From positions 62,001-126,000 of the forward strand of contig NZ_JBBMXV010000001.1 of NCBI RefSeq assembly GCF_037996645.1: 64,000 bases of DNA. The letters run 5' to 3'. Under the pieces are notes generated by a model. It was not told where the DNA came from. It was given only the letters and a program-made list of their open reading frames with translations, and made no database searches. Positions 1 to 64,000 of this stretch are shown piece by piece. The translations under genes and the position numbers were made by a program. Every line of letters starts with the position of its first letter. The stretch's first letter is position 1. Source of the DNA: Halalkalicoccus tibetensis. Lineage in GTDB: Archaea > Halobacteriota > Halobacteria > Halobacteriales > Halalkalicoccaceae.

Positions 1-502
1 CCGCCGGCTCGACGGCGCTCGCGCCCGCGACGCCCGCCAGTTCGAAGACGTCGCGTTCGAGGTTGGCGTCGAGCGCCTCGCGATCCGCGTCGGGCTCCCG
101 TCGGTGGGTCTGGTCCCGGCCAAAGGCGCGGATGGTCTCGACGGCCTTCGCGGCGGCGTCGGTCATCGCGAGCAGGTAGAAGCCCCGCGAGACGAGGATG
201 TCCGCGGCCAGCACGTCGAGGTTCGCGTCGGTGTGGTCCGCCGAGTCGGCCCAGGGCTCCTCGTGGGCGAGCCGGCGGGTCAGGCGCAGGCCCTCGTAGA
301 TGAGCTGGACGCCCGCGGCGCGCTCCTCCAGGCTCCCGGGGTCGACCGCCGGGTCGGCGCTCCGGGCGACCAGAGGGACCAGCGCCCCGGGGGCCATCGA
401 GCCCGCCGCGAGCACCGCGTTGATCCGGTCGGCCAGCCGCGGTGGTTCGATGTCGGCGAGGGCCTCGCGCGCGCCCCGGCGTGCCAACTCGGCCTGTTCC
501 AT
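1..502 (-). CDS. Conserved haloarchaeal hypothetical (DUF7114-like), C-terminus outside the window
   Basis: The reading frame begins at an ATG (complement of 500-502) and runs without a stop to the window edge, giving the first 167 residues. The protein is soluble, mostly helical and rich in Ala and Glu, with a recognisable GVQLIYEGLRLTRRLA segment near residues 62-77. I associate this segment with a haloarchaeal family annotated as DUF7114, from memory and without a search. No catalytic motif is visible and the function is unknown. It is transcribed away from the enoyl-CoA hydratase remnant at 557. Confidence 0.6.
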   Translation of the reverse strand, partial: MEQAELARRGAREALADIEPPRLADRINAVLAAGSMAPGALVPLVARSADPAVDPGSLEERAAGVQLIYEGLRLTRRLAHEEPWADSADHTDANLDVLAADILVSRGFYLLAMTDAAAKAVETIRAFGRDQTHRREPDADREALDANLERDVFELAGVAGASAVEPA

Positions 503-556
503 TTGACGTCGGTAAGGATGGAAGGGGCAAAGACCTTTGGAAACCGCCACGGTCCC

Positions 557-664
557 GTGATCAGCACCGAGTCCGCGGACGGGATCCGCCGCGTCACGAT
601 CGACCGTCCCGAACGGCGCAACGCCCTCACGCCCGCGGGTCTCGACGAGCTCACCTGGACGGTT
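557..664 (+). pseudogene. N-terminal remnant of an enoyl-CoA hydratase/isomerase
   Basis: From a GTG at 557, about 36 codons read like the start of a crotonase-family protein: TIDRPERRNALTPAGLDEL matches the conserved D-R-P-x-x-R-N-A-L motif that opens these enzymes. After about 664 the frame loses all similarity and ends at 781 without the oxyanion-hole or catalytic Glu region. A full enzyme is about 250 residues, so this is a truncated relic. An in-frame ATG at 518 is an alternative start. A hairpin (703-729) follows the break. Confidence 0.55.
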
Positions 665-702
665 CGGGATGATCGTGACCGCGAAACGCAGGAACGACGT
701 GA

Positions 703-729
703 GGCACGAGCCTCCGGTGGCCTCGTGCC
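703..729. repeat. 8-bp perfect inverted repeat
   Basis: GGCACGAG (703-710) is followed after 11 nt by its exact complement CTCGTGCC (722-729). It lies in the decayed stretch between the enoyl-CoA hydratase remnant and the GNAT gene. It could be an old terminator stem or part of the sequence that replaced the hydratase body. Confidence 0.35.
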
Positions 730-816
730 GACGATATCGACGTGCTGTACGAGTAGCAATAGGCCCTTCACCACTCCCTAGGCATCTTTTTCAGCAGCCC
801 GGAGAAACGAGTCGGC

Positions 817-1353
817 ATGCCTGATACGGTGTTCCTCTCGGGTGATCACGTCGATCTCCGGCCGATCGAGGAGGACGACCTCGAGTTCCTCCAGCGCCAG
901 ATCAATGATCCGCGTGTATGGCGGGCGATCGGCCGCCAGCAGCCGGTCAACGCCGCCCAGGAGCGCGAGTTCTTCGAGAACGTCGTCTGTGGCGACGAGA
1001 CGGTGAACCTCATGGTCGTCGCCGATGGGACGCCCGTGGGGACGATCGGGCTGAACTCGTTCGACTGGCCGTCCCGGTACGCCGAACTCGGCTACTGGAT
1101 CGCGCCCGAGCACCACCGGAAGGGGTACGGAGGCGAGGCGGCTCGACGAGTCGTCGGCTACGGCTTCGACCAGTTGGGCCTCCATCGTATCGCCGCGCGC
1201 GTCTTCGCGTTCAACGAGGCCTCGAGAGGACTCCTCGAGTCGATCGGCTTCACGCAGGAGGGCGTCCACCGCGACGGCGAGTTCGTCGACGGCGAGTGGC
1301 ACGACGTCCACTGGTACGGCTACCTCGAGGACGAGTGGCGTTCGCGGAGCTGA
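817..1353 (+). CDS. GNAT family N-acetyltransferase (RimJ/RimL type)
   Basis: A 178-residue cytosolic acetyltransferase. The N-terminal L-R-P-I-E-E-D-D-L segment (residues 14-22), the ELGYWIAPEHHRKGYGGEA core with the R-K-G-Y-G-G acetyl-CoA pyrophosphate loop (residues 101-106), and the N-x-A-S-x-x-L-L-E-x-x-G-F motif near residues 133-145 are typical of the RimJ/RimL-like GNAT subgroup, which acetylates protein N-termini, ribosomal proteins or small amines. The substrate cannot be read from sequence. It is convergent with nadE, with only 13 bp between the stop codons. Confidence 0.85.
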   Translation: MPDTVFLSGDHVDLRPIEEDDLEFLQRQINDPRVWRAIGRQQPVNAAQEREFFENVVCGDETVNLMVVADGTPVGTIGLNSFDWPSRYAELGYWIAPEHHRKGYGGEAARRVVGYGFDQLGLHRIAARVFAFNEASRGLLESIGFTQEGVHRDGEFVDGEWHDVHWYGYLEDEWRSRS

Positions 1354-1366
1354 TCGACCGGCGTCG

Positions 1367-2155
1367 TTAGCGCTCGGGTGCCGGGGGTACCGCGCGCTTG
1401 TGTGCGCTTCGCTCGTAGAGCGCCCGGACGTCCTCCACGACGCTCTCCTCACAGCCGACGGCCTCGCTCGTGGCCGAAACCGACAGCGGCCCGTCGATAT
1501 GCAGCGCGAGAACCCCGTCGAGGGTGTCGTAGTCGATCCCGAGCTCGCCCTCGTCGGTCTGGTCCTCCCAGAGCTCGGCGGTGGGGGTCTTCTCGGCGAG
1601 GTCCTCGGGCACGCCGACGTGGTGGGCGAGCTGGCGGACCTGCTGTTTGTAGAGGTTGCCGATGGGGTGGCAGTCGACCGCGCCGTCGCCGTACTTCGTG
1701 AAGTAGCCCACCGCGGCCTCCGCGCGGTTGCCCGTCCCCAGCACGACCCGGTTCTCGTGGTTCGCGAGCAGGTAGTTGAGCACCGCACGGGTCCGCGCGC
1801 GTGCGTTGCCGACCGCGACGTGGTCGCCCTCGACCTCGGGCACCGTCGAGACGAACGTCTCGACGATGGGGTCGATCTCGATGACGTCGTAGGTGATGCC
1901 GAGCTCCTGGGCGACCCGCTCGGCGTCGCTCATGTTCTCCTCGCTGCTCACCTTCCCGGGGAGGACGAGCCCGCGGAGGTTCTCCGCACCGAGGGCGTCG
2001 ACGGCCAGATACGCGGTGAGCGTGCTGTCGATCCCGCCCGAGAGCCCCAGTATCGCGCCGTCGGCGCCGGCCTCGGCGACGGTGTCGGTGACGAACCCGG
2101 TGATCCGGTCGTGGACGGTGTCGAGCTCCTCCTCGGAGAACCGCAGGTCGATCAT
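1367..2155 (-). CDS. nadE: NH3-dependent NAD+ synthase
   Basis: A 262-residue protein of the PP-loop ATP pyrophosphatase family that amidates nicotinate adenine dinucleotide to NAD+, the last step of NAD synthesis. The P-loop SGGIDS is at residues 39-44. The later GTGNRAEAAVGYFTKYGDGA segment (residues 140-159) and HPIGNLYK are characteristic of NadE. There is no glutaminase domain, so the enzyme should use free ammonia. Length is normal for archaeal NadE. Confidence 0.95.
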   Translation of the reverse strand: MIDLRFSEEELDTVHDRITGFVTDTVAEAGADGAILGLSGGIDSTLTAYLAVDALGAENLRGLVLPGKVSSEENMSDAERVAQELGITYDVIEIDPIVETFVSTVPEVEGDHVAVGNARARTRAVLNYLLANHENRVVLGTGNRAEAAVGYFTKYGDGAVDCHPIGNLYKQQVRQLAHHVGVPEDLAEKTPTAELWEDQTDEGELGIDYDTLDGVLALHIDGPLSVSATSEAVGCEESVVEDVRALYERSAHKRAVPPAPER

Positions 2156-2167
2156 GGGGAGGGGTAG

Positions 2168-2386
2168 TGACTACAGCGCCTAATACCCACCTACCGGGAC
2201 CCGAAACCGGACGGATGTCCACCGACTCGAAGCGCTACGTTCAAGTGACGCGGTCGGCTATTCGGGGGTAAGCGCCGGTGTCCGATGGCAGTCATACGGA
2301 CAACGGACGCGAACGAACTGAGCGCCGGTGGTGAGCGATTCCGAAGGAATCGCGATCCTCGGCGCGTGAGGAGCAAAGCGACGAAC
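2168..2386. other. Intergenic region with a hairpin and tRNA-5'-end-like repeats
   Basis: No gene seen. It contains an 8-bp perfect hairpin with a 3-nt loop (GCGATTCC/GGAATCGC, 2335-2353), and two short copies of the tRNA-Gly 5' end: GCGCCGGTG at 2272-2280 and GCGCCGGTGGT at 2322-2332. The same 11-mer opens the tRNA at 2387. Confidence 0.5.
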
Positions 2387-2457
2387 GCGCCGGTGGTCTA
2401 GTGGTAGGACATGAGCTTCCCAAGCTCATAGCCCGGGTTCAACTCCCGGCCGGCGCA
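2387..2457 (+). tRNA. tRNA-Gly, anticodon CCC
   Basis: A 71-nt cloverleaf. The 7-bp acceptor stem GCGCCGG (2387-2393) pairs with CCGGCGC (2450-2456), with discriminator A at 2457. The anticodon stem TGAGC/GCTCA encloses the loop TTCCCAA, giving anticodon CCC. The T-arm is CCGGG-TTCAACT-CCCGG. No intron; CCA is not encoded. Confidence 0.95.
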
Positions 2458-2552
2458 TGTTTCTACGAGCACTCACGCGAGCAGACATATCGTTATACGG
2501 GCGTTGAGCAGGGAGTGTAGCGAGCGCCAGCGAGCGAAACGACCGAGTTCGT

Positions 2553-2567
2553 CTCCCGGCCGGCGCA
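2553..2567 (+). repeat. Partial duplicate of the tRNA-Gly 3' end (possible att-site scar)
   Basis: The 15-mer CTCCCGGCCGGCGCA is identical to the last 15 nt of tRNA-Gly (2443-2457). With the upstream GTTC the match is 19 of 21 positions (2547-2567 against 2437-2457). The copies are 110 bp apart. Duplicated tRNA 3' ends are the usual trace of integrase-mediated insertion, but no integrase gene lies between them. Confidence 0.55.
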
Positions 2568-2660
2568 CTTCTCTGAATCACTCTCCGCGAGCGACCGTGA
2601 TAGTATGTCGCGAGCGCTGCCGCGCGAGGTGACGCCGTTACGGCGTCGTGACACCAACAA

Positions 2661-2668
2661 CTATAATC
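2661..2668 (+). promoter_or_regulatory. Candidate TATA box for the gene at 2701
   Basis: CTATAATC stands out in G+C-rich sequence. A start site about 26 bp downstream would be near 2690, giving a leader of about 10 nt. Confidence 0.4.
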
Positions 2669-2700
2669 GCCCTCCGATACGTTCGCGGTGGGTGTGTCCA

Positions 2701-3012
2701 ATGACCGCACCAGACTCGCTCGACGACGTGAAGGAACTGCTCGAGGCCGGCTGGGAGATCCGGTGGGACGGACGCACCGGCAGCGACTACCCGCCGAACT
2801 ACCGGCTGGTCGAGTTCGAGAAGGACGACAGCACCGACTACACCCCAGTCAAGCAGCTCCACCTGCTCGCGAAGGACTACGAGGAGGTCGAGGAGCTGCG
2901 CGAGGACGGCGGGGGATCCGAGGAAGGTGACGACGACAGCGACGACGATGACGATGCCGACGGCGAGGAGGACGAAAGCGGGGAAGACGAGGAGTCGGAC
3001 GGGGATGAATAA
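2701..3012 (+). CDS. Small acidic haloarchaeal hypothetical protein
   Basis: A 103-residue protein in two parts. Residues 1-62 are a folded-looking region with G-W-E-I-R-W-D-G-R-T-G-S-D-Y-P-P-N-Y-R-L, and residues 68-103 are an almost pure Asp/Glu/Ser/Gly tail that is probably disordered. I chose ATG 2701 because a TATA-like element lies 33-40 bp upstream and the extra upstream residues have no acidic bias. No known domain is recognised. Acidic tails are common in haloarchaea. Confidence 0.6.
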   Translation: MTAPDSLDDVKELLEAGWEIRWDGRTGSDYPPNYRLVEFEKDDSTDYTPVKQLHLLAKDYEEVEELREDGGGSEEGDDDSDDDDDADGEEDESGEDEESDGDE

Positions 3013-3229
3013 CGCTCCCCTCGCCATCGATCGGCGTGCGCACCGATCACGTCCGTAGAACCGGATCGGCAACGATCACCGCACCCGTCGTTCCGCCGAA
3101 ACGTCGTATTCGACCGCTGACGGCCCGAACGGCCCACCGGCCGATTCCGGGCACGCCACGGGTCCCCAGGAGAACGATTCTGACAAAAACGCCGAGTCTC
3201 TCGCTCCAGAACGGCGGGTTCGAAGCCGT
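3013..3229. other. Intergenic spacer, nothing recognised
   Basis: 217 bp between two convergent genes. I see no reading frame with protein-like composition, no RNA gene and no clear repeat. Confidence 0.5.
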
Positions 3230-3859
3230 CTACTCCTCGTCCTCGCCGGCGGCGTCCTCCTCTTCCTCGTCGGTCTGGAGGCTTCCCTCGTTGAGCTCGT
3301 CCTCGTCGTCGTTGACCATCTGGACGTCGTCGGCGGGATGGCCCTCGGAGCCGCCCTCCTTGGTGTTCTCGGGGACCGCGTCGCCCTCCGTCGGGCCGGT
3401 GATCTCGGCCTCCTCGCCGGCGCCCTGGGCCTCGTCCTCGGGCGTCTCGCCGGTCTCCGGGTCGCCGAAGTCACGCGGTGATTCGGTGTTCTCCTCGGCG
3501 ATCACGCCGGGCTCCTCCTTCTCGGGGCCGTCCCCGCTCCCGGTATCGTCGTCATCGTCGTCGCTCGTCCACGGCTCGCTGACCTCGACGTCGCCCTCGG
3601 AGGCCTGTCGCTGGGCGCGCCCGATGGCGATCCAGCCCGCGCCGACGGCGATCTGGCGCAGTGCCTTCCCCTTGCTCGAACGGAGCGCCGCAAGCCCCTT
3701 CAGGACCGTGAACCCGCCGGCGAGCAGCGAGAGGGTGCCCATTCGGCCGTGTTTGACGACGATCGGCCGGAGCGTCTCGATCACCGAGCGTACGCCCGCC
3801 GGCAGTTGATCCTCGCTATCCGTCGAAACCGCGAGCGGCACGTACTGTTGTGGTCGCAT
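3230..3859 (-). CDS. Haloarchaeal hypothetical with short hydrophobic core and long acidic tail
   Basis: A 209-residue protein. Residues 20-85 contain amphipathic or hydrophobic helices (R-M-G-T-L-S-L-L-A-G-G-F and R-Q-I-A-V-G-A-G-W-I-A-I-G) that might associate with membrane. From about residue 93 to the end the sequence is dominated by Asp, Glu, Gly, Ser and Pro and is likely disordered. No signal peptide or enzyme motif is visible. A conserved haloarchaeal family is likely but its function is unknown. Confidence 0.6.
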   Translation of the reverse strand: MRPQQYVPLAVSTDSEDQLPAGVRSVIETLRPIVVKHGRMGTLSLLAGGFTVLKGLAALRSSKGKALRQIAVGAGWIAIGRAQRQASEGDVEVSEPWTSDDDDDDTGSGDGPEKEEPGVIAEENTESPRDFGDPETGETPEDEAQGAGEEAEITGPTEGDAVPENTKEGGSEGHPADDVQMVNDDEDELNEGSLQTDEEEEDAAGEDEE

Positions 3860-3929
3860 CGGTTCGGGCTACTCCGCCCAGCCGCTTAAAAGTACGACCG
3901 GCACGCGCGCTCGTGAAACACGTTCCGGC

Positions 3930-4838
3930 CTACCGTGTCCCGTCCTCGGGCTCGAGCGTCCGCCCGAACTCGTCGAACGGCTCCAGGTCCGGCGGCAGCT
4001 CGGAGGGGATCTCGCGTTCGTCCTGGCGGTTCACCAGTCGCCCCTCGACCGGCTCGGCGCGGTCCTCGAACCCCGGCTTGACCCGCACGCTCTTCGCGGG
4101 GGTTCCGACGACGACGTGGTGGGCGGGCACGTCGCCCTGGACGATCGCGCGCGCCCCGACGATGCTGTTCTCGCCCACCACGCAGCCCGCCCGGACCATC
4201 GCGTCGTAGGTGACGCGGGCGTCGTCCTCGACGCGCGTCTCGAAGTTCGTCACCTGCGTCTGGTCGACGATGTCGTGGTCGTGGCTGTAGAGGTGGGCGC
4301 CGTCGGAGATCGATACCCTGTTTCCGATCTCCAACCGGCCGCGGTCGTCGAGGTGGACGTCGTCGTGGACCACCGTGTTGTCGCCGACGGTGATGTTGTG
4401 GCCGTACGTAAAGGAGATCCCCTTGAAGAACCGACAGCCCTCGCCACACTCCTCGAAGAGGTGGTCGGCGAGCATCCGCCGGAACCGGATCGCGAACTCG
4501 ACGTTGTCGGCCATCGGCGTGGCGTCGAACTGCCGCCAGAGCCACTGGAGGTGTTTCGACCGCCTGAACTTCGCCTCGTCCTTCTCGGCGTAGTACTCGC
4601 TTTCGAGGGTGGAGTTACAGGGGTCGTAGCCCTGGAGCCTGACCCGCTCGGCCGGCGAAACGTCCCCGCCCGCTTGCCAGCGCTCGTAGGCCTCCCGGTC
4701 CCCGTAGAGGTCCACGAGGGTGTCGCGAACGACCTCGCAGGTGTCCTCCTCGCCGGCGAGCCGGTCGTCGACCTCCGTGATGAACGCCTCGACCCCTTCC
4801 TCGGCCTCCGCGGGGAGCGAGACGTGGCGTTTCGTCAT
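3930..4838 (-). CDS. Left-handed beta-helix acyltransferase (hexapeptide family)
   Basis: A 302-residue protein. Residues 1-130 are helical, and residues about 146-250 show the imperfect [LIV]-G-x-x-x hexapeptide repeats of the trimeric xenobiotic/sugar O-acetyltransferase superfamily. The catalytic-type His lies in YSHDHDI (residues 184-190), and the helix closes with H-H-V-V-V-G-T-P-A-K-S, typical of maltose/NodL-like acetyltransferases. The N-terminal extension is longer than in sugar acetyltransferases. I chose ATG 4838 (MTKRHVSLP) over an upstream ATG at 4892 because that extra stretch is basic and lies in the intergenic region. Confidence 0.75.
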   Translation of the reverse strand: MTKRHVSLPAEAEEGVEAFITEVDDRLAGEEDTCEVVRDTLVDLYGDREAYERWQAGGDVSPAERVRLQGYDPCNSTLESEYYAEKDEAKFRRSKHLQWLWRQFDATPMADNVEFAIRFRRMLADHLFEECGEGCRFFKGISFTYGHNITVGDNTVVHDDVHLDDRGRLEIGNRVSISDGAHLYSHDHDIVDQTQVTNFETRVEDDARVTYDAMVRAGCVVGENSIVGARAIVQGDVPAHHVVVGTPAKSVRVKPGFEDRAEPVEGRLVNRQDEREIPSELPPDLEPFDEFGRTLEPEDGTR

Positions 4839-5017
4839 GGCCCCCGTTCGGCGGGCGCGTTCAAATGGGGTTCGGTTGTGCGTCACGGCCATTCAATCAT
4901 TCTAGAGACAGAATCAGCGTATACACTGTCATCCTTACAAATCAAAATAGCTAAGTATATGCTAAATACTTTTCGAATAATAGAGCAACACAATAAAATT
5001 AAATCTTAACTGGTTCG
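4839..5017. other. Boundary of the A+T-rich island; imperfect direct repeat at 4908-4920
   Basis: Composition changes abruptly near 4890-4920 from G+C-rich to A+T-rich. ACAGAATCAGCGT (4908-4920) recurs with one base missing as ACAGAATAGCGT at 6224-6235, at the other edge of the island. Several TATA-like stretches occur before 5018. No gene is seen in the spacer. Confidence 0.4.
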
Positions 5018-5500
5018 ATGAATCGGTTTTACATTCTCAAATCTCTCAGGAATCAGCCAGCACGACCCTGTGAGCTTGTTTCTCAATATTCGATATCACG
5101 ACCGACTGTCCAAAGAATTCTTGCCGACCTTTCTAAGCTATACTGGATCCGAAAAGAGCAGAACCGATACCGAATCACATCCGCTGGTGAACAGATTCTA
5201 GATAGTTACGAGGAATTATATAAAACAATAAAGATCACGAGTAGGTGGGATACATTCTTGGCTCAACTCGGGAACTGTGGCTCCAATCTCCCGTTGAGCA
5301 CATTAACCACTGCTACGATAACAATGAAAGCGAGTTACTACAACGACGATTTCCGGCTTTCATTCGAACGTACCTATGTGGATCACGAACTGTTCGTTCG
5401 AGGTCGTAGCGATGGAACGTACCGATGGGAAGGCAGTGCAGACTACTCCGGAAGCCAAGCCCGGCGTTTATTGGGAACGGAGTTCGGCCCAACTACATGA
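5018..5500 (+). CDS. Winged-helix transcriptional regulator-like protein, possibly truncated
   Basis: A 160-residue protein. Residues 4-60 form a winged helix: ILKSLRNQPARPCELVSQYS, then S-R-P-T-V-Q-R-I-L-A-D-L as the recognition helix and a wing ending Y-R-I-T-S-A-G. This resembles haloarchaeal ArsR/FilR1-like regulators, which usually start 10-15 residues earlier and have a larger C-terminal ligand domain, so this copy looks short. A stop codon six codons upstream excludes an N-terminal extension. Codon use is A+T-rich, unlike the neighbours. Its TGA overlaps the ATG of the next gene. Confidence 0.6.
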   Translation: MNRFYILKSLRNQPARPCELVSQYSISRPTVQRILADLSKLYWIRKEQNRYRITSAGEQILDSYEELYKTIKITSRWDTFLAQLGNCGSNLPLSTLTTATITMKASYYNDDFRLSFERTYVDHELFVRGRSDGTYRWEGSADYSGSQARRLLGTEFGPTT

Positions 5501-5862
5501 CCCAAACCGACGGCGTTGAGTTAAGTGGATTCGAACGGTCTATAGTGCTTATTTTTTGTGTTTTAACAGGGATTGCAGTATGTACATATATTGGTGGTTT
5601 GATCAGAGATACTGCAATCGGAAATGTGATTGCTCCAGCGGTCGACCTTTTTTTCATTCTGTTTGTATATCTACCACTCGTTACCGTTGGCCTCGTCGGC
5701 ACGGAACTACTCGGCATTGATCCACCGAACAGTGAGCCGCTTGGTACTGCACTTGCAACGGTTCTTCTTTTGATAATCTATTACGTTATAGCAGTGTTTT
5801 TGGTTAACAGCTACCGTATCTCTGTCGCGTTCTACATCGGTCTATCTAATCAGGAACATTAA
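5497..5862 (+). CDS. Small integral membrane protein of the A+T-rich island
   Basis: 121 residues with three predicted transmembrane helices (about residues 14-36, 43-68 and 84-104) and short polar ends. It starts in an ATGA overlap with the regulator gene, implying translational coupling and a shared transcript. It has no charged residues in the membrane, no known motif and no family I recognise. Codon use is A+T-rich like its two neighbours. Confidence 0.55.
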   Translation: MTQTDGVELSGFERSIVLIFCVLTGIAVCTYIGGLIRDTAIGNVIAPAVDLFFILFVYLPLVTVGLVGTELLGIDPPNSEPLGTALATVLLLIIYYVIAVFLVNSYRISVAFYIGLSNQEH

Positions 5863-5899
5863 CATATATGGAAAGTAATATATTACTGAGGAACTGCTC

Positions 5900-6232
5900 A
5901 TGCTGAAAGATCACCAAGATAAATTCGGACGACGGAACGTACTTATCGGAATCGGTGCAGCTATCGGCGGGATGCTCGCGATTTCAAGTAATGCACGCGG
6001 AGGAAGCGATGATCCGACGATCATTCACGCTTCGACCGAGGAGTATGACGGACTCGATAGCGCCTCGGTCGAAATTCACGAAGATCACATCGTTCATAAG
6101 GCCAGTGGGACTGCCACAGCTAACGAGGAAGGAAATGAAACACCCGCAGTTGACGAGAAGACTCGCGGGTATCATATCAGTCTCACTGATGACGACGAGG
6201 TGATGATTCGAGAAACAGATCCTACAGAATAG
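5900..6232 (+). CDS. Small Tat-exported protein of unknown function
   Basis: A 110-residue protein with a twin-arginine signal: F-G-R-R-N-V-L at residues 9-15, a hydrophobic stretch at 14-30, and a likely cleavage near A-R-G (residues 32-34). The mature part is about 75 residues, acidic and without Cys. It lies 37 bp after the membrane-protein gene and has the same base composition, so it probably belongs to the same module. A secreted peptide precursor or a substrate of the membrane partner is conceivable, but this is inference. Confidence 0.55.
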   Translation: MLKDHQDKFGRRNVLIGIGAAIGGMLAISSNARGGSDDPTIIHASTEEYDGLDSASVEIHEDHIVHKASGTATANEEGNETPAVDEKTRGYHISLTDDDEVMIRETDPTE

Positions 6233-6235
6233 CGT
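6224..6235. repeat. Right copy of an imperfect direct repeat flanking the A+T-rich island
   Basis: ACAGAATAGCGT repeats 4908-4920 with a single base deletion and overlaps the stop codon of the Tat-protein gene. Normal G+C-rich sequence resumes within about 50 bp. Confidence 0.3.
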
Positions 6236-6305
6236 TCTACTGCAACTGTATAATAGTCAGCGAAGGTCCGCATCCGCTAAGTATCCCCCGTCCCATACCC
6301 CGAGT

Positions 6306-7361
6306 ATGCACTACCGCACGCTCGGCGACTCGGACGTCGAGGTCAGCGAGGTCGGCTTCGGCGCCTGGACCGTCGGCACCGACTGGTGGGGCGACCGAAC
6401 CGACGAGGACGCGATCGGGATGCTTGACCACGCGTTCGACCGGGGGATCACCTACTTCGACACGGGCGACGTCTACGGCCACGGCCGCTCGGAGGAGCTG
6501 GTCGGCGAGGCCTTCGCCGATCGGCGCGAGGAGGTCACCATCGCCACCAAGGTCGGCTACGACTTCTACAACAACCCGCAGGCCGGCCACGGCGAGCTCC
6601 CGAAGGAGATGGACCCCGAGTACCTCCGCGACGCCGTCGAGAGGAGCCTCGACCGGCTCGACACCGACTACGTCGACGTGCTCCAGCTGCACAACGCCGA
6701 CGTCGAGGAGCTCACCCCCGAGGTGCTCGACGTGCTCGACGAACTCGAGAGCGAGGGCCGCATCCGCGCCCGCGGGCTCGCGCTGGGCCCCTCGATCGGC
6801 TGGCTCGCCGAGGGCGACACGGCGATCGCCGAGGGGTTCGACGCCGTCCAACTGGTCTGGAACCTCTTCGAACAGGAGGTCGGCAACCACTTCCTCGAGA
6901 CCATCGACGAGCTCGACGCAGAAACGAGCCTCATCCCCCGCGTGCCCCACTCCTCGGGGCTGCTCAACGAGCAGGTCACCCCGGAGACCGAGCTCGGCGA
7001 GGGCGATCACCGGGGCTTCCGGCCCGACGCGTGGTACGAGACGGGATGGGAGAAGTTGGAGGCGATCCGGTTCCTCGAACGGGAAGGTGCGAGAACGATG
7101 GGCCAGGCGTCGATCAAGTGGCTGCTCGCCCACGACGCCGTCGCCACCGTGACACCCACCTTCCGCACGACCGACGACATCGACGAGTGGGCCGGCGCGA
7201 GCGACGTGCCGGAGCTCTCCGAGGAGGAACTCGACCGCGTCGCGGAGCTCTACGCGACGAACTTCGGGATCGAGCGCGACGACGGGATGGACTCGCTTCG
7301 CTCCTCCGTCGACGGCGAGGACCTCCGCGAGGCCGGGATCGACAAGCAGCCCGCCGACTGA
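6306..7361 (+). CDS. Aldo/keto reductase
   Basis: A 351-residue NAD(P)H-dependent oxidoreductase with the TIM-barrel AKR signature. The catalytic tetrad is Asp52, Tyr57 (F-D-T-G-D-V-Y-G), Lys82 (A-T-K-V-G) and His129 (Q-L-H-N). The C-terminal cofactor region M-G-Q-A-S-I-K-W-L-L and V-T-P-T-F-R-T-T-D-D-I fits the family. The substrate is unknown; related bacterial enzymes act on aldehydes, sugars or quinones. It sits just outside the A+T-rich island and has normal haloarchaeal composition. Confidence 0.9.
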   Translation: MHYRTLGDSDVEVSEVGFGAWTVGTDWWGDRTDEDAIGMLDHAFDRGITYFDTGDVYGHGRSEELVGEAFADRREEVTIATKVGYDFYNNPQAGHGELPKEMDPEYLRDAVERSLDRLDTDYVDVLQLHNADVEELTPEVLDVLDELESEGRIRARGLALGPSIGWLAEGDTAIAEGFDAVQLVWNLFEQEVGNHFLETIDELDAETSLIPRVPHSSGLLNEQVTPETELGEGDHRGFRPDAWYETGWEKLEAIRFLEREGARTMGQASIKWLLAHDAVATVTPTFRTTDDIDEWAGASDVPELSEEELDRVAELYATNFGIERDDGMDSLRSSVDGEDLREAGIDKQPAD

Positions 7362-7362
7362 G

Positions 7363-7524
7363 GTGCTCGCCTCGTTCCTCCTGCTGACCGCGGCGTTTCA
7401 CACGCTGCTCGCGGCCGGCGTCCTGCTTCACGCCCGGCGGCAGGGCCGCCCGGCCGGGAAGTGGATCGCGCTCACGCTCGCCTTCGGGCTCGGCGGCGTC
7501 GCGGGCTACCTGCTCGCGGACTGA
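7363..7524 (+). CDS. Small two-helix membrane protein (53 aa)
   Basis: A short frame with a GTG start at 7363, one base after the aldo/keto reductase stop. It encodes two hydrophobic segments (about residues 2-22 and 33-51) separated by a basic loop A-R-R-Q-G-R-P-A-G-K. Codon bias matches real haloarchaeal genes. It ends 6 bp from the stop of the convergent small gene at 7531. Function unknown. Confidence 0.5.
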   Translation: MLASFLLLTAAFHTLLAAGVLLHARRQGRPAGKWIALTLAFGLGGVAGYLLAD

Positions 7525-7530
7525 CCGCGT

Positions 7531-7722
7531 TCAGCCCGCGAGCCGCCCGTAGACGACGACCGCGAGCGCCAGCCCCAGCCCCATTCCGGCGCCGATCACC
7601 AGCCCCGAGCGGGGGTTGCCCGAGAGCAGCCCGATCGCCAGCGCGACGACGACGGGAAAGCCCGCCAGAATCGCGATCCTGAGTCCCTCGGCGGAGCGCC
7701 CCTCCGCCGGGCCCTCGCTCAT
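7531..7722 (-). CDS. Small membrane protein coupled to the HemQ-like gene
   Basis: 63 residues: a polar N-terminus and two hydrophobic helices (about residues 16-34 and 38-60, the second Gly-rich). Its ATG overlaps the stop of the HemQ-like gene (ATGA), so it is the last gene of that operon. No known motif; possibly a membrane partner for the haem protein. Confidence 0.5.
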   Translation of the reverse strand: MSEGPAEGRSAEGLRIAILAGFPVVVALAIGLLSGNPRSGLVIGAGMGLGLALAVVVYGRLAG

Positions 7723-9458
7723 GCGAGGAAGACGTGGCGGGGCCGGTCGGCGAGCACGTCACGGCCCCACTGGACCGTGTCGCGGAACTCCTCGGAACGG
7801 AAGAAGCCCATCGCGTCCTCCTTCGAGCGCCACTGGCTGGCGATGAACATGTCGTTCTCGTCGTCGACGTTCACCATCAGGTCGGTGTCGTGGTGGCCCT
7901 CCATCTCCTCGAGCAGCCCGCCCACGACCTCGAACTTCTCGACGAAGTCGTCCCTGTGTTCGGGCTTGACGGTGTAGAACATCCCCATCGTCCCGAAGCC
8001 CGATTCCTCGCCCGCTCTGGCTACTATTCCGGGCAGGTCGGCCAGGAAGCCGCCTGCGGTGTCGGCGGCGTCGGCCGTCTGCCAGATGCTGACGACGGCC
8101 GAGCGTCCGCCACCCTCCGCCTGATAGGTCGCGGTCTTGACGTGAGTGTCGTAGCGGTCGAACCCATCGGAGAGGTCCTCTACTTCGGGAGCCAGCTCGT
8201 CGGGGTCGGCCTCGGAGTACAGGACCATCGCGTAGACGTCCTCGCCGTGGGGTTTGCCCGCGTAGATGTCCAGATCCGCGAGCTCGCCGCGGATGTCGTC
8301 GTCCGCGCCCTCGGCTTCGCCGGTTTCCGCGGGCTCGACGTCCTCGTCGGCGAGCGCGCCCGCCGTCACCTCGCGTACCCCGGGGAGCTCCTCGAGGAAC
8401 CCGCGGGCGGTGCCGGCGGCGCGCTCGGTCTCCCAGACGCTGACGACCACCGCTTCGCCGTCGTCGTCGTGGACCTCCGTCAGCACGTGGCTGTCGTAGT
8501 GTTCGAAGTTCCCGCGCAGCCCGTCGACCTCCTCGCGGACGTCCTCGACGTCCACCTCCGAACGGAGGACGAGCCCATGGGCGCCCTCGGGGGCGTCGAA
8601 AGCGAGGCCGAGGCGGCCGAACTCCTCGGCCAGTTCGCCCTCGACGTCCGCGTCCGCCTCGCTCTCGCCCTCGGCTTCGTACTCGACCGCCTCGCCCGCG
8701 AGGAAGGCGTCCAGATCGCTCGGCGCGAACCGTCGGCCCGTGTAGAACCGGCCGAACTCCGCGTACTTCGAGGAGGAGGGGTCGAAGCGCATCTCGTAGA
8801 GCAGGTGCTTGATGTCGGTCATCTCGTCGGCGAAGAGGGTGACGCCCCACTCGTGGTCGTCCATCCCGACGCTGCCGGAGATGATCTGGGTGACCTTTCC
8901 CGCGTAGTCGCGCCCGATGTCGCCGTGGGCCTCCATCAGCTCGCGGCGCTCCTCGAATGGCAGATCGTACCAGTTGTACTCGGGGTCGCGGCGTTTCGAC
9001 ATCGGGTAGAAGCTGACGAACTCCGTCTCGGGGAGCTCGGGGTGGATCCGCGAGTCCATGTAGCGCTGCAGCCCGGGATCGGCCTCGGCGTCGGGATCGA
9101 AGTAGTCCGCTGCGGCCTCCGTATAGCCCGAGGCCTCCGTGACCGAGAGATAGGAGCTCGCCCGGTCGGTGAACTCCGCGAGCGCGCACTTCTCGAACTC
9201 GCGCTCGGCGGCGTCGAGTTCGGCGAGCGTGGGCCGGAGATGGAGGATCAGGAGGTCGGCTTTGTGGCCGAGCACGCTGAACACGGCGGTGTCGCCCTCC
9301 TCGACGTCGGCGTGGTCCTGGAGGTACGCGATCCCCTCCTCGATGGCGGCTTCCTGGTCGCGTTCCCCGGCCCCGCGCCAGGCGTCCCAGTCGACGCTCC
9401 GGAGGTCGTGAAGCACGTACAACCCCTCCTCGGTGCGTGGTGGCTCGCGTCGTGACAT
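7719..9458 (-). CDS. HemQ/chlorite dismutase-like haem protein with two linker repeats and a C-terminal ABM domain
   Basis: 579 residues. Residues about 10-250 are a Cld/HemQ domain with the family motif YPMSKRR (151-157) followed by NWY (162-164), M-E-A-H-G-D-I-G-R-D-Y with His178, and S-G-S-V-G-M-D-D-H-E-W-G-V-T-L-F. Tyr151 matches the reactive Tyr of coproheme decarboxylases, and His178 is the expected axial ligand. Residues about 278-365 and 393-480 are two similar repeats, and about 487-579 form an antibiotic-biosynthesis-monooxygenase (ABM) domain. In Haloferax the Cld-ABM fusion PitA associates with the PAN proteasomal ATPase. Coproheme decarboxylase is the best functional guess; haem sensing or binding is the alternative. 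Confidence 0.85.
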   Translation of the reverse strand: MSRREPPRTEEGLYVLHDLRSVDWDAWRGAGERDQEAAIEEGIAYLQDHADVEEGDTAVFSVLGHKADLLILHLRPTLAELDAAEREFEKCALAEFTDRASSYLSVTEASGYTEAAADYFDPDAEADPGLQRYMDSRIHPELPETEFVSFYPMSKRRDPEYNWYDLPFEERRELMEAHGDIGRDYAGKVTQIISGSVGMDDHEWGVTLFADEMTDIKHLLYEMRFDPSSSKYAEFGRFYTGRRFAPSDLDAFLAGEAVEYEAEGESEADADVEGELAEEFGRLGLAFDAPEGAHGLVLRSEVDVEDVREEVDGLRGNFEHYDSHVLTEVHDDDGEAVVVSVWETERAAGTARGFLEELPGVREVTAGALADEDVEPAETGEAEGADDDIRGELADLDIYAGKPHGEDVYAMVLYSEADPDELAPEVEDLSDGFDRYDTHVKTATYQAEGGGRSAVVSIWQTADAADTAGGFLADLPGIVARAGEESGFGTMGMFYTVKPEHRDDFVEKFEVVGGLLEEMEGHHDTDLMVNVDDENDMFIASQWRSKEDAMGFFRSEEFRDTVQWGRDVLADRPRHVFLA

Positions 9459-9493
9459 GGGCGTGCGTTGGGAGGGCTGCGGGAAGGACCTTT

Positions 9494-9769
9494 CTACACG
9501 GGGTCGTCGGGATCGTGGCGTTCGCGAACGCGCTCGACCTCGCTCGCGTAGATCTCGCGCGTTTCGGGGTCATCGACGTACCCGAGGTTGCCGGGGTCGA
9601 CCTCGAGCGAGGCTCTCGTCTCGCGGCCGGGCCCGGAGAAGCTCGGCAGGGCGCGCTCCTTGCGGAAGTCGCGGCGCCCGTCGGGGGTCGCGTAGGTGAG
9701 GACGATGACGTTCTGTTCGTCGTCGGAGTAGGTGCGCTCGACGAGCCACACCCGGACGGGGTCGCTCAT
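9494..9769 (-). CDS. Conserved haloarchaeal hypothetical upstream of the HemQ-like gene
   Basis: 91 residues, no Cys, acidic, with an N-terminal beta-rich part (V-R-V-W-L-V-E-R-T-Y-S, then V-I-V-L-T-Y-A-T-P-D-G) and a charged helical C-terminus. It is the first gene of the HemQ-like operon (35 bp upstream, same strand) and is divergent from the PadR gene across 78 bp. I recognise it only as a haloarchaeal conserved protein; a small haem-related accessory is inferred from position. Confidence 0.55.
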   Translation of the reverse strand: MSDPVRVWLVERTYSDDEQNVIVLTYATPDGRRDFRKERALPSFSGPGRETRASLEVDPGNLGYVDDPETREIYASEVERVRERHDPDDPV

Positions 9770-9847
9770 AGTGGGGGATACACCACCACGACGGGTGTGG
9801 GTGTCGGAAACGAAACGCTTTCACCTCGCCCGTCTGAACGGAACTCA

Positions 9848-10363
9848 ATGCGAAAGAGTGGGCCGCCCAAGGGACTCATCTCGTATCTCGTCCTCGAGCT
9901 CCTCGCCGAGCGCCCCCGGTACGGCTACGAGATCCTGAAGGAGATCACCGAGATCAGCGGCGGCCACTGGGAGCCCTCCTACGGCTCGGTCTACCCCATC
10001 CTTTACAAGTTCGAGGAGGAGGGCTGGGCCGAGCGGGTCGAGCGCGAGGACGAACCCGACCGCAAGTACTTCGCGCTCACCGACGCGGGCCACGGGGAGC
10101 TGGGGGACAAACGCGAGGAGATCGCGACGACGGGCCGGGAGTTCGCGGACGTCATTTTGGGGTTCTACCACGTCTACGTCGCGCTCGCGACCGACGAGCG
10201 GTTCTCGGTACCCGACGAGGAAGGGGAATGGCGCTTCGACGACGAGTTCAGCGCGTGGATCGCAGAACAGGTCGTGCGCCACTATGAGCGGGACTTCGGC
10301 GAGTTCGAGCGGATCGAGATCACCCCAGAGGAGTTCCGCGAGCGCTACGATCTAGGCGAGTAG
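9848..10363 (+). CDS. PadR family transcriptional regulator
   Basis: 171 residues. The N-terminal winged helix has the PadR hallmarks: L-V-L-E-L-L-A-E-R-P-R-Y-G-Y-E-I-L-K (residues about 13-30), then G-S-V-Y-P-I-L-Y-K-F-E-E-E-G and R-K-Y-F-A-L-T-D-A-G. The C-terminal half is acidic and helical. It is divergent from the HemQ-like operon, which is the most likely target along with itself. It converges on the site-2 protease gene with a 12-bp overlap of coding ends. Confidence 0.85.
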   Translation: MRKSGPPKGLISYLVLELLAERPRYGYEILKEITEISGGHWEPSYGSVYPILYKFEEEGWAERVEREDEPDRKYFALTDAGHGELGDKREEIATTGREFADVILGFYHVYVALATDERFSVPDEEGEWRFDDEFSAWIAEQVVRHYERDFGEFERIEITPEEFRERYDLGE

Positions 10364-12106
10364 TCCCTGCCCGAAGATCATGAGCACCAGCCCCATCAGC
10401 ATCGTCACGCCCACCGAGATCGTCACCGTCTTCGTCAGCTCGTAGCTGCCTTCGATGGGTAATCGGGAGACGATCGCCTCGGTGCTCGACCGCAGGATAT
10501 GCCCGCCGTCGAGCGGGAAGGCGGGGATGCAGTTGAAGAAGCCGAGGTTGAGGTTGATCCAGCCGGTCCAGAACAGCAGGTTCGCGAGCAGGAAGACGCC
10601 GCCGCCCAGCGGCGCGAGCGCCCCCTCGACGACGTAGAAGTTCGTGGCGAAGCCGGTGAAGCCCGCGAAGTTGAAGGGCAGGCCGAACCCGCCGATGCCG
10701 GCGAGCGGCAGCAGGAGCGCGACGACGATCGCGCCGACGAAGGTGTCGCTTCCCTCGCCGCCGATCAGCCCGAGATAGGTCTCGGCGGGATACGGCTGGA
10801 TGCCGAGATCGTCGACGACCAGCCCGGTCACGCCGGGCTGGACCTCGATCCCGACCTGCCCGTAGCCTTCGGGATGCTCGCCGAGCTCGACGGCGTAGCT
10901 CTCGGGCTCGCCGTCGACGTACGCCTCGATCTCGACCTCCTGACCGGGCTCGGTCCCCTGGAGGACGGTCGTCAGCTCCTCGTCGTCGAGCACGCGCTCG
11001 CCGTCGATCGCCGTGATCACGACCTGCTCGCCCTCGAGCATGCCGGCCTCGGCGCCGGGACCGTCTCCGACGGCCGAGAGCGCGCCCGCGGCGAAGGTGT
11101 GTTCCTCGCCGTCGCCGGTTTCGACGGTCGCGATCGGTTCCGCGGCGATGGCCTCGCGGAACTCGTCGTCGGCCGTCACTGCCTCGTCGTTCACCGCGGC
11201 GATCGAATCGCCGGTGTCGAGCCCGCTCGGGCCGTCCTCGACGGCCTCGATGACGCTCACCTCGCGGTCGACGGTCACCTCGCGTTCCTCGTCCCCGCTC
11301 GCGACCGTCAGGGCCACCTCGCCCTCGGCGTCGGCCAGCGCCGCCTCGAGCTCGTCCTCGTCGGCGATCGCCTCGCCCTCGACGGCGGTGATCCTGTCGC
11401 CCTCGGCGATACCGGCCTCGTCGGCCGGCGAGCCGGGGAACGACCCGCCGACCGCGGCGCCGGGCGCGACCCCGATCGCGCCGACGACCGGGCCGAACAG
11501 CAGCGCGAAGGCGACGATCGTCACGATGAAGTTCGCGGTGACGCCCGCGGCGAACATCCGCGTCTTCCCGCCGCGGTCGGCCCGCTCCTGGCTCTCGTAG
11601 TCGGGCTCGACGAACGCGCCCATCGGGACGATCGCGAGCAGCGCGACGCCCATCGACTCGATGTCGATGTCCTCGACCCGGCAAAGGAGTCCATGAGCGC
11701 CCTCGTGGACGACCAGGGCGACCAGGAGTCCGAAGACGATCTCGGGAGCCACCGAAAGGGGCAGGAAGTCGTTGACGCCGGGGACGATGACGACGTTCCG
11801 GGGTTCGGTGACCGCGCTCGCGGTCGTCTCCGGTGTGTAGAGCGCCGAGATGGCCGTAAAGAGGACGAAGGCGAACGACAGCGTCATCACGACGAGCGCG
11901 ATCCCGACGCCGACGTTGCTGAAGGCGCGCCAGAACCGCTTTGGCTTCGAGAGCCGATCGAGGAGGTCGCGGCCGCGTTTCGTGTGGAGGGTGATGATCG
12001 GGCCCTGGGTGCCGACGTAGCCGGGCAACAGCCCCCGGTTGCGAAGCGAGAGGAGGGCCGCCCAGTAGAGCGCGAGACCCACGAGGACCCACGTGAGCGT
12101 ACTCAT
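10352..12106 (-). CDS. Site-2 protease (M50) with tandem PDZ-like domains
   Basis: 584 residues from ATG 12106. The zinc motif H-E-G-A-H is at residues 134-138 in a membrane helix, and the second motif L-D-G-G-H is at 532-536 near the C-terminus. Between them, residues about 210-420 hold two or three PDZ-like segments (G-S-P-A-D-E-A-G-I-A-E-G-D-R-I near 225-239 and A-E-A-G-M-L-E-G near 352-359). This is the RseP-like arrangement used for regulated intramembrane proteolysis. The substrate is unknown. An ATG 27 bp upstream would add nine basic residues and is less likely. Confidence 0.88.
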   Translation of the reverse strand: MSTLTWVLVGLALYWAALLSLRNRGLLPGYVGTQGPIITLHTKRGRDLLDRLSKPKRFWRAFSNVGVGIALVVMTLSFAFVLFTAISALYTPETTASAVTEPRNVVIVPGVNDFLPLSVAPEIVFGLLVALVVHEGAHGLLCRVEDIDIESMGVALLAIVPMGAFVEPDYESQERADRGGKTRMFAAGVTANFIVTIVAFALLFGPVVGAIGVAPGAAVGGSFPGSPADEAGIAEGDRITAVEGEAIADEDELEAALADAEGEVALTVASGDEEREVTVDREVSVIEAVEDGPSGLDTGDSIAAVNDEAVTADDEFREAIAAEPIATVETGDGEEHTFAAGALSAVGDGPGAEAGMLEGEQVVITAIDGERVLDDEELTTVLQGTEPGQEVEIEAYVDGEPESYAVELGEHPEGYGQVGIEVQPGVTGLVVDDLGIQPYPAETYLGLIGGEGSDTFVGAIVVALLLPLAGIGGFGLPFNFAGFTGFATNFYVVEGALAPLGGGVFLLANLLFWTGWINLNLGFFNCIPAFPLDGGHILRSSTEAIVSRLPIEGSYELTKTVTISVGVTMLMGLVLMIFGQGLLA

Positions 12107-12151
12107 TACCCCTCTTCGGCGGTGCCCGCTCAAATGGGTTTGGTTCGAGCG

Positions 12152-12331
12152 CTACCGGAACTGCTTCAGCACCGCGAGGTCGTGATCGGTGCGGGTGAAC
12201 TCCGCGGTCCGTCCCTCGGCCGCACAGCCGTCACACTCGAACTCCGCGCTGTGGGCGGGCAGATCGGCCGGCTTTCGCTCCCAGGTCTTCCGGCAGTCGG
12301 GACAGAACAGCCGCACGAACGTCTCGTCCAT
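12152..12331 (-). CDS. Small zinc-ribbon protein (DUF7836-like)
   Basis: 59 residues with two CxxC pairs, Cys10/Cys13 and Cys33/Cys36, spaced as in a zinc beta-ribbon. The family looks like a widespread haloarchaeal small protein I associate with DUF7836, from memory. It lies between lysS and the site-2 protease on the same strand. Function unknown; nucleic-acid or protein binding is the usual role of such ribbons. Confidence 0.65.
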   Translation of the reverse strand: MDETFVRLFCPDCRKTWERKPADLPAHSAEFECDGCAAEGRTAEFTRTDHDLAVLKQFR

Positions 12332-12372
12332 GCATGCTACACTCTGGCATGAAACAAAAGTGTTGCCCCGGC

Positions 12373-14070
12373 TCAGCGCTCGCGGCGAAGCCGCGCGAGG
12401 ACGAACTCCCGATCGAGCTTGCCCAGGAAGCTCCCGAGCTTCGGGCCCTGCTCCTGGTCGAAGAAGAGGCGATAGCCCGTCGTGAAGAAGTCGCCGACGG
12501 GGACGTCGTTTCGCTTGGCGGCCTCGTAGATCTCGCCCTGGATCTCCTCGGGAGTGTGGCCCGCCTCGACGAACTCCGCCAGTTCTGCGAGGGCCCGCTC
12601 GGTGTCCTCGTCGACCTCGACCTCGGGCAGCTCCGTCCGCTTGAGGTCGTAGTCGTACTCGTTTCCGGTTTCGCGGGCCCAGTTGCGCGCGAGCTCCACG
12701 CGCGCGAGGGCGTCTTCGACGGTTTCCCGCGAAGCGTCCTCGGGGATGTGGCCCTCGCGGCGGGCGATCTCCTCGCGCAGGTCGGGATCGTCGGTCATGC
12801 CCAACACCGCGGCGAAGGTGTAGGGAAGCCGGATCCGCTCCTCGGGGACCTCCCCGACACAGAGCGGGTAGACCCGCTCGGCGCGTGCCCGTTCGCGCTC
12901 GTCGGCCTCCTCCTCGCCGAAGTAGATCCGTTCGAGCCGGTCGAACTCGTCCACCAAGAGATCGATCCGCTCGACGTCGAAGTCGCGTGCTCGACTGGGA
13001 TCCTTCGCGAAGAAATATCGGAGGACCTCGGGTTCGATCAGCTCCAATACCTCCGAGACGAGCATCACGTTGCCCGCCGAGGAGGAGAAGGCCTCGCCGT
13101 CGAGGGTGAACCACTCGTAGACCATCGGGACCGGCGGTTCGAACCCGAAGACGTTGCGGGCGATGTCCTGGCCGCTGGGCCAGGAGCCCTCCGCGTGGTC
13201 CTTGCCGAAGGGCTCGAAATCCACCCCGAGGGCCTTCCACTGGGCGACCCACTCGAAGCGCCAGGGGAGCTTGCCCTCCCCCAACCCGGCGCTTCCCTCG
13301 TGTCCGCAGCCGTCGATGACCTGTTCGCCGGCCTCGACGTCGACACATTCGTACTCGACCGTGTTCGATTCGAGGTCCACGCCCGTGATCCGGTCGGTCA
13401 GATGTCCACACTCGGAACACTCGGCGAGGAAGGGGACGTACTCCTCGTCGACGCCGTCCTGGTACTCCGCGAGGACCTCTCGGGCGCGCTCACGGTTCTC
13501 GAGCAGGTATCGCGTGCTCTCCTCGAACTCGCCGTCGGCGTACATCGCGGTGTTCGATTCGATCTCGATCGGTACCTCCAGGAGATCGGCGCTGCGCCCG
13601 ATCAGCGTCGAGAAGTGGTCGCCATACGAGTCACAGCAGCCGAAGGGATCGGGGATCGCGGTGTAGGGCTTGCCGAGGTTGCGCCCGAGCGCGCCGGCGT
13701 TCACGTCGCCGAGATCCACGATGTTGCCGTCCAGATCCGCCAGCTTTCGGGGCAGTCCCCTGAGCCGGTCCTTGTCGTCGGCGGTGAACACCTGCCGGAT
13801 CTCGTGGCCCCGCTCGCGGAGGACTTCGGCGACGAAGTAGCCCCGCATGATCTCGTTGACGTTGCCGATGTGGGGCACCCCGGAGGGGGAGATCCCGCCC
13901 TTGATGACGACTGGCTCGTCCGGGTCCCTGCGTTCGACCTCGTCGGCCATCTCGTCGGCCCAGAAGACGAACCCGCGTTCCCCACCGTCCTCGCCGTCGT
14001 CGTGGAGCGTGTAGGGGTTCGCGTCCGTTTCCGCGCCCGCGCTCGAACCCCTATCGGTGCTATCGCTCAT
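12373..14070 (-). CDS. lysS: Class I lysyl-tRNA synthetase
   Basis: 565 residues, the archaeal class I LysRS. The HIGH-type motif H-I-G-N is at residues 67-70 and the KMSKS counterpart S-S-S-A-G-N at 329-334. A zinc-binding insertion with Cys218/Cys221 and Cys242/Cys255 lies between them. It charges tRNA-Lys in the cytosol. Its 5' end overlaps the 3' end of pyrH by 11 bp, so the two are probably co-transcribed. Confidence 0.96.
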   Translation of the reverse strand: MSDSTDRGSSAGAETDANPYTLHDDGEDGGERGFVFWADEMADEVERRDPDEPVVIKGGISPSGVPHIGNVNEIMRGYFVAEVLRERGHEIRQVFTADDKDRLRGLPRKLADLDGNIVDLGDVNAGALGRNLGKPYTAIPDPFGCCDSYGDHFSTLIGRSADLLEVPIEIESNTAMYADGEFEESTRYLLENRERAREVLAEYQDGVDEEYVPFLAECSECGHLTDRITGVDLESNTVEYECVDVEAGEQVIDGCGHEGSAGLGEGKLPWRFEWVAQWKALGVDFEPFGKDHAEGSWPSGQDIARNVFGFEPPVPMVYEWFTLDGEAFSSSAGNVMLVSEVLELIEPEVLRYFFAKDPSRARDFDVERIDLLVDEFDRLERIYFGEEEADERERARAERVYPLCVGEVPEERIRLPYTFAAVLGMTDDPDLREEIARREGHIPEDASRETVEDALARVELARNWARETGNEYDYDLKRTELPEVEVDEDTERALAELAEFVEAGHTPEEIQGEIYEAAKRNDVPVGDFFTTGYRLFFDQEQGPKLGSFLGKLDREFVLARLRRER

Positions 14071-14785
14071 CCTCGGCCCAGTAGGTGGGTTCGTCGCCCA
14101 CGCCCTCCGGGACGACGTCGGTACCCTCGTGGTCGCCGTACCTGACTGCGGAGGCGATCCGTTCGGGTTCGGTGCCGTCGAGGACGATGGTTCGCATTCC
14201 CGAACGCTCGATGATCTTCGCCGCGAGCAGGTCGACCGGCGCCGAGGAACCCGCGGTCATCTCGATGTCCGCGATGGTGTCGACCAGCTCGGTGGCGGTG
14301 ATCTCGTCGTAGCGCTCGGCGTCGGGGTCCTCGTTGGGATCGGCGCTGAAGACTCCGGGGACGCTCGTCGCGTAGACGAGCAGGTCGGCGTTGGTGTACT
14401 CCGCGAGGGCGGCGCTGACCGCGTCGGTGGTCTGGGCCGGCGCGACCCCACCCATCACGCAGACGTCGCCGTCCCGCAGGACTTCGCCGGCCTCCTCGTA
14501 GGTCTTCACGGGGGCCGGCACCACGGCCTCGCCCAGCGCGGCGATCAGCAGGCGGGCGTTGAGCCGGGTGACGTCGATCCCGATCGTGTCGAGCTCGATC
14601 TCGTTGGCGCCGAGGTCGCGGGCGGTGCCGATGTACTCGCGTGCGACCCCGCCGCCGCCGACGACCGCGCCGATCGAACAGCCCTCGTCGGCGAGCTCCC
14701 GGATGACGCCGGCGTGCTCGGCGACGCGGTTCGCACCCAGATCGGGCGCGAGGACGCTGCCGCCGATAGAAACCACCACGTTCAT
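14060..14785 (-). CDS. pyrH: UMP kinase
   Basis: 241 residues of the amino-acid-kinase fold. It converts UMP to UDP in pyrimidine nucleotide synthesis. The N-terminal S-I-G-G-S-V, the V-V-G-G-G-G-V-A-R segment (residues about 41-49) and the V-Y-A-T-S-V-P-G-V-F-S-A-D-P loop match archaeal PyrH, which is shorter than the bacterial enzyme. It is first of a pyrH-lysS pair. Confidence 0.95.
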   Translation of the reverse strand: MNVVVSIGGSVLAPDLGANRVAEHAGVIRELADEGCSIGAVVGGGGVAREYIGTARDLGANEIELDTIGIDVTRLNARLLIAALGEAVVPAPVKTYEEAGEVLRDGDVCVMGGVAPAQTTDAVSAALAEYTNADLLVYATSVPGVFSADPNEDPDAERYDEITATELVDTIADIEMTAGSSAPVDLLAAKIIERSGMRTIVLDGTEPERIASAVRYGDHEGTDVVPEGVGDEPTYWAEDER

Positions 14786-14875
14786 GCTTGCAACCCGGTA
14801 ACCCCGTCCCAGGCTTAAGGATTGTCAACTCCCGGTGGCGACACGTACAAGGCCGAACCGGTCCTCATCGGGGGT

Positions 14876-15703
14876 ATGTACGTACTCGGGATCGTCGGCC
14901 CCTCCGACGCCGGGAAGACGCGATCGGTCGAACGCCTTGCGACCCGCCTCGCCGAGCGCGGCCGGGTCGCCACGGTCAAACACTGCACCCACGCCCCGGA
15001 CGTCGACACCGCCGGCACCGATACCGACCGCCATCGAGGGGCCGGCGCGGCGACCAGCTACGGGCTGAGCGACGAGGGCTGGTTCGCTACCGGCGACGAC
15101 CGGACGCTCGCCGAAACGCTCGACGAGCTCGCGCCCGCCTACGACTACGCCCTCCTCGAGGGGTTTCACGACGCCGCCGTCCCCCAGGTCGTCCTGGGTG
15201 GACACGACCACGCCGGCGAGGCCCTCGCGACCGGCGAGGACGTCGACGACGTCGACGGTAGCGCGGTGATCGAGGCCCTCGAGGCGACCGAGCCCTACGT
15301 GACCCTCGAGTCGTTGGTCCGGGAGGCGAAGGACTCGCCCAGAGCGGACCGCGCGGGCGCGATCGCGACGTTCACCGGCCGGGTCCGCGCGAAGGACTCC
15401 GCCGACGACGCGCCCACCGAGTTCCTCGAGTTCGAGACCTACGAAGGGGTCGCAGAACAGCGCTTCGCGACGATCCGCGAGGAGCTCGAGGCCCGCGAAG
15501 GGGTCTACGAGGTGCTGATGCACCACCGGACGGGCGTGATCGAGTCGGGCGCGGACATCGTCTTCGTCGTCGTCCTCGCGGGCCACCGCGGGGAGGCCTT
15601 CAGGACCGTCGAGGACGGGATCGATCGCCTCAAGGACGAGGTCCCGATCTTCAAGAAGGAAGTGACCGAAGACGAACAGTTCTGGGTCCACACCCGCGTC
15701 TGA
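14876..15703 (+). CDS. MobB-MoaE fusion: molybdopterin guanine dinucleotide adapter plus molybdopterin synthase large subunit
   Basis: 275 residues. Residues 1-135 are a MobB-type P-loop GTPase (G-P-S-D-A-G-K-T at 8-15, A-T-V-K-H-C-T-H at 32-39, L-L-E-G-F-H at 93-98). Residues about 145-275 are MoaE with F-T-G-R-V-R, H-H-R-T-G (216-220), A-G-H-R-G-E-A-F (235-242) and the active-site lysine region P-I-F-K-K-E (257-262). MoaE takes sulfur from a MoaD/SAMP-type carrier to make molybdopterin, and MobB helps guanylylation. A SAMP1-type partner is at 53627. Start ATG 14876 fits the MobB family. Confidence 0.9.
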   Translation: MYVLGIVGPSDAGKTRSVERLATRLAERGRVATVKHCTHAPDVDTAGTDTDRHRGAGAATSYGLSDEGWFATGDDRTLAETLDELAPAYDYALLEGFHDAAVPQVVLGGHDHAGEALATGEDVDDVDGSAVIEALEATEPYVTLESLVREAKDSPRADRAGAIATFTGRVRAKDSADDAPTEFLEFETYEGVAEQRFATIREELEAREGVYEVLMHHRTGVIESGADIVFVVVLAGHRGEAFRTVEDGIDRLKDEVPIFKKEVTEDEQFWVHTRV

Positions 15704-15705
15704 CC

Positions 15706-15945
15706 CGCCGAACACCGATCCAAACCGGGCGACCGTCGGTTCGAGCGTGAAACCAACAGATACGTATGGTCGGAGCCCGTAATACGAGATACGTATTCAC
15801 AGACGAGTATAAACCGTTTAACGCCGCTGTGAAACGTCTCGAATCCTCCTGTAGGGTTTGAAACCACCCGAACTCGGATTAATACTACCTAAATATCCTG
15901 TGCTTATATCATTATCACCGGAATAAGGGACAGTGAGGAAGCCAC
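15706..15945. promoter_or_regulatory. Long A+T-rich control region upstream of the DUF7123 gene
   Basis: 240 bp without a gene. AGATACGTAT occurs twice (15758-15767 and 15787-15796); the inner ATACGTAT is itself palindromic, and the second copy sits in a larger inverted repeat AATACG-n5-CGTATT (15781-15797). A TATAAA is at 15808-15813 and further A+T-rich boxes lie at about 15880-15915. GAGG shortly before ATG 15946 is a Shine-Dalgarno candidate. Confidence 0.45.
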
Positions 15946-16191
15946 ATGAGCACCACCACACAGCCCTCCATAAGCCAGGAATCGAAGGAAGCTCGTCTTA
16001 AACAATACCTTAATGATCGTGCATCGGACGGCGAGCTCTACTTCAAAAGCAAGTTCATCGCCGACGACGTGGGCCTCTCGGCGAAGGAGATCGGCGCGCT
16101 GATGGTCAAGCTCAGCGACTCCGCCGAGGACCTGGAGATCGAGAAGTGGTCCTACACGAGCGCGACGACGTGGCGCGTGAACCCGGTCTGA
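15946..16191 (+). CDS. Conserved haloarchaeal protein (DUF7123-like)
   Basis: 81 residues. S-K-E-A-R-L-K-Q-Y-L (residues 13-22), F-K-S-K-F-I-A-D-D-V-G-L-S-A-K-E-I-G and W-S-Y-T-S-A-T-T-W-R-V look like a small winged helix. I associate the family with DUF7123, from memory. It is preceded by an unusually long and structured upstream region, so regulated expression is likely. A DNA-binding role is inferred only from the helix pattern. Confidence 0.75.
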   Translation: MSTTTQPSISQESKEARLKQYLNDRASDGELYFKSKFIADDVGLSAKEIGALMVKLSDSAEDLEIEKWSYTSATTWRVNPV

Positions 16192-16246
16192 ACCCCTCGC
16201 GAGCCGTCCCGCCGAGCCCTTATACGAGGGGGCCCTACCCCGGGTG

Positions 16247-17353
16247 ATGAGCGAGCCCCGGACGGGTCCCCCGATCGACGACGTCGAGGACGCTTTTTCG
16301 GTCTACGAGGTCGAGACCGACGGCGACGCCCTCCGATACTACGGGACGCCCCGATCGTCCGGTCGGGCCGTGATGCAGGAGCTCTGGCCCGTCTTCCGCG
16401 AGCGGGGCTACGAAGTGCGGCTGACCCGCGAGTACGGCGAGTGGGTCCTGATCGCCGAACCGATCGAGATGGGGATCGACGGGATCCCTTGGACCAACGT
16501 CGTCCTGTTCGTCCTCACCGTCGTCTCGACGCTGTTCGCCGGCTCGATCTGGTACCACCTCGACCCCTTCTCGCCCGAGATCGTCCACGCGTGGCCCTTC
16601 ACGGCCGCGATCATGGGGGTGCTCGGGATCCACGAGCTGGGCCACTACGCGCTGAGCCGGTATCACCGGGTCGACGCCTCGTTGCCCTACTTCATCCCGA
16701 TCCCCTCCTACATCGGCACGATGGGTGCGGTGATCAAGATGAAGGGCCAGATCCCGAGCCGGAAGGCGCTGTTCGACATCGGGGTCGCCGGCCCGCTCGC
16801 GGGGCTGGTCGCGACGATCGTCGTCACCGTCATCGGGCTGCATCTCCCGCCGGTGACGGCCCCCGAGAGCCTGATCGGGGACCCCGACGCCGTCGGGATC
16901 GAACTGGGCTATCCGCCGCTTCTGGAGGGGCTCGCGTGGCTGGTCGACCAGCCGCTTCGCTACGAGGACCCTGCCACATCGGTCAACCCCGTCGTGATCG
17001 GCGGTTGGGTCGGGATGTTCGTCACGTTCCTCAACATGCTCCCGGTCGGCCAGCTCGACGGCGGGCATATCCTCCGGGCGATCCTCGGCGAGAGCCACGA
17101 GCGGATCGCGGCGTTCGTCCCCGCGGTCCTGTTCGCGCTGTCGGCCTACCTCTACTACGTTCGGGACGTCCCCGGAAACGCCGCGTTCCTCTGGGCGTTC
17201 TGGGGCCTCCTCGCGCTGCTGTTCTCCTTCGTCGGCTCCGCGACGCCGATCGACGACCGCGAGCTCGGGACTGGCCGAATTGCCGTCGGGGCGCTCACTA
17301 TCGTCCTCGGGCTGCTCTGTTTCACGCCGGTCCCGATCCGGATCGTCGGCTGA
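16247..17353 (+). CDS. Site-2 protease family metallopeptidase (M50)
   Basis: 368 residues with about seven membrane helices. The zinc motif H-E-L-G-H is at 129-133 and the second motif L-D-G-G-H at 270-274. Residues 1-75 are a soluble N-terminal domain, and there is no PDZ domain, unlike the other M50 gene in this window. It belongs to the EGY1/S2P-like group common in archaea. A GTG three bases upstream is an equally possible start. Its stop lies 2 bp from the end of the convergent thiL. Confidence 0.88.
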   Translation: MSEPRTGPPIDDVEDAFSVYEVETDGDALRYYGTPRSSGRAVMQELWPVFRERGYEVRLTREYGEWVLIAEPIEMGIDGIPWTNVVLFVLTVVSTLFAGSIWYHLDPFSPEIVHAWPFTAAIMGVLGIHELGHYALSRYHRVDASLPYFIPIPSYIGTMGAVIKMKGQIPSRKALFDIGVAGPLAGLVATIVVTVIGLHLPPVTAPESLIGDPDAVGIELGYPPLLEGLAWLVDQPLRYEDPATSVNPVVIGGWVGMFVTFLNMLPVGQLDGGHILRAILGESHERIAAFVPAVLFALSAYLYYVRDVPGNAAFLWAFWGLLALLFSFVGSATPIDDRELGTGRIAVGALTIVLGLLCFTPVPIRIVG

Positions 17354-17355
17354 GG

Positions 17356-18228
17356 CTACCCGTGGGTGAACCCCCGATCCGAAAGGGGCTCGCCGTCCAT
17401 CGCGACGCCCGCCTCGGTGACCTCGCCGATCGCCGTAACGGGTGTCGCCAAGGCGTTCCGTACCGTCTCTAGCTCCTCGTCCGACAGCGTACAGACGAGC
17501 TCGAAGTCCTCGCCGAAGAACGCGCCCATCTCGAGGGCCTCCTCCTCGCTTTCGGCGAGCTCCCTGACCGCTTCGTCGATCGGAACCCTCGTGCTCTCGA
17601 TCGAGAACCCACAGTCGCTCGCCTCCGCGAGCTGGTGGAGCGAGCGGGCGAGCCCGTCGCTCGAATCCATCATTGCGCCCGCGTGGGGCGCGAGCACGCG
17701 CCCGGCCTCGACCCGCGGCTCGAACCGAAAGAGGTCGTTGGCCCGCCCGTGCTCCCCGCACTCGAACAGTCGGAGGGCTGCGGCGCTGCGCCCGAGCGTG
17801 CCGGTGACACAGACCAGCTCGCCGGGTCGGGCCCCCGAGCGGTAGACGGGCTCCTCACAGGTGCCGACGGCCGTCGTCGCGACCGTGAACTCCTCGTGGG
17901 TGTCGAGGTCCCCCCCGACGTAGGCGCCCCCGACGGCCTCGCAGACGTCGCTCGCCCCCGTGACGAACTCCCGAACTACCTCCCCGTCGAACTCGGGGGC
18001 GGCGTAGACCGCGACCGCGGCGGTGGCCTCCCCTCCCATCGCCGCCAGATCTGACAGCGACGCGCCGACGGCCCGCCAGCCGGCCGTGTACCGGGTCGTC
18101 CCCGCGGGGAAGTCGGTCGTCTCGTGGAGCATATCGGTGGTGATCGCGAGCCCCTCGACCACGGCAGCATCGTCGCCCGCGTGCGAGAGCTCCCCCGCGA
18201 GCAGTCGAAGCGTCGCCCGTTCGTCCAT
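17356..18228 (-). CDS. thiL: Thiamine-monophosphate kinase
   Basis: 290 residues from ATG 18228. It phosphorylates thiamine monophosphate to thiamine diphosphate. The family landmarks are G-D-D-A-A-V (residues about 18-23), T-T-D-M-L-H-E-T-T-D-F, S-L-S-D-L-A-A-M-G-G, G-G-D-L-D, and M-D-S-S-D-G-L-A near the middle, which bind Mg-ATP and substrate in this PurM-like fold. It is divergent from rps19e. Confidence 0.93.
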   Translation of the reverse strand: MDERATLRLLAGELSHAGDDAAVVEGLAITTDMLHETTDFPAGTTRYTAGWRAVGASLSDLAAMGGEATAAVAVYAAPEFDGEVVREFVTGASDVCEAVGGAYVGGDLDTHEEFTVATTAVGTCEEPVYRSGARPGELVCVTGTLGRSAAALRLFECGEHGRANDLFRFEPRVEAGRVLAPHAGAMMDSSDGLARSLHQLAEASDCGFSIESTRVPIDEAVRELAESEEEALEMGAFFGEDFELVCTLSDEELETVRNALATPVTAIGEVTEAGVAMDGEPLSDRGFTHG

Positions 18229-18284
18229 ACCACCCCATCCGCCGACGGGAGCAAAAACGACCCGATCGGCGATGAACAACGACG

Positions 18285-18292
18285 CTTTTAAA
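18285..18292 (+). promoter_or_regulatory. TATA box of rps19e
   Basis: CTTTTAAA is centred about 28 bp before the ATG at 18317, which predicts a leaderless mRNA. Confidence 0.55.
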
Positions 18293-18316
18293 CACGTCAG
18301 CGCCGAATCCTCGCCA

Positions 18317-18778
18317 ATGACGACGCTCTATGACGTGCCAGCGGACGAGCTTATCGAGGAGCTCTCGGACCGGCTCGCGGACCGACTCAAGCGGCCCGAC
18401 TGGGCCGCCTACGCCAAGACCGGCCCCAGCCGCGATCTCCCGCCCGAACGCGAGGACTTCTGGTCGGTCCGTGCGGCCAGCCTGCTCCGGAAGGTCGCCA
18501 TCGACGGTCCCGTCGGCGTCGAGCGCCTCGCGACCCACTACGGGAGCGCGAAGCGCGGCTCGAACCGCTACCAGGTCGCCCCGCCGAAACAGGCCGACGG
18601 CAGCGACAACGTCATCCGGACGATCCTCCAGCAGTTCGAGGAGGAGGGTCTCGTCTCCCAGCAGGGCGAGGCCGGCCGCGTGCTGACCGCCGAGGGCCGC
18701 AGCCTGATCGATGAGACGGCCGGCGACGTGCTCGCCGAGATCAGCGAGGACCGACCCGAGCTCGAACGCTACGCCTGA
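18317..18778 (+). CDS. rps19e: 30S ribosomal protein S19e
   Basis: 153 residues of the archaeal/eukaryotic S19e family, needed for small-subunit maturation. Y-D-V-P-A-D at the N-terminus, P-D-W-A-A-Y-A-K-T-G, D-F-W-S-V-R-A-A-S-L-L-R-K, G-V-E-R-L-A-T-H-Y-G and the R-V-L-T-A-E-G-R-S-L-I-D C-terminus are diagnostic. It heads a same-strand run with the PDCD5-like gene, 43 bp downstream, as in many archaea. Confidence 0.96.
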   Translation: MTTLYDVPADELIEELSDRLADRLKRPDWAAYAKTGPSRDLPPEREDFWSVRAASLLRKVAIDGPVGVERLATHYGSAKRGSNRYQVAPPKQADGSDNVIRTILQQFEEEGLVSQQGEAGRVLTAEGRSLIDETAGDVLAEISEDRPELERYA

Positions 18779-18821
18779 GGTCTCCGTAATCGTTTTGTCG
18801 CCCGCCTAAGAACACCTAGCC

Positions 18822-19181
18822 ATGAGTGAACGCCCCGACGACGACCGACTCGAGGAGCTCCGACAGAAGAAGCTCGAACAGCTTCAGGACCAACAGGAGG
18901 GCGGCGGCGCCGGCGGGGCCGAGGAGGCCCAGCAGCGCCAACAGCAGCAGGCCGACGCCCAGAAGAAGGCGATGCTCCGCCAGCACCTCACCGACGGCGC
19001 GCGAAAGCGGCTCAACTCCGTGCGCATGAGCAAGCCCGACTTCGCCGACCAGGTCGAGCGCCAGGTGCTCGCGCTCGCCCAGAGCGGGCGCATCCAGGGC
19101 AAGATCGACGAGGAGAAGATGAAGGCCCTGCTCAAGGAGCTCCAGCCCGACCAGCAGAGCTTCGACATCAAGCGGCGCTGA
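18822..19181 (+). CDS. PDCD5-family DNA-binding protein
   Basis: 119 residues. A long charged N-terminal helix rich in Gln, Glu and Lys is followed by the compact core [13 protein letters not shown] (residues about 65-77) typical of archaeal PDCD5/TFAR19 proteins. The family binds DNA and may help protein folding or translation; its exact role in archaea is unclear. It sits between rps19e and a PP-loop gene, 7 bp from the latter. Confidence 0.9.
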
Positions 19182-19188
19182 GCCCGCG

Positions 19189-19779
19189 ATGGAGCTCGGG
19201 CTGCTGTACAGCGGCGGCAAGGACTCCTCGCTCGCGGCGCTGTTGCTCGACTCGTTCTACGACGTGACCCTCGTCACCGCCACCTTCGGGATCACCGACG
19301 ACTGGACCCACGCCCGGCGCTCGGCCGAGGCGACGGGCTTCGAGTTCCGAACGCTCGAACTCGATCCCGACGTCGCCGAGGCGGCCGTCGACAGCCTCCT
19401 CGAGGACGGCTACCCCAGAAACGCGATCCAGGCGGTCCACACCCACGCCCTCGAGGAGCTCGCTGGCGAGGGCTTTTCGGCGATCGCCGACGGCACCCGC
19501 CGGGACGATCGGGTGCCCTCGGTCTCGCGGGCCCAGGCCCAGAGCCTCGAGGACCGCCACGGCGTCGACTACATCGCCCCCCTCTCGGGGTTCGGCCGCG
19601 GGGCGGTCGACCGGCTCGTCGAGGCCCGCCTCGACGTCGAGTCCGGCCCCAGCGAGACGATCTCCCGGGCGGACTACGAGGCCGAGCTCCGCGCGCTGCT
19701 CGTCGAGCGCGAGGGTCCCGACGCGGTCGGGGAGGTCTTCCCCGACCACGATCAGACCTCCGTCACCGGGTTCCGGTAA
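19189..19779 (+). CDS. PP-loop ATP pyrophosphatase family protein (DUF7411-like)
   Basis: 196 residues. The N-terminal L-L-Y-S-G-G-K-D-S-S-L carries the PP-loop SGGKDS at residues 8-13, which binds ATP for adenylation chemistry. Other landmarks are G-I-T-D-D-W near 36-41 and D-G-T-R-R-D-D-R near 101-108. Such proteins include tRNA thiolases and amidotransferase relatives. This subgroup has no Cys motif and no assigned substrate. Seven bases separate it from the PDCD5 gene, so they are co-transcribed. Confidence 0.8.
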   Translation: MELGLLYSGGKDSSLAALLLDSFYDVTLVTATFGITDDWTHARRSAEATGFEFRTLELDPDVAEAAVDSLLEDGYPRNAIQAVHTHALEELAGEGFSAIADGTRRDDRVPSVSRAQAQSLEDRHGVDYIAPLSGFGRGAVDRLVEARLDVESGPSETISRADYEAELRALLVEREGPDAVGEVFPDHDQTSVTGFR

Positions 19780-19821
19780 CGATAGCGAACCGTTCATTGC
19801 ACGCAGCGGCAACCCTCCGGT

Positions 19822-20682
19822 ATGGATCCCGGTCTCCTCGCCAGCGTTCTGGCTGCCCTGCTCTGGGGGAGCTATCTCTTCGCGCTCAAGCGCTACTTCT
19901 CGGGCTACTCCGCGAGCGTGATCACCGTCGTCGTCCACACCATCGCGATCGCCCTCTACGCGCCGGTCGCGATCGCGTCGGTGCCGCCCGACGCCCTGGG
20001 GACGCTCGCGGCCGGCGGGCCCGGCCTCGCGACCATCGTCGTCGCGAACGCGCTGGCGTTCGTGGCGTTCATCCGGGCGATCGAGGCCGGCGAGATCTCC
20101 TACGTCGCCCCGATCAGCAAGATCGTCCCCGTCTTCGTCCTCCCCCTCGAGATCGTCCTGCTGGGCGAGTACCTCACCCCCGTCCAGATCTCGGGGGTCG
20201 TACTGGCGACGCTCGCGGTCTACGTCGCGAACTTCACCGGCGGCTCGCTGCTGGATCCGATCAGACAGGCGCTTCGCTCGCCCGCGGCGGGTTTCGCGCT
20301 GCTCAGCGCGGCGCTCTACGCGGTCGGGGACGTGGGCCGGCGGGTGACGCTCCAGGAGCTCGCGCTGCCTACCGAGCTCTTCGTCGTCGGTCTGCTCGGG
20401 GGGATGGTCGTCGTCCTCTCGCCACACGCCGCCCGGAGCTGGACGCCCATCCGGGGGGACCTCCCGAAGTTCCTCGCGGCGGGGCTGCTGGTCGCGGTCG
20501 CCGAGCACCTCACCGCGCTCGCGTTCTCGCTGGTGCCCGCGAGCATCGCCTCGCCGATCATCAACACCCAGGCGATCGTCGCGGTCGTCCTCGGTGGCGT
20601 GCTCCTCCGCGAGGCGGCCTTCCGCACCCGCCTGGTCGCGGCGGTCCTCGCGGTGATCGGCGTGACGCTGATCGCGCTGTGA
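19822..20682 (+). CDS. EamA/DMT-family transporter
   Basis: 286 residues with about ten transmembrane helices in two halves, as in the drug/metabolite transporter superfamily. Typical features are A-L-L-W-G-S-Y-L-F (residues about 11-19), P-I-S-K-I-V-P-V-F-V near the end of the first EamA half, and P-I-I-N-T-Q-A-I-V-A-V-V-L-G-G-V in the second. The substrate cannot be inferred. Confidence 0.85.
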   Translation: MDPGLLASVLAALLWGSYLFALKRYFSGYSASVITVVVHTIAIALYAPVAIASVPPDALGTLAAGGPGLATIVVANALAFVAFIRAIEAGEISYVAPISKIVPVFVLPLEIVLLGEYLTPVQISGVVLATLAVYVANFTGGSLLDPIRQALRSPAAGFALLSAALYAVGDVGRRVTLQELALPTELFVVGLLGGMVVVLSPHAARSWTPIRGDLPKFLAAGLLVAVAEHLTALAFSLVPASIASPIINTQAIVAVVLGGVLLREAAFRTRLVAAVLAVIGVTLIAL

Positions 20683-20721
20683 AGGCGACGGGGCCTTGTG
20701 GATCGGGGGTCTACACCCGCC

Positions 20722-20874
20722 GTGATCCCGCCGCTCGTCCGCCGCTGTCCCGACTGTGGCCACCTCGGGTTCGGCCCCCGGTTCTCCGCGGTCGAGACGG
20801 AGGAGGGCCGTCGCCTCGAGTGTCCCGCCTGTAGCGCCCGCTTCGAGCCGGTCGACCGGCCCTTGCTGAACTGA
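20722..20874 (+). CDS. Small zinc-ribbon protein (50 aa)
   Basis: A short frame with GTG start at 20722 and two CxxC pairs (C-P-D-C at residues 9-12 and C-P-A-C at about 35-38), fitting a zinc beta-ribbon. Composition matches neighbouring genes. It lies between the transporter and hisS on the same strand. Similar tiny zinc proteins are common in haloarchaea; function unknown. Confidence 0.6.
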   Translation: MIPPLVRRCPDCGHLGFGPRFSAVETEEGRRLECPACSARFEPVDRPLLN

Positions 20875-20940
20875 CGGAGGGAACGCGGGCCCGGAGGCGA
20901 GAGGAACAGGTTGAAGCGCCCCTCACGCGAACCCCCGCGC

Positions 20941-22239
20941 ATGTACGAGCGGATCAAGGGCTTTCGTGACTTCTACCCCGAGGAGATGCGCGCGCGGCGG
21001 GACGTGACCGACCAGCTCGAGGACGTCGCCCGGCGCTACGGCTTCCGGGAGGTCGGGACGCCCGCGCTGGAACGCACCCAGCTGTACGTCGACAAGAGCG
21101 GCGAGGAGATCACCGACGAGCTCTACAACTTCACCGACCAGGGCGGCCGCGACGTGGCGATGACGCCCGAGCTCACCCCGACGGTCGCGCGGATGGTCGT
21201 CGCCAAACAGCAGGAGCTCTCGAAGCCGATCAAGTGGTTCTCCACGCGACCGTTCTGGCGCTACGAGCAGGTCCAGCAGGGCCGCTTCCGGGAGTTCTAC
21301 CAGACCAACGTCGACATCTTCGGTTCGAGCGAGCCGGAGGCCGACGCCGAGATCCTCGCGTACTGTGCGGACGCGCTGACGGGGCTGGGACTCGAAAACG
21401 ACGACTTCGAGTTCCGCGTCTCGCATCGCGACATCCTCGGGGGGCTGCTCGAGGCCTTCGACGGCGAGGTCGACACCGGGGAAGCGATCCGCGCGGTCGA
21501 CAAGCGCGAGAAGATCGAGGACGCCGAGTACTACGGCCTGCTGACCGACGCGGGCCTCGAGACGGCGGACGCGGAACAGTTCGACGCGCTGCTCTCGACG
21601 GACGACCTCTCCGAACTCGTCGAGTTCGCGGGCACCGACCGGGTCGAGGCCGCCGTCGAGAACCTCGAGGACGTCCTCGCGGCTGCCGAGGACTTCGGCG
21701 CCCGTGAGTACTGCACCGTCTCGCTCGAGACCGCCCGCGGTCTCGACTACTATACCGGTGTGGTCTTCGAGTGCTTCGACTCGGCGGGCGAAGTCAGCAG
21801 GTCAGTGTTCGGCGGCGGACGGTACGACGACCTGATCGAGGGCTTCGGCGGCCAGCCCACGCCCGCGGTGGGGGTCGCCCCGGGCCACGAGACGCTCTCG
21901 CTGCTGCTCGATCGCGCCAACGCCTGCCCCGAGGGCTCGCTTCGCACCGACTACTACGTCCTCACGGTCGGCGACACCCGCCCGGTCGCCGCGCGGATCG
22001 CCCGCGAGCTGCGCGGGCGGGGCCACGCCGTCGAGACCGACGTCTCGGACCGGAGCTTCGGCGCCCAGATGAACTACGCCGACTCGATCGGCGCCGAGAC
22101 GGTCGTAATCGTCGGCGAGCGCGACCTCGAATCGGGCGAGATCACGGTCAAGGACATGGAGAGCGGCGAGCAGACGACGACGCCGGTCGAGTCGTTCCCC
22201 GGCGACCACGAGCGCCCGACCTACGACGACCTCGCATAA
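20941..22239 (+). CDS. hisS: Histidyl-tRNA synthetase
   Basis: 432 residues, class II. Motif 1 region G-F-R-D-F-Y-P-E-E-M (residues about 7-16), motif 2 F-W-R-Y-E-Q-V-Q-Q-G-R-F-R-E-F, the histidine-binding G-L-D-Y-Y-T-G-V-V-F-E, and motif 3 G-G-R-Y-D-D-L with a following G-x-G-x-x-x-G are visible. The C-terminal anticodon-binding domain starts near residue 335. ATG 20941 is preferred over one 30 bp upstream because MYERIKGFRDF is the conserved start. Confidence 0.97.
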   Translation: MYERIKGFRDFYPEEMRARRDVTDQLEDVARRYGFREVGTPALERTQLYVDKSGEEITDELYNFTDQGGRDVAMTPELTPTVARMVVAKQQELSKPIKWFSTRPFWRYEQVQQGRFREFYQTNVDIFGSSEPEADAEILAYCADALTGLGLENDDFEFRVSHRDILGGLLEAFDGEVDTGEAIRAVDKREKIEDAEYYGLLTDAGLETADAEQFDALLSTDDLSELVEFAGTDRVEAAVENLEDVLAAAEDFGAREYCTVSLETARGLDYYTGVVFECFDSAGEVSRSVFGGGRYDDLIEGFGGQPTPAVGVAPGHETLSLLLDRANACPEGSLRTDYYVLTVGDTRPVAARIARELRGRGHAVETDVSDRSFGAQMNYADSIGAETVVIVGERDLESGEITVKDMESGEQTTTPVESFPGDHERPTYDDLA

Positions 22240-22293
22240 GTGCGCCTGCCGGGTTAAGGGATTTTAGTGCCTGCTCGTGTAGCAACCGCCTAG

Positions 22294-23631
22294 ATGACGA
22301 ACCGCCCCAACGTCTGTCTGATCCACTGCCACGACCTCGGGCAGTACCTCGGCTGCTACGGCGCAGCCGTCGACACCCCCCGAATCGATCGGCTCGCCAG
22401 CGAGGGCGCGCTGTTCGAGAACCACTTCACGACCGCCCCGCAGTGTTCGCCGAGTCGCGCGAGCCTGATGACCGGCCGCCACCCCCACGAGAACGGGCTG
22501 ATGGGGCTCGCACACGCCACCTGGGAGCTTCACGACGACGAGCGGTATCTGCCCGACTACCTCTCGGAGGCGGGCTACGACACCCATCTGTTCGGCCTCC
22601 AGCACGTCACCGAGTACCCCGACCGGCTGGGCTACGACGAGATCCACTCGGAGGGCGTGCTCTCGCCCGAGGCCTCGCCCGCGATCCACGAGGTCGACCG
22701 CGCCCGCGAGGTGAGCGGGACGTTCGCCGACTGCGTCGACGACCTCGACGACGATGACCCCTTCTTCGCCTCGATCGGCTTCTTCGAGCTCCATCGGATC
22801 AAAAACGACGAGGGGGTCCACGTCTTCAAGGACGATCGGTACGAGTCGGCCGACCCCGAGGAGGTCGATCCCCTCCCCTATCTGCCGGACGCGCCCGGGA
22901 TCCGCCGGGACCTCGCCGACGCCCAGGGCATGCTTCGCGCGATCGACGACGGGGTCGGAACGGTGCTCGACGCCCTCGACGAGGCCGGAATCGCCGAGGA
23001 CACCCTAGTGATCTTCACGACCGAACACGGGCTGGCGATGCCCCGGGCCAAGGGGACGGTCTACGACCCGGGGATCGAGGGGGTGCTCCTGATGCGCCAG
23101 CCGGGATCGATCAATCCGGGGCGCCACTCCGAGCTGATCAGCAACGTCGACGTGCTGCCGACGCTGCTCGAGCTCGCCGGCGAGCCCGTGCCCGACCGCG
23201 TCTCGGGACGGAGCTTCCTCCCGTTGCTCACGGGCGGGGAGTACGACGCCCGCGAACGGCTGTTCGCGGAGATGACCTGGCACGACGTCTACAACCCGAT
23301 GCGGGCGATCCGCACCCGCCGATACAAGTACGTCCGCAACTTCTGGCATCTGCCCGAGGTCTACCTCACGAACGACGTCAGCCACAGCCCCGCCGGCGAG
23401 GAGGTGCGGACGGAGTTCGACAGCCCCATTCGGTCCTACGAGGAGCTCTACGACCTCGAGGCCGACCCCCACGAGCAGGAGAACGTCGTCGAATCGGCGG
23501 ACTACGAGGAAGAGGCGGCGGACCTCCGCGAGCAGCTGTGCGGGTGGATGGAGGACACCGACGATCCGCTGCTCGAGGGCCCGGTCCCGCCGGGCGACTT
23601 CGAGGAGATCATGGCGTGGCCGCCCGAGTGA
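22294..23631 (+). CDS. Sulfatase (alkaline phosphatase superfamily)
   Basis: 445 residues, no signal peptide. The sulfatase signature C-S-P-S-R-A-S-L-M-T-G-R begins at Cys51, the residue that would be converted to formylglycine. Metal ligands are plausible at His/Asp of the N-terminal H-C-H-D and at the later T-T-E-H-G. Residues 300-380 contain the R-x-x-R-Y-K-Y-V region of arylsulfatases. The natural ester substrate (a sulfated lipid or glycan) is unknown. It ends 6 bp before truA. Confidence 0.88.
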   Translation: MTNRPNVCLIHCHDLGQYLGCYGAAVDTPRIDRLASEGALFENHFTTAPQCSPSRASLMTGRHPHENGLMGLAHATWELHDDERYLPDYLSEAGYDTHLFGLQHVTEYPDRLGYDEIHSEGVLSPEASPAIHEVDRAREVSGTFADCVDDLDDDDPFFASIGFFELHRIKNDEGVHVFKDDRYESADPEEVDPLPYLPDAPGIRRDLADAQGMLRAIDDGVGTVLDALDEAGIAEDTLVIFTTEHGLAMPRAKGTVYDPGIEGVLLMRQPGSINPGRHSELISNVDVLPTLLELAGEPVPDRVSGRSFLPLLTGGEYDARERLFAEMTWHDVYNPMRAIRTRRYKYVRNFWHLPEVYLTNDVSHSPAGEEVRTEFDSPIRSYEELYDLEADPHEQENVVESADYEEEAADLREQLCGWMEDTDDPLLEGPVPPGDFEEIMAWPPE

Positions 23632-23637
23632 GCGAGC

Positions 23638-24441
23638 ATGCGCGCGTTCCGGGTCGCCTACGACGGCACGCCCTATCACGGCTTCCAGCGCCAGCCCGAC
23701 GTCGCGACCGTCGAGGGGACGCTGTTTCGCGCGCTCGAGCGCCACGGCGTCCTCGAGGGGGAGAAGCCGACGGGCTACGCGGCCGCCGGACGGACCGACA
23801 GGGGTGTCTCCGCGCTCGCCCAGACGGTCGCGTTCGACTGTCCAGACTGGCTCACGCCGGCCGCGCTCAACGGCGAACTGCCCGCCGACGTCCGCGCCTG
23901 GGCGAGCGCGGACGTCGAGGACGAGAAGTTCCACGCCCAGTACGACGCCCGCTCACGGGAGTACGCTTACCAGCTCCACGCGCCCGACGCCGACGACGAC
24001 CGGCTTCGGGCCGCGCTCGACCGGCTCGCCGGCACCCACGACTTCCACAACCTCACGCCCGATTCGGGCGACACGGAGCGGACGATCCGGGTGGCGACCC
24101 TCGAACGGGACGGCGAGTTCGCCGTGATCACGGTCCGTGCGGGCGGCTTCCTCCGCCAGCTCGTCCGCCGGCTCGTTTCGCTCGTTTCCGCGGTGGGACG
24201 GGGCGAGCGCGAGTTCGCCTTCCTCGATCGGGTCCTCTCGGAGGAGCGACTCTCCGGTCCCGAGGGGATCGCGCCCGCTCCCCCGGAGCCGCTCGTGCTG
24301 ACGGACGTGGCCTACGACCTCGACTTTGCGCTCGACGGACGGGCCGCAAAGAGCGCCCGGGCGGTCTTCGAGGAGAAGCGCGTCGAACGCGAGACGCGAT
24401 CGCGGGTCGCGGGGCGGATCGCGGGCGGGCTCGACGGCTAG
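23638..24441 (+). CDS. truA: tRNA pseudouridine(38-40) synthase
   Basis: 267 residues. The catalytic Asp54 is in A-G-R-T-D-R-G-V-S-A (residues 50-59). F-R-V-A-Y-D-G-T-P-Y-H-G-F-Q-R-Q-P at the N-terminus and R-A-G-G-F-L-R-Q-L-V-R-R-L-V in the C-terminal half match TruA. It isomerises uridines in the anticodon stem-loop of many tRNAs. It lies directly after the sulfatase, probably in one transcript. Confidence 0.95.
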   Translation: MRAFRVAYDGTPYHGFQRQPDVATVEGTLFRALERHGVLEGEKPTGYAAAGRTDRGVSALAQTVAFDCPDWLTPAALNGELPADVRAWASADVEDEKFHAQYDARSREYAYQLHAPDADDDRLRAALDRLAGTHDFHNLTPDSGDTERTIRVATLERDGEFAVITVRAGGFLRQLVRRLVSLVSAVGRGEREFAFLDRVLSEERLSGPEGIAPAPPEPLVLTDVAYDLDFALDGRAAKSARAVFEEKRVERETRSRVAGRIAGGLDG

Positions 24442-24484
24442 CGGCGGCCACAAGGGCTATGTCGGCCGGCGGGTCGCTTCGTTC

Positions 24485-24706
24485 ATGGCGAGATCGGAAC
24501 GGACCGAGGCCGAGTGGTTCCTCACCGGCGGGACGATCTGCGTCCTCCTCGCGACCGCCGGGTTCGCCTACGGCGTCTCCGCGTTCTCTTACGCGCCCCT
24601 CGTGACCCTGCTCGCTTGGGCGGTCGCCGTCGCGATCCTGTATATCGGCTGGGCGCTCGCGGTCGACAGACTCGTCCTCGTCGTGCGGGTCGCGACCTCG
24701 GAGTAG
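24485..24706 (+). CDS. Small two-helix membrane protein
   Basis: 73 residues with two hydrophobic helices (about residues 14-33 and 38-66) after a short charged N-terminus. It follows truA by 43 bp. Its TAG directly abuts the stop of the convergent peptidase gene. No family motif; function unknown. Confidence 0.6.
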   Translation: MARSERTEAEWFLTGGTICVLLATAGFAYGVSAFSYAPLVTLLAWAVAVAILYIGWALAVDRLVLVVRVATSE

Positions 24707-26035
24707 CTATGCCCAGTGATCGGGCCAGACCTCCGCCGCGCGCATGCCGGCCTCGGCGTCGTTCTCCCGGAGCCGTTCGCGTAGCTCGTCCTCGTCGACT
24801 CGCGGTGGTTCGGTCCCGGCGAGCTCGCGGACCAGCAGCGCGGTCAGGATCGCGTGCTCGCGGAGGTTCCGCGGATCGGCCTTATCGCGAGTGTCGGCAT
24901 GGGTGTGGCCCCAGCCCCGCCCGCGCTGTGCGCCGCTCGGGGCCTGGCTGTGGAGCTGGAGGGCGGGAACGCCGCGCTGGAGGAACGGCCAGTGGTCGCT
25001 GTAGGGGTGGGGATCGCGCGAGAAGGCGACCGGCTGGCCCCACTGTTCGCAGACTTCCTCGACCAGTCCCTCGACCCGCTCGGAGCCGTGGGTGTACGCC
25101 TGCAGGTTCCGGAAGCGGCCCGCGCCGTCGACGTTGACGATCGCGCGGACCGAATCGAGGTCGAGCGAGTCGGCGAGCGCGTCGGCGCCGATCAGCCCGA
25201 CCTCCTCGCAGCCGACGCCCGCGACCCGGATCCGACAGTCGAGCTCCATCTCCGAGAGAAGTCGGGCCGCGCCCGCGACGACGGAGATCCCACAGCCGTT
25301 GTCGAGCGCGCCCTCCGCGATGTCGTGGGCGTCGTAGTGCCCCAACAGGACGATCTCCTCGTTCTCCCCGCTCTCACCGAGGGTTCCGTGGACGTTCTGG
25401 CTCGATCCCGGCTCCGTGTCGGCCGCGACCGAGAGCTTTACACGTGCACCGCGCTCGGCGTAGTCGCTCAGCCACTCGCCAGTCTCCTTCGAGACGCCGA
25501 TGCCGGGCGCGGCGGCCTCGGCGTCGAAGCGCAGCGCGCCCGTCGGCGGGAGCTGGCCGGGGACGTGGTTCGCGAAGACGAACGCTTCTGCGCCCGCGGC
25601 GATCGCGTGGCCGAACTTCTCCATGCGGTGGACGAACCGCCCCTTCTCGGGGGGCGTGGTCGTGCTTGCGACGATGACCTTCCCCGCGACGTCGGCGGCT
25701 TCGATCTCGTCGGGCGTGCCGTAGCCGACGTCGACGAGCTCCCCCGAGACCTCGCCCGCCGCCGAGTACGGCAGCGCGAGCGCCTCGAAGGAGCGCTCGA
25801 CGGGCTCGGTGACCGCGAACTCGGTGCGCCCGCGGTCCCAGCGGTTCATGTCGAACTCCTCGATCCCCACCCCCTCGACGCCGCTCTCCTCGAAGCTCTC
25901 GGCGACGTACTCGGCGGCGCGGCGCTCGCCGGGATGGCCGCCCATTCGCTCGTCGAGCTCGGTCAGCCGGGTCAGAAGCTCCCAGCCGGTGTCGTCGTGC
26001 CACGCGCCTCCCAGCAGCGTGTCGATCTCCGTCAT
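24707..26035 (-). CDS. M28-family zinc aminopeptidase
   Basis: 442 residues from ATG 26035. The two-zinc ligands of M28 peptidases are readable: His233 and Asp235 (G-H-Y-D), Asp245 (A-L-D-N), the Glu277-Glu278 pair, Asp303 (N-V-D-G-A) and His377/His379 (G-H-T-H-A-D). Residues about 90-210 form a protease-associated (PA) insert. There is no signal peptide with this start, so the enzyme is probably intracellular. Upstream ATGs lie in promoter-like DNA shared with pepF and were not used. Confidence 0.88.
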   Translation of the reverse strand: MTEIDTLLGGAWHDDTGWELLTRLTELDERMGGHPGERRAAEYVAESFEESGVEGVGIEEFDMNRWDRGRTEFAVTEPVERSFEALALPYSAAGEVSGELVDVGYGTPDEIEAADVAGKVIVASTTTPPEKGRFVHRMEKFGHAIAAGAEAFVFANHVPGQLPPTGALRFDAEAAAPGIGVSKETGEWLSDYAERGARVKLSVAADTEPGSSQNVHGTLGESGENEEIVLLGHYDAHDIAEGALDNGCGISVVAGAARLLSEMELDCRIRVAGVGCEEVGLIGADALADSLDLDSVRAIVNVDGAGRFRNLQAYTHGSERVEGLVEEVCEQWGQPVAFSRDPHPYSDHWPFLQRGVPALQLHSQAPSGAQRGRGWGHTHADTRDKADPRNLREHAILTALLVRELAGTEPPRVDEDELRERLRENDAEAGMRAAEVWPDHWA

Positions 26036-26126
26036 ATCGGGGGCTCGCACGCCCGCCACATGGTCGTTGTGTTGCCGTGTCGGCGAACCGCTACTGTTTA
26101 GTCCGTACTGACGCCTACTGTGTGCC

Positions 26127-27917
26127 ATGAGTTCGGTTCCCGAGCGCGAGGAGCTCTCCGAGGAGTACACCTGGGACTTAGAGAGCATCTACGCGAGCGA
26201 CGACGACTGGGAGGCCGCCTACGAGGAGATCGAGGAACGGATCGAGGAGATCGAGGCCTACGAGGGGCGAACGACCGAGAGCGGCGAGACCCTCCACGAG
26301 CTGCTCTCGCTCCGCGAGGAGCTCATGCGCGAGCTCTCGCAGCTCGCGGCCTACGCGCGGATGCGCCGCGACGAGGACACCCGCGACCAGCAGTATCAGG
26401 CGCTGACCGCCCGCTCGCAGTCGCTGGCCTCCGAGGCCTCGAGCGCCGCGAGCTTCGTCGAGCCCGAGCTACAGCAACTCTCGGAGGACGAGCTCGCGGC
26501 GCTGATCGAGGAGGAGCCCGCCCTCGAGGAGTACGAGCACTACTTCGACGACGTGCTGCGGATGAAACCCCACACCCGCTCGGCGGAAGTCGAGGCGCTG
26601 CTCGCGGAGCTGGGCGAGGTGACGGGCGCCTCGGGCGAGATCTACAACATGCTCTCGAACGCGGACCTGGAGTTTCCCACGATCGAGGACCCCGACGGCG
26701 AGGCCGTCGAGGTCACGCAGGCGAACTTCACGAAGCTCCAGAAACATCAGGACAGGGAGTTCCGCCGCGAGGTCTACGAGGGCTTCTACGACACCTGGGA
26801 GGACGTCCGCAACACCGTCGGCAGCTCGTATAAGAACAGCGTGAAGGCCGACGTGAAGCTCGCGCGGGCGCGGGACTACGAGACGGCCCGCGAGGCGGCG
26901 CTCGACGGGCCCAACATCCCCGTGGAGGTCTACGACAACCTCGTCGACACGGTTCACGACAACCTCGACGTCCTGCACCGCCACGCCGACCTCAAGCGCG
27001 AGGCGCTCGGGGTCGACGAACTGCGGATGTGGGACCTCTACATGCCGGTCGCCGAAGGGGAAAGCCCCGACCTGGAGTACGACACGGCCGCAGACCACGT
27101 CGTCGAGGCGCTCGCGCCGCTGGGCGAGGAGTACCAGTCACGGGTCAGCGAGGGGCTGGACTCGCGGTGGGTCGACGTCTACGAGAACGCCGGCAAGCAG
27201 TCGGGCGCCTACTCCGGGGGGACGTACGACACCCAGCCGTTCATCCTGATGAACTACCAGGACGACATCCCCTCGATGTACACGCTGGCCCACGAACTGG
27301 GCCACTCGCTTCACTCGCAGCTCACCAGCGAGAACCAGCCGTACGTCTACAGCGGCTACGAGATCTTCGTCGCCGAGGTGGCCTCGACGGTGAACGAGGC
27401 GCTGCTGACCCGCCACCTGCTCGACACCGTCGAGGACGAACGGTTCCGGCTGCACGTGCTCAACGAGTACCTCGAACGGTTCCGGTCGACGCTCTATCGC
27501 CAGACGATGTTCGCGGAGTTCGAGCACCGTGCCCACGAGATCGACGAGGAGGGCGAGGCGCTCACGCCCGACCGGCTCGACGAGCTCTACGGCGAGCTCA
27601 AAGGCGAGTTCTACGAGCCCGCGGCGGTCGACGACCGGATCGCCCGCGAGTGGATGCGCATCCCCCACTTCTACCGGGCGTACTACGTCTACCAGTACGC
27701 GACGGGGATCAGCGCAGCGGTCGCGCTCTCGCGGAAGATCCTCGAGGAGGGCGAGTCCGCCGCCGCCGATTACCGCGAGTTCCTGCGCTCGGGCTCGACG
27801 GAGTATCCCCTCGAGCTGCTCGAGGTCGCGGGCGTCGACATGCGCTCGCCCGAGCCCATCGAGGACGCCCTCGGGGTCTACGACGAGTACGTCGAGGAGA
27901 TGGCGTCGCTACTCTGA
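26127..27917 (+). CDS. pepF: Oligoendopeptidase F (M3 metallopeptidase)
   Basis: 596 residues, the normal length. The zinc motif H-E-L-G-H is at 389-393, within T-L-A-H-E-L-G-H-S-L-H, and the third ligand Glu is in the following F-V-A-E-V-A-S-T-V-N-E. The N-terminal E-E-Y-T-W-D-L region is conserved in PepF. It degrades short peptides in the cytosol, plausibly those released by the proteasome whose ATPase is the next gene. Confidence 0.95.
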   Translation: MSSVPEREELSEEYTWDLESIYASDDDWEAAYEEIEERIEEIEAYEGRTTESGETLHELLSLREELMRELSQLAAYARMRRDEDTRDQQYQALTARSQSLASEASSAASFVEPELQQLSEDELAALIEEEPALEEYEHYFDDVLRMKPHTRSAEVEALLAELGEVTGASGEIYNMLSNADLEFPTIEDPDGEAVEVTQANFTKLQKHQDREFRREVYEGFYDTWEDVRNTVGSSYKNSVKADVKLARARDYETAREAALDGPNIPVEVYDNLVDTVHDNLDVLHRHADLKREALGVDELRMWDLYMPVAEGESPDLEYDTAADHVVEALAPLGEEYQSRVSEGLDSRWVDVYENAGKQSGAYSGGTYDTQPFILMNYQDDIPSMYTLAHELGHSLHSQLTSENQPYVYSGYEIFVAEVASTVNEALLTRHLLDTVEDERFRLHVLNEYLERFRSTLYRQTMFAEFEHRAHEIDEEGEALTPDRLDELYGELKGEFYEPAAVDDRIAREWMRIPHFYRAYYVYQYATGISAAVALSRKILEEGESAAADYREFLRSGSTEYPLELLEVAGVDMRSPEPIEDALGVYDEYVEEMASLL

Positions 27918-27942
27918 GAGATCGGCCGCCACCCAAAGGCAC

Positions 27943-27948
27943 TTTTAA
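27943..27948 (+). promoter_or_regulatory. TATA box of the PAN gene
   Basis: TTTTAA is centred about 27 bp before ATG 27973, which suggests a leaderless transcript and supports that start over the GTG at 27961. Confidence 0.5.
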
Positions 27949-27972
27949 CGCGGTTACCTAGTGGGGATAGCA

Positions 27973-29190
27973 ATGGCCCACAGCCCCTCTGTCCCTGAGC
28001 GCCCGCATCTCGACCTCGACCCCGAGATGCCCGAGGGAGAGCAGCTCGACGCCCTGCGCGAGCACTACGTCGACCTCGTGCGTATCAACGACCAGCTCGA
28101 GGAGCGCATCGAGGACGCCGACGACCGCCGCGAGACGCTTCACGACCGGGTCGACGAGCTCGAGCGCGAGAACAGCGCGCTCAAGACCGCCTCGCTGTAC
28201 GTCGCGACCGTCGAGGAGTTCACCGACGACGGCGCGATCGTCAAACAGCACGGCACGAACCAGGAGGTGCTGACCGAGATGGACGCCTCGCTCGCCGAGG
28301 ATCTCGAGGCCGGCGACCGCGTCGCGGTCAACGACTCCTTCGGCGTCGAGACGGCCCTCGACGTCGAGACCGACGCCCGCGCCCAGGCGATGACCGTCGA
28401 CCGCAGCCCCGAGGTCGAGTACGCCGACATCGGGGGGATCGACGAGCAGATCCGCGAGGTCCGCGAGGCCGTCGAGGACCCGCTCACGAACCCCACGCAG
28501 TTCGAGGAGGTCGGGATCGAGCCGCCGGGCGGCGTCCTGCTGCACGGGCCGCCAGGTACCGGGAAGACGATGCTCGCGAAGGCCGTCGCCAACGAGACCG
28601 ACGCCACCTTCATCAAGATGGCCGGCTCCGAGCTCGTCCAGAAGTTCATCGGCGAGGGCGCGCGGCTCGTTCGCGACCTCTTCGAGCTCGCGCGCGAACA
28701 CGAGCCGGCGATCGTCTTCATCGACGAGATCGACGCGATCGCCGCCACGCGGACGGAGTCGAAGACTTCCGGTGACGCCGAGGTCCAGCGGACGATGATG
28801 CAGCTCCTCTCGGAGATGGACGGGTTCGACGAGCGCGGCGAGGTACGCATCATCGCCGCCACGAACCGCTTCGACATGCTCGATCGCGCGATCCTCCGTC
28901 CGGGTCGGTTCGACCGCCTCATCGAGGTGCCCGAGCCCGACGTCGAGGGTCGCGAACGGATCATCGAGATCCACACCGACGGGATGAACGTCGCCGACAC
29001 GGTCGACTTCGAGGAGCTGGCCGAGGAGACCGCCGGCTTCAGCGGCGCGGAGCTCGCGAGCCTCTGTACGGAGGCGGGGATGTTCGCCATCCGCGACGAC
29101 CGCACCGAGGTCACCACCGCGGACTTCGAGGAGGCGCTCGCGAAGGTCTCGACCGACGCCGAGAACGACACGCGCTACTACGTCTACTGA
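27973..29190 (+). CDS. pan: Proteasome-activating nucleotidase (PAN)
   Basis: 405 residues. An N-terminal coiled coil (about 25-75) is followed by an OB domain (about 75-140) and an AAA+ ATPase with Walker A G-P-P-G-T-G-K-T at 192-199, Walker B I-V-F-I-D-E-I-D, and an arginine-finger region R-P-G-R-F-D-R. PAN unfolds substrates for the 20S proteasome. The C-terminus is R-Y-Y-V-Y, so the penultimate residue is Val rather than the Tyr of a strict HbYX motif. It lies 55 bp after pepF. Confidence 0.95.
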   Translation: MAHSPSVPERPHLDLDPEMPEGEQLDALREHYVDLVRINDQLEERIEDADDRRETLHDRVDELERENSALKTASLYVATVEEFTDDGAIVKQHGTNQEVLTEMDASLAEDLEAGDRVAVNDSFGVETALDVETDARAQAMTVDRSPEVEYADIGGIDEQIREVREAVEDPLTNPTQFEEVGIEPPGGVLLHGPPGTGKTMLAKAVANETDATFIKMAGSELVQKFIGEGARLVRDLFELAREHEPAIVFIDEIDAIAATRTESKTSGDAEVQRTMMQLLSEMDGFDERGEVRIIAATNRFDMLDRAILRPGRFDRLIEVPEPDVEGRERIIEIHTDGMNVADTVDFEELAEETAGFSGAELASLCTEAGMFAIRDDRTEVTTADFEEALAKVSTDAENDTRYYVY

Positions 29191-29252
29191 GCGGCGACGG
29201 GCCGCTGCCGACGGATCGAACCCCCTTTTCCCGCTCGTCCCGAGGATCGGAC

Positions 29253-29720
29253 ATGGAGATCCGCATCGTCAGGGGGAGCGCCACCGCCCCCACGGAGATG
29301 GCCTCGTACGACGCCGCCCTCGCCGAGGCCGGGGTCCACAACTACAACCTCACGCACGTCTCTTCGGTCGTTCCCGCCGACGCGACCGTCGAGTTCGTCG
29401 ATACGGCCCCCGACCTCGGCGCGATCGGCGAGGGGCTCACCGTCGTCGAGGCCCGCGCGACCAGCGCCGCCCGCCCGGTCAGCGCCGCCCTCGCCTGGGG
29501 CCGTGAGGAGGATGGGCCGGGGCTGTTCTATGAGGCCGGTGGCGAGGAACCCGCCGATCGGACCCGCGAGCGCGTCGAGCGCGGGCTCGAAGCCGGCCGG
29601 GAGCTCCGGGACTGGTCGTTCCCCGACACCGATTCGGCCGCCGCCCACGCGGCCCCCGACGGGGGGTTCGCGACGGCCGTGGTCCTCGCGGTCTACGGCG
29701 AGGGGCGCCCGATCAGATAG
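29253..29720 (+). CDS. pdaD: Pyruvoyl-dependent arginine decarboxylase
   Basis: 155 residues. The self-cleaving V-S-S-V-V-P segment places the cleavage between Ser37 and Ser38, with Ser38 becoming the pyruvoyl group. The later G-L-F-Y-E-A-G-G segment with a Glu is typical. It makes agmatine from arginine. In haloarchaea agmatine is needed for agmatidine in tRNA-Ile2 and for polyamines. It lies 62 bp after PAN on the same strand. Confidence 0.93.
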   Translation: MEIRIVRGSATAPTEMASYDAALAEAGVHNYNLTHVSSVVPADATVEFVDTAPDLGAIGEGLTVVEARATSAARPVSAALAWGREEDGPGLFYEAGGEEPADRTRERVERGLEAGRELRDWSFPDTDSAAAHAAPDGGFATAVVLAVYGEGRPIR

Positions 29721-29760
29721 GCGCTCCATAACTATCGCTTGCCCGTCATATAGTTCCGGT

Positions 29761-30510
29761 ATGAAGCGCAGGCAGGTACTCGGCGGCGTCGCCGGGGCCG
29801 TCGCCCTCTCGATGGGCGGCTGTCTCGGGAGCGCACGCGAGGAGTACCCGTGGCCGGTGGTCGAGGAGGAGTCGCTCGACGGATGGGAGCGCCTGAGCGA
29901 GCGAACGGACGAGTACGACGTCTCCTATCGGGGGATCGACGCGCTCTCGGTACACGAGCGGGGCCATACCTACGACTACGTCGAGCTCCGCGAGTCGGTG
30001 GCAGATCTCACGGACGAGGAGATCGATCGCAGTCTCGCGCGGTTCGGGGTCTCGCGCCTGACGCTCGAGGGGATCGGACGCCGGTTGGCCACCCCCGAGC
30101 GGCTCGTCGACGACGCCATGCGCGGGGTCGAATCGCGGTTCGAGAGCCGCGGGATCGAGTCGGTCGAACGCGTCGATCCGGTCGAGCCGCTCCCGGAGGT
30201 CGACGGCGAGATCGTCGAGTACCGCGGCGAGACCGCCGTCCCGTCGTTCTCCCGGGAGATCAGTGCCTACAGCCTCTCGACGACGATCGGATTCGACGAG
30301 GGATCGCTCGACACTGAGGGCGTGTTCGCGGTCTGGAAGCCCGAGGACGACACCGCCTACGTCGCCGGCGGGATGTACCCCGCCGAGGGCGCCCTCGAGT
30401 CGTTCGTCCCCGACACGGGGGGGTTCGACGTCGCGAGCGCCCTCGGACTGGAGGTCGACCCCGCCGAGTTCCGCGCGGAGATCGTCGCGCTGATCGAGGC
30501 GACCGGATGA
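29761..30510 (+). CDS. Tat lipoprotein, DUF6517-like
   Basis: 249 residues. The Tat lipoprotein signal K-R-R-Q-V-L-G-G-V-A-G-A (residues 2-13) and lipobox M-G-G-C place the lipidated Cys at residue 21. The mature domain is mixed alpha/beta and acidic, with no Cys. It resembles haloarchaeal DUF6517 proteins, from memory. It should be anchored on the outer face of the membrane. Function unknown. Confidence 0.75.
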   Translation: MKRRQVLGGVAGAVALSMGGCLGSAREEYPWPVVEEESLDGWERLSERTDEYDVSYRGIDALSVHERGHTYDYVELRESVADLTDEEIDRSLARFGVSRLTLEGIGRRLATPERLVDDAMRGVESRFESRGIESVERVDPVEPLPEVDGEIVEYRGETAVPSFSREISAYSLSTTIGFDEGSLDTEGVFAVWKPEDDTAYVAGGMYPAEGALESFVPDTGGFDVASALGLEVDPAEFRAEIVALIEATG

Positions 30511-30562
30511 CGGGGCGACGGACTTTTGCCGTGAAGGCCCGTAGCGCGGGTGGTTGCTGTTC

Positions 30563-30949
30563 ATGAACGGAAACACGCCGTACGCTGGGTCGCCGGGGAC
30601 GACGAACGCCGGACAGCGCATGCCGGAGGAGGTGCCCGACCTCACGGCGGATCAACGCCGGACGCTTCGTGCGGACCTCTCGGCGATCACCCGCCGCGTC
30701 CGGGAGTACCTGCCCGACGAGTACGCCGTCGGCGCCGAGGTCAGCCAGGGTCAGAGCGGCCCCGAGGCGATGGTCGCCGTCCAGCCGCCGATCGGCCACC
30801 CGATCAGTGCCGGCTTTCAGCCCGACCTCGAGAGCGAGGAGTACATCACCGAGAACGACCGCGAGGAGGTCGCCCGCGGGCTCGCCGCGAGCGCCGCCCT
30901 CCAGGTCAAACACGCCATCAACGACGACGTCTCGCCGACCGCGCGGTAG
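30563..30949 (+). CDS. Conserved haloarchaeal protein (DUF5811-like)
   Basis: 128 residues, soluble. N-T-P-Y-A-G-S-P-G-T-T-N-A-G-Q-R-M-P (residues 4-21) is a distinctive conserved N-terminus; the rest includes A-V-Q-P-P-I-G-H-P-I-S-A-G-F. I associate it with DUF5811, from memory. It ends two bases before the JAMM gene, so the two are coupled. A link to desampylation is only suggested by this position. Confidence 0.75.
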   Translation: MNGNTPYAGSPGTTNAGQRMPEEVPDLTADQRRTLRADLSAITRRVREYLPDEYAVGAEVSQGQSGPEAMVAVQPPIGHPISAGFQPDLESEEYITENDREEVARGLAASAALQVKHAINDDVSPTAR

Positions 30950-30951
30950 GC

Positions 30952-31350
30952 GTGGCGCCGCCCCTCTCGTTCTCGCGCGACGCGTACGACTCGCTTCTCG
31001 CCCACGCGCGCGAGGGCGCGCCCGAGGAGATCTGTGGCGTCCTCGGCGGGAGCGATGGGGTCGTCCGCTCGACCCATCGCGTGCCGAACGTCGCCGATAT
31101 CCCGAGAACGCGCTACGAGCTCGACCCCGAAGAACAGTTGACGGCGATCGAGGCCGTCGAATCCGACGGCGAGCTCCTCGGCTTCTACCACTCCCATCCC
31201 GCAGGTCCCCCGGAGCCGAGCGCGACGGACCGCGCACGGGCGACGTGGGCCGACGCCTACTACGTCATCGTTTCGCTGCCGGAGGAGTCGGTGACGGCGT
31301 GGTACTGGACCGGCGAGGAGTTCGTCGCTACGGACGTCCGCGTCGAGTGA
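30952..31350 (+). CDS. JAMM/MPN+ metalloprotease (desampylase family)
   Basis: 132 residues with GTG start. The JAMM motif is complete: Glu26 (E-E-I-C-G-V-L), then His80-x-His82 (Y-H-S-H-P), Ser90 and Asp93 (P-S-A-T-D). Stand-alone archaeal MPN+ proteins of this size include HvJAMM1, which removes SAMP modifiers from target proteins and cleaves after the diglycine. It is coupled to the DUF5811-like gene and lies in the PAN neighbourhood; a SAMP1-type gene is at 53627. Confidence 0.88.
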   Translation: MAPPLSFSRDAYDSLLAHAREGAPEEICGVLGGSDGVVRSTHRVPNVADIPRTRYELDPEEQLTAIEAVESDGELLGFYHSHPAGPPEPSATDRARATWADAYYVIVSLPEESVTAWYWTGEEFVATDVRVE

Positions 31351-31351
31351 G

Positions 31352-33157
31352 CTACTTGCCCCAGAAGGGATCGCGGCGGCGCTGCTTGTCGAGGTACATC
31401 TGGAGTACCTCGCGTTCGTCGGCCGGGATGTCCTCGGTGAGCTCCTGTTCGAGGATCTTCGCGTGTTTCTCGGGGATCTCGACCCAGAGCTCGTCGCCCT
31501 CCTCGATCTGCCTGCCGACCGTGGGGCCGTCGATGGCGACGCTGACGCGTTTGCCCTGGCGTGCCTCGTCGACGTCATCGCCCTGTTCCTGGATCCCCTT
31601 GACCTGGCCCACCCGTTTGGGCTCGTTGCCCTCGAACTTCGCGACCTGAGCGTTGTTCCGCACCGTTCCCCCGAGGATTTCGACGCCCACCACGGCGGGG
31701 TCGTTCTGGCGGAACGTGTGGTCCATCAGCAGCTGGAACCGGCCCGGTCGGGTGATGTTCTCGAGGATCGTCTCCTGCTGCGCTCTGCGAGAATCCTCGA
31801 CGAACTCGTCGTACTCCTCGACGAGCTGGTAAATGACGTCGTCGCGGAAGACCTTCACCTCGCTCTCCTCGGCGCTGCGGTTCGCGTCGCCGAGCACCTC
31901 GACGTTGAACCCCAGTATCGTCCGGTGGATCGGCTCGTCGGCGGTGCTCGCGATCGAGATGTCCCGCGGCGCGATATCGCCGACCTCCGCGCGCATGACC
32001 GGGATCTCCGCCTCCTTGAGCGCGTTCGCCATCGCCTCGAGGCTGCCGAGGGTGTCGGCCTTGACGACGACACCCTCTTCCTCGGTGCTCACCTCGACCT
32101 CCGCGAGTTCGGCCTCGACCTCGCCGACGACGTCGTCGATGTCGCGGTCGCGCACCACGCGGACCGGCGCGCCGGCCATCGCCTCCTCGAGGTCGGGGGC
32201 GGCGATCTTCAGCCCGGCCGCGGCCCCGACCTCGTCGACCCGGTCGAACCGGCTCTCGGCGCGGATCTCCGCCAGGGGTCGGGGCTGGAGCAGCGCGCGA
32301 ACGTCCGTGACGATCGGCTCCTGGGTCCCCCCGACGACGATCGTTTCGTCCTCCCTGACGGTGCCGTCGTACAGCACGACGTCGACGGTCGCGCCGAACC
32401 CCTTCTCGTCCTTCACCTCGAGGACCGTTCCCGCACCGGGTCCCGCGACGTCGATCTCCATGGCGTCCTTCATGTAGCGCTGGGAGAGGCCCATGAGCAC
32501 GGTCAGGAGGTCGGGCACCCCTTCGCCGGTCATCGCGCTGACGGGGACGACCCCGACGTTCTTCTGGAAGTCCTGGACCCGCCAGTAGAGATCGGCCGAG
32601 AAGCCGTGATCCGAGAGCTCGCCGATGAGCTCGTAGAGCCGTTCGTCGAGCCGCGATCGCGCCCGGTCGCTCTGGGCGTCGTAGGTCTGCTGGACGGGAC
32701 TGTCCTCGCGGGGGTTCCAGCCCGCGACCGTGTCGATCTTGTTCGCGGCGACCACGAACGGCGTCGAGGAGTCCTGCAGGATGTTGATCGCTTCGATGGT
32801 TTGGGGCTGGAAGCCGTCGGTGACGTCGACGACGAGGATCGCGATGTCCGCGAGCGCGCCGCCCCTGGATCGAAGCGTGGTAAACGAGTGGTGGCCCGGC
32901 GTGTCGATGAAGAGCAAGCCCGGGAGATCGAAGTCGTCGGGGTCGACGAGGCTCCCCGCGACCCGCGAGACGGTGTCGAGAGGCACCGCGGTCGCCCCGA
33001 TGTGCTGGGTGATCGCGCCGGCTTCGCCCTCGATCACCGCCGAGCCGCGGATCTTATCGAGCAAGCTAGTCTTTCCGTGATCGACGTGTCCGAGGACGGC
33101 GACGATCGGCGTTCTGAGCCCCGACGACGAGGTCCGTGTTGTATCTGTGTCCGACAT
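31352..33157 (-). CDS. infB: Translation initiation factor IF-2 (aIF5B)
   Basis: 601 residues, the archaeal/eukaryotic-type IF5B without the long bacterial N-terminus. The G1 motif G-H-V-D-H-G-K-T is at 23-30, with G2 to G4 motifs (I-G-A-T, D-T-P-G-H, N-K-I-D) following. It promotes subunit joining at initiation. The C-terminus ends in a basic helix, as usual. Confidence 0.96.
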   Translation of the reverse strand: MSDTDTTRTSSSGLRTPIVAVLGHVDHGKTSLLDKIRGSAVIEGEAGAITQHIGATAVPLDTVSRVAGSLVDPDDFDLPGLLFIDTPGHHSFTTLRSRGGALADIAILVVDVTDGFQPQTIEAINILQDSSTPFVVAANKIDTVAGWNPREDSPVQQTYDAQSDRARSRLDERLYELIGELSDHGFSADLYWRVQDFQKNVGVVPVSAMTGEGVPDLLTVLMGLSQRYMKDAMEIDVAGPGAGTVLEVKDEKGFGATVDVVLYDGTVREDETIVVGGTQEPIVTDVRALLQPRPLAEIRAESRFDRVDEVGAAAGLKIAAPDLEEAMAGAPVRVVRDRDIDDVVGEVEAELAEVEVSTEEEGVVVKADTLGSLEAMANALKEAEIPVMRAEVGDIAPRDISIASTADEPIHRTILGFNVEVLGDANRSAEESEVKVFRDDVIYQLVEEYDEFVEDSRRAQQETILENITRPGRFQLLMDHTFRQNDPAVVGVEILGGTVRNNAQVAKFEGNEPKRVGQVKGIQEQGDDVDEARQGKRVSVAIDGPTVGRQIEEGDELWVEIPEKHAKILEQELTEDIPADEREVLQMYLDKQRRRDPFWGK

Positions 33158-33251
33158 CCTACCACCCGAGAAGTTCGTGTCCTACCCGAACGGGGCGCGG
33201 TAGTTAAGTCCATCGTAGCCCGCTCGAGCGCCGGAAACGGGCCCCGTGGCG

Positions 33252-33259
33252 TTTATAAG
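33252..33259 (+). promoter_or_regulatory. TATA box of the PRC-barrel gene
   Basis: TTTATAAG is centred about 27 bp before ATG 33282, which predicts a leaderless transcript covering the PRC-barrel gene and nob1. Confidence 0.6.
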
Positions 33260-33281
33260 TATCGGCTCTCTTCTGTGGGGT

Positions 33282-33527
33282 ATGTCCGAAATACTGGCGG
33301 AGAACCTCTCCGGGAAGGCGGTCATGGGCGCCGACGGCGCCGAGCTCGGGATGCTGTACAACATCACGATGGACATCAAGAGCGGCGAGCTTCACGACCT
33401 GGTAATCACCCCGAACGACGAGATCACTCCGGCGGACCTCGGCCTCGAACTCGACGAGGAGGAGCGGCTCCGAATGCCCGTCAACCGCGTGCAGGCCGTC
33501 AAAGACTACATCGTCGTCCAGCGTTAA
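33282..33527 (+). CDS. PRC-barrel domain protein
   Basis: 81 residues forming a single PRC-barrel: L-S-G-K-A-V-M-G-A-D-G-A-E-L-G (residues 9-23), then D-I-K-S-G-E-L-H-D-L-V-I and the closing V-K-D-Y-I-V-V. PRC-barrels occur in RimM and in archaeal CdpA-like division proteins and bind protein partners. Here it directly precedes nob1 (the TAA abuts the next ATG), so a role near 16S rRNA maturation is an inference from context. Confidence 0.85.
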   Translation: MSEILAENLSGKAVMGADGAELGMLYNITMDIKSGELHDLVITPNDEITPADLGLELDEEERLRMPVNRVQAVKDYIVVQR

Positions 33528-33986
33528 ATGCACGTTCTCGATTCCTCGGCGTTCATCCACGAGTACCACACCACGGAGCAGACCGCGAGCATCCCGCTCG
33601 TTCGCGAGGAGCTCGAAGACGAGAGCGCCTACCGCTACGACGCGATAGAGGGTTCGGGGATGCATATCCATATCCCCACCGACGAGACGATCGACACCGT
33701 CCGCCGGGCGGCCGCGGAGCTGGGCGACCTCGAGGAGCTCTCGGGGACGGACATCCGCCTCGTCGCGACGACCTTCGAGCTCGACGGCACCCTCGTCACC
33801 GACGACTACGCGATGCAGAACGTCGCCGAGAAGCTGAACGTCGACGTCGAGGTGATCGCCCGAGAGGGGATCTCCGAACAGCGCCGCTGGACGTTCCAGT
33901 GTCAGGGCTGTGGCCGGGAGTTCGACGAACAGCACGACCGCTGTGAGGTCTGCGGAAGCCGGCTCGCGCGCAAGAACCCGACCTAA
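33528..33986 (+). CDS. nob1: Nob1-type ribosome-maturation endonuclease (PIN domain plus zinc ribbon)
   Basis: 152 residues. The PIN domain opens M-H-V-L-D-S-S-A-F-I with Asp5; further acidic residues Asp75, Asp92 and Asp93 complete the metal site. The C-terminal zinc ribbon has C-Q-G-C (125/128) and C-E-V-C (139/142). Nob1 cleaves the 3' end of pre-16S rRNA. It is immediately downstream of the PRC-barrel gene. Its stop overlaps by 3 bp the stop of a tiny convergent gene. Confidence 0.92.
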   Translation: MHVLDSSAFIHEYHTTEQTASIPLVREELEDESAYRYDAIEGSGMHIHIPTDETIDTVRRAAAELGDLEELSGTDIRLVATTFELDGTLVTDDYAMQNVAEKLNVDVEVIAREGISEQRRWTFQCQGCGREFDEQHDRCEVCGSRLARKNPT

Positions 33987-34129
33987 CGGGCCGCGATCTC
34001 GCGCTGTTCGAGTCCGATGGCGACGAGCTGGTGGAGGACTTCCGATTCGGTGAGTTCGTACTCCCGTGCGAGGGCGTCGACCTGCGATGCGAGCTGGTCG
34101 TCACACACGAGGCTGTACCGCTGGGGCAT
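33983..34129 (-). CDS. Ribbon-helix-helix-like mini regulator (48 aa)
   Basis: A very short gene: residues 2-9 (P-Q-R-Y-S-L-V-C) form a strand with alternating side chains, followed by two helices (about 12-24 and 27-44, the second E-S-E-V-L-H-Q-L-V-A-I-G-L). This is the CopG/MetJ ribbon-helix-helix pattern. A TATA box on the minus strand lies about 27 bp from the ATG, and a perfect 11-bp palindrome sits between them, so autorepression is plausible. It may be an orphan antitoxin; no toxin partner is adjacent. Confidence 0.6.
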   Translation of the reverse strand: MPQRYSLVCDDQLASQVDALAREYELTESEVLHQLVAIGLEQREIAAR

Positions 34130-34142
34130 GTTTCTTTCTATG

Positions 34143-34160
34143 TTCCCAGGGAATATAAAT
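34143..34160 (-). promoter_or_regulatory. Promoter and palindromic operator candidate of the RHH gene
   Basis: On the minus strand ATTTATATTC (complement of 34151-34160) is a good TATA box centred 27 bp from the ATG. TTCCCTGGGAA (complement of 34143-34153) is a perfect palindrome between the TATA box and the predicted start site. TCTATGT also repeats directly at 34137-34143 and 34160-34166. Confidence 0.5.
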
Positions 34161-34213
34161 CTATGTCAACGATGCGGTAGTTCCTCGATAGGGACATACC
34201 CGTCGACCGCCGA

Positions 34214-35503
34214 TCAGTCGACGACCAGCCGCTCTTTCTCCTCGACGGCGGCGGCCTCCTCGAACTCCCCGCCGCCGAGCAGGCCGCGGGCCGCCCGTTT
34301 GCCCCACTCGACGGCCGGCTGCGTGAAGGTGGGGACCAAGTAGAGCTCGCCCGCGAGGACGCAGGCCGCCTCCATCCCGTAGAGCAGCCCGCCGAGCTCG
34401 TGGGCGTCGACCCGGTCGATCTCGACCCGGACGTTCGGGCGGCCCGCCGCCGCGAGGCTCGCCTCCGTCGCCTCGAACTCTGCGTCCAATAGCTCGCCGA
34501 GCGACGAGCCGCCGAGATACGACAACCCCTCCAGGTCGGTCTCCGGGATCGATACGTCCCCTCGCTCGCGCGGGCGCACGAGCGACACCATCGCGTCCCG
34601 TGGGCCCGCCCGGTAGAGCTGGAGCTGGGAGTGCTGGTCGGTCGCGCCGAGCGCGCGGGCCGGGAGCTGGCCGACTCCCTCCTTGCCGAGGCTCTCGGCC
34701 CACAGCTGGGCGAACCACTCGGCGAACGTCTCGAGGGACTCGGCGTAGGGCATCATGGCGTTGACCCGCCAGCCCCGCTGGGCCAGCGCGTAGGTCGTCG
34801 CGCCGTAGGCGTAGGCCGGAGACTCGAACAGCGAGCCCGTCAGCCCTTCGGCCTCCGCCCCGGCACCTGCGAGCAGCCCCTCGACGTCGCCGCCGCCCAG
34901 CGCCGCGACCGGCAGCGCGACCGTCGAGAGCGCCGAGAACCGGCCCGGAACCCCCGCGGGAACGTCGAGGGCGGGCAAGTCGTGGCGTTCTGCGAGCCCC
35001 CGGAGGTTGCCCTCCTCGCCCGTGGTGACGAGGGTGCGCTCGGTCCAATCGACCCCCGCCGACTCCATCGCTTCGCGGGCGACCAGGAAGTTCGCGAGCG
35101 TTTCTGCCGTCGTGCCCGACCGCGAGACGACGTGCAGCGCGGTCCGCGAGAGGTCGAGCGAGTCGAGCAACGTTCGGGTGTGGTCGGGGTCGACGTTGTC
35201 GAGCGTGTGGACGTCGATATCGAGATCCAGCGCGTCGGCGATCGTCGCCGCGCCGAGCGCGCTGCCGCCGATCCCGACCACGAGAAGGGTGTCGCAGTCG
35301 ATCGGGTCGACCGCCGCGCGGATCGCGTCGGGATCCGCGGTCTCGGGCAGCGCGAGGGCGGCGTAACCGTGTTCCCGGTCGCCGATGCCCGCCTCGATCC
35401 GCTCGTGGGCGTCGGCGACCCGCTCGTCGAGCCGTTCGAGCGAGCCGCGCGAAACGCCGGGCGTGGCGACCGAGCCGAGCGCGTTGCCGATGTCGACTTC
35501 CAT
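34214..35503 (-). CDS. pgi: Glucose-6-phosphate isomerase
   Basis: 429 residues from ATG 35503. It has the SIS-fold PGI signatures: V-V-G-I-G-G-S-A-L-G-A-A-T (sugar-phosphate site), V-S-R-S-G-T-T-A-E-T, and the C-terminal T-Q-P-A-V-E-W-G-K. It interconverts glucose-6-P and fructose-6-P for gluconeogenesis and hexose use, fitting the fructan enzymes later in the window. It is divergent from the membrane protein gene at 35594. Confidence 0.94.
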   Translation of the reverse strand: MEVDIGNALGSVATPGVSRGSLERLDERVADAHERIEAGIGDREHGYAALALPETADPDAIRAAVDPIDCDTLLVVGIGGSALGAATIADALDLDIDVHTLDNVDPDHTRTLLDSLDLSRTALHVVSRSGTTAETLANFLVAREAMESAGVDWTERTLVTTGEEGNLRGLAERHDLPALDVPAGVPGRFSALSTVALPVAALGGGDVEGLLAGAGAEAEGLTGSLFESPAYAYGATTYALAQRGWRVNAMMPYAESLETFAEWFAQLWAESLGKEGVGQLPARALGATDQHSQLQLYRAGPRDAMVSLVRPRERGDVSIPETDLEGLSYLGGSSLGELLDAEFEATEASLAAAGRPNVRVEIDRVDAHELGGLLYGMEAACVLAGELYLVPTFTQPAVEWGKRAARGLLGGGEFEEAAAVEEKERLVVD

Positions 35504-35593
35504 ATCGGGTGCGCGCGGGCGCGGCGCAAAAGGGTTGTGCCCTCCGCCGACGTGATCGGGTCGCTTATTCGGCGTCCCGCCCAACCTCGGGCA

Positions 35594-36109
35594 ATGGCCG
35601 ACGGAGAGGAGAGCTACAAGGGGCTGCTCGGGTCATTTCGCTACTCCTACGGGGCGAGCGATTCGCGCGTCTATAAGCTGTACGTGCTGGTCAGCGCCCT
35701 CGTCTCGGTGCTCCTGGCGCTGCTCTTTACCTTCGCGCTGATCGGCGTCATCGCCACCACCCTGGGGGCCTCCGAGTCGATCACCCTCGTGCGCTCGTTC
35801 TTCGTCCTCGTCGGGCTGCTCGTGATCGCGCCGATCCTCGCGCCCGTGTTGCTCGTCGCCCGGCGCCACCGCAAGGAGCTCGGGACTGGCACCACGTACG
35901 ACACCGCCCTCGCCGTCGGGGGCTACCTCTTCGTCGGCGCGCTCTACGCCGGGCTCGTGATCTCGGTTCCGCCGGACCTTCAGGAACCGACGACCGGCCT
36001 CTCGGCCGTCCTCGTCGACGCGCTGTACGCCCTTCCTTCGGCGCTGGGGATCGTCCCGCCGCTGCTCGCGGTCGTGCTGATCGTCGTCCTCCATCGCCGT
36101 TTCCGGTAG
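35594..36109 (+). CDS. Haloarchaeal integral membrane protein
   Basis: 171 residues with four hydrophobic helices (about residues 29-53, 64-87, 105-125 and 142-165) and a basic loop R-R-H-R-K-E-L between the second and third. The N-terminus E-S-Y-K-G-L-L-G-S-F-R-Y-S-Y-G-A-S is unusually well formed for a soluble leader. No known domain recognised. Confidence 0.65.
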   Translation: MADGEESYKGLLGSFRYSYGASDSRVYKLYVLVSALVSVLLALLFTFALIGVIATTLGASESITLVRSFFVLVGLLVIAPILAPVLLVARRHRKELGTGTTYDTALAVGGYLFVGALYAGLVISVPPDLQEPTTGLSAVLVDALYALPSALGIVPPLLAVVLIVVLHRRFR

Positions 36110-36146
36110 GCGAAATCGGAAAAGGGCTCGGCCGCCACCCTCAGAT

Positions 36147-36611
36147 ATGGACGAGAAACGCGGGACGTTCCTGGTGACGCACGCCGACGAGGGATCGGCC
36201 GTCCTCCGTGACGTCGATACCGGCCAGGTCCACACGCTCTCGGGGCACCCCGAGCTGGAATCCGGCGAGGCCGTCGAGGGGACGATCGCGCCCGAGCCGC
36301 CCGTCGAGGCGACCTGGTCGCTCGAGGGGATCGACGAGCGCCGGGCGATCCCCGTCGAGGAGAGCGAGGAGCCGCCCACCAGCCAGGAGCGCGAGATCGC
36401 CGTCGCCCAGGGCGTCGGCGAGGTCACGCGGGAAGAGCGGGCGGGGATCGGCGAGATCCACGTGCTCACCGTCCCGCCCGAACGGACCGACGAGGCGGTC
36501 GCGGACGTGCTCGACGACGAGGAGACCCTCGCGCGGGCGGCCCGCTACGGGGTGAACCGCGTCGAGATCCGCGCGGAGGAGGGGATCGTCAGCGTCCGAT
36601 ACCTGCCCTAA
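36147..36611 (+). CDS. Conserved haloarchaeal protein (DUF5812-like)
   Basis: 154 residues. K-R-G-T-F-L-V-T-H-A-D-E-G-S-A-V-L-R-D-V-D at residues 4-24 and the C-terminal A-R-Y-G-V-N-R-V-E-I-R-A match a haloarchaeal family I associate with DUF5812, from memory. Beta-rich, acidic, no Cys, no signal peptide. Function unknown. Confidence 0.75.
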   Translation: MDEKRGTFLVTHADEGSAVLRDVDTGQVHTLSGHPELESGEAVEGTIAPEPPVEATWSLEGIDERRAIPVEESEEPPTSQEREIAVAQGVGEVTREERAGIGEIHVLTVPPERTDEAVADVLDDEETLARAARYGVNRVEIRAEEGIVSVRYLP

Positions 36612-36666
36612 ACGTCACGAACTATCGGTAACTATTTTTCCCGGGGCGAGAACGTACGACCACGAC

Positions 36667-36879
36667 ATGAGGGGGAACGAGAGCAGGGTCGAGGCGGCGG
36701 AGCGGATTCCGGTGACAGAGGAGCGGCGACGACAGCTCCGGGAGCTGAAGGGAGAGAACCGGAGCTACGACGAGCTGATCGGGCTCCTCGTTCAGGAGCA
36801 CAAGCGACGTCGGATCGTCGCCGCCGTCGACCGGGACGGGACGGACGACCGCGAGGCCCGGGTCCGGATCGACGAGTAG
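36667..36879 (+). CDS. Small antitoxin-like protein
   Basis: 70 residues. The centre I-P-V-T-E-E-R-R-R-Q-L-R-E-L-K-G-E-N-R-S (residues 14-33), then S-Y-D-E-L-I-G-L-L-V-Q-E-H-K-R-R, resembles the RHH/VapB-type antitoxins common in haloarchaea (strand, helix, S-Y-D-E-L-I helix). No toxin gene is adjacent, so it may be an orphan regulator. Confidence 0.55.
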   Translation: MRGNESRVEAAERIPVTEERRRQLRELKGENRSYDELIGLLVQEHKRRRIVAAVDRDGTDDREARVRIDE

Positions 36880-36885
36880 CCCCGC

Positions 36886-37200
36886 TTACGCCGTTGGGCC
36901 GCCCGCGCTCTGGACGCGCCAGCCCCCTTCGATCCCGCATGCTTCTCGAACGCTGTACTCGACCTCGGTGTCGCGGGTCACCTCGGGACCGCCCTCGACC
37001 GCCTCGATCCGCAGCGGGACGTCGAGGGAGTCCCCACAGCAGCCGACGCCGACGAACTCCTCGCGTTCGTCGCCCTCCCGGACCTCGCCGAGGGTCTTCG
37101 TCAGGTACGCCCGGAAGGAGGGTTTCTCGACCTGGAACCGTCCCCAGTCGCTCAGGTCCGCCGGGTAGGAGACGACGACGCGCGTTGCATGCGATGTCAT
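36886..37200 (-). CDS. Conserved haloarchaeal hypothetical
   Basis: 104 residues from ATG 37200. The N-terminal half is helical (R-F-Q-V-E-K-P-S-F-R-A-Y-L-T-K-T-L-G), and the middle has an adjacent cysteine pair in V-G-V-G-C-C-G-D-S (residues about 51-59), with one more Cys in R-E-A-C-G-I. The Cys arrangement could bind a metal or form a redox site. It is divergent from secF. Unknown function. Confidence 0.6.
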   Translation of the reverse strand: MTSHATRVVVSYPADLSDWGRFQVEKPSFRAYLTKTLGEVREGDEREEFVGVGCCGDSLDVPLRIEAVEGGPEVTRDTEVEYSVREACGIEGGWRVQSAGGPTA

Positions 37201-37252
37201 ACCCCCGCTACGGGCCGAGGGGCCAAAAACCCATACCGGAAGGATAAGAAAG

Positions 37253-37260
37253 TTTATTTT
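37253..37260 (+). promoter_or_regulatory. TATA box of the secF-secD operon
   Basis: TTTATTTT is centred about 26 bp before the secF ATG at 37282 in otherwise G+C-rich DNA, which fits a leaderless haloarchaeal promoter. Confidence 0.55.
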
Positions 37261-37281
37261 GAGCCATACCCCAGCGGGCGT

Positions 37282-38142
37282 ATGCTCGATTCGATGGTAC
37301 CGGAGATCTCCTACTCCCGGTACTCGGACCGCCAGCTCGCGGCGGTTCCCCTCGCGGTTCTCGCGCTCTCGCTTCTCGTCATCGCTGGCATGTGGGCCAC
37401 GACGGGGACGCCGGTCAACCCCGGGATCGACTTCACGGGCGGAACCGAACTCCAGCTCCAGACCGACGCCTCCGAGGCCGAGATCGAGGCGACCTTCGAG
37501 ACCGAGCCCGAGTCGATCCAGCCCATCGCCGCCCAGGAGAACGAGTACATCGTCACCTTCCAGTCGACCGACACCGCCGCGATAGAACAGCAGGCGACCG
37601 ACGCCGGCTTCTCGGTCACCTCCATCTCCAGCACCTCGGCCGCCTTCGGCGCCGAGACCCAGCTCCAGGCGGTGGTCGGCGTCGCGATCGCCTTCGTCGG
37701 GATGAGCGTCCTGGTCGCGCTCATGTTCCGGACGTTCGTCCCCTCGGTCGCGGTCGTGCTCTCGGCCTTTTCGGACATCGCGATCCCCGTCGCGCTGATG
37801 AACCTCTTCGACATCCAGCTCTCGCTTGGCACCGTCGCTGCCCTCCTGATGCTGATCGGCTACAGCGTCGACTCGGATCTCCTGTTGAACAACCACGTGT
37901 TGCGCCGCCACGGCGACTTCTACGAGAGCACCGCCCGGGCGATGCGCACGGGGGTGACGATGACGACCACGGCGATCATCGCGATGCTCGTGATGACCGC
38001 CGTCGCGACGCTGTTCGCGATCCCGCTGTTGCCCGCGGTCGGGCTCGTGCTCGTCTTCGGGCTGCTCGCGGACCTGATGAACACCTATCTCCTCAACGTG
38101 AGCCTGCTTCGCTGGTACAAGTACGAGGGCGTCGCGCGATGA
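37282..38142 (+). CDS. secF: Protein-export membrane protein SecF
   Basis: 286 residues with six membrane helices: one at the N-terminus, a periplasm-facing domain at about 45-120, and five in the C-terminal half. G-I-D-F-T-G-G-T-E near residues 47-55 and the motif Y-S-V-D-S-D-L-L-L-N-N are SecF hallmarks. With SecD it uses the ion gradient to aid protein translocation. Gene order F then D is usual in archaea. Its stop overlaps the secD start (ATGA). Confidence 0.94.
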   Translation: MLDSMVPEISYSRYSDRQLAAVPLAVLALSLLVIAGMWATTGTPVNPGIDFTGGTELQLQTDASEAEIEATFETEPESIQPIAAQENEYIVTFQSTDTAAIEQQATDAGFSVTSISSTSAAFGAETQLQAVVGVAIAFVGMSVLVALMFRTFVPSVAVVLSAFSDIAIPVALMNLFDIQLSLGTVAALLMLIGYSVDSDLLLNNHVLRRHGDFYESTARAMRTGVTMTTTAIIAMLVMTAVATLFAIPLLPAVGLVLVFGLLADLMNTYLLNVSLLRWYKYEGVAR

Positions 38143-39731
38143 TCGGAAAGGCCCGCAAACACTGGCGGATCACCCTGATGGTGGTGCTGGTGGTGATCAG
38201 CGCGGGGATCCTGTTCGCTCCGGGGTTCGCCGACGACGACGTCGAGGGCGACGCGGCGGCCGTCGACACGGGCGCGACGAACCTCCAGTTCGGCCTCGAA
38301 CTCTCGGGCGGGACGCGCGTGCGCGCCCCGCTTGCCGGCCTGACCGCCGACGGCCTCGCCGTCGAGGCCGGCCAGGAGGCCGAGATCGAGACCCAGGTCG
38401 CCGAGGAGCTCGACATCAACGCCCGCGACGTCAACGCCTATCCGGGCGAGCCCGACGTCGACGACGACGGGATCATCGAGCTCACGACCGACACCGTGAG
38501 CGAGGAGGAGTTCCTCGCGGCGCTGCGGGCCGTCGGCCATGAGCCCGACGAGGGCGGGATCAGCCAGGGCGTGACCGAGCAGACCGTCGACGACGCCGTC
38601 GAGGTCTTGGAGGACAAGCTTCAGGAGTCGCCGTTCGCGACGGGCGACGTCCAGAAGTCGACCTCCTCGACCGGCGAGCACTTCGTCGTCGTCGAGGTGC
38701 CCGGCCAGGACCGAGAGACGGTGATCGACCTGATCGAGGACCGCGGGTTCGTCGAGGTCAACGCCCACCATCCGACCGACGACGGCTACGAGTCGGCCAC
38801 CGCGATCCAGCCCGAGGACATCCAGTCGGTCGGCCAGCCCGAGGACGAGCCGCCCCACGGACCGCATGTGCGCATCGCGCTGAGCGAGGAGGGCGCACAG
38901 TCGTTCACCGAGACGATGCAGGAGACGGGCTTCACCCAGGAGGGCTACGGCACCTGTCAGTGGCCGAGCGACGAGGACGGCGCCCCCGAACAGGAGCCCG
39001 ACGATCCGGGCTACTGTCTGGTGACCACCGTCGACGGCGAGGTGGTCTACGCGGCGAGCCTCGGCGAGGACCTCGCGGCGGGCATGGAGTCGGGCGCCTA
39101 CCTCAACGACCGCTCGTTCGTCATGACCGGCCAGTCGATCGAGGACGTGCGCAACCTCCGGGTCAACCTGCTGGCCGGCGAGACGCCCGCGCCGCTGGAC
39201 GTCGAGGCGGGCACGCAGTACTACCTCGAACCCAGCCTCGCGGAGGACTTCAAGCTCTACTCGTTGGTGACGGGCCTGATCTCGATGCTCGCCGTCTCGG
39301 GCGTGGTCGCGGCCCGCTACGGCCGCCCCCGGGTCGCCGGCCCGATGATCCTCACCGCGAGCGCCGAGGTCTTCCTGCTGCTCGGCTTCGCCGCGATGGT
39401 CGGCTATCCGCTGGACCTGGCGGCGATCGCGGGCTTCATCGCCGTGGTCGGGACGGGGGTCGACGACCTGATCATCATCGCCGACGAGATCCTCCAGGAG
39501 GGCGACGTCTCCACGAACAGGGTGTTCGAGTCCCGGTTCAGGAAGGCGTTCTGGGTGATCGGTGCCGCGGCGGCGACGACGATCATCGCCATGTCGCCGC
39601 TGGCGTTCATGAGCCTCGGCGACCTCACCGGCTTCGCGCTCTTTACCATCGTCGGCGTATTGATCGGGGTGCTGGTCACCCGACCCGCCTACGGCGACAT
39701 CCTCAGGATCCTCCTGACGATCGAGCGATGA
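38139..39731 (+). CDS. secD: Protein-export membrane protein SecD
   Basis: 530 residues. One N-terminal helix (about 10-28), then a large external domain beginning with L-Q-F-G-L-E-L-S-G-G-T-R (D1 motif), and five C-terminal helices with the G-T-G-V-D-D-L-I-I-I-A-D-E motif. It partners SecF. Translation is coupled to secF upstream and to the AI-2E family transporter downstream through ATGA overlaps, so the three form one unit. Confidence 0.95.
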   Translation: MIGKARKHWRITLMVVLVVISAGILFAPGFADDDVEGDAAAVDTGATNLQFGLELSGGTRVRAPLAGLTADGLAVEAGQEAEIETQVAEELDINARDVNAYPGEPDVDDDGIIELTTDTVSEEEFLAALRAVGHEPDEGGISQGVTEQTVDDAVEVLEDKLQESPFATGDVQKSTSSTGEHFVVVEVPGQDRETVIDLIEDRGFVEVNAHHPTDDGYESATAIQPEDIQSVGQPEDEPPHGPHVRIALSEEGAQSFTETMQETGFTQEGYGTCQWPSDEDGAPEQEPDDPGYCLVTTVDGEVVYAASLGEDLAAGMESGAYLNDRSFVMTGQSIEDVRNLRVNLLAGETPAPLDVEAGTQYYLEPSLAEDFKLYSLVTGLISMLAVSGVVAARYGRPRVAGPMILTASAEVFLLLGFAAMVGYPLDLAAIAGFIAVVGTGVDDLIIIADEILQEGDVSTNRVFESRFRKAFWVIGAAAATTIIAMSPLAFMSLGDLTGFALFTIVGVLIGVLVTRPAYGDILRILLTIER

Positions 39732-40720
39732 ACCGCCAACGCGGCTTTCTCCTGGTGGTCATTGCCCTCTCGACGGTCGTCTCCTTCGTCGTCATCCGGC
39801 CCTTTCTCGCCTATGTCCTTGGAGCGCTCGTGCTCGCGTACATCCTGCTGCCCTTCCACCGTCGGCTCACCCCTCACCTCGGCGAGCGCCTCGCCGCCCT
39901 GGCGCTGATCCCCGCCGCGCTCGTGGTCGTGATCGCCCCGCTGTTCTACCTCGGGGTCGTCTTCCTCCGGGACGTCACCGACCTCGCGCGCGGCCAGACG
40001 GGCCTCGACACCGCCGAGATCGAGGACGAGTTCGAAGAGGCGACCGGGATGGCGATCGACCTCGACGCCGAGCTCGCGGCGCTTACCGGCGACCTGATCG
40101 ACGTGCTGTTCGGATCGATTCCCAGCGTCATCACGACCGCGTTGAAAGGGTCACTCGGGGTCGCGCTCGTGCTCTTTCTGGTCTACTACCTGCTCAAGGA
40201 CGGCCCCCGGTTCGTCGCCTGGATGAAGGAGTCGACGCCGCTTCCCGCGGACGTCACCGAGAACCTCTTCTCGCAGATCGACGCGACCACCTGGGGGGTC
40301 GTCGTCGGCCACGTCTTCGTCGCGGTGCTGCAGGCGATCGTCGGCGGGGCCGGACTCTGGTTCGTCGGCATCCCCAACTACGTCTTCTGGACGTTCGTGA
40401 TGCTCGTGCTCGCCCTGCTCCCGCTGATCGGCGCGTTCATGATCTGGGCGCCCGCAGCGGGCTACCTGTTCCTGATCGGCGAGGCGACGATGGGGACGAT
40501 CCTGCTCGTCTACGGCGTGCTCGTCGTGAGCATGATCGACAACTACGTCCGGCCGATCCTCATCGACCGCGAGGCCCAGTTGAACCCAGGCGTGATCCTC
40601 GTCGGCGTCTTCGGCGGCGTCTACGCGCTGGGCTTCGTCGGCCTGTTCGTCGGCCCGATCGTGCTCGGCGTGCTCGCGGCGTCGCTGGTCACCTTCGCCG
40701 AGGAGTACGACCGACTCTGA
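39728..40720 (+). CDS. AI-2E family transporter
   Basis: 330 residues with about eight membrane helices of the AI-2 exporter/TqsA-PerM superfamily. Characteristic parts are L-V-Y-Y-L-L-K-D-G-P near residues 154-163, the G-I-P-N-Y-V-F-W-T segment, and the C-terminal D-N-Y-V-R-P-I-L-I-D. Substrates of archaeal members are unknown; some bacterial homologues are Na+/H+ antiporters. Coupled to secD, so a link to membrane energetics is possible. Confidence 0.88.
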   Translation: MNRQRGFLLVVIALSTVVSFVVIRPFLAYVLGALVLAYILLPFHRRLTPHLGERLAALALIPAALVVVIAPLFYLGVVFLRDVTDLARGQTGLDTAEIEDEFEEATGMAIDLDAELAALTGDLIDVLFGSIPSVITTALKGSLGVALVLFLVYYLLKDGPRFVAWMKESTPLPADVTENLFSQIDATTWGVVVGHVFVAVLQAIVGGAGLWFVGIPNYVFWTFVMLVLALLPLIGAFMIWAPAAGYLFLIGEATMGTILLVYGVLVVSMIDNYVRPILIDREAQLNPGVILVGVFGGVYALGFVGLFVGPIVLGVLAASLVTFAEEYDRL

Positions 40721-40729
40721 GCCGGGGGT

Positions 40730-41368
40730 TCAGAACTCCGCGAGCGTCCCCTGTTCCGCGGCCGCGAGCGCGTCCGTACAGGTCTTCCACGACGACCGCG
40801 CACAGGCGGGCAGCTCGCCGTACTCGCCCACGTACTCCTCGAGGAACTCTCTGGTACGGGGATCGCTCGGATAGCCGCTTCCCACCTCGCCGTACTCCGC
40901 TTCGAGCTCCCGGATCCGTCGGTCGCGCTCGACCTTCGCGACGACGCTGGCCGCGCCGACGACTCGATGGGTTTCGTCGGCGCCGTGCTCGCCCGACAGC
41001 GAGACGCCCTCGGGAAGCCCCTCGCTCACCCGGCGGACGAACCGCGCGGCGTCGACGTCGCCGGCGTCACAGACCCCCTCCATCCCCGCCTCGACCACCT
41101 GCCGGGCGGCCTCGGCGTGGGCCGCCACCGTCAGGGAGTTCATGTCGGTTCCCGGGTCGTCGATCCGCGCCGGTTCGATGGCGGCGAGGCCGACGGCGAT
41201 CCGGTCGTCACCGTGGAGGGCCTCGGCGAGCGCCTCGCGTTTCGCGGGCGCGAGCCGTTTCGAGTCGTCGATCCCCTCGGGGAGGACCGAGCCGTCGGGG
41301 ACGCTCACGCAGGCGGCGATCATCGGTCCCAGGGCGGGGCCCTTTCCCGCTTCGTCGATCCCGAACAC
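40730..41368 (-). CDS. rnhB: Ribonuclease HII
   Basis: 212 residues with a GTG start at 41368. The catalytic F-G-I-D-E-A-G-K-G has Asp5 and Glu6; the later V-C-D-A-G-D-V-D and the S-V-V-A-K-V-E-R-D-R motif supply the remaining acids and the basic loop. It removes RNA from RNA:DNA hybrids during replication. It is convergent with the transporter, 9 bp apart. Confidence 0.9.
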   Translation of the reverse strand: MFGIDEAGKGPALGPMIAACVSVPDGSVLPEGIDDSKRLAPAKREALAEALHGDDRIAVGLAAIEPARIDDPGTDMNSLTVAAHAEAARQVVEAGMEGVCDAGDVDAARFVRRVSEGLPEGVSLSGEHGADETHRVVGAASVVAKVERDRRIRELEAEYGEVGSGYPSDPRTREFLEEYVGEYGELPACARSSWKTCTDALAAAEQGTLAEF

Positions 41369-41419
41369 GGCCGATCGCTCGCGCGCTGGGCGTAAATACG
41401 TGGCGCGTCGATCGGTCGC

Positions 41420-42517
41420 ATGGACGCCATCGTGATCGGCGGCGGGATCGTCGGCGCCTCGGCCGCTTACCACCTCGCGCGCGAGGGCGCGGAGACGCTG
41501 TTGCTCGATCGCGGGGACCCGGGGCGGGCGACCGACGCCGGCGCGGGGATTCTCTCGCCGGCGACGAGCAGCCGCACCGACGGGCGCTGGGTCGAGTTCG
41601 CGACCCGCGCGGTCGACTACTACCCCGAACTCGTCGCCGAACTCGACGGCGAGACGGGCTATGCCCGGTCGGGCACCCTCAGTGTCGCCGTCTCGGCCGA
41701 TGAGATCGACCCCTTCGACGAGGCCACGGCCGAGATCGAGGACCGCCAGGGGAGCCTCGGGGCCCCCGCTCCCGACTCGATCGAGCGGCTCGACCCCGTG
41801 GAGGCCGGACGGCGGTTCCCGCCGCTCGCCGAGACCCACCGCGCGCTCGCCTATTCCGACGGCGCGCGCGTCGACGGCCGGCAGCTCGCGCGCGCGATGC
41901 GCGAAACCGGCCGGGATCACGGCCTGACCGTCGAGGCCGCGAGCGCCGAGCGGATCGAGTCCGGAAGACCGGTCTCCGTCGAGACGGCCGCGGGCGAGCG
42001 CTACGAGGCCGACGCGGTGATCGTCGCCGGGGGCGCGTGGTCCGGCGAGTTCGCCGACCAGCTGGGAGTCGGGGTGCCCGTCGAGCCACAGCGGGGCCAG
42101 ATCGTCCACCTCGAAACCGACCACGAGACGGGCGATTGGCCGGTCGTGAAGGGGTTCCGTGGCCACTACATCGTCCCGTGGCCCGGCGGGCGTCTCGCCG
42201 TCGGGGCGACCCGCGAGTCGGGCTCGGGGTTCGACCCCCGGGCGACCGCCGGCGGGGTCAACGAGGTGTTGGAGGAGGCGCTGCGTGTCGCCCCCGGGCT
42301 CGCCGACGCCACGCTCGCGGAGGTCCGCGTCGGGCTCCGCCCCACCTCGCCCGACGGTCTGCCCGTCCTCGGACGCGTCGCTGACGGCGTCGTCCTCGCT
42401 ACCGGTCACGGCGCGACGGGCCTCCAGCTGGGCCCCTACAGCGGGCGGCTGATCGCGGAGTCGGTTCTGGGTGAAACGCCCGCGGAGCTCGAGCCGTTCA
42501 CCCCCGATCGGTTCTGA
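41420..42517 (+). CDS. FAD-dependent oxidoreductase, D-amino-acid oxidase (DAO) family
   Basis: 365 residues. The dinucleotide-binding G-G-G-I-V-G is at 7-12, and the C-terminal A-T-G-H-G-A-T-G-L-Q-L-G-P is the DAO-family FAD closing motif. Such enzymes oxidise glycine, sarcosine or D-amino acids with O2 or an electron acceptor. Substrate unknown; ThiO-like glycine oxidase is one possibility. The last 20 bp overlap the end of the convergent pus10. Confidence 0.85.
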   Translation: MDAIVIGGGIVGASAAYHLAREGAETLLLDRGDPGRATDAGAGILSPATSSRTDGRWVEFATRAVDYYPELVAELDGETGYARSGTLSVAVSADEIDPFDEATAEIEDRQGSLGAPAPDSIERLDPVEAGRRFPPLAETHRALAYSDGARVDGRQLARAMRETGRDHGLTVEAASAERIESGRPVSVETAAGERYEADAVIVAGGAWSGEFADQLGVGVPVEPQRGQIVHLETDHETGDWPVVKGFRGHYIVPWPGGRLAVGATRESGSGFDPRATAGGVNEVLEEALRVAPGLADATLAEVRVGLRPTSPDGLPVLGRVADGVVLATGHGATGLQLGPYSGRLIAESVLGETPAELEPFTPDRF

Positions 42518-43829
42518 GGTAGTCGGGGTCGGCGAACGGCTCCTCCTCGCCCCGGACGTCGATCACGTCCAGCGCGGTCACCTCGCAGTCGATCCCCACG
42601 AGCCCGGCGAAGCTGGGGTCCGTCCGGCCCTCGTCGCCGCTGACCAGCTCCTTGACGTAGAGCCCGCCCGCGCCGTGGACCGTCAGTTCGGCGTGCTCGG
42701 GATCGTGGAGCTCGCCCTCGATCGAGTAGACCTCCCGGACCCGGGTGAGATCGGCCCGCCGATGGGAGACCCGCTGGGGGGTGTCCTGCTCGATCGTCGC
42801 GCCGTCGAGCTCTTCGAGAGCCTTCCCGAAGGCCTCGGGATCGACCGGCTCGGCGAACTCGACGTCCATTCTGTACGTTTTGCTCGCCTCGAGGCCCTTC
42901 ACCCGCTCGACCATCTCGTGGGTCGCGAGCCTGAGTCCCTCGACCTCGATCGAGTCCCCGGCGCCCTCGTTGATCTCGCGTTCGAGCGCCTCCAGATCCG
43001 GCTCGCGCTCGCGGGGGCGCTTGACCTCGAGGACGAACGGGCGGCCCGACTCGAGCATGAGCGCGTCGACGTCCTCCCGCCCTGCACCGTGGAAGACGCC
43101 CTCATCGCCGTCCATCGCCTCGACCACGGCGGGGGCAGTGAACTCCTCGACGCTGTCGTCGTAGAGGTAGCCCGAGCCCCCGCAGTGATCGCAGGGCTCC
43201 TCGCCCCCGTCGGAGGCGAGCTGCTTGCCCGACCCGCCACATTCCCGGCAGGGCCACTCCGTCTGGGGGATGTCGCGTTCGAGCTTCCGATACCGGCCGT
43301 AGACGAACGCGGGGTTGATCTGGAGGTCGACCGTGTGCGCCGAGATCGACTCGGGGCCCTCGTCGCCGAGGGCACAGAGCGCGAGCACGTCCGGGCGCTC
43401 GAAGTCGACCTCGGTGCCCGTCTCCCGCCCCACGCGCTTTCCGACCTCGCGGTTGCACTCGGACTTGAACGCCTCCCCCGCGTCGACGGGCAGCTCCGCC
43501 GACTCCCGGAGGAGCCGTTCGTTCTCCTCGATCAGCGGCGGGACGCGCGTGCCGACCTGGTAGGTCGCGAAGCCGACGCCCTCGGTCTTCCCGACGACCT
43601 GTTCGGCCAGCTCGTCGAACGCACCGCTGTAGCCCTCACAGACCCAGCAGTCCTCGACTTCGGGCGCCTCGTAGGGCTCGTCGTCCTCGAGGGCCAGCGT
43701 CATGCGCAGGGCGGTGCCGCGCTCGTCGTTGGTCAACCCGAAGCTCCGGTCGGCGAAGACCCGCCCGAGACAGGCGTTACAGACGGGGTCCTGTGCGACG
43801 ACTTCCCGCGCGCTCTCGAGGACGTTCAT
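42498..43829 (-). CDS. pus10: tRNA pseudouridine(54/55) synthase Pus10
   Basis: 443 residues from ATG 43829. The zinc pairs C-N-A-C (17/20) and C-W-V-C (61/64) open the protein, a second Cys-rich region (C-R-E-C-G-G-S-G and C-D-H-C-G-G-S-G) lies near residues 206-231, and the catalytic region is G-R-E-D-V-D-A-L-M-L with its Asp. In archaea Pus10 makes pseudouridine at 54 and 55 of the T-arm. It is divergent from trmY, whose product methylates pseudouridine 54. Confidence 0.92.
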   Translation of the reverse strand: MNVLESAREVVAQDPVCNACLGRVFADRSFGLTNDERGTALRMTLALEDDEPYEAPEVEDCWVCEGYSGAFDELAEQVVGKTEGVGFATYQVGTRVPPLIEENERLLRESAELPVDAGEAFKSECNREVGKRVGRETGTEVDFERPDVLALCALGDEGPESISAHTVDLQINPAFVYGRYRKLERDIPQTEWPCRECGGSGKQLASDGGEEPCDHCGGSGYLYDDSVEEFTAPAVVEAMDGDEGVFHGAGREDVDALMLESGRPFVLEVKRPREREPDLEALEREINEGAGDSIEVEGLRLATHEMVERVKGLEASKTYRMDVEFAEPVDPEAFGKALEELDGATIEQDTPQRVSHRRADLTRVREVYSIEGELHDPEHAELTVHGAGGLYVKELVSGDEGRTDPSFAGLVGIDCEVTALDVIDVRGEEEPFADPDYLRTDRG

Positions 43830-44000
43830 CGCGTCGCCTCCGCGCTCGTCGGTATCGCGACACCGTTCGAGTGGAGGTGTCGCCGTTGCTCGGCTCCGAA
43901 CATACCGAATTCTGGCGACGTGAGGGTAAGGGCCTGACGTTTTCGCCCGCCGGCGTCGCGAGAGCGGGGGGTATATGGCCCGCGGGCGGCGAGTGCGGCT

Positions 44001-44597
44001 ATGCGCCAGTTCATCGTCTCGGGCCACGACGTTCCTCTCACCTCGGACTTCTCGCTCGACGACCTCGCGGGCGGCGCGGGCCGTCTGGACGTGCTCTGTC
44101 GGTGCGTCTCCTCGGCCTTCTTCCTCTCGCACGCGATCCGCGAGGACGTCCGGACCCACCTGGTGCTCGGCGACGAGTTCACGGTCCGGTTCGAGGGGAG
44201 CGAGCTCAGACGATTGAACCCCGACGAGCGCTCCACGGCGGCGCTGATCCGCAAGGCCCTCGAGGAGCGCGAGGAGGCCATCGGCCACATGGAGGTCGAG
44301 ACCTCCCCAGGAGTGTACCTCTCGCGGCGCGGATTCGAGCCGATCCTGGAGACGGCCGCCGGGGACGGGACGGTGGTCCAACTGCACGAGGACGGCGATC
44401 CCGCCGTGGAGGTCGAACCGCCCGCGGACCCCGTGTTCGTGCTCTCGGACCACCGGGACTTCGCCAAGGGCGAGGCGGAGCTGCTCTCCGAGCGCGCCGA
44501 CGAGCGGGTACGGCTCGGGCCCGAGCGCCTGCACGCGAACCACGCGATCACGGTGGCGCACAACTGGCTCGATACCGAGGGGTACGCGGAGTACTGA
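44001..44597 (+). CDS. trmY: tRNA (pseudouridine(54)-N1)-methyltransferase TrmY
   Basis: 198 residues of the SPOUT/COG1901 family. The N-terminal R-Q-F-I-V-S-G-H-D (residues 2-10), the middle [10 protein letters not shown] and the C-terminal knot F-V-L-S-D-H-R-D-F, then [12 protein letters not shown], are diagnostic. It converts pseudouridine 54 to N1-methylpseudouridine, the archaeal replacement for T54. It sits 171 bp from the start of pus10, which makes its substrate. Confidence 0.95.
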
Positions 44598-44646
44598 CGC
44601 GTCGTTCCGGAACGCTTAACAACGCAACCGGCTTTCTTCCGATCGC

Positions 44647-44719
44647 GGGCCGGTGGGGTAGCTTGGTATCCTTCGGCCTTCGGGTGGCCGTAACCGCGAT
44701 TCGAATTCGCGCCGGCCCA
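44647..44719 (+). tRNA. tRNA-Pro, anticodon CGG
   Basis: 73 nt. The acceptor stem GGGCCGG (44647-44653) pairs with CCGGCCC (44712-44718), discriminator A 44719. The anticodon stem CGGCC/GGCCG encloses loop TTCGGGT, giving CGG. T-arm CGCGA-TTCGAAT-TCGCG. No intron; no CCA encoded. It is next to the T-arm-modifying genes pus10 and trmY. Confidence 0.95.
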
Positions 44720-44725
44720 TCTTAC

Positions 44726-44768
44726 CTCACTTCACAACGACGAGCGACAGCGAGGAGTCCGAAGTGAG
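44726..44768. repeat. 8-bp inverted repeat just after tRNA-Pro
   Basis: CTCACTTC (44726-44733) and GAAGTGAG (44761-44768) are exact complements separated by 27 nt. The loop contains a haloarchaeal-type cgacgagcgacagcgagg stretch like that after tRNA-Gly. A processing or termination element is possible. Confidence 0.35.
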
Positions 44769-44834
44769 TGTAAAACGGATCCGCGAAGATTCGCACTGGT
44801 AGACTCCGAGCCGACCCGTCTTCCCGTACTCCTC

Positions 44835-44847
44835 CTGATAATATCAG
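44835..44847. promoter_or_regulatory. 13-nt palindrome in the promoter region of the 44922 gene
   Basis: CTGATA-A-TATCAG is a perfect palindrome directly before a TATA-like GTATTATG (44847-44854). Its position just upstream of the promoter suits an operator, but the regulator is unknown. The gene that follows starts at 44922 (or 44892). Confidence 0.35.
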
Positions 44848-44921
44848 TATTATGTGACCTGTAGGGATCCCATACATCTAGAGAAAGAGTTATGTTCTCC
44901 GGAACGATACGCGATACTATC

Positions 44922-45074
44922 ATGCCAAGAGACACCATGAAAGACATCGACCATAGCTCCCCGTCCGCGGACGAACTCACCTCGATCTGGCACCGGGGGG
45001 ACGAGGGTCGCTCCGAGATGAAGGAAGACGCAGCCGACGTCGACGAGCAGATCGTCCCCGCTCCCGCCGACTGA
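44922..45074 (+). CDS. Small acidic hypothetical protein (50 aa)
   Basis: A short acidic frame from ATG 44922 (an alternative in-frame ATG is at 44892). S-A-D-E-L-T-S-I-W-H-R-G-D near residues 14-26 is the only distinctive stretch. No domain recognised. It precedes the CHY zinc-finger gene by 42 bp on the same strand. Confidence 0.4.
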   Translation: MPRDTMKDIDHSSPSADELTSIWHRGDEGRSEMKEDAADVDEQIVPAPAD

Positions 45075-45116
45075 CGCCACCCCAGCACTGATGACTGGCC
45101 CGGTCGACGGGACCGT

Positions 45117-45473
45117 ATGGCCGGCCCGGCCTCCGTCCGCGGCGTCGACCTCGACCCCGAGACTCGCTGTGCACACTACGGCTCGCCGCGGGACGTGATC
45201 GCGATCCGGTTTCCCTGCTGTGGCGACTACTTCGCCTGCTACGAGTGTCACGCCGCCCGCACGGGCCACGACGCCGAGCGCTGGCCCGCCGACGCCCGCA
45301 GCGAACGCGCCGTCCTCTGTGGGGTCTGTGGGATCGAGCTCACCATCTCCGAGTACCTCGATTCGGATCACGCCTGCCCCGACTGTGGCGCCGCGTTCAA
45401 CCCCGGCTGTGCGGACCACTACCACCTCTATTTCGAGAGCGTGTCGGAAGCTTCTGGAGCCGACCGGTCCTAA
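45117..45473 (+). CDS. CHY zinc-finger protein
   Basis: 118 residues. The order C-A-H-Y at residues 18-21, F-P-C-C, Y-F-A-C-Y-E-C-H, H-D-A-E-R-W, then C-G-V-C-G and C-P-D-C-G, matches the CHY zinc finger, which binds several Zn2+ ions. Prokaryotic single-domain members are of unknown function; in eukaryotes the domain is found in ubiquitin ligases such as PIRH2 and in Hot13. It starts a same-strand run with a NUDIX enzyme and a methyltransferase. Confidence 0.85.
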   Translation: MAGPASVRGVDLDPETRCAHYGSPRDVIAIRFPCCGDYFACYECHAARTGHDAERWPADARSERAVLCGVCGIELTISEYLDSDHACPDCGAAFNPGCADHYHLYFESVSEASGADRS

Positions 45474-45480
45474 TCGAACC

Positions 45481-46020
45481 ATGACCGACCCGCTGGAATG
45501 GGAGACGCTGGACGAGGACGTCGCCTACACGTGCCCCGGCTTCGACGTGATCCACGAGGACGTCCGGCTGCCCGACGGCACCGAGACCGACTTCGACTAC
45601 GCGAGCGAGCCCCCCGCGGCGGTGATCCTTCCCTTCACCCCCGAGGGCGAGGTCGTGCTCATCGAGGAGTGGCGCCAGGCGGTCAAACGGGTCAACCGCG
45701 GGCTTCCCGCGGGGAGCATCGAACCCGGCGAGGACCGCGAGGCCGCAGCCCGCCGCGAACTCGCCGAGGAGACGGGCTACGAGGCCGGCGAGATGGAGTT
45801 CCTCGCGACCATCGAGCTCGCGAACGGCCTGCTCGACGCCGTCCACCACTACTTCGTCGCCCACGACTGCGAGCCGACCGGCGAGCAGGAACTCGACTTC
45901 AACGAGTCCATTCGAGTGGGGACCGCCGACTGGGAGGCACTCGTCGAGGACGTGAAAAACGGCGAGCTTCGGGACGGACGGACCGTCACCGGCGTGCTCC
46001 AGTACGCGCTCTCGCGATGA
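45481..46020 (+). CDS. NUDIX hydrolase (ADP-ribose pyrophosphatase-like)
   Basis: 179 residues. The Nudix box G-x5-E-x7-R-E-L-A-E-E-T-G-Y is complete at residues 78-100 and binds the catalytic metals. The preceding E-E-W-R-Q-A-V segment and overall length resemble ADP-ribose/ADP-sugar pyrophosphatases. Its TGA overlaps the ATG of the methyltransferase gene (ATGA), so translation is coupled. Confidence 0.88.
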   Translation: MTDPLEWETLDEDVAYTCPGFDVIHEDVRLPDGTETDFDYASEPPAAVILPFTPEGEVVLIEEWRQAVKRVNRGLPAGSIEPGEDREAAARRELAEETGYEAGEMEFLATIELANGLLDAVHHYFVAHDCEPTGEQELDFNESIRVGTADWEALVEDVKNGELRDGRTVTGVLQYALSR

Positions 46021-46577
46021 CCGACGAACGCGCCCACTGGAACGAGCGGTATCGGGAGCGCGAGCCGCCGACCGAGCCCTCGGACCTCCTTCGGGAGTGG
46101 GTCGACGATCTCCCCGACGGTCGGGCGCTCGACGTCGCGACCGGCGGGGGACGGAACGCGCTCTTCCTCGCCGAGCACGACTATTCGGTCGACGCGATCG
46201 ACGTCGCCGAGGAGGGGCTGGGGATCGCCCGCGAGCGTGCCGACGAGCGGGGCCTCTCGGAGCAGATCGAGTTCGTGCGGGCCGACGTGGAGGACCACGA
46301 CTTCCCCGCCGAGGCCTACGACGCCGTCGTGGTGAGTCACTACTACAGCCTGAACGCCCTGCCCGACCTCAAAGAGGCGCTCGCGCCCGGCGGCGTCCTG
46401 CTGTACGAACACCGCCTCCACCCGCCCGACGACCGCTCGAGCCGGTTTCGCTTCCGGGCTAACGAGCTCCTGAGAGCGTGTCTCGACCTGCGGATCGTCC
46501 GCTACGAGGAGCCGATGGGGATCACGGAGGATGCGACGGACGTCCGGCTGGTCGCCCGGAAACCGTCCTCGGAGTGA
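46017..46577 (+). CDS. SAM-dependent class I methyltransferase
   Basis: 186 residues. Motif I is A-L-D-V-A-T-G-G-G-R-N-A (residues about 37-48); acidic D-A-I-D-V-A follows at the end of strand 2; the V-R-A-D-V-E and A-Y-D-A-V-V-V-S-H-Y-Y segments are motifs II/III. It resembles TehB-like tellurite-resistance methyltransferases. Substrate unknown. Coupled to the NUDIX gene and 39 bp ahead of tgtA. Confidence 0.85.
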   Translation: MTDERAHWNERYREREPPTEPSDLLREWVDDLPDGRALDVATGGGRNALFLAEHDYSVDAIDVAEEGLGIARERADERGLSEQIEFVRADVEDHDFPAEAYDAVVVSHYYSLNALPDLKEALAPGGVLLYEHRLHPPDDRSSRFRFRANELLRACLDLRIVRYEEPMGITEDATDVRLVARKPSSE

Positions 46578-46616
46578 CTCGCAACCCTTACCGCGCGCTC
46601 GCCCGAACCCCGGCCA

Positions 46617-48068
46617 ATGAGCGAGATCTTCGAGGCCCGCGACTGGGACGCGGCCGGGCGGATCGGCCGCCTCTCGGTCCCGCGGTCGGGCGTCACCGTC
46701 GAGACGCCGACCATCATGCCCGTCGTGAACCCGCACATCCAGACGATTCCTCCTCGTGAACTCGCCGAGCGCTTCGGCGCCGAGATCCTCATCACCAACT
46801 CCTACATCCTCCACGGCAGCGACGAGCTGCACGACGAAGCCCTCTCACGGGGACTCCACGACCTGCTCGACTTCCCCGGCGCGATCATGACCGACTCAGG
46901 CTCGTTCCAACTCTCCGAGTACGGCGAGATCGACGTCACAAGCGAGGAGATCCTCGCGTTCCAGCGCGAGATCGGCTCGGACATCGCGACTCCGGTGGAC
47001 ATCCCGACTGCGCCGGACACGGAGCGGGAGGCCGCCGAGATCGAGCTCGGGACCACCCAGGAGCGCCTCGAGGCCGCCGCGGAGTTCGATTCGGGTGAGA
47101 CCCTCGTCTCGGCGCCCGTCCAGGGCTCGACCTACCCCGACCTCCGGGAGGCGGCGGGCGAGCACGCCACCGGGACCGGACTGGACGTCTTCCCCATCGG
47201 CGCGGTCGTCCCGCTGATGAACGAGTACCGGTACGGGGAGATGGTCGACGTCGTCGCGGCCGCGAAGCGGGGGCTCGGGCCCGCCGCCCCGGTCCATCTC
47301 TTCGGCGCGGGCCACCCCATGATGTTCGCGCTGGCGGTCGCGGCGGGCTGTGACCTCTTCGACTCGGCGGCCTACGCGATCTACGCGCGAGACGGGCGCT
47401 ATCTCACGGTTCGGGGCACCGAGCATCTGGAGGAGCTCGACTACTTCCCGTGTTCGTGCCCGGTCTGTGCGGAGTACACCCCCGCGGAGGTCCAAAACGG
47501 GGAGACGGAACGCCTGCTCACGGAGCACAACCTCTACGTCACGTTCGCGGAGATCCGACGGATCAAGGCCGCGATCCGCGAGGGGAACTTGCTGGAGCTC
47601 GTCGAGTCGCGTGCCCGCGGCCATCCGGCGATCCTCGACGGCTATCGCGCGCTGCTCGCCCATTCGGAACAACTCGAACATACCGATCCCGCCTCGAAGT
47701 CGACCTTCTTCTACCTCTCGGGTGAGAGCGCCTCCCGGCCCGAGGTGCGTCGCCACCACCGCCGGCTCGAACGGCTCTCGGTCCCCGACTCGCTGCTGCT
47801 CGCCGGCGGGCCTACCGACGGCGCCGTCGAGACCGAGGAGGTCTGGACGGTCCGCCCGCCGTTCGGACCCGTCCCTCCGGAGCTCTCGGAGACCTACCCC
47901 GCGAACGCTGAGCTGCCCGATCGGCTCGACGGCGAGGCGTACGCGGCCGCGGCGCGGGGCGTCGCGCGGCTGGCCGAAGCGAACCCAGACTGCGAGGTCG
48001 CGCTCGCGACCGCGGGCTGGCCCGACGCGGCGCTCGCGGCCCTCCCCGGGAGCATCGAGTTGGTCTGA
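46617..48068 (+). CDS. tgtA: tRNA-guanine(15) transglycosylase (archaeosine pathway)
   Basis: 483 residues. The TIM-barrel TGT domain has the catalytic region M-T-D-S-G-S-F-Q-L near residues 91-99 and [10 protein letters not shown] later. The zinc site C-S-C-P-V-C with further Cys/His is at about 279-310. The C-terminal third is shorter than in proteins with a full PUA region, and in archaea the PUA can be separate. It inserts preQ0 at G15 of tRNA. arcS, the next enzyme of the pathway, lies about 2.9 kb downstream. Confidence 0.92.
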
Positions 48069-48086
48069 TTCACTCGAACCCCATCG

Positions 48087-48794
48087 TCACTCGTTCTCAG
48101 GGTGGGCGTCGGGGCCCTCCCTGTAGGTCCGTTCGAGGTGCTCGCGCAGGACCTCCCGACCCTCCTCCTCGCGGCGTTTTCGCTCCGCGGCGGTGATCTC
48201 CTCGCAGCCCGTGGGCACCTCGTAGCCCCGGTTGGTGAAGTAGCCCTCCGGGGTCGTCCAGTCGTTGTAGAACTCGGGGTCGTCCTCGCGGAGCAGGGTC
48301 AGCGCGACCTGCGCGCCGTGGCCCGCGGCGACGATCGCCTGGTGGTAGCCGCCGGCGAGCCGGCCCGCCGCGTACAGCCCCTCGACGGCCGTCTCCCCCG
48401 TCGGGCCCGCCTCGATGAACCCCTCCTCGATCTCGACGGGAAGCTCCGCGAGATAGCCGGCGTCGTCCCACGAGGCGGCGATGACGTACCGGCTCGCGAC
48501 GCTCCGGCCCTCCATGTGGGTCTCGAAGCCCGCGCCGGTCGTCGCGATCTCGTCGACCCGTGCCTGGTCGAACGTACAGCCCGCGTGGCGCGCCTGGTCG
48601 CGAAGCATGTCGAGGAAGCGCCGCGGGTCGATCCCGACGGGGAAGCCGGGGTAGTTCTCGAGCAGCGCGTTGCGCGCGAGGATCGAGCGCTCGCAGTTCA
48701 CGACGAGGGTTTCGAGGCCCGCCCGCGCGGTGAAGACCGCCGCCGAGAGCCCCGCGACGCCCCCGCCGACGATCACGGCGTCGTACTCCGTCAT
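48087..48794 (-). CDS. FAD-dependent NAD(P)/thioredoxin-reductase-like oxidoreductase
   Basis: 235 residues from ATG 48794. The FAD motif is V-I-V-G-G-G-V-A-G-L-S-A (residues about 7-18), followed by E-N-Y-P-G-F-P near 48-54 and a C-terminal G-L-Y-A-A-G-R-L-A-G-G-Y-H-Q-A. It is shorter than thioredoxin reductase, lacks the CxxC redox pair and seems to lack the second NAD(P) domain. It is divergent from the siderophore synthetase gene, 98 bp away. Function unknown. Confidence 0.75.
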   Translation of the reverse strand: MTEYDAVIVGGGVAGLSAAVFTARAGLETLVVNCERSILARNALLENYPGFPVGIDPRRFLDMLRDQARHAGCTFDQARVDEIATTGAGFETHMEGRSVASRYVIAASWDDAGYLAELPVEIEEGFIEAGPTGETAVEGLYAAGRLAGGYHQAIVAAGHGAQVALTLLREDDPEFYNDWTTPEGYFTNRGYEVPTGCEEITAAERKRREEEGREVLREHLERTYREGPDAHPENE

Positions 48795-48892
48795 TTCCGC
48801 TAGCTTCGTCCCCAGGCCGGTTAGCCTGTCGATCGTTCTCGGGGCCGCGCCCTTCCGACCCCTTCTAATGGCCCCCCGCCGTACCCGGCTGC

Positions 48893-50911
48893 ATGTCGAC
48901 TCCAGCACCGACTCCGACGGTGCTCACCGACGCCGAGCGAGCGGTCCTCGGCGCCGCGACCGCCTACGCGCGCCGCCACGACCTCGCGACCCCGCCCGAG
49001 GAGGCGTACCTGTCGGCCCTTCCGGACGCTCGCCGGGGCATCCTCGGCCGGTTCGTCGGCGGGCTGTTTCGGGACGCTCCCGACGGGCTCCCGACCCCCA
49101 TCACCCTCCCGGCGGACGACCCGACGGTTCCGGCCGACGCGCCCGCGCCGCTCGGAGAGGTGGGCGGCGATTGCCCGTTCACGGGGATCGACCTCCCGGA
49201 CGGAACCCGCTCGGTCCGCGCGCTCGCGCTCCCGGAGAGCGGGACCGTTCTCCTCGCGTCGGTCGCCGCCGAACACGGCTACGGCCGCCTCGCGTTCGCG
49301 GGCCCGCTCTTCCTGTGGCACGACGACACGACCGACCCCGTCGACCACCCGGCCGAGCTCGTCCCGCTTCTCGAACGCGAGGGCGCGTTCGCGGACGCCG
49401 ATCAAGCCCGGTTGATCGAGGAGGAGTTGGAGGAAAGCGTCGCCAACCTCGCCTTCGCGCGACTCGCCGGAGACGTATGGGAGGCCGACTGCGCGGACGT
49501 CGCGTCGGTCGCGGGGCTCACAGAGCGGGTGGCGGGCGCCGACCCCGTCGCCTCGCTCGAACGCGTGGCACGCGAGGGCCACCCGTTCCACCACGGCGCG
49601 AAGATCCGCCGCGGAATGGACGCGGGCGCGGCCCTGGCGTACGCCCCCGAGTTCACCGACCGGATCGACGTCCGCTTCGCTGCCGTCGATGTCGACTACA
49701 CCAAACGCGAGACGGCGGGGGGCAGGCAGCTCACCGAACGGTTGTTCTCGCTGTTCGACGGGCTCGGGGAGGCACTCGAGGACGCGACCCCGGCCGGTCG
49801 CTCGCCCGGGGAGTACGCCGTGATCCCGGTCCACCCCTGGCAGTTCGCCCGTGTCTTCCCCGACCGGTACCGCGAGGCGCTCGCCGATGGCCGAGTCCTC
49901 GCGCTCGACTACGCCCACCCCGCGACGCCGCTCTCGAACCTCAGGACAGTGGTCCCTCACGCGAGCGACCGGACCGGCCCCGGACCCCATCCCCATCTGA
50001 AGCTCGCGATCGAGGTCCGGACGACCAACGCGACGCGCACCCTCTCGCCCCAGGCGGTCCACAACGGCCCCCGCGTGACGGCCGTCCTCCGGGAGATCGC
50101 CGGGGATCTCGAAGGGGGGCTCGGCTTTCTCGACGAACACGCGGCGACGTGCTATCACGCCCCCGGGGGTCCGCATCCCGCAGGCGAGGCCTACGACGAC
50201 GCGCGGAGCCTCTCGGGGCTCCTTCGAGCGAACCCCCACGGCCACCCGCTGGTCGGCGATGCCCTCCCGGTGTCGGGCTCCAGCCTGATCGCGCGCTCGC
50301 CGGCAAGCGGACGACCGGTGGTCGCCGACGTCGTCGCGGAGTACCGCGAGTCCACCGGACGGGGCGTCGAGGGGTTCCTCGAGGAGTACGTCGCCTGTGT
50401 GATCCCCGACCAGCTGCGGCTGCTCTCGAAGTGGGGGATCGCCCTCGAATCACACGCCCAGAACAGCCTCGTCGCCTTCGACTCCGGCCGGCCGGCCGCC
50501 GCGCTGGTCCGGGACTTCGGCGGGGTGCGCGTCCATGCCGACCGGCTCGCCGAGCACGATCTCGCGGTCGAGACCTACCCCGATTCGGACGTGCGTGCCG
50601 ACGACGAGCGCGACTGCTACCGCAAACTGTACTACGCGCTCTTCCAGAACCACCTCTCGGAGCTGATCGTCGCGCTCGTCGGCTCGACAGGGATCGACGA
50701 GGAACGCTGCTGGGGGATCGTTCGCGCCCAGTGCGAACGGACCTTCGACGAGCTCCGGGCCGACCCCGCGATCCCCGACGGGCGGGTCGAGCGCGACCGC
50801 GAGGCGCTGTTCGCCGAGCCCGCCGAACACAAGGCGCTGACCGCGATGCGGTTAGGGGGCAAGCGCCACGAGTACGCCATCGCGCGGGTCCCGAACCCGC
50901 TCGCGCGATAG
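48893..50911 (+). CDS. IucA/IucC-family NIS siderophore synthetase
   Basis: 672 residues. It contains the NIS synthetase motifs H-P-F-H-H-G-A-K-I-R-R-G (near residues 230-241), H-P-W-Q at 314-317, E-V-R-T-T-N-A-T-R and E-S-H-A-Q-N, and the C-terminal region resembles the FhuF-like iron-transporter domain. These enzymes join carboxylates such as citrate to amines with ATP to form hydroxamate or carboxylate siderophores. No other siderophore-biosynthesis genes are near. It lies between tgtA and arcS. Confidence 0.88.
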   Translation: MSTPAPTPTVLTDAERAVLGAATAYARRHDLATPPEEAYLSALPDARRGILGRFVGGLFRDAPDGLPTPITLPADDPTVPADAPAPLGEVGGDCPFTGIDLPDGTRSVRALALPESGTVLLASVAAEHGYGRLAFAGPLFLWHDDTTDPVDHPAELVPLLEREGAFADADQARLIEEELEESVANLAFARLAGDVWEADCADVASVAGLTERVAGADPVASLERVAREGHPFHHGAKIRRGMDAGAALAYAPEFTDRIDVRFAAVDVDYTKRETAGGRQLTERLFSLFDGLGEALEDATPAGRSPGEYAVIPVHPWQFARVFPDRYREALADGRVLALDYAHPATPLSNLRTVVPHASDRTGPGPHPHLKLAIEVRTTNATRTLSPQAVHNGPRVTAVLREIAGDLEGGLGFLDEHAATCYHAPGGPHPAGEAYDDARSLSGLLRANPHGHPLVGDALPVSGSSLIARSPASGRPVVADVVAEYRESTGRGVEGFLEEYVACVIPDQLRLLSKWGIALESHAQNSLVAFDSGRPAAALVRDFGGVRVHADRLAEHDLAVETYPDSDVRADDERDCYRKLYYALFQNHLSELIVALVGSTGIDEERCWGIVRAQCERTFDELRADPAIPDGRVERDREALFAEPAEHKALTAMRLGGKRHEYAIARVPNPLAR

Positions 50912-50967
50912 ACGGTCGGGCGCCTCGGGATCGACAGTCTCATTCGCGTCTCCGCGCCAGTCAAACC

Positions 50968-52716
50968 ATGACCGACTACTTCGAGGTCCACGGGCGCGAC
51001 GGGGCCGCGCGACTCGGCGAGCTGCGCCTCGCCGATCCCCTCACCACGCCGGCGCTCGCGGACGACCACGTCGAGGACGCCGGCAGCCTCTGGTCGGAGG
51101 ATCGCGAGCCCCCCGAGGGTCGCGACGACCGCGTGACGATCCTTCCCCACAGGGCCTTCCCCAGCGGCACCGACGAGGAGGTCGAGGAGGCCTTCGCCGT
51201 CTCGAACCCCGACGTCGACTACCCGAGCGCCGCGGTCGTTTCACCCACCACCGCCGCGGACCACGGCACCGACGCCTACGTCCTCTCGACGGCGCAGGGG
51301 AGCGTCGGCCACGCCAGCGCGCTGCGCGACGAGGTACTCGCGGTCCGGGAGGCGATCCCCGCCGACACCGCGCTGTATCTCTCGGGCGTCGCGACGCCCC
51401 GAAACGCCGCGCTGCTCGCCTACATCGGCGTCGACCTGCTGGATGCCCACAAGGCGGTCGTGAAGGGTACCCAGGGGATGTACCTCACGAGCGAGGGCGA
51501 ACACTTCCTCTCGGATCTCGAGGAGCTGCCGTGTGCCTGTTCTGCGTGTCAACAGCCCCGCGAGGAGTTCAGCCGCGAGGACTGTGCCGAGCACAACGAG
51601 AACGCGCTTCGGGCCGAGCTCAGGGTCGTCCGCGAGCGGATCCGTGCGGGGCGACTGCGCGACTACGTCGAGGGCCAGGCCCGCCACGCGCCGTGGCTGA
51701 CCTCTCTGTTCCGGGAGTTCGACGACGAATGGAGTTACGTGGAGGAACGGACCCCGATATACCGCACGAGCGAGATCAGCGCGACGACCGACGACACCCT
51801 TCGGAGGATCGAGATCCAACGTTTCGCCGACCGAGTCACGTCGAGATACCGGAGCCGGTTCGACAACCCGCTCGTGTTGGTGCCCTGCTCGGCAACCAAA
51901 CCCTACAGCGAGTCCCAGAGCCACGGCCAGTTCCACGACGCGATCCAGTACCGCGCCCACCTGGTCTCGATGACCTCGCCCATCGGGGTCGTCCCCCAGG
52001 AGCTCGAAACGACCTACCCGGCCCAGCACTACGACACCGCCGTTACGGGGAGGTGGACCGAAACGGAGATCGCCTTCGTCGCTCGCGTTCTCCGCCGGTA
52101 TCTCGAACGAAACGAGTATCCGAGAATCATCGCCCACCTGCCCGCGGACTACCGGGAGATCATCGAGCGCGTCGAGCCACATATCGACACCCCCATCGAG
52201 TACACGGTCGAGGACCACCCGACCACGACGGACTCGATCGCGAACCTCATGAAGGCCCTCGACGGCGAGCTCAAGTACGGCAAGCGAGAGCGCCAGCACA
52301 ATACGGTAAAAGCGATCGCGGACTACCAGTTCGGTGAGGGGGCGGGCGACGAGCTCTTCGCCGACCTCTCGATCCAGAGCCGGTACCCGAAGTTCCGCGC
52401 CCACACGAGCGACGGCGAGCAACTCGCCGCGATGGTGCCCCAGTACGGGACGCTCGCGCTGACGCTGGCGGGCGCGCGGCGGTGGCTCGAGAGCGACGCC
52501 CCCACGAAACGCGTGGAGATCGACGGCTTCGTCCCCCACGGAAACGTCCTCGCGCCGGGGATTCTGGACGCCGATGCGGAGATCAGGACCGGCGACGAGG
52601 TCGTCGTCGAGGGCCCGAAGGCGTTCGCGGCCGGGCGTGCGGAGATGTTCGGCCGAGAGATGACGGAAAGCACCCGGGGAGTTGCAGTCGACGTTCGGCA
52701 CGTCGAGGAGCGGTAG
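50968..52716 (+). CDS. arcS: Archaeosine synthase ArcS (TgtA2)
   Basis: 582 residues. The N-terminal part keeps a TGT-like Zn site (C-A-C-S-A-C near 190-195) but no TGT catalysis. The centre has the ArcS core L-V-P-C-S-A-T-K-P-Y near residues 311-320 and G-V-V-P-Q-E-L-E-T-T-Y-P, and the C-terminus is a PUA domain ending near residue 582. It converts preQ0-tRNA, made by TgtA, towards archaeosine at G15. Confidence 0.92.
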   Translation: MTDYFEVHGRDGAARLGELRLADPLTTPALADDHVEDAGSLWSEDREPPEGRDDRVTILPHRAFPSGTDEEVEEAFAVSNPDVDYPSAAVVSPTTAADHGTDAYVLSTAQGSVGHASALRDEVLAVREAIPADTALYLSGVATPRNAALLAYIGVDLLDAHKAVVKGTQGMYLTSEGEHFLSDLEELPCACSACQQPREEFSREDCAEHNENALRAELRVVRERIRAGRLRDYVEGQARHAPWLTSLFREFDDEWSYVEERTPIYRTSEISATTDDTLRRIEIQRFADRVTSRYRSRFDNPLVLVPCSATKPYSESQSHGQFHDAIQYRAHLVSMTSPIGVVPQELETTYPAQHYDTAVTGRWTETEIAFVARVLRRYLERNEYPRIIAHLPADYREIIERVEPHIDTPIEYTVEDHPTTTDSIANLMKALDGELKYGKRERQHNTVKAIADYQFGEGAGDELFADLSIQSRYPKFRAHTSDGEQLAAMVPQYGTLALTLAGARRWLESDAPTKRVEIDGFVPHGNVLAPGILDADAEIRTGDEVVVEGPKAFAAGRAEMFGREMTESTRGVAVDVRHVEER

Positions 52717-52750
52717 TCGGCTTTTTACCGGAGGCGGCCCATGCGCCTCC

Positions 52751-53134
52751 ATGGACGAGATCACGCTGGCGGTGCCCCGAGAGCTCGGCGAGAGCCTTCC
52801 CGAGGACGGCGAGGAGACGCTGATGGCGATGCAACGGGAGATCGACCAGTACGAGGGCTACATCAACGGCGCGGTTCCGGAGGGGGAGAGCGAGGCCGCG
52901 AGCGCCGCGGCGGACGTCATCGACCGCCTGGAGGAGCGCTGGGAGCAGTACGACGAGTACATCGTCGAGCTGCGCGCGTGGGGCCAGTCGTCGATCTACG
53001 CGGAGGTGTGGTGTGACTTCCAGTACGCGCTGATCCAGCAGATCTACGACCACGAGGAGCTGGCCGACGCGCTCGATCAGGAGCGCCACGCCCGGCTCGT
53101 CGACGACGGGATCCGGTTGAGCGACGCCGTATGA
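52751..53134 (+). CDS. Conserved haloarchaeal helical protein
   Basis: 127 residues, almost all helical and acidic; E-E-R-W-E-Q-Y-D-E-Y-I-V-E-L-R-A-W-G near residues 60-77 is the best conserved-looking part, with one Cys (about residue 90). No signal peptide. Its TGA overlaps the ATG of the following membrane-protein gene, so the two are coupled. Function unknown. Confidence 0.6.
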   Translation: MDEITLAVPRELGESLPEDGEETLMAMQREIDQYEGYINGAVPEGESEAASAAADVIDRLEERWEQYDEYIVELRAWGQSSIYAEVWCDFQYALIQQIYDHEELADALDQERHARLVDDGIRLSDAV

Positions 53135-53568
53135 GCGACGACGAGCCGGCCTACGCCCGGAAGCTCCGCTCCCGGCCGGGCCGGACCCGTCCGCTCGACG
53201 GCGGGGCGGTCGCCGCCGGGCTCTGTTTCGGCGTCCTGGCGATCCTCGTCTCGATCGCCGGGCCGCTCACGGGCGAGGTCCGGCTATCGTTCACCGCGAT
53301 CTGTCTGTTCTGTGGCGGGCTCCTCGCGGGCTATCTCACCCGGCCGAACGCGAGCGGCGCGCTTCAGGGGAGCGCGGTGGTCTGCGGGACCGCGGCGCTG
53401 ATGGTCGCGGTCTCGGCCTCGATCACCGTCGGGACCGGCTCGTTGCTTCGGGTCCCGCTCGTACTCGTCTACGAGTCGCTCTCGCCGGCCGCCTTCGGCG
53501 CCTTCGGCGCGCTCTCGCTCTGTTTCGGCGCGCTCGCGGGCGAACTCGGGTTCCGGCTGCGTCGCTGA
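53131..53568 (+). CDS. Small membrane protein
   Basis: 145 residues. After a basic N-terminus (K-L-R-S-R-P-G-R-T-R-P) it has about four hydrophobic helices separated by short loops (about residues 28-48, 54-70, 80-105 and 112-141). No known transporter motif. Translationally coupled to the gene before it and followed by SAMP1 after 58 bp. Confidence 0.6.
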   Translation: MSDDEPAYARKLRSRPGRTRPLDGGAVAAGLCFGVLAILVSIAGPLTGEVRLSFTAICLFCGGLLAGYLTRPNASGALQGSAVVCGTAALMVAVSASITVGTGSLLRVPLVLVYESLSPAAFGAFGALSLCFGALAGELGFRLRR

Positions 53569-53626
53569 GCCGGCACGCGCCACGCGACTGCCGGTATTTA
53601 TCCCCCCTGCGTCCGTGCTTCGGATC

Positions 53627-53911
53627 ATGAACCTCGAGCTGCGCTCCTTCGCGACGTTCCGCGAGGCGATGGGGCAGAAGACGATCGAACGCGACTACGA
53701 GGAGGGCGTCACGGTCGGGGAGGTCCTCGCGGACCTCGAATCCGAGTTCGACGGGCTGGAGGGACGGCTGCTCGACGGCGACGGCGAGATCCAGCCCCAG
53801 CTCTCGATCCTCAAGAACGGCCGGGACGTCACCCACGCCCAGGGCCCCGAGACGCCGCTCGAACCGGGCGACACACTGAGTCTCTTCCCGCCGGTCGCCG
53901 GGGGCCAATGA
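53627..53911 (+). CDS. samp1: SAMP1-type ubiquitin-like protein with a C-terminal GGQ
   Basis: 94 residues with a MoaD/beta-grasp fold: L-E-L-R-S-F-A-T-F-R-E-A at residues 3-14, V-T-V-G-E-V-L-A-D-L, I-L-K-N-G-R-D-V, and L-S-L-F-P-P-V-A-G-G-Q at the end. SAMP1 is joined to lysines of target proteins and acts as sulfur carrier through a C-terminal diglycine; here one Gln follows the diglycine (codon CAA before TGA). If translated as written it would need trimming. Its stop overlaps the start of the next gene. Confidence 0.9.
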   Translation: MNLELRSFATFREAMGQKTIERDYEEGVTVGEVLADLESEFDGLEGRLLDGDGEIQPQLSILKNGRDVTHAQGPETPLEPGDTLSLFPPVAGGQ

Positions 53912-54162
53912 GGACCGAACGCTCCTTTCGGGGGATCAGTCAGCGCCTCGCCCGGCACTACCTCTCGAACCTCGGCGGCGAGGTCGAGAGCGACGACCGG
54001 GTCGTCGGCGAGGACTGGGAGGCCGACCTCTCCTCGGCGAAGGTCTCGATCGGCCCCTCGCTCTCGCTGACCGAGGTGACGATCGTCTTCGAGGGCGAGG
54101 AGGAGACGTTGGAACCGCTGATCGAGCAGTTCGCCCAGAAGGCGATGCGCGCGGGCGGATGA
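53908..54162 (+). CDS. 84-residue protein of unknown function coupled to SAMP1, ending in Gly-Gly
   Basis: A small alpha/beta protein: R-R-L-A-type basic helix at the N-terminus (S-Q-R-L-A-R-H-Y-L-S-N-L-G-G), then strands with V-S-I-G-P-S-L-S-L-T-E-V-T-I-V-F and a C-terminal helix ending M-R-A-G-G. The terminal diglycine is unusual next to a ubiquitin-like gene, though the rest does not look like a beta-grasp. It starts in the SAMP1 stop (ATGA) and ends in the next start. Function unknown. Confidence 0.65.
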   Translation: MRTERSFRGISQRLARHYLSNLGGEVESDDRVVGEDWEADLSSAKVSIGPSLSLTEVTIVFEGEEETLEPLIEQFAQKAMRAGG

Positions 54163-54518
54163 GCCACCCGATCGACGGCCAGGTCGTTCTCCTCGCGGCC
54201 GCGAAGGCGAGCGTCCCCGGCAGTCGGCTGCCCGGCCTGCTCGAACGCGCCCAGGACGAACTGGAACCGGAGCTCGACGACTACCGACGGCGCTACGAAC
54301 TCGCCGTCGAGACCGACGAGCGCTGTTGTTTCTTCGTCCCCGCCGACCACTGGGAGGCGTTCGGGGAGGAACACGGGCTCGAACGCCGTGAGCACGAGGC
54401 GCTCCGGCGGACCCACGAGGAGCAGCTGAAACGCCTCGGCAAGCGCGAGGACCGGCGCGCGGAGTTCGAGACGGCCCTCGACGTGCGGTCGGCGATCGTC
54501 GTCGGGACGGGAAAGTGA
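54159..54518 (+). CDS. Conserved haloarchaeal hypothetical, third gene of the SAMP1 set
   Basis: 119 residues, mostly helical. N-terminus V-V-L-L-A-A-A-K-A-S-V-P-G-S-R-L-P-G-L-L (residues 9-28), then a very charged middle and E-R-R-E-H-E-A-L-R-R-T-H-E-E-Q-L-K-R-L-G. Two adjacent Cys (E-R-C-C-F-F) lie near 55-60. Its start overlaps the previous stop; 35 bp later begins the XPB gene. Function unknown. Confidence 0.6.
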   Translation: MSHPIDGQVVLLAAAKASVPGSRLPGLLERAQDELEPELDDYRRRYELAVETDERCCFFVPADHWEAFGEEHGLERREHEALRRTHEEQLKRLGKREDRRAEFETALDVRSAIVVGTGK

Positions 54519-54553
54519 AAGCCGTTTAGCCCCCGCTCCCCTACCGGCGGCCA

Positions 54554-56356
54554 GTGACCGACGACACCCCGCTCGACGAGTTCTTCGACGCGATCCAACA
54601 GCTCGGACAGCCCGTCCTCACCGCCGAGGAGCTGGCCCGGGTCCTCGACTGTTCCCAGGAGGAGGCCGACCGCCGGCTCTCGGAGCTCGCCGAGGCCGGG
54701 ACGGTGGGCCGCCGGGACGTCGAGCGCGATCCCGTCGTGTGGTATCCCGTCGAGTGGGACCGCCACGCTCGGCGCGAGCGGGTCGTCACCTTCCCGAACC
54801 GCCGCGAGCTGGTCGTCTCCCATCCCGAGCAGTTCACCCGCGCGCGGCTCTCGACGTTCGCCTATCTGGTCGACTCGAACGGGACGAGCGACTCCATCTA
54901 TCGGATCCGCGAGGAGGACGTCTGGGGCGCGCCATACGACGATCTCGCGGACCTGCTGGTCGCGCTGCGACGGGTGACCGGCGGGCGCTACGAGGGTCTC
55001 GAGGAGTGGATCGAGCGCCAGTGGAAGCGCGCCAGACAGTTCACCCTGCGGACCCACGAGGACGGGTATACCGTCCTCGCGGCCGACAGCGAGAGCCTGA
55101 TGGGCAACGTCGCCCGGCAGGCCCTCGGCGAGGAGCAGCTCCACGCGCCGATCTCCGACACCGAGAGCTGGGTGCGCGAGGGCAGCGAGGGCGAGATCAA
55201 ACGGCTGCTGTACGACGAGGGGTATCCGGTGCGGGACGCCCGCGAGCTCGACACCGGCGACCCCCTGGAGATCGACCTCGCGCTCGAACTGCGAGACTAC
55301 CAGCAGGAGTGGGTCGACCGGTTCGCGGAGCGGAAGGCGGGCGTGCTCGTCGGTCCGCCGGGCAGCGGCAAGACCGTCGCGGGCATGGGCGCGATGGCCG
55401 CCGTCGGCGGCGAGACGCTCGTACTGGTGCCCTCGCGGGAGCTCGCGAGCCAGTGGCGCGAGTCGCTGCTCGAGAACACGTCGCTCGGTCCCGACGAGGT
55501 CGGCGAGTACCACGGCGGCACCAAGGAGATCCGTCCGGTGACGATCGCCACCTACCAGACGGCGGGCATGGAGCGTCACCGCCGGCTGTTCGACGAACGG
55601 CGCTGGGGCCTGATCGTCTACGACGAGGCCCACCACATCCCCGCGCCGATCTTCCGCCAGAGCGCGGACCTCCAGTCGAAACACCGCCTGGGGCTGTCGG
55701 CGACCCCCGTCAGGGAGAGCGACGACGAGGCCGAGATCTTCACACTGATCGGCCCGCCGATCGGCACCGACTGGTCGGCGCTGTTCGAGGCCGGCTACGT
55801 GATGGAGCCCGACGTCGAGATCCGCTACGTCCCGTGGGCGAGCGAGGCCGCCGAGTCGGAGTACGACGGCGCCCTCGGCCACGAGCGCCGACAGGTCGCC
55901 GCCTCGAACCCCGCGAAACTCGACGAGATCCGCCACCTGCTCGAGGAACACGAGGGCGAGAAGACGCTGCTGTTCGTCGACTGGCTCGAACAGGGCAAGG
56001 AGTACGCCGAGGCGCTCGACGTCCCGTTCCTGAGCGGGGAGACCCGCTACGCGAAACGCGAGCGCCTCCTCTCGGAGTTCCGCCACGGCGCCCGGGACGT
56101 CCTGCTGGTCTCGCGGGTCGGCGACGAGGGGATCGACCTGCCGGCGGCGACGGTCGCCATCGTCGCCTCGGGGCTGGGGGGCTCGCGGCGCCAGGGCTCA
56201 CAACGGGCGGGCCGGACGATGCGTCCGGTCGGCGGCGCGCAGGTCTACATGCTCGCGACGCGGGGCACCGAGGAGGAGGAGTTCGTCCGCGATCAGCTGC
56301 GCCATCTCCAGGGCAAGGGCGTCAACGTCATCGAGGCCGACGCCGAGACCGCCTGA
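54554..56356 (+). CDS. XPB/Rad25-type DNA helicase
   Basis: 600 residues with GTG start. N-terminal residues 1-240 are a winged-helix/damage-recognition-like part. The SF2 helicase core has Walker A G-P-P-G-S-G-K-T at 267-274, D-E-A-H-H at 357-361, L-S-A-T-P, and a late Q-R-A-G-R-T-M-R-P motif VI. Archaeal XPB unwinds or remodels damaged DNA, with Bax1 as a frequent partner. It follows the SAMP1 set by 35 bp. Confidence 0.9.
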   Translation: MTDDTPLDEFFDAIQQLGQPVLTAEELARVLDCSQEEADRRLSELAEAGTVGRRDVERDPVVWYPVEWDRHARRERVVTFPNRRELVVSHPEQFTRARLSTFAYLVDSNGTSDSIYRIREEDVWGAPYDDLADLLVALRRVTGGRYEGLEEWIERQWKRARQFTLRTHEDGYTVLAADSESLMGNVARQALGEEQLHAPISDTESWVREGSEGEIKRLLYDEGYPVRDARELDTGDPLEIDLALELRDYQQEWVDRFAERKAGVLVGPPGSGKTVAGMGAMAAVGGETLVLVPSRELASQWRESLLENTSLGPDEVGEYHGGTKEIRPVTIATYQTAGMERHRRLFDERRWGLIVYDEAHHIPAPIFRQSADLQSKHRLGLSATPVRESDDEAEIFTLIGPPIGTDWSALFEAGYVMEPDVEIRYVPWASEAAESEYDGALGHERRQVAASNPAKLDEIRHLLEEHEGEKTLLFVDWLEQGKEYAEALDVPFLSGETRYAKRERLLSEFRHGARDVLLVSRVGDEGIDLPAATVAIVASGLGGSRRQGSQRAGRTMRPVGGAQVYMLATRGTEEEEFVRDQLRHLQGKGVNVIEADAETA

Positions 56357-56370
56357 CCCGGACCACGAAG

Positions 56371-56378
56371 GTTTTACT
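56371..56378 (+). promoter_or_regulatory. TATA-like element before the GH32 gene
   Basis: GTTTTACT lies about 27 bp before ATG 56402, a leaderless-type promoter independent of the helicase gene. Confidence 0.4.
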
Positions 56379-56401
56379 CGCGTATCCAGTAGTCCACGCC
56401 A

Positions 56402-58531
56402 ATGTTCGAGAACGCGGCGAGCGTCGGGCTCCTCCACGTCGGCGAGCGCTCCCCCGAGCAGCGGGCGGCCCACGAGTGGTGCGGGGCCGCCGCGGCGGCC
56501 GCCGACCCCGTCGACCTCGCCGCCGGCTCGGTCGACCTCGCGCGCTACGACGTCCTCTGGTGGCACCGGACGGAGACGGTCGGGGCGGTTGACCCCGACG
56601 CCCGCGAGGCGATCCGCTCGTATCTCCGCGACGGCGGCGGCCTCCTTCTCAGCCTGCAGGCGCTGACGGCCGTCCCCGCCCTCGGGATCGACCCCGTCGG
56701 CCCCGACGCGGTCGGCGTCGAGGACCCCGCGGAGCCGATCGGCTACCTCGCGAAGTGCCTCCACGCGGACCACCCGGTCTTCGAGGGGTTCGACGACCTG
56801 CGGATCCACACCGCGGACCCCGGCGAGCAGCCCTACGCGCGCTACGTCGAGGTCCTCCCCGAGTGCGGCGAGGTCCTCTCGGCGCTGGTTCACGGCCCCG
56901 ACGACGCCGTCCGCGACCTCCCGCTGGTCTCCTGGAACGAGGGCGACGGCCGGGTGATCGGCGCCGGCAGCGCGCTGACGTTCGACGACCCGATCGAGGA
57001 GGCGGCGGCGACCGCCCGCTCGCGGCTGGTCGGCAACGTCCTCGATGTGCTCGCCGACGGCGAGGTGCCGAGCCGCCCCCACAGCGGGGGCGAGCTCGCG
57101 GCCTTCCGCGAGCGGATCGCGGAGCCCGCACGACCCGCCTACCACCTCACGCCGCCCGCCAACTGGCTCAACGATCCCAACGGGCTGATCCGGTGGAACG
57201 GCCGGTATCACGTCTTCTACCAGTACAACCCCGCGGGCCCGATGCACGGGACGATCCACTGGGGCCACGCGACCAGCGAGGACCTCGTCCACTGGGAGGA
57301 CGAACCGGTCGCCCTGTCCCCCTCGCCCGACGGCCCCGACCGCGACGGCTGCTGGTCGGGCTGTGCGATCGACGACGGCGGGACGGCGACGATCCTCTAC
57401 ACGGGCGGGCGGGGGCCCGTCCAGCTGCCCTGCCGGGCGACCGCGACCGACCCCGAGCTCCGGACGTGGGCGAAGGACCCCGACAACCCGGTGATCGACG
57501 AGGCGCCCGAGGACGTGGTCGGCTCCGAGCACTGGGAGGCGGAGTTCCGCGACCACTGCATCTGGTACGCCGACGGCCTCTGGCACCACCTGATCGGCTC
57601 GGGGATCACGGACGCCGGCGGTGCGGTGTTCTACTACACCTCGCCCGACCTCCGCGAGTGGGAGTACGTCGGGCCGCTGCTCGTCGGCGACGGCGAGACC
57701 GGCGCGATGTGGGAGTGTCCCGAACTGCTCGATCTGGGCGATCGGGACCTGCTTCACGTCTCGAACTACGAGGAGGTCGTCTACTTCCTCGGGGAATTCA
57801 CTGATAACGAGTTCCACCCCGACGAACGGGGCCTCCTCGACTACGGCGACTTCTACGCCCCCCAGTCGCTGTTCGAGGACGACCGCTCGCTCACGTGGGG
57901 TTGGCTGACCGAGGCGCGCGACGAGAGCGCCCAGTGGGACGCCGGCTGGTCGGGCGCCCTGTCGCTGCCCCGCGAACTCACCTATGAGGACGGCCATCTG
58001 CGCCAGCGCCCGGCCCCCGATCTCGAGGGGCTCAGGGAGGCCCACACCCGTCGGGAGGTCGACCTCGAGGCCGAGGCGTACCGTCTGGACGTCGACGGCC
58101 GCCACCTCGAGCTCGACGCGACGATCCACATCGGGGACGCCGTGGAGATCGAGCTCGCCGTCCTCGAGTCGCCCGACGGCGTCGAGCGGACGCCGATCCG
58201 CGTGACCGATGGGGAGCTGGTCGTCGAACGCGAGACCTCGAGCCTCGACGAGCGGGTGACGACCACGCCCCAGCGAATGCCGATCGACGATCTCGAGGGG
58301 CCGATCGAGCTCCGCGCGTTCGTCGACGGCTCGGTCCTCGAGCTGTTCGTGAACGAGCGTCGGTGTCTGACCAGCCGCGTCTATCCGACCCGCGAGGACA
58401 GCGTCGGTGTCTCGCTGGCCGCCCACGGCGGCTCGGCGCGGGTCGAGCTCGACGCCTGGACCCTGGGGTCGGCATGGGATACGGGAGCCACGGCCGGACG
58501 CAAGCGGGACCCTCCCGTCGCCGACCGGTAG
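56402..58531 (+). CDS. GH32 fructan hydrolase/sucrase with an N-terminal amidotransferase-like domain
   Basis: 709 residues, no signal peptide. Residues 1-225 look like a class-I glutamine-amidotransferase-like or DUF4960-like sensing domain without a catalytic triad I can identify. From about 245 the GH32 five-bladed propeller begins with W-L-N-D-P-N-G (nucleophile Asp258), the transition-state Asp is probably Asp384 (F-R-D-H, normally R-D-P), and the acid/base Glu438 is in W-E-C-P-E-L. A beta-sandwich follows. It hydrolyses fructose-containing sugars such as levan, inulin or sucrose. It ends 1 bp from the convergent GH68 gene. Confidence 0.9.
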   Translation: MFENAASVGLLHVGERSPEQRAAHEWCGAAAAAADPVDLAAGSVDLARYDVLWWHRTETVGAVDPDAREAIRSYLRDGGGLLLSLQALTAVPALGIDPVGPDAVGVEDPAEPIGYLAKCLHADHPVFEGFDDLRIHTADPGEQPYARYVEVLPECGEVLSALVHGPDDAVRDLPLVSWNEGDGRVIGAGSALTFDDPIEEAAATARSRLVGNVLDVLADGEVPSRPHSGGELAAFRERIAEPARPAYHLTPPANWLNDPNGLIRWNGRYHVFYQYNPAGPMHGTIHWGHATSEDLVHWEDEPVALSPSPDGPDRDGCWSGCAIDDGGTATILYTGGRGPVQLPCRATATDPELRTWAKDPDNPVIDEAPEDVVGSEHWEAEFRDHCIWYADGLWHHLIGSGITDAGGAVFYYTSPDLREWEYVGPLLVGDGETGAMWECPELLDLGDRDLLHVSNYEEVVYFLGEFTDNEFHPDERGLLDYGDFYAPQSLFEDDRSLTWGWLTEARDESAQWDAGWSGALSLPRELTYEDGHLRQRPAPDLEGLREAHTRREVDLEAEAYRLDVDGRHLELDATIHIGDAVEIELAVLESPDGVERTPIRVTDGELVVERETSSLDERVTTTPQRMPIDDLEGPIELRAFVDGSVLELFVNERRCLTSRVYPTREDSVGVSLAAHGGSARVELDAWTLGSAWDTGATAGRKRDPPVADR

Positions 58532-58532
58532 C

Positions 58533-59837
58533 TCAGTAGCGCGTCCTGTACCCTGCGATCTCGTCGCGATGGCCCAGTCGTTCGTCGGGGAGGTCGGGCA
58601 GTTCCTCGGACTCGAGGGGGATATGGCCGTGGGACAGCGTCCCCGTGATCCGTGTTCGGTCGCCCTCGATCGCCACCCGCACCGTGGGCGCGAGCGTGCC
58701 GCCGAACTTCGCCAACTGCTCGTCGGGCGAGAGCCCCGCCACGTCGTCGAGCGTCAGCCCGCCGAGATCGTAGTAGTTGAAAAAGCCACTCACCAGCAGT
58801 TCGTCCCGGTGAGGGAGTACCATCCACGAGTACGCCTGATACGGCGCGTTCTCGGGGTTCGTGAGTACGAGCCCCGAGTCGTTGAGCGGGCGGTACTCCC
58901 CGGTGAGGGAGTCGGCGACGAAGCCATAGAGGCCGTCGGGCCCGTCCAGCCCGGGTGCGAACGTGTGGTCGTGGCTGGAGATGAACAGGTAGTAGCTCCC
59001 GTTTCGCACCACGACGTGCGGGCGTTCGAGCTCCTGGTTCACGCAGACCCCCTCCAACAGCGGGTCCTCGAGCCGCCAATCGGTCGGGTCGCCGGTGGGC
59101 GAACGTGCGATCCCGACGCTGCCGTTGAACTCCTCCCACACCGGGTCCTCACAGACCCCCTCATCCTCGGGGACGGGGGTGTTCGCCTCGAACAGCAGAT
59201 ACGTCTCGCCGTCCGCGGGGTCCTCGAAGAACCACGGGTCGCGGAAGGTGTAGATCATCCCCCGGTACTGTTCTTCGCGCTCGTAGCGATCGCCGTCGGG
59301 TTCGAGCAGAATCTCGTGTTCGAAGGGACCCTCGATGTCGAGCCCGGCGTCGTCGGCCACGATGGTCCCTCCGGAACCGACGGCGAGACGCTGCTCGTAA
59401 GTGAGCTCCTCCTCGCCGGCGCGGCCCGAAGCCGTATAGAAGACGTAGAGCCGGCCGTCATCGTCGAGCAGCGCGGAGCCGGCCCACTGGCGCGAGCCCC
59501 GAGCGTCCGTCTCGAACACGGGGCCACCGTCGTGCCAGCGCTCACCGTCCTTCGAGTAGAAGTAGCGGATCTCGGCGACGTCGTGGCGCTTCCCGGGGAG
59601 GAGGTGCGCGGGCGCGGTGAGCGAGAAGATCACGCGCCACCCGTCGACGGTGGCGATCGAGCCGTCGCGCTCGCGTAGGATCCAGGTGTCCCAGCCGTGG
59701 ACGTCCGGCGCCATCGCCTCCCGCGGCGGATAGATGATCGGCGCGACCGTCCCGTCCGTTCGCTCGATACGCGCGGCCTGCTCGCGCGTCCAGCGCGGGG
59801 TGGCGCGTTCGCCGTTCTCGACGTGCTTGGGAGTCAT
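58533..59837 (-). CDS. GH68 levansucrase/fructosyltransferase
   Basis: 434 residues. The three GH68 catalytic residues are visible: nucleophile Asp50 (G-W-D-T-W), stabiliser Asp200 (F-R-D-P) and acid/base Glu271 (E-L-E-R-P-H). GH68 makes levan or fructo-oligosaccharides from sucrose, or hydrolyses it. There is no signal peptide from ATG 59837, which is unusual for an enzyme that normally acts outside the cell. Convergent with GH32. Confidence 0.92.
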   Translation of the reverse strand: MTPKHVENGERATPRWTREQAARIERTDGTVAPIIYPPREAMAPDVHGWDTWILRERDGSIATVDGWRVIFSLTAPAHLLPGKRHDVAEIRYFYSKDGERWHDGGPVFETDARGSRQWAGSALLDDDGRLYVFYTASGRAGEEELTYEQRLAVGSGGTIVADDAGLDIEGPFEHEILLEPDGDRYEREEQYRGMIYTFRDPWFFEDPADGETYLLFEANTPVPEDEGVCEDPVWEEFNGSVGIARSPTGDPTDWRLEDPLLEGVCVNQELERPHVVVRNGSYYLFISSHDHTFAPGLDGPDGLYGFVADSLTGEYRPLNDSGLVLTNPENAPYQAYSWMVLPHRDELLVSGFFNYYDLGGLTLDDVAGLSPDEQLAKFGGTLAPTVRVAIEGDRTRITGTLSHGHIPLESEELPDLPDERLGHRDEIAGYRTRY

Positions 59838-59934
59838 ATCCCCAGTCCGCCCATCTCCGAAAAAACGGTTGTGTTCTCCGATCGACGCGCCGCGAACTGT
59901 GAACCTACATCCGTCCGAGCCGCCTCCATGGGGT

Positions 59935-60168
59935 ATGGAGATCGCCGAACTCTGGAACGTGCTGGTGGTGGGTCTCGCGGTCGGCGTCGGAGTCGTGCTG
60001 ATCGAGGTGAACCCCGTCGCCGCGATCTGTCTCGTCGCGTACGGCTTGCTCGTCGCCGTCACCTCCTTTACGAACCGGTACGAGGACCGCGTCGAGGAGC
60101 ACGCGGGCGCGCTCACTGCGCTCCAGATGCTCCTGCTGGCGGTCGCACTGATCGCTCTCTACGTCTGA
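59935..60168 (+). CDS. Small two-helix membrane protein
   Basis: 77 residues with hydrophobic helices at about 9-24, 27-41 and 58-75 and the charged loop N-R-Y-E-D-R-V-E-E. It lies between GH68 (divergent) and AOR (convergent). No family recognised. Confidence 0.6.
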   Translation: MEIAELWNVLVVGLAVGVGVVLIEVNPVAAICLVAYGLLVAVTSFTNRYEDRVEEHAGALTALQMLLLAVALIALYV

Positions 60169-60213
60169 TCGGCAGTCGGTCGGCCACAAAAAACGCGAAC
60201 GGATGAGAGCAGT

Positions 60214-62157
60214 TCAGTCGTCGGCGGGGGCCGGCGAGTCGCCCGTCGAGACGCCGGTGCCGGGGCCGATGTCGATGCCCAGATCGTCGAGCTTCTCGTC
60301 GGGAACGACGCCGTCGACCCAGCCGCGGTGCTCGTAGTACTCCTCCTTCATCTCGTCGAGCTCGCAGTACTCGCCCTCGGAGGCGCCCTGGCCGGGGTTG
60401 CCGCCCTCCTCGAGGAACCGCTCCGGCAGCGAGTCGTCGGCGCCGTCGAAGCCGACGAGGTTGTTGTAGTAGCGTTCGAGGTTGTAGACGCGCTCGCCGG
60501 ACTCCATGAGCTCGTCCTCGCTCACGTCGAGGCCGGTCATGCCGTTGTACTGGAGCACGTACTCCTCGATGCCCTCCGCGAAGGCGTTGAACTTGCAGAT
60601 GTCGAAGCTGTCCGAGATCGCGTGGAGGTCCTGGAAGGTCGCGGTGAGCTCGCCCTTGCCCTCGTACTCGTAGGGGTCGACCTTCTCCGGGATGCCGAGG
60701 ATCTCGGCCGCGGGGGTGTACCCGCGCAGGTGACACGCGCCGCGGTTCGAGGTGGCGTAGCCGATGCCCATCCCCTTCATGCAGCGCGGGTCGTAGGCCG
60801 CGATCGACTGGCCCTTGACCGAGAGCTTCGAGTCGTGGGCGTCGACGGCGTCGGCGACGCCCTCCTGGCCCTCCGCAAGCAGGTCCGCGAGCTCGCCGTC
60901 GCGGTTGGCGACCTTGGTGATCATCTCGATCATCTCCTCCTCGTCGCCCCAGTCGATGCCGTCGCCGTCGCCGACGTCGTCGAGCTTGCCGCGCTCGGTC
61001 AGCTCCATCGCCATCGCCATGATGTTGCCGACCTCGATGGTGTCGATGCCGACGTCGTTACACCGGTCGATCATCACGGCGATCTTGTCGCGGTCGTCGT
61101 TCGCGGAGTTCGTCCCGAGCGCCCACGCGGACTCGTACTCGAAGGACTCCATGCGGACGTTCATCTCCTCGCCCTTGTGTTGGGTCTGGACCTCCACTTC
61201 CTTCTTGCAGGCGACGGGACAGGAGTGGCAGGTCGGCTCGTCGACGAGGATGTTCTCGCGGACGTTCTCGCCGCTGATCCGCTCGGCGTCGAGGTCCTTG
61301 GGCCGGTCCTCCTCGTGTTCGTTGTACGAGATCGCGGAGGTGTACTTCCCGTTCTTCGTCGGGTGGCCGTCCATCTCCTCGGTGATGTTCATCAGGACGT
61401 TCGTCCCGTACATCGAGAGGCCGCCCTCGTTGGGCGCGGTGACGTCCGACTCCTGGATCACCTGCATCGCCTGCTGGTGACCCTCCATGAACGTCTCCTG
61501 GTCGGCCGGTTTGGGCATCTTCGTGCCGGACTTGACGACGACCGCCTTGAGGTTCTTGCTCCCCATCACGCAGCCGGTGCCGCCCCGGCCCGAGGCGCGG
61601 TCGTCCTCGTTCATGATGCAGGCGTACTTCACTTCGTTCTCGCCGCCCTGGCCGATCGCCATCACGCTGAGGTTCTTGCCGACGTTGCCCTCGACCTCCT
61701 CGCCGAGCGTGTCGATCGTCTCGTGGACGCCCTTGCCCCAGACGTGCGAGGCGTCCCGCAGTTCGACCTCGCCGTCCTCGATGTAGGCGTAGACCGGCTC
61801 CTCGGACCTGCCTTCGAACAGCAGCCCGTCGAAGCCGGACCACTTGAGTCGCGCGCCCGACCAGCCGCCGTGGTGCGAATCGGTTACCGTCCCCGTCAGC
61901 GGCGACTTCGTACAGATCGCGATCCGGCCGCTCATCACCGCCTGGGTGCCCGTCAGCGGCCCGTTCATGAACGCGAGCAGGTTCTCCTCGCCCATCGGGT
62001 CGACGTCGGTGCCGTTGTCGAAGACGTACTTCACGCCCAGCCCCCGCGCGCCGATATACTTCTTCGCGTCCTCGTCGTCGATGCCCTCGTAGTTCACATC
62101 GCCCGACGAGAGGTCCACTCGGGCGACGTGGTCCTGGAATCCGCCTAAATCTGTCAT
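60214..62157 (-). CDS. Aldehyde ferredoxin oxidoreductase family (tungsten/molybdenum) enzyme
   Basis: 647 residues. R-V-D-L-S-S-G-D-V (residues about 13-21), Y-I-G-A-R-G-L-G and R-I-A-I-C-T-K-S-P-L-T-G-T belong to the AOR N-terminal domain that holds the tungstopterin cofactor. The [4Fe-4S] cysteines fit C-x2-C-x3-C at 310, 313 and 317, plus Cys521. It oxidises aldehydes with ferredoxin. It needs molybdopterin, linking it to the MoaE fusion at 14876. C-terminal residues are acidic. Confidence 0.92.
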   Translation of the reverse strand: MTDLGGFQDHVARVDLSSGDVNYEGIDDEDAKKYIGARGLGVKYVFDNGTDVDPMGEENLLAFMNGPLTGTQAVMSGRIAICTKSPLTGTVTDSHHGGWSGARLKWSGFDGLLFEGRSEEPVYAYIEDGEVELRDASHVWGKGVHETIDTLGEEVEGNVGKNLSVMAIGQGGENEVKYACIMNEDDRASGRGGTGCVMGSKNLKAVVVKSGTKMPKPADQETFMEGHQQAMQVIQESDVTAPNEGGLSMYGTNVLMNITEEMDGHPTKNGKYTSAISYNEHEEDRPKDLDAERISGENVRENILVDEPTCHSCPVACKKEVEVQTQHKGEEMNVRMESFEYESAWALGTNSANDDRDKIAVMIDRCNDVGIDTIEVGNIMAMAMELTERGKLDDVGDGDGIDWGDEEEMIEMITKVANRDGELADLLAEGQEGVADAVDAHDSKLSVKGQSIAAYDPRCMKGMGIGYATSNRGACHLRGYTPAAEILGIPEKVDPYEYEGKGELTATFQDLHAISDSFDICKFNAFAEGIEEYVLQYNGMTGLDVSEDELMESGERVYNLERYYNNLVGFDGADDSLPERFLEEGGNPGQGASEGEYCELDEMKEEYYEHRGWVDGVVPDEKLDDLGIDIGPGTGVSTGDSPAPADD

Positions 62158-62430
62158 GGTAATCTACAAGCGTTACTTGGTCCTCAAACGTGTTAGTTCT
62201 TCTCACCACGATGTAATCGATACCGGTTACGCCACTCGCCGCTCCGCGCCGAACTGTCGCCCGCCGATAGCTCCCCTCTGACACGCCTCAACCCGGTACG
62301 GCCCCCCGGTTTCGCGCGTCGACGAAGGATCGGGTCGGCAGGTTTACCCTCGGGCGGCCCGTGCCCGGTAGTATGTGCGACGCGTCAGCCATCGACACGC
62401 GACCGACCCGGCCGGTCGCCCGGTGATCCG
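62158..62430. other. Divergent intergenic region with a possible short leader frame
   Basis: 272 bp between the AOR gene and the gene at 62431. I see no full gene. A 17-codon frame (ATG 62373 to TGA 62426) ends 4 bp before the next ATG, so a short leader is possible, but nothing supports its translation. An A+T-rich stretch near 62161-62220 fits the AOR promoter. Confidence 0.35.
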
Positions 62431-63285
62431 ATGGGCCCCGTAGAGATCGCGTCAACGCTCAGACAGCCCGCGTACATCGGCGAGAACCGCTGTGGCCCCT
62501 GTACGGTCGTGAACGTCCTGCTGGCGGCCCTACTCGCCGCGCCCGTCGCCGTCCTCTCGCCCCCGCTGGGCGCGGCGACGCTCGCCGGCTGCCTGCTCGC
62601 GATCTACCTCCGGGGCTATCTCGTCCCCGGAACGCCCGAGCTCACGGAGGAGTACCTCCCGCCCGCCGTCCTCCGGCTGTTCGGCAAGGAGCCGGCCCCG
62701 AGGACGCTCGGCGATCCCGAGGAAGCGGGTAGTTGGGGGAGCCTCGAGGAAGCGGGGATCGTCGAGCGCGAGGGGTCGGTCTCGCTGACGGCCGACTTCC
62801 GGGATCGCTGGCGGGCGGCGATCCACGAGCGACGGGATGCGGAGCTCGGCGAGCGGGCGGTCGCCCGGCTGCTCGGTGAAGGGGAGGTCGCCCAGCGGGG
62901 CGATCGTGCCTTTTCCGTCGACGGCACCCAGCTCGTCCGGTGGGACTCGTCTGCCGCGCTGCTGGCCGACGTCGCCGCGAACGAGCTGCTCAGGGAGCGC
63001 TACGACGACTGGTCGGCGTTCGACCGCGACGCCCGTCGCGAGCTCCTCGGTCGGCTCCGGCTCCTGCTCGAGCGCTGTCCGGACTGCGACGGCGCCACTA
63101 CCGGAGGAAGCGAGTCGGTCGACCCGTGCTGTCAGAAGTCCTATACGGTCGTCTGGAACGAGTGCGAGGCGTGTGGCGCCCTGCTCGGCGAGCGGTCGTC
63201 GGTCGCGGGCGGGGCGGACGACGAACTGGCCGCCCTCGTCGACTCGTCGGGGCCGGTTCCGGAATCCGACGGCGGGCATGTATAA
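62431..63285 (+). CDS. Membrane-anchored protein with Cys-rich motifs
   Basis: 284 residues. A short N-terminal part contains G-E-N-R-C-G-P-C-T-V-V-N (residues 17-28), followed by two hydrophobic helices (about 26-45 and 47-62). The rest is acidic, with late cysteines C-P-D-C (about residue 216), P-C-C-Q and C-E-A-C that could bind a metal. I know such proteins only as haloarchaeal hypotheticals. It precedes an iron-uptake gene by 63 bp; a shared role is not shown. Confidence 0.6.
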   Translation: MGPVEIASTLRQPAYIGENRCGPCTVVNVLLAALLAAPVAVLSPPLGAATLAGCLLAIYLRGYLVPGTPELTEEYLPPAVLRLFGKEPAPRTLGDPEEAGSWGSLEEAGIVEREGSVSLTADFRDRWRAAIHERRDAELGERAVARLLGEGEVAQRGDRAFSVDGTQLVRWDSSAALLADVAANELLRERYDDWSAFDRDARRELLGRLRLLLERCPDCDGATTGGSESVDPCCQKSYTVVWNECEACGALLGERSSVAGGADDELAALVDSSGPVPESDGGHV

Positions 63286-63348
63286 CATTCCCGCGAACTT
63301 CCCTACCCGGCTGCGAAGCTTCATATCGAGGGGGGCGTCTGTAAGAAC

Positions 63349-64000
63349 ATGATCGATCGTTCACGTCGGGAGCTGCTCCGGACGACGGGTGTCGGGCTGG
63401 GAGCCGTCGCGTTCGCGGGCTGTGCGGGACGGTTCACAGGCGGAGCCGAGGAGGAGGTGCTCGGCGACCCCGAGTTCACCGACGAGCGCCCCGAACCGGG
63501 CGGGACGACGATGGACGAGCTGCCCGATCTGGAGGGCGAGATGACGGTCTACTCGGGGCGAAGCGAGGAACGGGTCGGCGAGCTGATCGACTACATCGAG
63601 GAGACGTACGACGACTTCACCGTGAACGTCCGCTACGCCGACTCGGCCGACCTCGTCAACGCCATCGTCACCGAGGAGGAGACGCCCGCCGACATCTACT
63701 ACACCACCGAGTCGGGCACCCTCACCTACCTCAAGGAGGAGGGCTACACCGAGACGATGCCCGGAGACGTCCTCGAACTCTGCCCCGAGGAGTTCCGCGA
63801 TCCCGACGGTCAGTGGATGGGGCTCACCCGCCGCTCGTGGGCGATCGCGTACAACACCGACCGCTTCGAGGCCGAGGACGTCCCCGAGGACATCATGGCG
63901 TTTCCCGACAGCGAGGTCGCGAGCGAGATGGGCTGGGGGCCCTTCCGGGGCTCGACGCAGGCGTTCGTCACCGCGATGCGGGTGATCCACGGCGAGAGCG
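63349..64000 (+). CDS. Iron(III) ABC-transporter substrate-binding lipoprotein, C-terminus outside the window
   Basis: The first 217 residues are visible. The N-terminus is a Tat signal (R-S-R-R-E-L-L at residues 4-10) with lipobox F-A-G-C, lipidated Cys25. L-P-D-L-E-G-E-M-T-V-Y-S-G-R near 57-70, A-D-I-Y-Y-T-T-E-S-G and L-T-R-R-S-W-A-I-A-Y-N-T are typical of ferric-binding FbpA/Thi-type binding proteins. It would deliver iron to a permease that should follow downstream of the window. Confidence 0.85.
   Translation, partial: MIDRSRRELLRTTGVGLGAVAFAGCAGRFTGGAEEEVLGDPEFTDERPEPGGTTMDELPDLEGEMTVYSGRSEERVGELIDYIEETYDDFTVNVRYADSADLVNAIVTEEETPADIYYTTESGTLTYLKEEGYTETMPGDVLELCPEEFRDPDGQWMGLTRRSWAIAYNTDRFEAEDVPEDIMAFPDSEVASEMGWGPFRGSTQAFVTAMRVIHGES

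Follow-up and report, generated by a model that had tools for sequence, protein, structure and literature searches.

The DNA examined here raises the question of whether three small genes in a strikingly A+T-rich block form one secreted-protein system, or are the cargo of an accessory insert and need not act together. The window, by which the whole 64,000-nucleotide stretch is meant, lies in a 3.6-Mb Halalkalicoccus genome (G000). Six other genomes of the same genus (G001-G006) were examined for the same site, among them those of Halalkalicoccus paucihalophilus (G003) and the metagenome-assembled archaeon B79T1B8 (G005). No literature on this locus was found among the titles and abstract openings retrieved.

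Extent of the block and the same site in related genomes

The GC content was 0.449 at positions 4881-6266 and 0.690 in the rest of the window, and among all 1386-bp stretches of the window, those with the lowest GC overlapped this block without exception. A first-pass annotation had placed an A+T-rich island at 4.9-6.24 kb; the island was confirmed, and its extent was refined by setting its edges against the empty sites of relatives to about 4881 and about 6266, with an uncertainty of about 20 bp, since no two relatives have the same spacer. Three plus-strand ORFs occupy most of the block, which lies between a leftward acetyltransferase gene and a rightward, hence divergent, aldo-keto reductase gene, the distance between the two being 1467 bp. 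The features are as follows.

3930..4838, minus strand: left neighbour, WcaF-like hexapeptide acetyltransferase (family match; conserved neighbour)
4861..4880, no strand: conserved block TCAAATGGGGTTCGGTTGTG, adjoining the insert on its left side (kept across the aligned empty sites)
4881..6266, no strand: A+T-rich accessory insert (GC contrast; empty sites in G001-G004 and G006)
5018..5500, plus strand: ORF1, shortened HVO_A0261_N (PF25213) winged-helix regulator, probably decaying (68.3 bits; profile; upstream motif)
5497..5862, plus strand: ORF2, predicted membrane protein with three helices; distant member of an unnamed haloarchaeal family (26 bits; hydropathy)
5900..6232, plus strand: ORF3, small acidic protein with a twin-arginine signal and no Cys (sequence; G005 relative; dN/dS)
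6267..6288, no strand: right conserved block TCCGCATCCGCTAAGTATCCCC (kept across the aligned empty sites and in G005)
6306..7361, plus strand: right neighbour, aldo-keto reductase (PF00248, 1.1e-52; conserved neighbour)

An empty site was found in all five congeners that have both neighbours on one contig (G001-G004 and G006), at neighbour distances of 110, 118, 137, 143, and 147 bp. In these gaps, slightly varying versions of TTCAAATGGGGTTCGGTTG (left) and TCCGCATCCGCTAAGTATCCC (right) flank a short, species-variable spacer. In the window, the A+T-rich block substitutes for this spacer and leaves both conserved flanking blocks intact, of which the left is probably the promoter of the acetyltransferase gene and the right probably that of the reductase gene. 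The contig of G005 starts inside ORF3; its remaining 79 residues are 73% identical to the window ORF3, and the right junction is the same in both genomes. The left part of the block and the acetyltransferase gene were not found in G005, a result of little weight since this genome is 71% complete. As the first-pass annotation had it, the block is distinct and A+T-rich and contains a gene for a putatively exported protein; of the six congeners examined, five are without it at this place.

Elsewhere in the window, a gene at 22294-23628, which we take to be sulfatase-like, was matched in G005 and G007 and was missing from the G003 stretch, where its neighbours (presumably hisS-like and truA-like) are adjacent. 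It is another patchy gene common to the window genome and G005.

Transfer or vertical descent

Three marks of a horizontally acquired insert were found: close relatives have an empty site, the composition is foreign, and the distribution is patchy. The block is best classed as a small accessory insert of this kind. The explanation preferred here, with modest confidence, is that it was acquired via its conserved flanks and that its genes do not necessarily act together. The block would have come from another, more A+T-rich haloarchaeal lineage and would have settled where two ordinary, divergent genes share a promoter gap, both promoter-like blocks staying intact. Since neither an integrase nor terminal repeats were found, recombination within the conserved flanks is the probable route of entry; according to the abstract of PMC4500145, haloarchaeal species gain new genes by recombining with one another, which fits this route. 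The cargo would comprise a shortened HVO_A0261-type winged-helix regulator that is probably decaying, a small three-helix protein of a dispersed haloarchaeal family that would stay in the membrane, and a small acidic protein that the Tat pathway would carry in folded form to the cell surface or into the medium. Against acquisition, the donor lineage was not found, with no close relative beyond G005 in the genomes, viral contigs, phages, and plasmids searched, no duplicated flank was found in the window, and the left part of the block is not visible in G005.

Vertical inheritance, with the block present in the ancestor of the genus and lost in most lineages, is unlikely. It would account for the finding that ORF3 occupies one and the same junction in G000 and G005, the latter lying on a branch outside the group of G000 and its near relatives. 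In a tree of nine proteins (3541 columns; a tenth protein, missing from the G002 stretch, was omitted), G000 was placed with G006 (support 69), then with G004 (81), G003 (77), and G001 (73), and G005 fell outside these five (98 for the group including G005), so that four lineages nearer to G000 than G005 is are without the block. Descent would therefore need separate losses in G001, G003, G004, and G006, each leaving a short gap of normal kind, and the low GC of the block also speaks against it. Between G000 and G005, the dS of ORF3 (0.397, bootstrap 0.20-0.67) was below that of all 11 neighbouring genes (0.63-1.12), the outcome expected from later transfer, in a comparison that rests on 79 codons and is weakened because GC3 differs (0.48/0.58 for ORF3, 0.89-0.95/0.73-0.83 for the neighbouring genes). 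Later sharing of ORF3 between the two genomes by transfer is the simpler reading.

The three genes and their possible joint action

The first-pass annotation had described a short winged-helix protein, a three-helix membrane protein coupled to it by ATGA, and a small Tat-exported protein with no Cys. The ORFs agree with this description, with an ATGA overlap between ORF1 and ORF2, three hydrophobic stretches in ORF2, and an RR motif and no Cys in ORF3. It had recognised no family for any of the three proteins, and had read their order as control, membrane, and export substrate of what could be a new secreted-peptide or immunity system.

ORF3 encodes 110 amino acids, with RR at residues 11-12; its Tat-type signal consists of the RR motif and a hydrophobic stretch, and was assigned by motif and hydropathy judgement with no dedicated predictor. 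A relative was found in one of 194 other genomes (G005). In a class-wide draw of 391 genomes, among whose listed members G005 does not appear, the window's own copy was the sole match that stands; five non-self matches were rejected, being mostly alignments of the signal region or of unrelated frames, one of them with stops. No relatives of ORF3 were found in viral contigs, phages, or plasmids. Between G000 and G005, dN was 0.154 and was lower than dS in 297 of 300 bootstraps, and ORF3 is therefore a real gene, under purifying selection. Structure prediction from the two sequences gave a mean pLDDT of 37.5 and no usable model, and PDB sequence searches gave no meaningful match. Judged by its signal, the protein is probably exported folded by Tat and would act outside the cell. 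ORF3 is the most credible working gene of the insert and the part most clearly kept by selection.

ORF1 (160 amino acids) belongs to a known family, contrary to the first reading: PF25213 (HVO_A0261_N) matched residues 2-75 at 68.3 bits, well above the cut-off of 35. Proteins similar to ORF1 were present in 79 of 195 genomes at E 1e-8, the window's own genome counted, and plasmid-borne relatives of the family are annotated as FilR1/DUF1724-domain regulators; the searched literature contained no mention of HVO_A0261 as a name. A full-length homologue of a known family, which the first-pass annotation had regarded as evidence against its proposal, was found in part, since the family match is clear but falls short of full length. 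Residues 2-105 align with the N-terminal part of HVO_A0261-type regulators, and the match to a family profile of about 257 positions ends at residue 105; the 15 members aligned in that profile have 247-267 residues between a point just ahead of the match and their ends. ORF1 falls short of its relatives by about 100 residues and, unlike the aligned ones, is without the second, C-terminal half; residues 99-160 as sole query gave no match to the 15-member profile. Five non-self matches to this C-terminal part were rejected as short and in frames that look unrelated. In contrast to its relatives, ORF1 also appears to start inside the N-terminal motif of the family, GSxNR, since ILTGS precedes the ATG in the same frame and itself follows a TAA. 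GC by codon position was 0.469/0.463/0.469, with no contrast between positions, and the winged-helix region was the least acidic among 14 compared. Structure prediction of ORF1 alone gave a mean pLDDT of 41.9 and no usable model. On these sequence features, ORF1 is probably a decaying regulator, and its reading frames suggest that it may be frameshifted; alternatively, it may be a trimmed but working repressor. By its family, it would be, or would have been, a local DNA-binding regulator.

ORF2 (121 amino acids), whose start lies in the ATGA overlap, has three strongly hydrophobic stretches by hydropathy. Neither Pfam nor PHROG gave a match at E up to 1; NCBIfam gave three, the best at E 0.06, all far below cut-offs. 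Four non-self matches were obtained at E 4.8e-4 to 9.3e-4, of which only that in G144 (L012) was carried on. Those in L009, L010, and L011 were dropped as being, by eye, other membrane proteins; L010 shows some likeness to ORF2, and its rejection may be a false one. The weak G144 match was used for a two-sequence profile, which found 20 non-self genomes among 391; 16 were kept (E 1.6e-8 or better) and four at E 0.003-0.008 were left out. All 16 lie in the Natrialbaceae (f8, the family that includes Natrinema altunense, G016), and a profile of their proteins built without ORF2 scored ORF2 at 26 bits. By profile score, ORF2 is a distant member of this unnamed, predicted three-helix family (L165-L180), and the earlier statement that it has no recognised family is to be corrected to that extent. 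The family itself had no Pfam family in the ORF2 scan. Its members have the length and hydrophobic pattern of ORF2 but lie in a conserved chromosomal neighbourhood, with no adjoining Tat protein of the ORF3 kind. Around the 16 loci, one protein cluster contained 13 neighbours (presumably glycerophosphodiesterase-like) and another contained 10 (presumably purH-like), and the family is therefore an ordinary chromosomal one.

If the three genes formed one device, ORF1 would be the operon repressor, ORF3 an exported antagonist or signal, and ORF2 its membrane immunity or receptor partner. Gene order, the common strand, the 37-bp gap between ORF2 and ORF3, the Tat-type signal and purifying selection on ORF3, and a patchy distribution such as antagonism genes have are consistent with this proposal, and the ATGA overlap suggests co-translation of ORF1 and ORF2 and hence perhaps joint function, a point against the acquired-insert explanation. 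What would tie ORF1-ORF3 together is gene order and overlap. Nevertheless, we consider a joint system quite unlikely: the trio was found together in no other genome examined, ORF1 looks decayed and is without its second half, the relatives of ORF2 stand in ordinary chromosomal context, and no convincing toxin, immunity, or defence family was matched. A new secreted-peptide or immunity system is thus unproven and not favoured. Halocin C8, another point of comparison, is like the predicted ORF3 product a small haloarchaeal protein exported by Tat, but it is cysteine-rich, whereas ORF3 has no Cys; one gene reportedly gives both production of and immunity to halocin C8.

The same gap in other haloarchaea

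The divergent acetyltransferase/reductase pair was present in 56 of 80 named loci, and the larger gaps (16 loci, among those listed) varied in gene content from lineage to lineage. In Natrinema pallidum (L113) and Natrialba aegyptia (L115; 3210-3593), the gap contained A+T-rich DNA that encodes small Tat-signal proteins. The two proteins are homologous to each other (27% identity), and a relative of the L113 protein, split over two reading frames, lies in the gap of a further Natrialbaceae genome (G192; L203). They resemble ORF3 in being small, in having a twin-arginine signal, and in lying in an A+T-rich insert in the same gap, but they are on the opposite strand, have no adjoining regulator or ORF2 relative, and show no significant similarity to ORF3 beyond the signal region. 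The L113 region 2590-3580 comprises the insert and, after it, a degenerate beginning of the reductase gene and 120 bp that repeat the acetyltransferase start at 99% identity. Recombination with a donor that carried this locus would be expected to leave such a scar, and by analogy the window cargo may have entered in the same way, by recombination with the donor's own acetyltransferase/reductase locus.

GC-normal genes of other kinds were seen in the gaps of L147, L148, L152, L028, L124, L139, L093, L086, L121, and L098; we take these to be genes for CPBP-like membrane, Tat-signal propeller-like, and helix-turn-helix proteins and an oxidoreductase-like gene.

These comparisons bear on a wider reading, in which the gap would be an exchange locus of Halobacteria, with conserved flanks between which A+T-rich cassettes are swapped by homologous recombination, ORF3 being one variant and ORF2 its membrane partner. 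Common to the cassettes would be a small Tat-exported protein whose sequence changes, as in antagonism or recognition loci. Such a locus is distinctly improbable on the counts obtained. Of 12 A+T dips in the 80 loci (703,177 bases), two were in the gap, which makes up 5% of the bases; there is no clear excess because dips are mostly expected between genes, and a formal excess of A+T-rich inserts in the gap was not demonstrated in the 80 loci. Two of three A+T-rich, small Tat-like ORFs in these loci were in the gap, the third looking spurious, and these two may be one event because they are homologous to each other. A profile of the L113 and L115 proteins matched 27 of 125 Natrialbaceae genomes at E 1e-3, only five of them above 40 bits, three in the gap and two outside it.

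If the block were what remains of a virus, plasmid, or transposable element that had integrated between the two neighbours, its low GC, orphan genes, and sharp edges would be explained, but this origin is very unlikely: there was no integrase or transposase among the block ORFs, no convincing terminal or flanking repeat, no relative in viral contigs or phage records, and no relative of ORF2 or ORF3 in plasmids, and the nearest tRNA is 2.4 kb away. A 9-bp repeat, GCTAAGTAT, near both block ends was judged to be within chance.

As an acquired insert, the block is mostly ordinary, one more case of a haloarchaeal genome with a small accessory insert whose genes are poorly known. If A+T-rich Tat genes recurred in this gap of distant haloarchaea more often than chance allows, the gap would be a locus at which small secreted proteins are swapped between genera via conserved neighbours, and would offer a handle on the role of small haloarchaeal Tat substrates.

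Follow-up and report, generated by a model that had tools for sequence, protein, structure and literature searches.

SAMP3 and SAMP1 tails after Gly-Gly occur only where JAMM1 is encoded among sampled Halobacteria, suggesting trimming of modifier precursors

Is an archaeal ubiquitin-like modifier that is encoded with a residue after its Gly-Gly (GG) a precursor awaiting a protease, or a copy that has lost conjugation? The question is raised by a gene of Halalkalicoccus tibetensis located in the window analyzed here, that is, the whole stretch of 64,000 nucleotides to which the coordinates of Table 1 refer. In the chemistry of ubiquitin-like proteins an uncleaved tail prevents adenylation of the Gly carboxylate, and eukaryotic ubiquitin precursors and ubiquitin-ribosomal fusions, with a tail or a fused protein after the GG, need a protease. 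These belong to another modifier family and are handled mostly by other proteases, so that the likeness is one of logic only. The GGQ-stop end reported in the initial annotation is real, since frame, codons and translation agree. The translated C-terminus is LFPPVAGGQ, with Gly92 read as GGG (53900-53902) and Gly93 as GGC (53903-53905), and a run of GGGGG precedes the Gln94 codon. The TGA stop (53909-53911) overlaps the ATG of the next gene (53908-53910). With Gln after the GG the encoded product has no free C-terminal Gly-Gly; a free GG would need processing, and we have therefore filed the product as a precursor.

Table 1. Features of the window related to the SAMP3-type gene and its proposed processing
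Feature	Position	Strand	Remarks
SAMP3-type ubiquitin-like modifier precursor	53627..53911	+	94 aa; end FPPVAGG-Q-stop
Invariant Gly92-Gly93 codons	53900..53905	+	presumed cleavage after Gly93
One-residue tail Gln94 (CAA)	53906..53908	+	predicted removal
TATTTAT, archaeal TATA box candidate (leaderless transcript)	53595..53601	+	putative
Downstream protein, 84 aa, beta-alpha-beta4-alpha	53908..54162	+	C-terminal RAGG; start overlaps SAMP3 stop; joined to SAMP3 as a fusion at 10 loci
Third overlapping gene, 119 aa	54159..54518	+	overlaps the second by ATGA; candidate third unit member
JAMM1 (132 aa), a JAMM/MPN+ desampylase proposed to process SAMP precursors	30952..31350	+	HSHPAGPPEPSATD motif intact

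The product carries a beta-grasp ThiS/MoaD domain (PF02597, 55.5 bits; TIGR01687, 66.3 bits) and matches the NCBIfam 'SAMP1' model, which is a broad one, with 101 bits (cut-off 60). The initial annotation had named it SAMP1. However, its best solved relative is PDB 2m19 (E=1.8e-29), which we take to be Haloferax volcanii HVO_2177, while the Haloferax SAMP1 chains 3po0/4hro are matched at only about 1e-11. HVO_2177 is SAMP3 (PMC4500146). Given this nearest relative, and a separate SAMP1 orthologue in the same genome, the product is by sequence a SAMP3-type paralogue and the name SAMP1 was wrong. The Haloferax protein, its presumed ortholog, shares the FPPVAGG end, but the deposited chain stops at GG whereas SAMP3 of Halalkalicoccus has a residue after it.

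The orthologue of Haloferax SAMP1 (C1:317080-317367, outside the window) ends FPPVSGG-SGRQ. With GG-Q in SAMP3, the genes of this genome encode no MoaD-type SAMP with a free GG. We searched the SAMP-like paralogues in the rest of the genome for another SAMP1 with a GG end, which could have served as the active form, and found none. The one SAMP with a free encoded GG is SAMP2, located with a SAMP2 query (matches of 1e-21 or better), its end being LIKGG with no tail. The search also returned a short, N-terminally truncated SAMP1-like frame (C6:106361-106507) that ends PPVSGG-LFSLRI and is perhaps a decayed copy, and a fourth beta-grasp protein (C2:534033-534299) of the arCOG00539 type ending in Cys-Cys (MFCC). 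Beta-grasp proteins with such an end were described for arCOG00539 in 2010 (PMC2948915). The genome has one clear E1-like (ThiF) gene. Two JAMM genes passed the Pfam cut-off; one is located in the window and the second adjoins a cytidylyltransferase-like frame. The former is indeed the JAMM protease that had been pointed out at 30952. It matches the NCBIfam desampylase model NF041370 with 175.7 bits (cut-off 130), and both the catalytic HSH-x7-S-x2-D (HxHx7Sx2D) motif and the upstream Glu are intact; its activity on SAMP bonds in this organism is predicted. Directly upstream of the JAMM1 gene lies one for a DUF5811 protein (30554-30949).

Comparison of the C-termini in related species, proposed in the initial annotation, shows that tails recur in the genus and across Halobacteria, and that the tail is not an oddity of one copy. 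Within Halalkalicoccus the SAMP3 tails read Q, SA, TA, SA, R, Q and R, being of 1-2 residues in all the other orthologues of the genus. Across the class, the invariant GG of SAMP3-type loci is followed by nothing, by 1-10 varied residues, or by 11, 19 or 27. At 10 loci (6 genera, 3 families) SAMP3 is fused in frame to the downstream domain, with 86-136 aa after the GG, and all ten are in genomes that encode JAMM1. The SAMP1 orthologues have similar tails on a smaller scale (SGRQ, SVGR, AR, MR, CRR and others). In one genome of the same genus SAMP1 continues for 113 residues after the GG (SGRRSGRP...), by stop loss or an assembly frameshift. The GG itself was present in 273 of the 273 SAMP1/SAMP3-type loci tallied, tailed or bare, and the tail trait must have changed at least 21 times in the SAMP3 tree and at least 12 times in that of SAMP1. 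Gain and loss of the tail next to an unchanging GG is the pattern predicted for a tail that is removed. We have also considered the tail as a by-product of gene overlap and rejected it: bare genes overlap too, via a GGA codon, tails appear also in SAMP1 and at loci that lack the downstream gene, and the counts gave no clear link (41/56 vs 38/65 adjacent).

Among 391 sampled genomes of the class, JAMM1 was encoded in 295 and not in 96, absence being defined by a single HMM at E<=1e-10. In the sampled genomes, tails were found only where JAMM1 is encoded. Tailed loci amounted to 66/130 for SAMP3 and 24/69 for SAMP1 with JAMM1, a sample that was not random, its SAMP3 loci being mostly those nearest the query, part of its SAMP1 loci having been picked when the missing stop at GG was visible, and one genome (2 loci) being counted as JAMM1-positive without the survey. 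The corresponding values in genomes lacking JAMM1 were 0/17 and 0/55, leaving out of the C-terminus reading 16 of the 96 genomes, all of one genus. Counted by genus, tails were present in 24/48 with JAMM1 vs 0/21 without it (Fisher, 1.8e-5), and permuting the labels within families gave 5e-5. The lineages without JAMM1 account for 60% of the branch length in the SAMP1 tree and for 20% in the SAMP3 tree, and no tail change falls on them, for which even rates would give P=1.8e-5 (SAMP1) and 0.008 (SAMP3). A strict test on independent pairs was short of significance, with too few supported contrasts. Another Prok-JAB protein is kept in all 63 JAMM1-negative genomes checked, yet tails are absent there, so a JAMM gene of any kind is not enough and the link is to JAMM1.

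There was also a preference in the residue that follows the GG. Small residues (S, A, T, C or G) occupied the first tail position in 74 of the 90 tailed loci, and in 42/53 when loci alike in genus, paralogue and residue were counted once. As a control we took the first codon past the stop of bare genes, where the same residues appeared in 55/179, an excess with p of about 4e-10 for the collapsed set. Pro was found in 0/90 tailed loci vs 18/179 control codons. CsRpn11 fails to cut when these positions hold bulky residues (PMC6043591), and a preference for small ones is expected of a sterically tight protease. The Gln of the window and the Arg of some sister species depart from this preference, being larger; Gln is unusual as a first tail residue, a point against trimming by JAMM1, though Q and R appear in several Halalkalicoccus species.

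The restriction of tails to JAMM1-encoding genomes, the invariant GG, the small residues after it and the fused forms, together with one E1, JAMM1 and a bare-GG SAMP2 in the same genome, point to trimming. SAMP3 is very probably made as an inactive precursor and trimmed by JAMM1 before use, and SAMP1 likewise. Translation would yield the inactive SAMP3-GGQ, JAMM1 would hydrolyze the Gly93-Gln94 bond, removing Gln94 and exposing the Gly-Gly carboxylate, and the single E1-like enzyme (UbaA) would then adenylate the freed Gly93 for conjugation or sulfur transfer. The GG-SGRQ end of SAMP1 would be processed by JAMM1 in the same way. We infer the cleavage, the enzyme that performs it here and the use of the mature SAMP3. 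The chemistry of the family, a JAMM cut after the GG of a SAMP, is established, and its use on this SAMP3 is inferred. In a linear SAMP1-MoaE fusion HvJAMM1, of the same protease family, cuts exactly behind the VSGG, and the protease is needed for the function of the fusion in vivo (PMC4443979). That fusion was an artificial one in Haloferax, whereas the haloarchaeal tails and fusions are natural. In another phylum, a SAMP-specific JAMM (CsJAMM) cuts the natural SAMP precursors of Caldiarchaeum subterraneum, as shown in vitro (PMC6043591). Unlike those, most of the haloarchaeal tails are very short, and the tails vary greatly and track JAMM1 across the class. Trimming by the JAMM protease of the window, as put forward in the initial annotation, is thus supported by the JAMM1-restricted tails, the invariant GG and these two precedents.

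Its alternative, that Gln caps the C-terminus of a decayed copy or of one with only a non-covalent function, agrees with the block that an uncleaved tail imposes on adenylation, and SAMP3 of Haloferax is dispensable for molybdenum-cofactor-dependent DMSO respiration (PMC4443979). However, the GG has stayed invariant through at least 21 tail changes, decay does not predict that tails are missing without JAMM1, and with SAMP1 tailed too the whole MoaD-type branch would be dead. We consider this loss of conjugation quite unlikely. Trimming by another protease, be it a carboxypeptidase, the JAMM2-type protein or some other, with an indirect correlation to JAMM1, is also unlikely. A tail of 1-2 residues could be nibbled away, and the second JAMM gene of the genome could contribute. 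Carboxypeptidases would nevertheless leave the fusions of 86-136 aa and the exact restriction to JAMM1 unexplained, and the Prok-JAB gene kept without JAMM1 goes with no tail in 63/63 genomes.

The GGGGG run before the Gln codon might invite a sequencing or assembly error, named in the initial annotation as a refuting case. Against it, GGQ, GGSA, GGTA and GGR ends are seen in independent assemblies of the genus, the one that also ends in GGQ having a different Gly codon, and the conserved next gene keeps its overlap with CAA-TGA, so that an error is very improbable. Actinobacterial Pup also ends in GGQ. A Pup-like use of this end, with Gln deamidated to Glu and conjugated via its side chain, seems nevertheless scarcely conceivable: even within the genus Gln gives way to S, T or R, and the fold family is beta-grasp ThiS/MoaD and not that of Pup.

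Besides trimming by JAMM1, the gene whose start overlaps the SAMP3 stop deserves attention. Its product probably belongs to arCOG06308, a TBP-like, GG-ended family described as exclusive to Halobacteria and adjoining a MoaD-like ubiquitin-like protein (Ubl) (PMC2948915). All 119 copies examined end in R[AS]GG with no tail, and in most loci the gene is adjacent or fused to a MoaD-type Ubl. By sequence, the protein matched nothing significant in Pfam or the PDB. Its predicted fold (mean pLDDT 93) matched residues 87-165 of the MoaD-related Thermus thermophilus protein 1V8C with Z 12.1 and an rmsd of 1.6 over 79 residues (Foldseek, 8e-6), the next-best structural entry having a Z of 8.2. The only other route to 1V8C was a fused query: the haloarchaeal fused protein aligns with it from near the start of the Ubl to the final residue, the central PPVAGG and the terminal GG included. 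In the bacterium, the MoaD-like domain, the PPVAGG and the fold of the downstream protein with its terminal GG form one polypeptide, whereas the window has these parts as two overlapping genes. The match indicates that the downstream domain is not confined to Halobacteria and that the layout of a Ubl with GG followed by a domain with GG exists also in a bacterium. A tentative and rather doubtful extension would be that SAMP3 and the downstream protein derive from an ancient tandem precursor (Ubl-GG, tail or linker, TBP-like domain-GG) from which JAMM1 frees two GG-ended proteins, the second acting as a modifier or sulfur carrier. This second protein is possibly a non-beta-grasp modifier. The product of the third gene, with no Pfam or NCBIfam match, is probably one of the small arCOG06307/06309 neighbours.

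An incomplete search of the literature returned no earlier report of haloarchaeal SAMP tails, and the equally incomplete coverage of that on QbsE/JAMM and DUF1952 gave no report of SAMP tails. The comparative result, tails only with JAMM1, is new, and the maturation is of a known kind in a natural haloarchaeal case. In Haloferax, the model for archaeal sampylation, SAMPs end in GG, and for this reason work on desampylases has dealt mainly with their role as deconjugases. The analysis also names an uncharacterized GG-ended partner protein of SAMP3 which, if the tandem idea were true, would be a modifier or sulfur carrier whose fold is not related to that of ubiquitin. Tail removal would be a natural precursor-processing step that can be tested in a simple ubiquitin-like system. 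The tails suggest that in many haloarchaea the main modifiers are inactive until proteolytic maturation, a need that tracks the presence of JAMM1.
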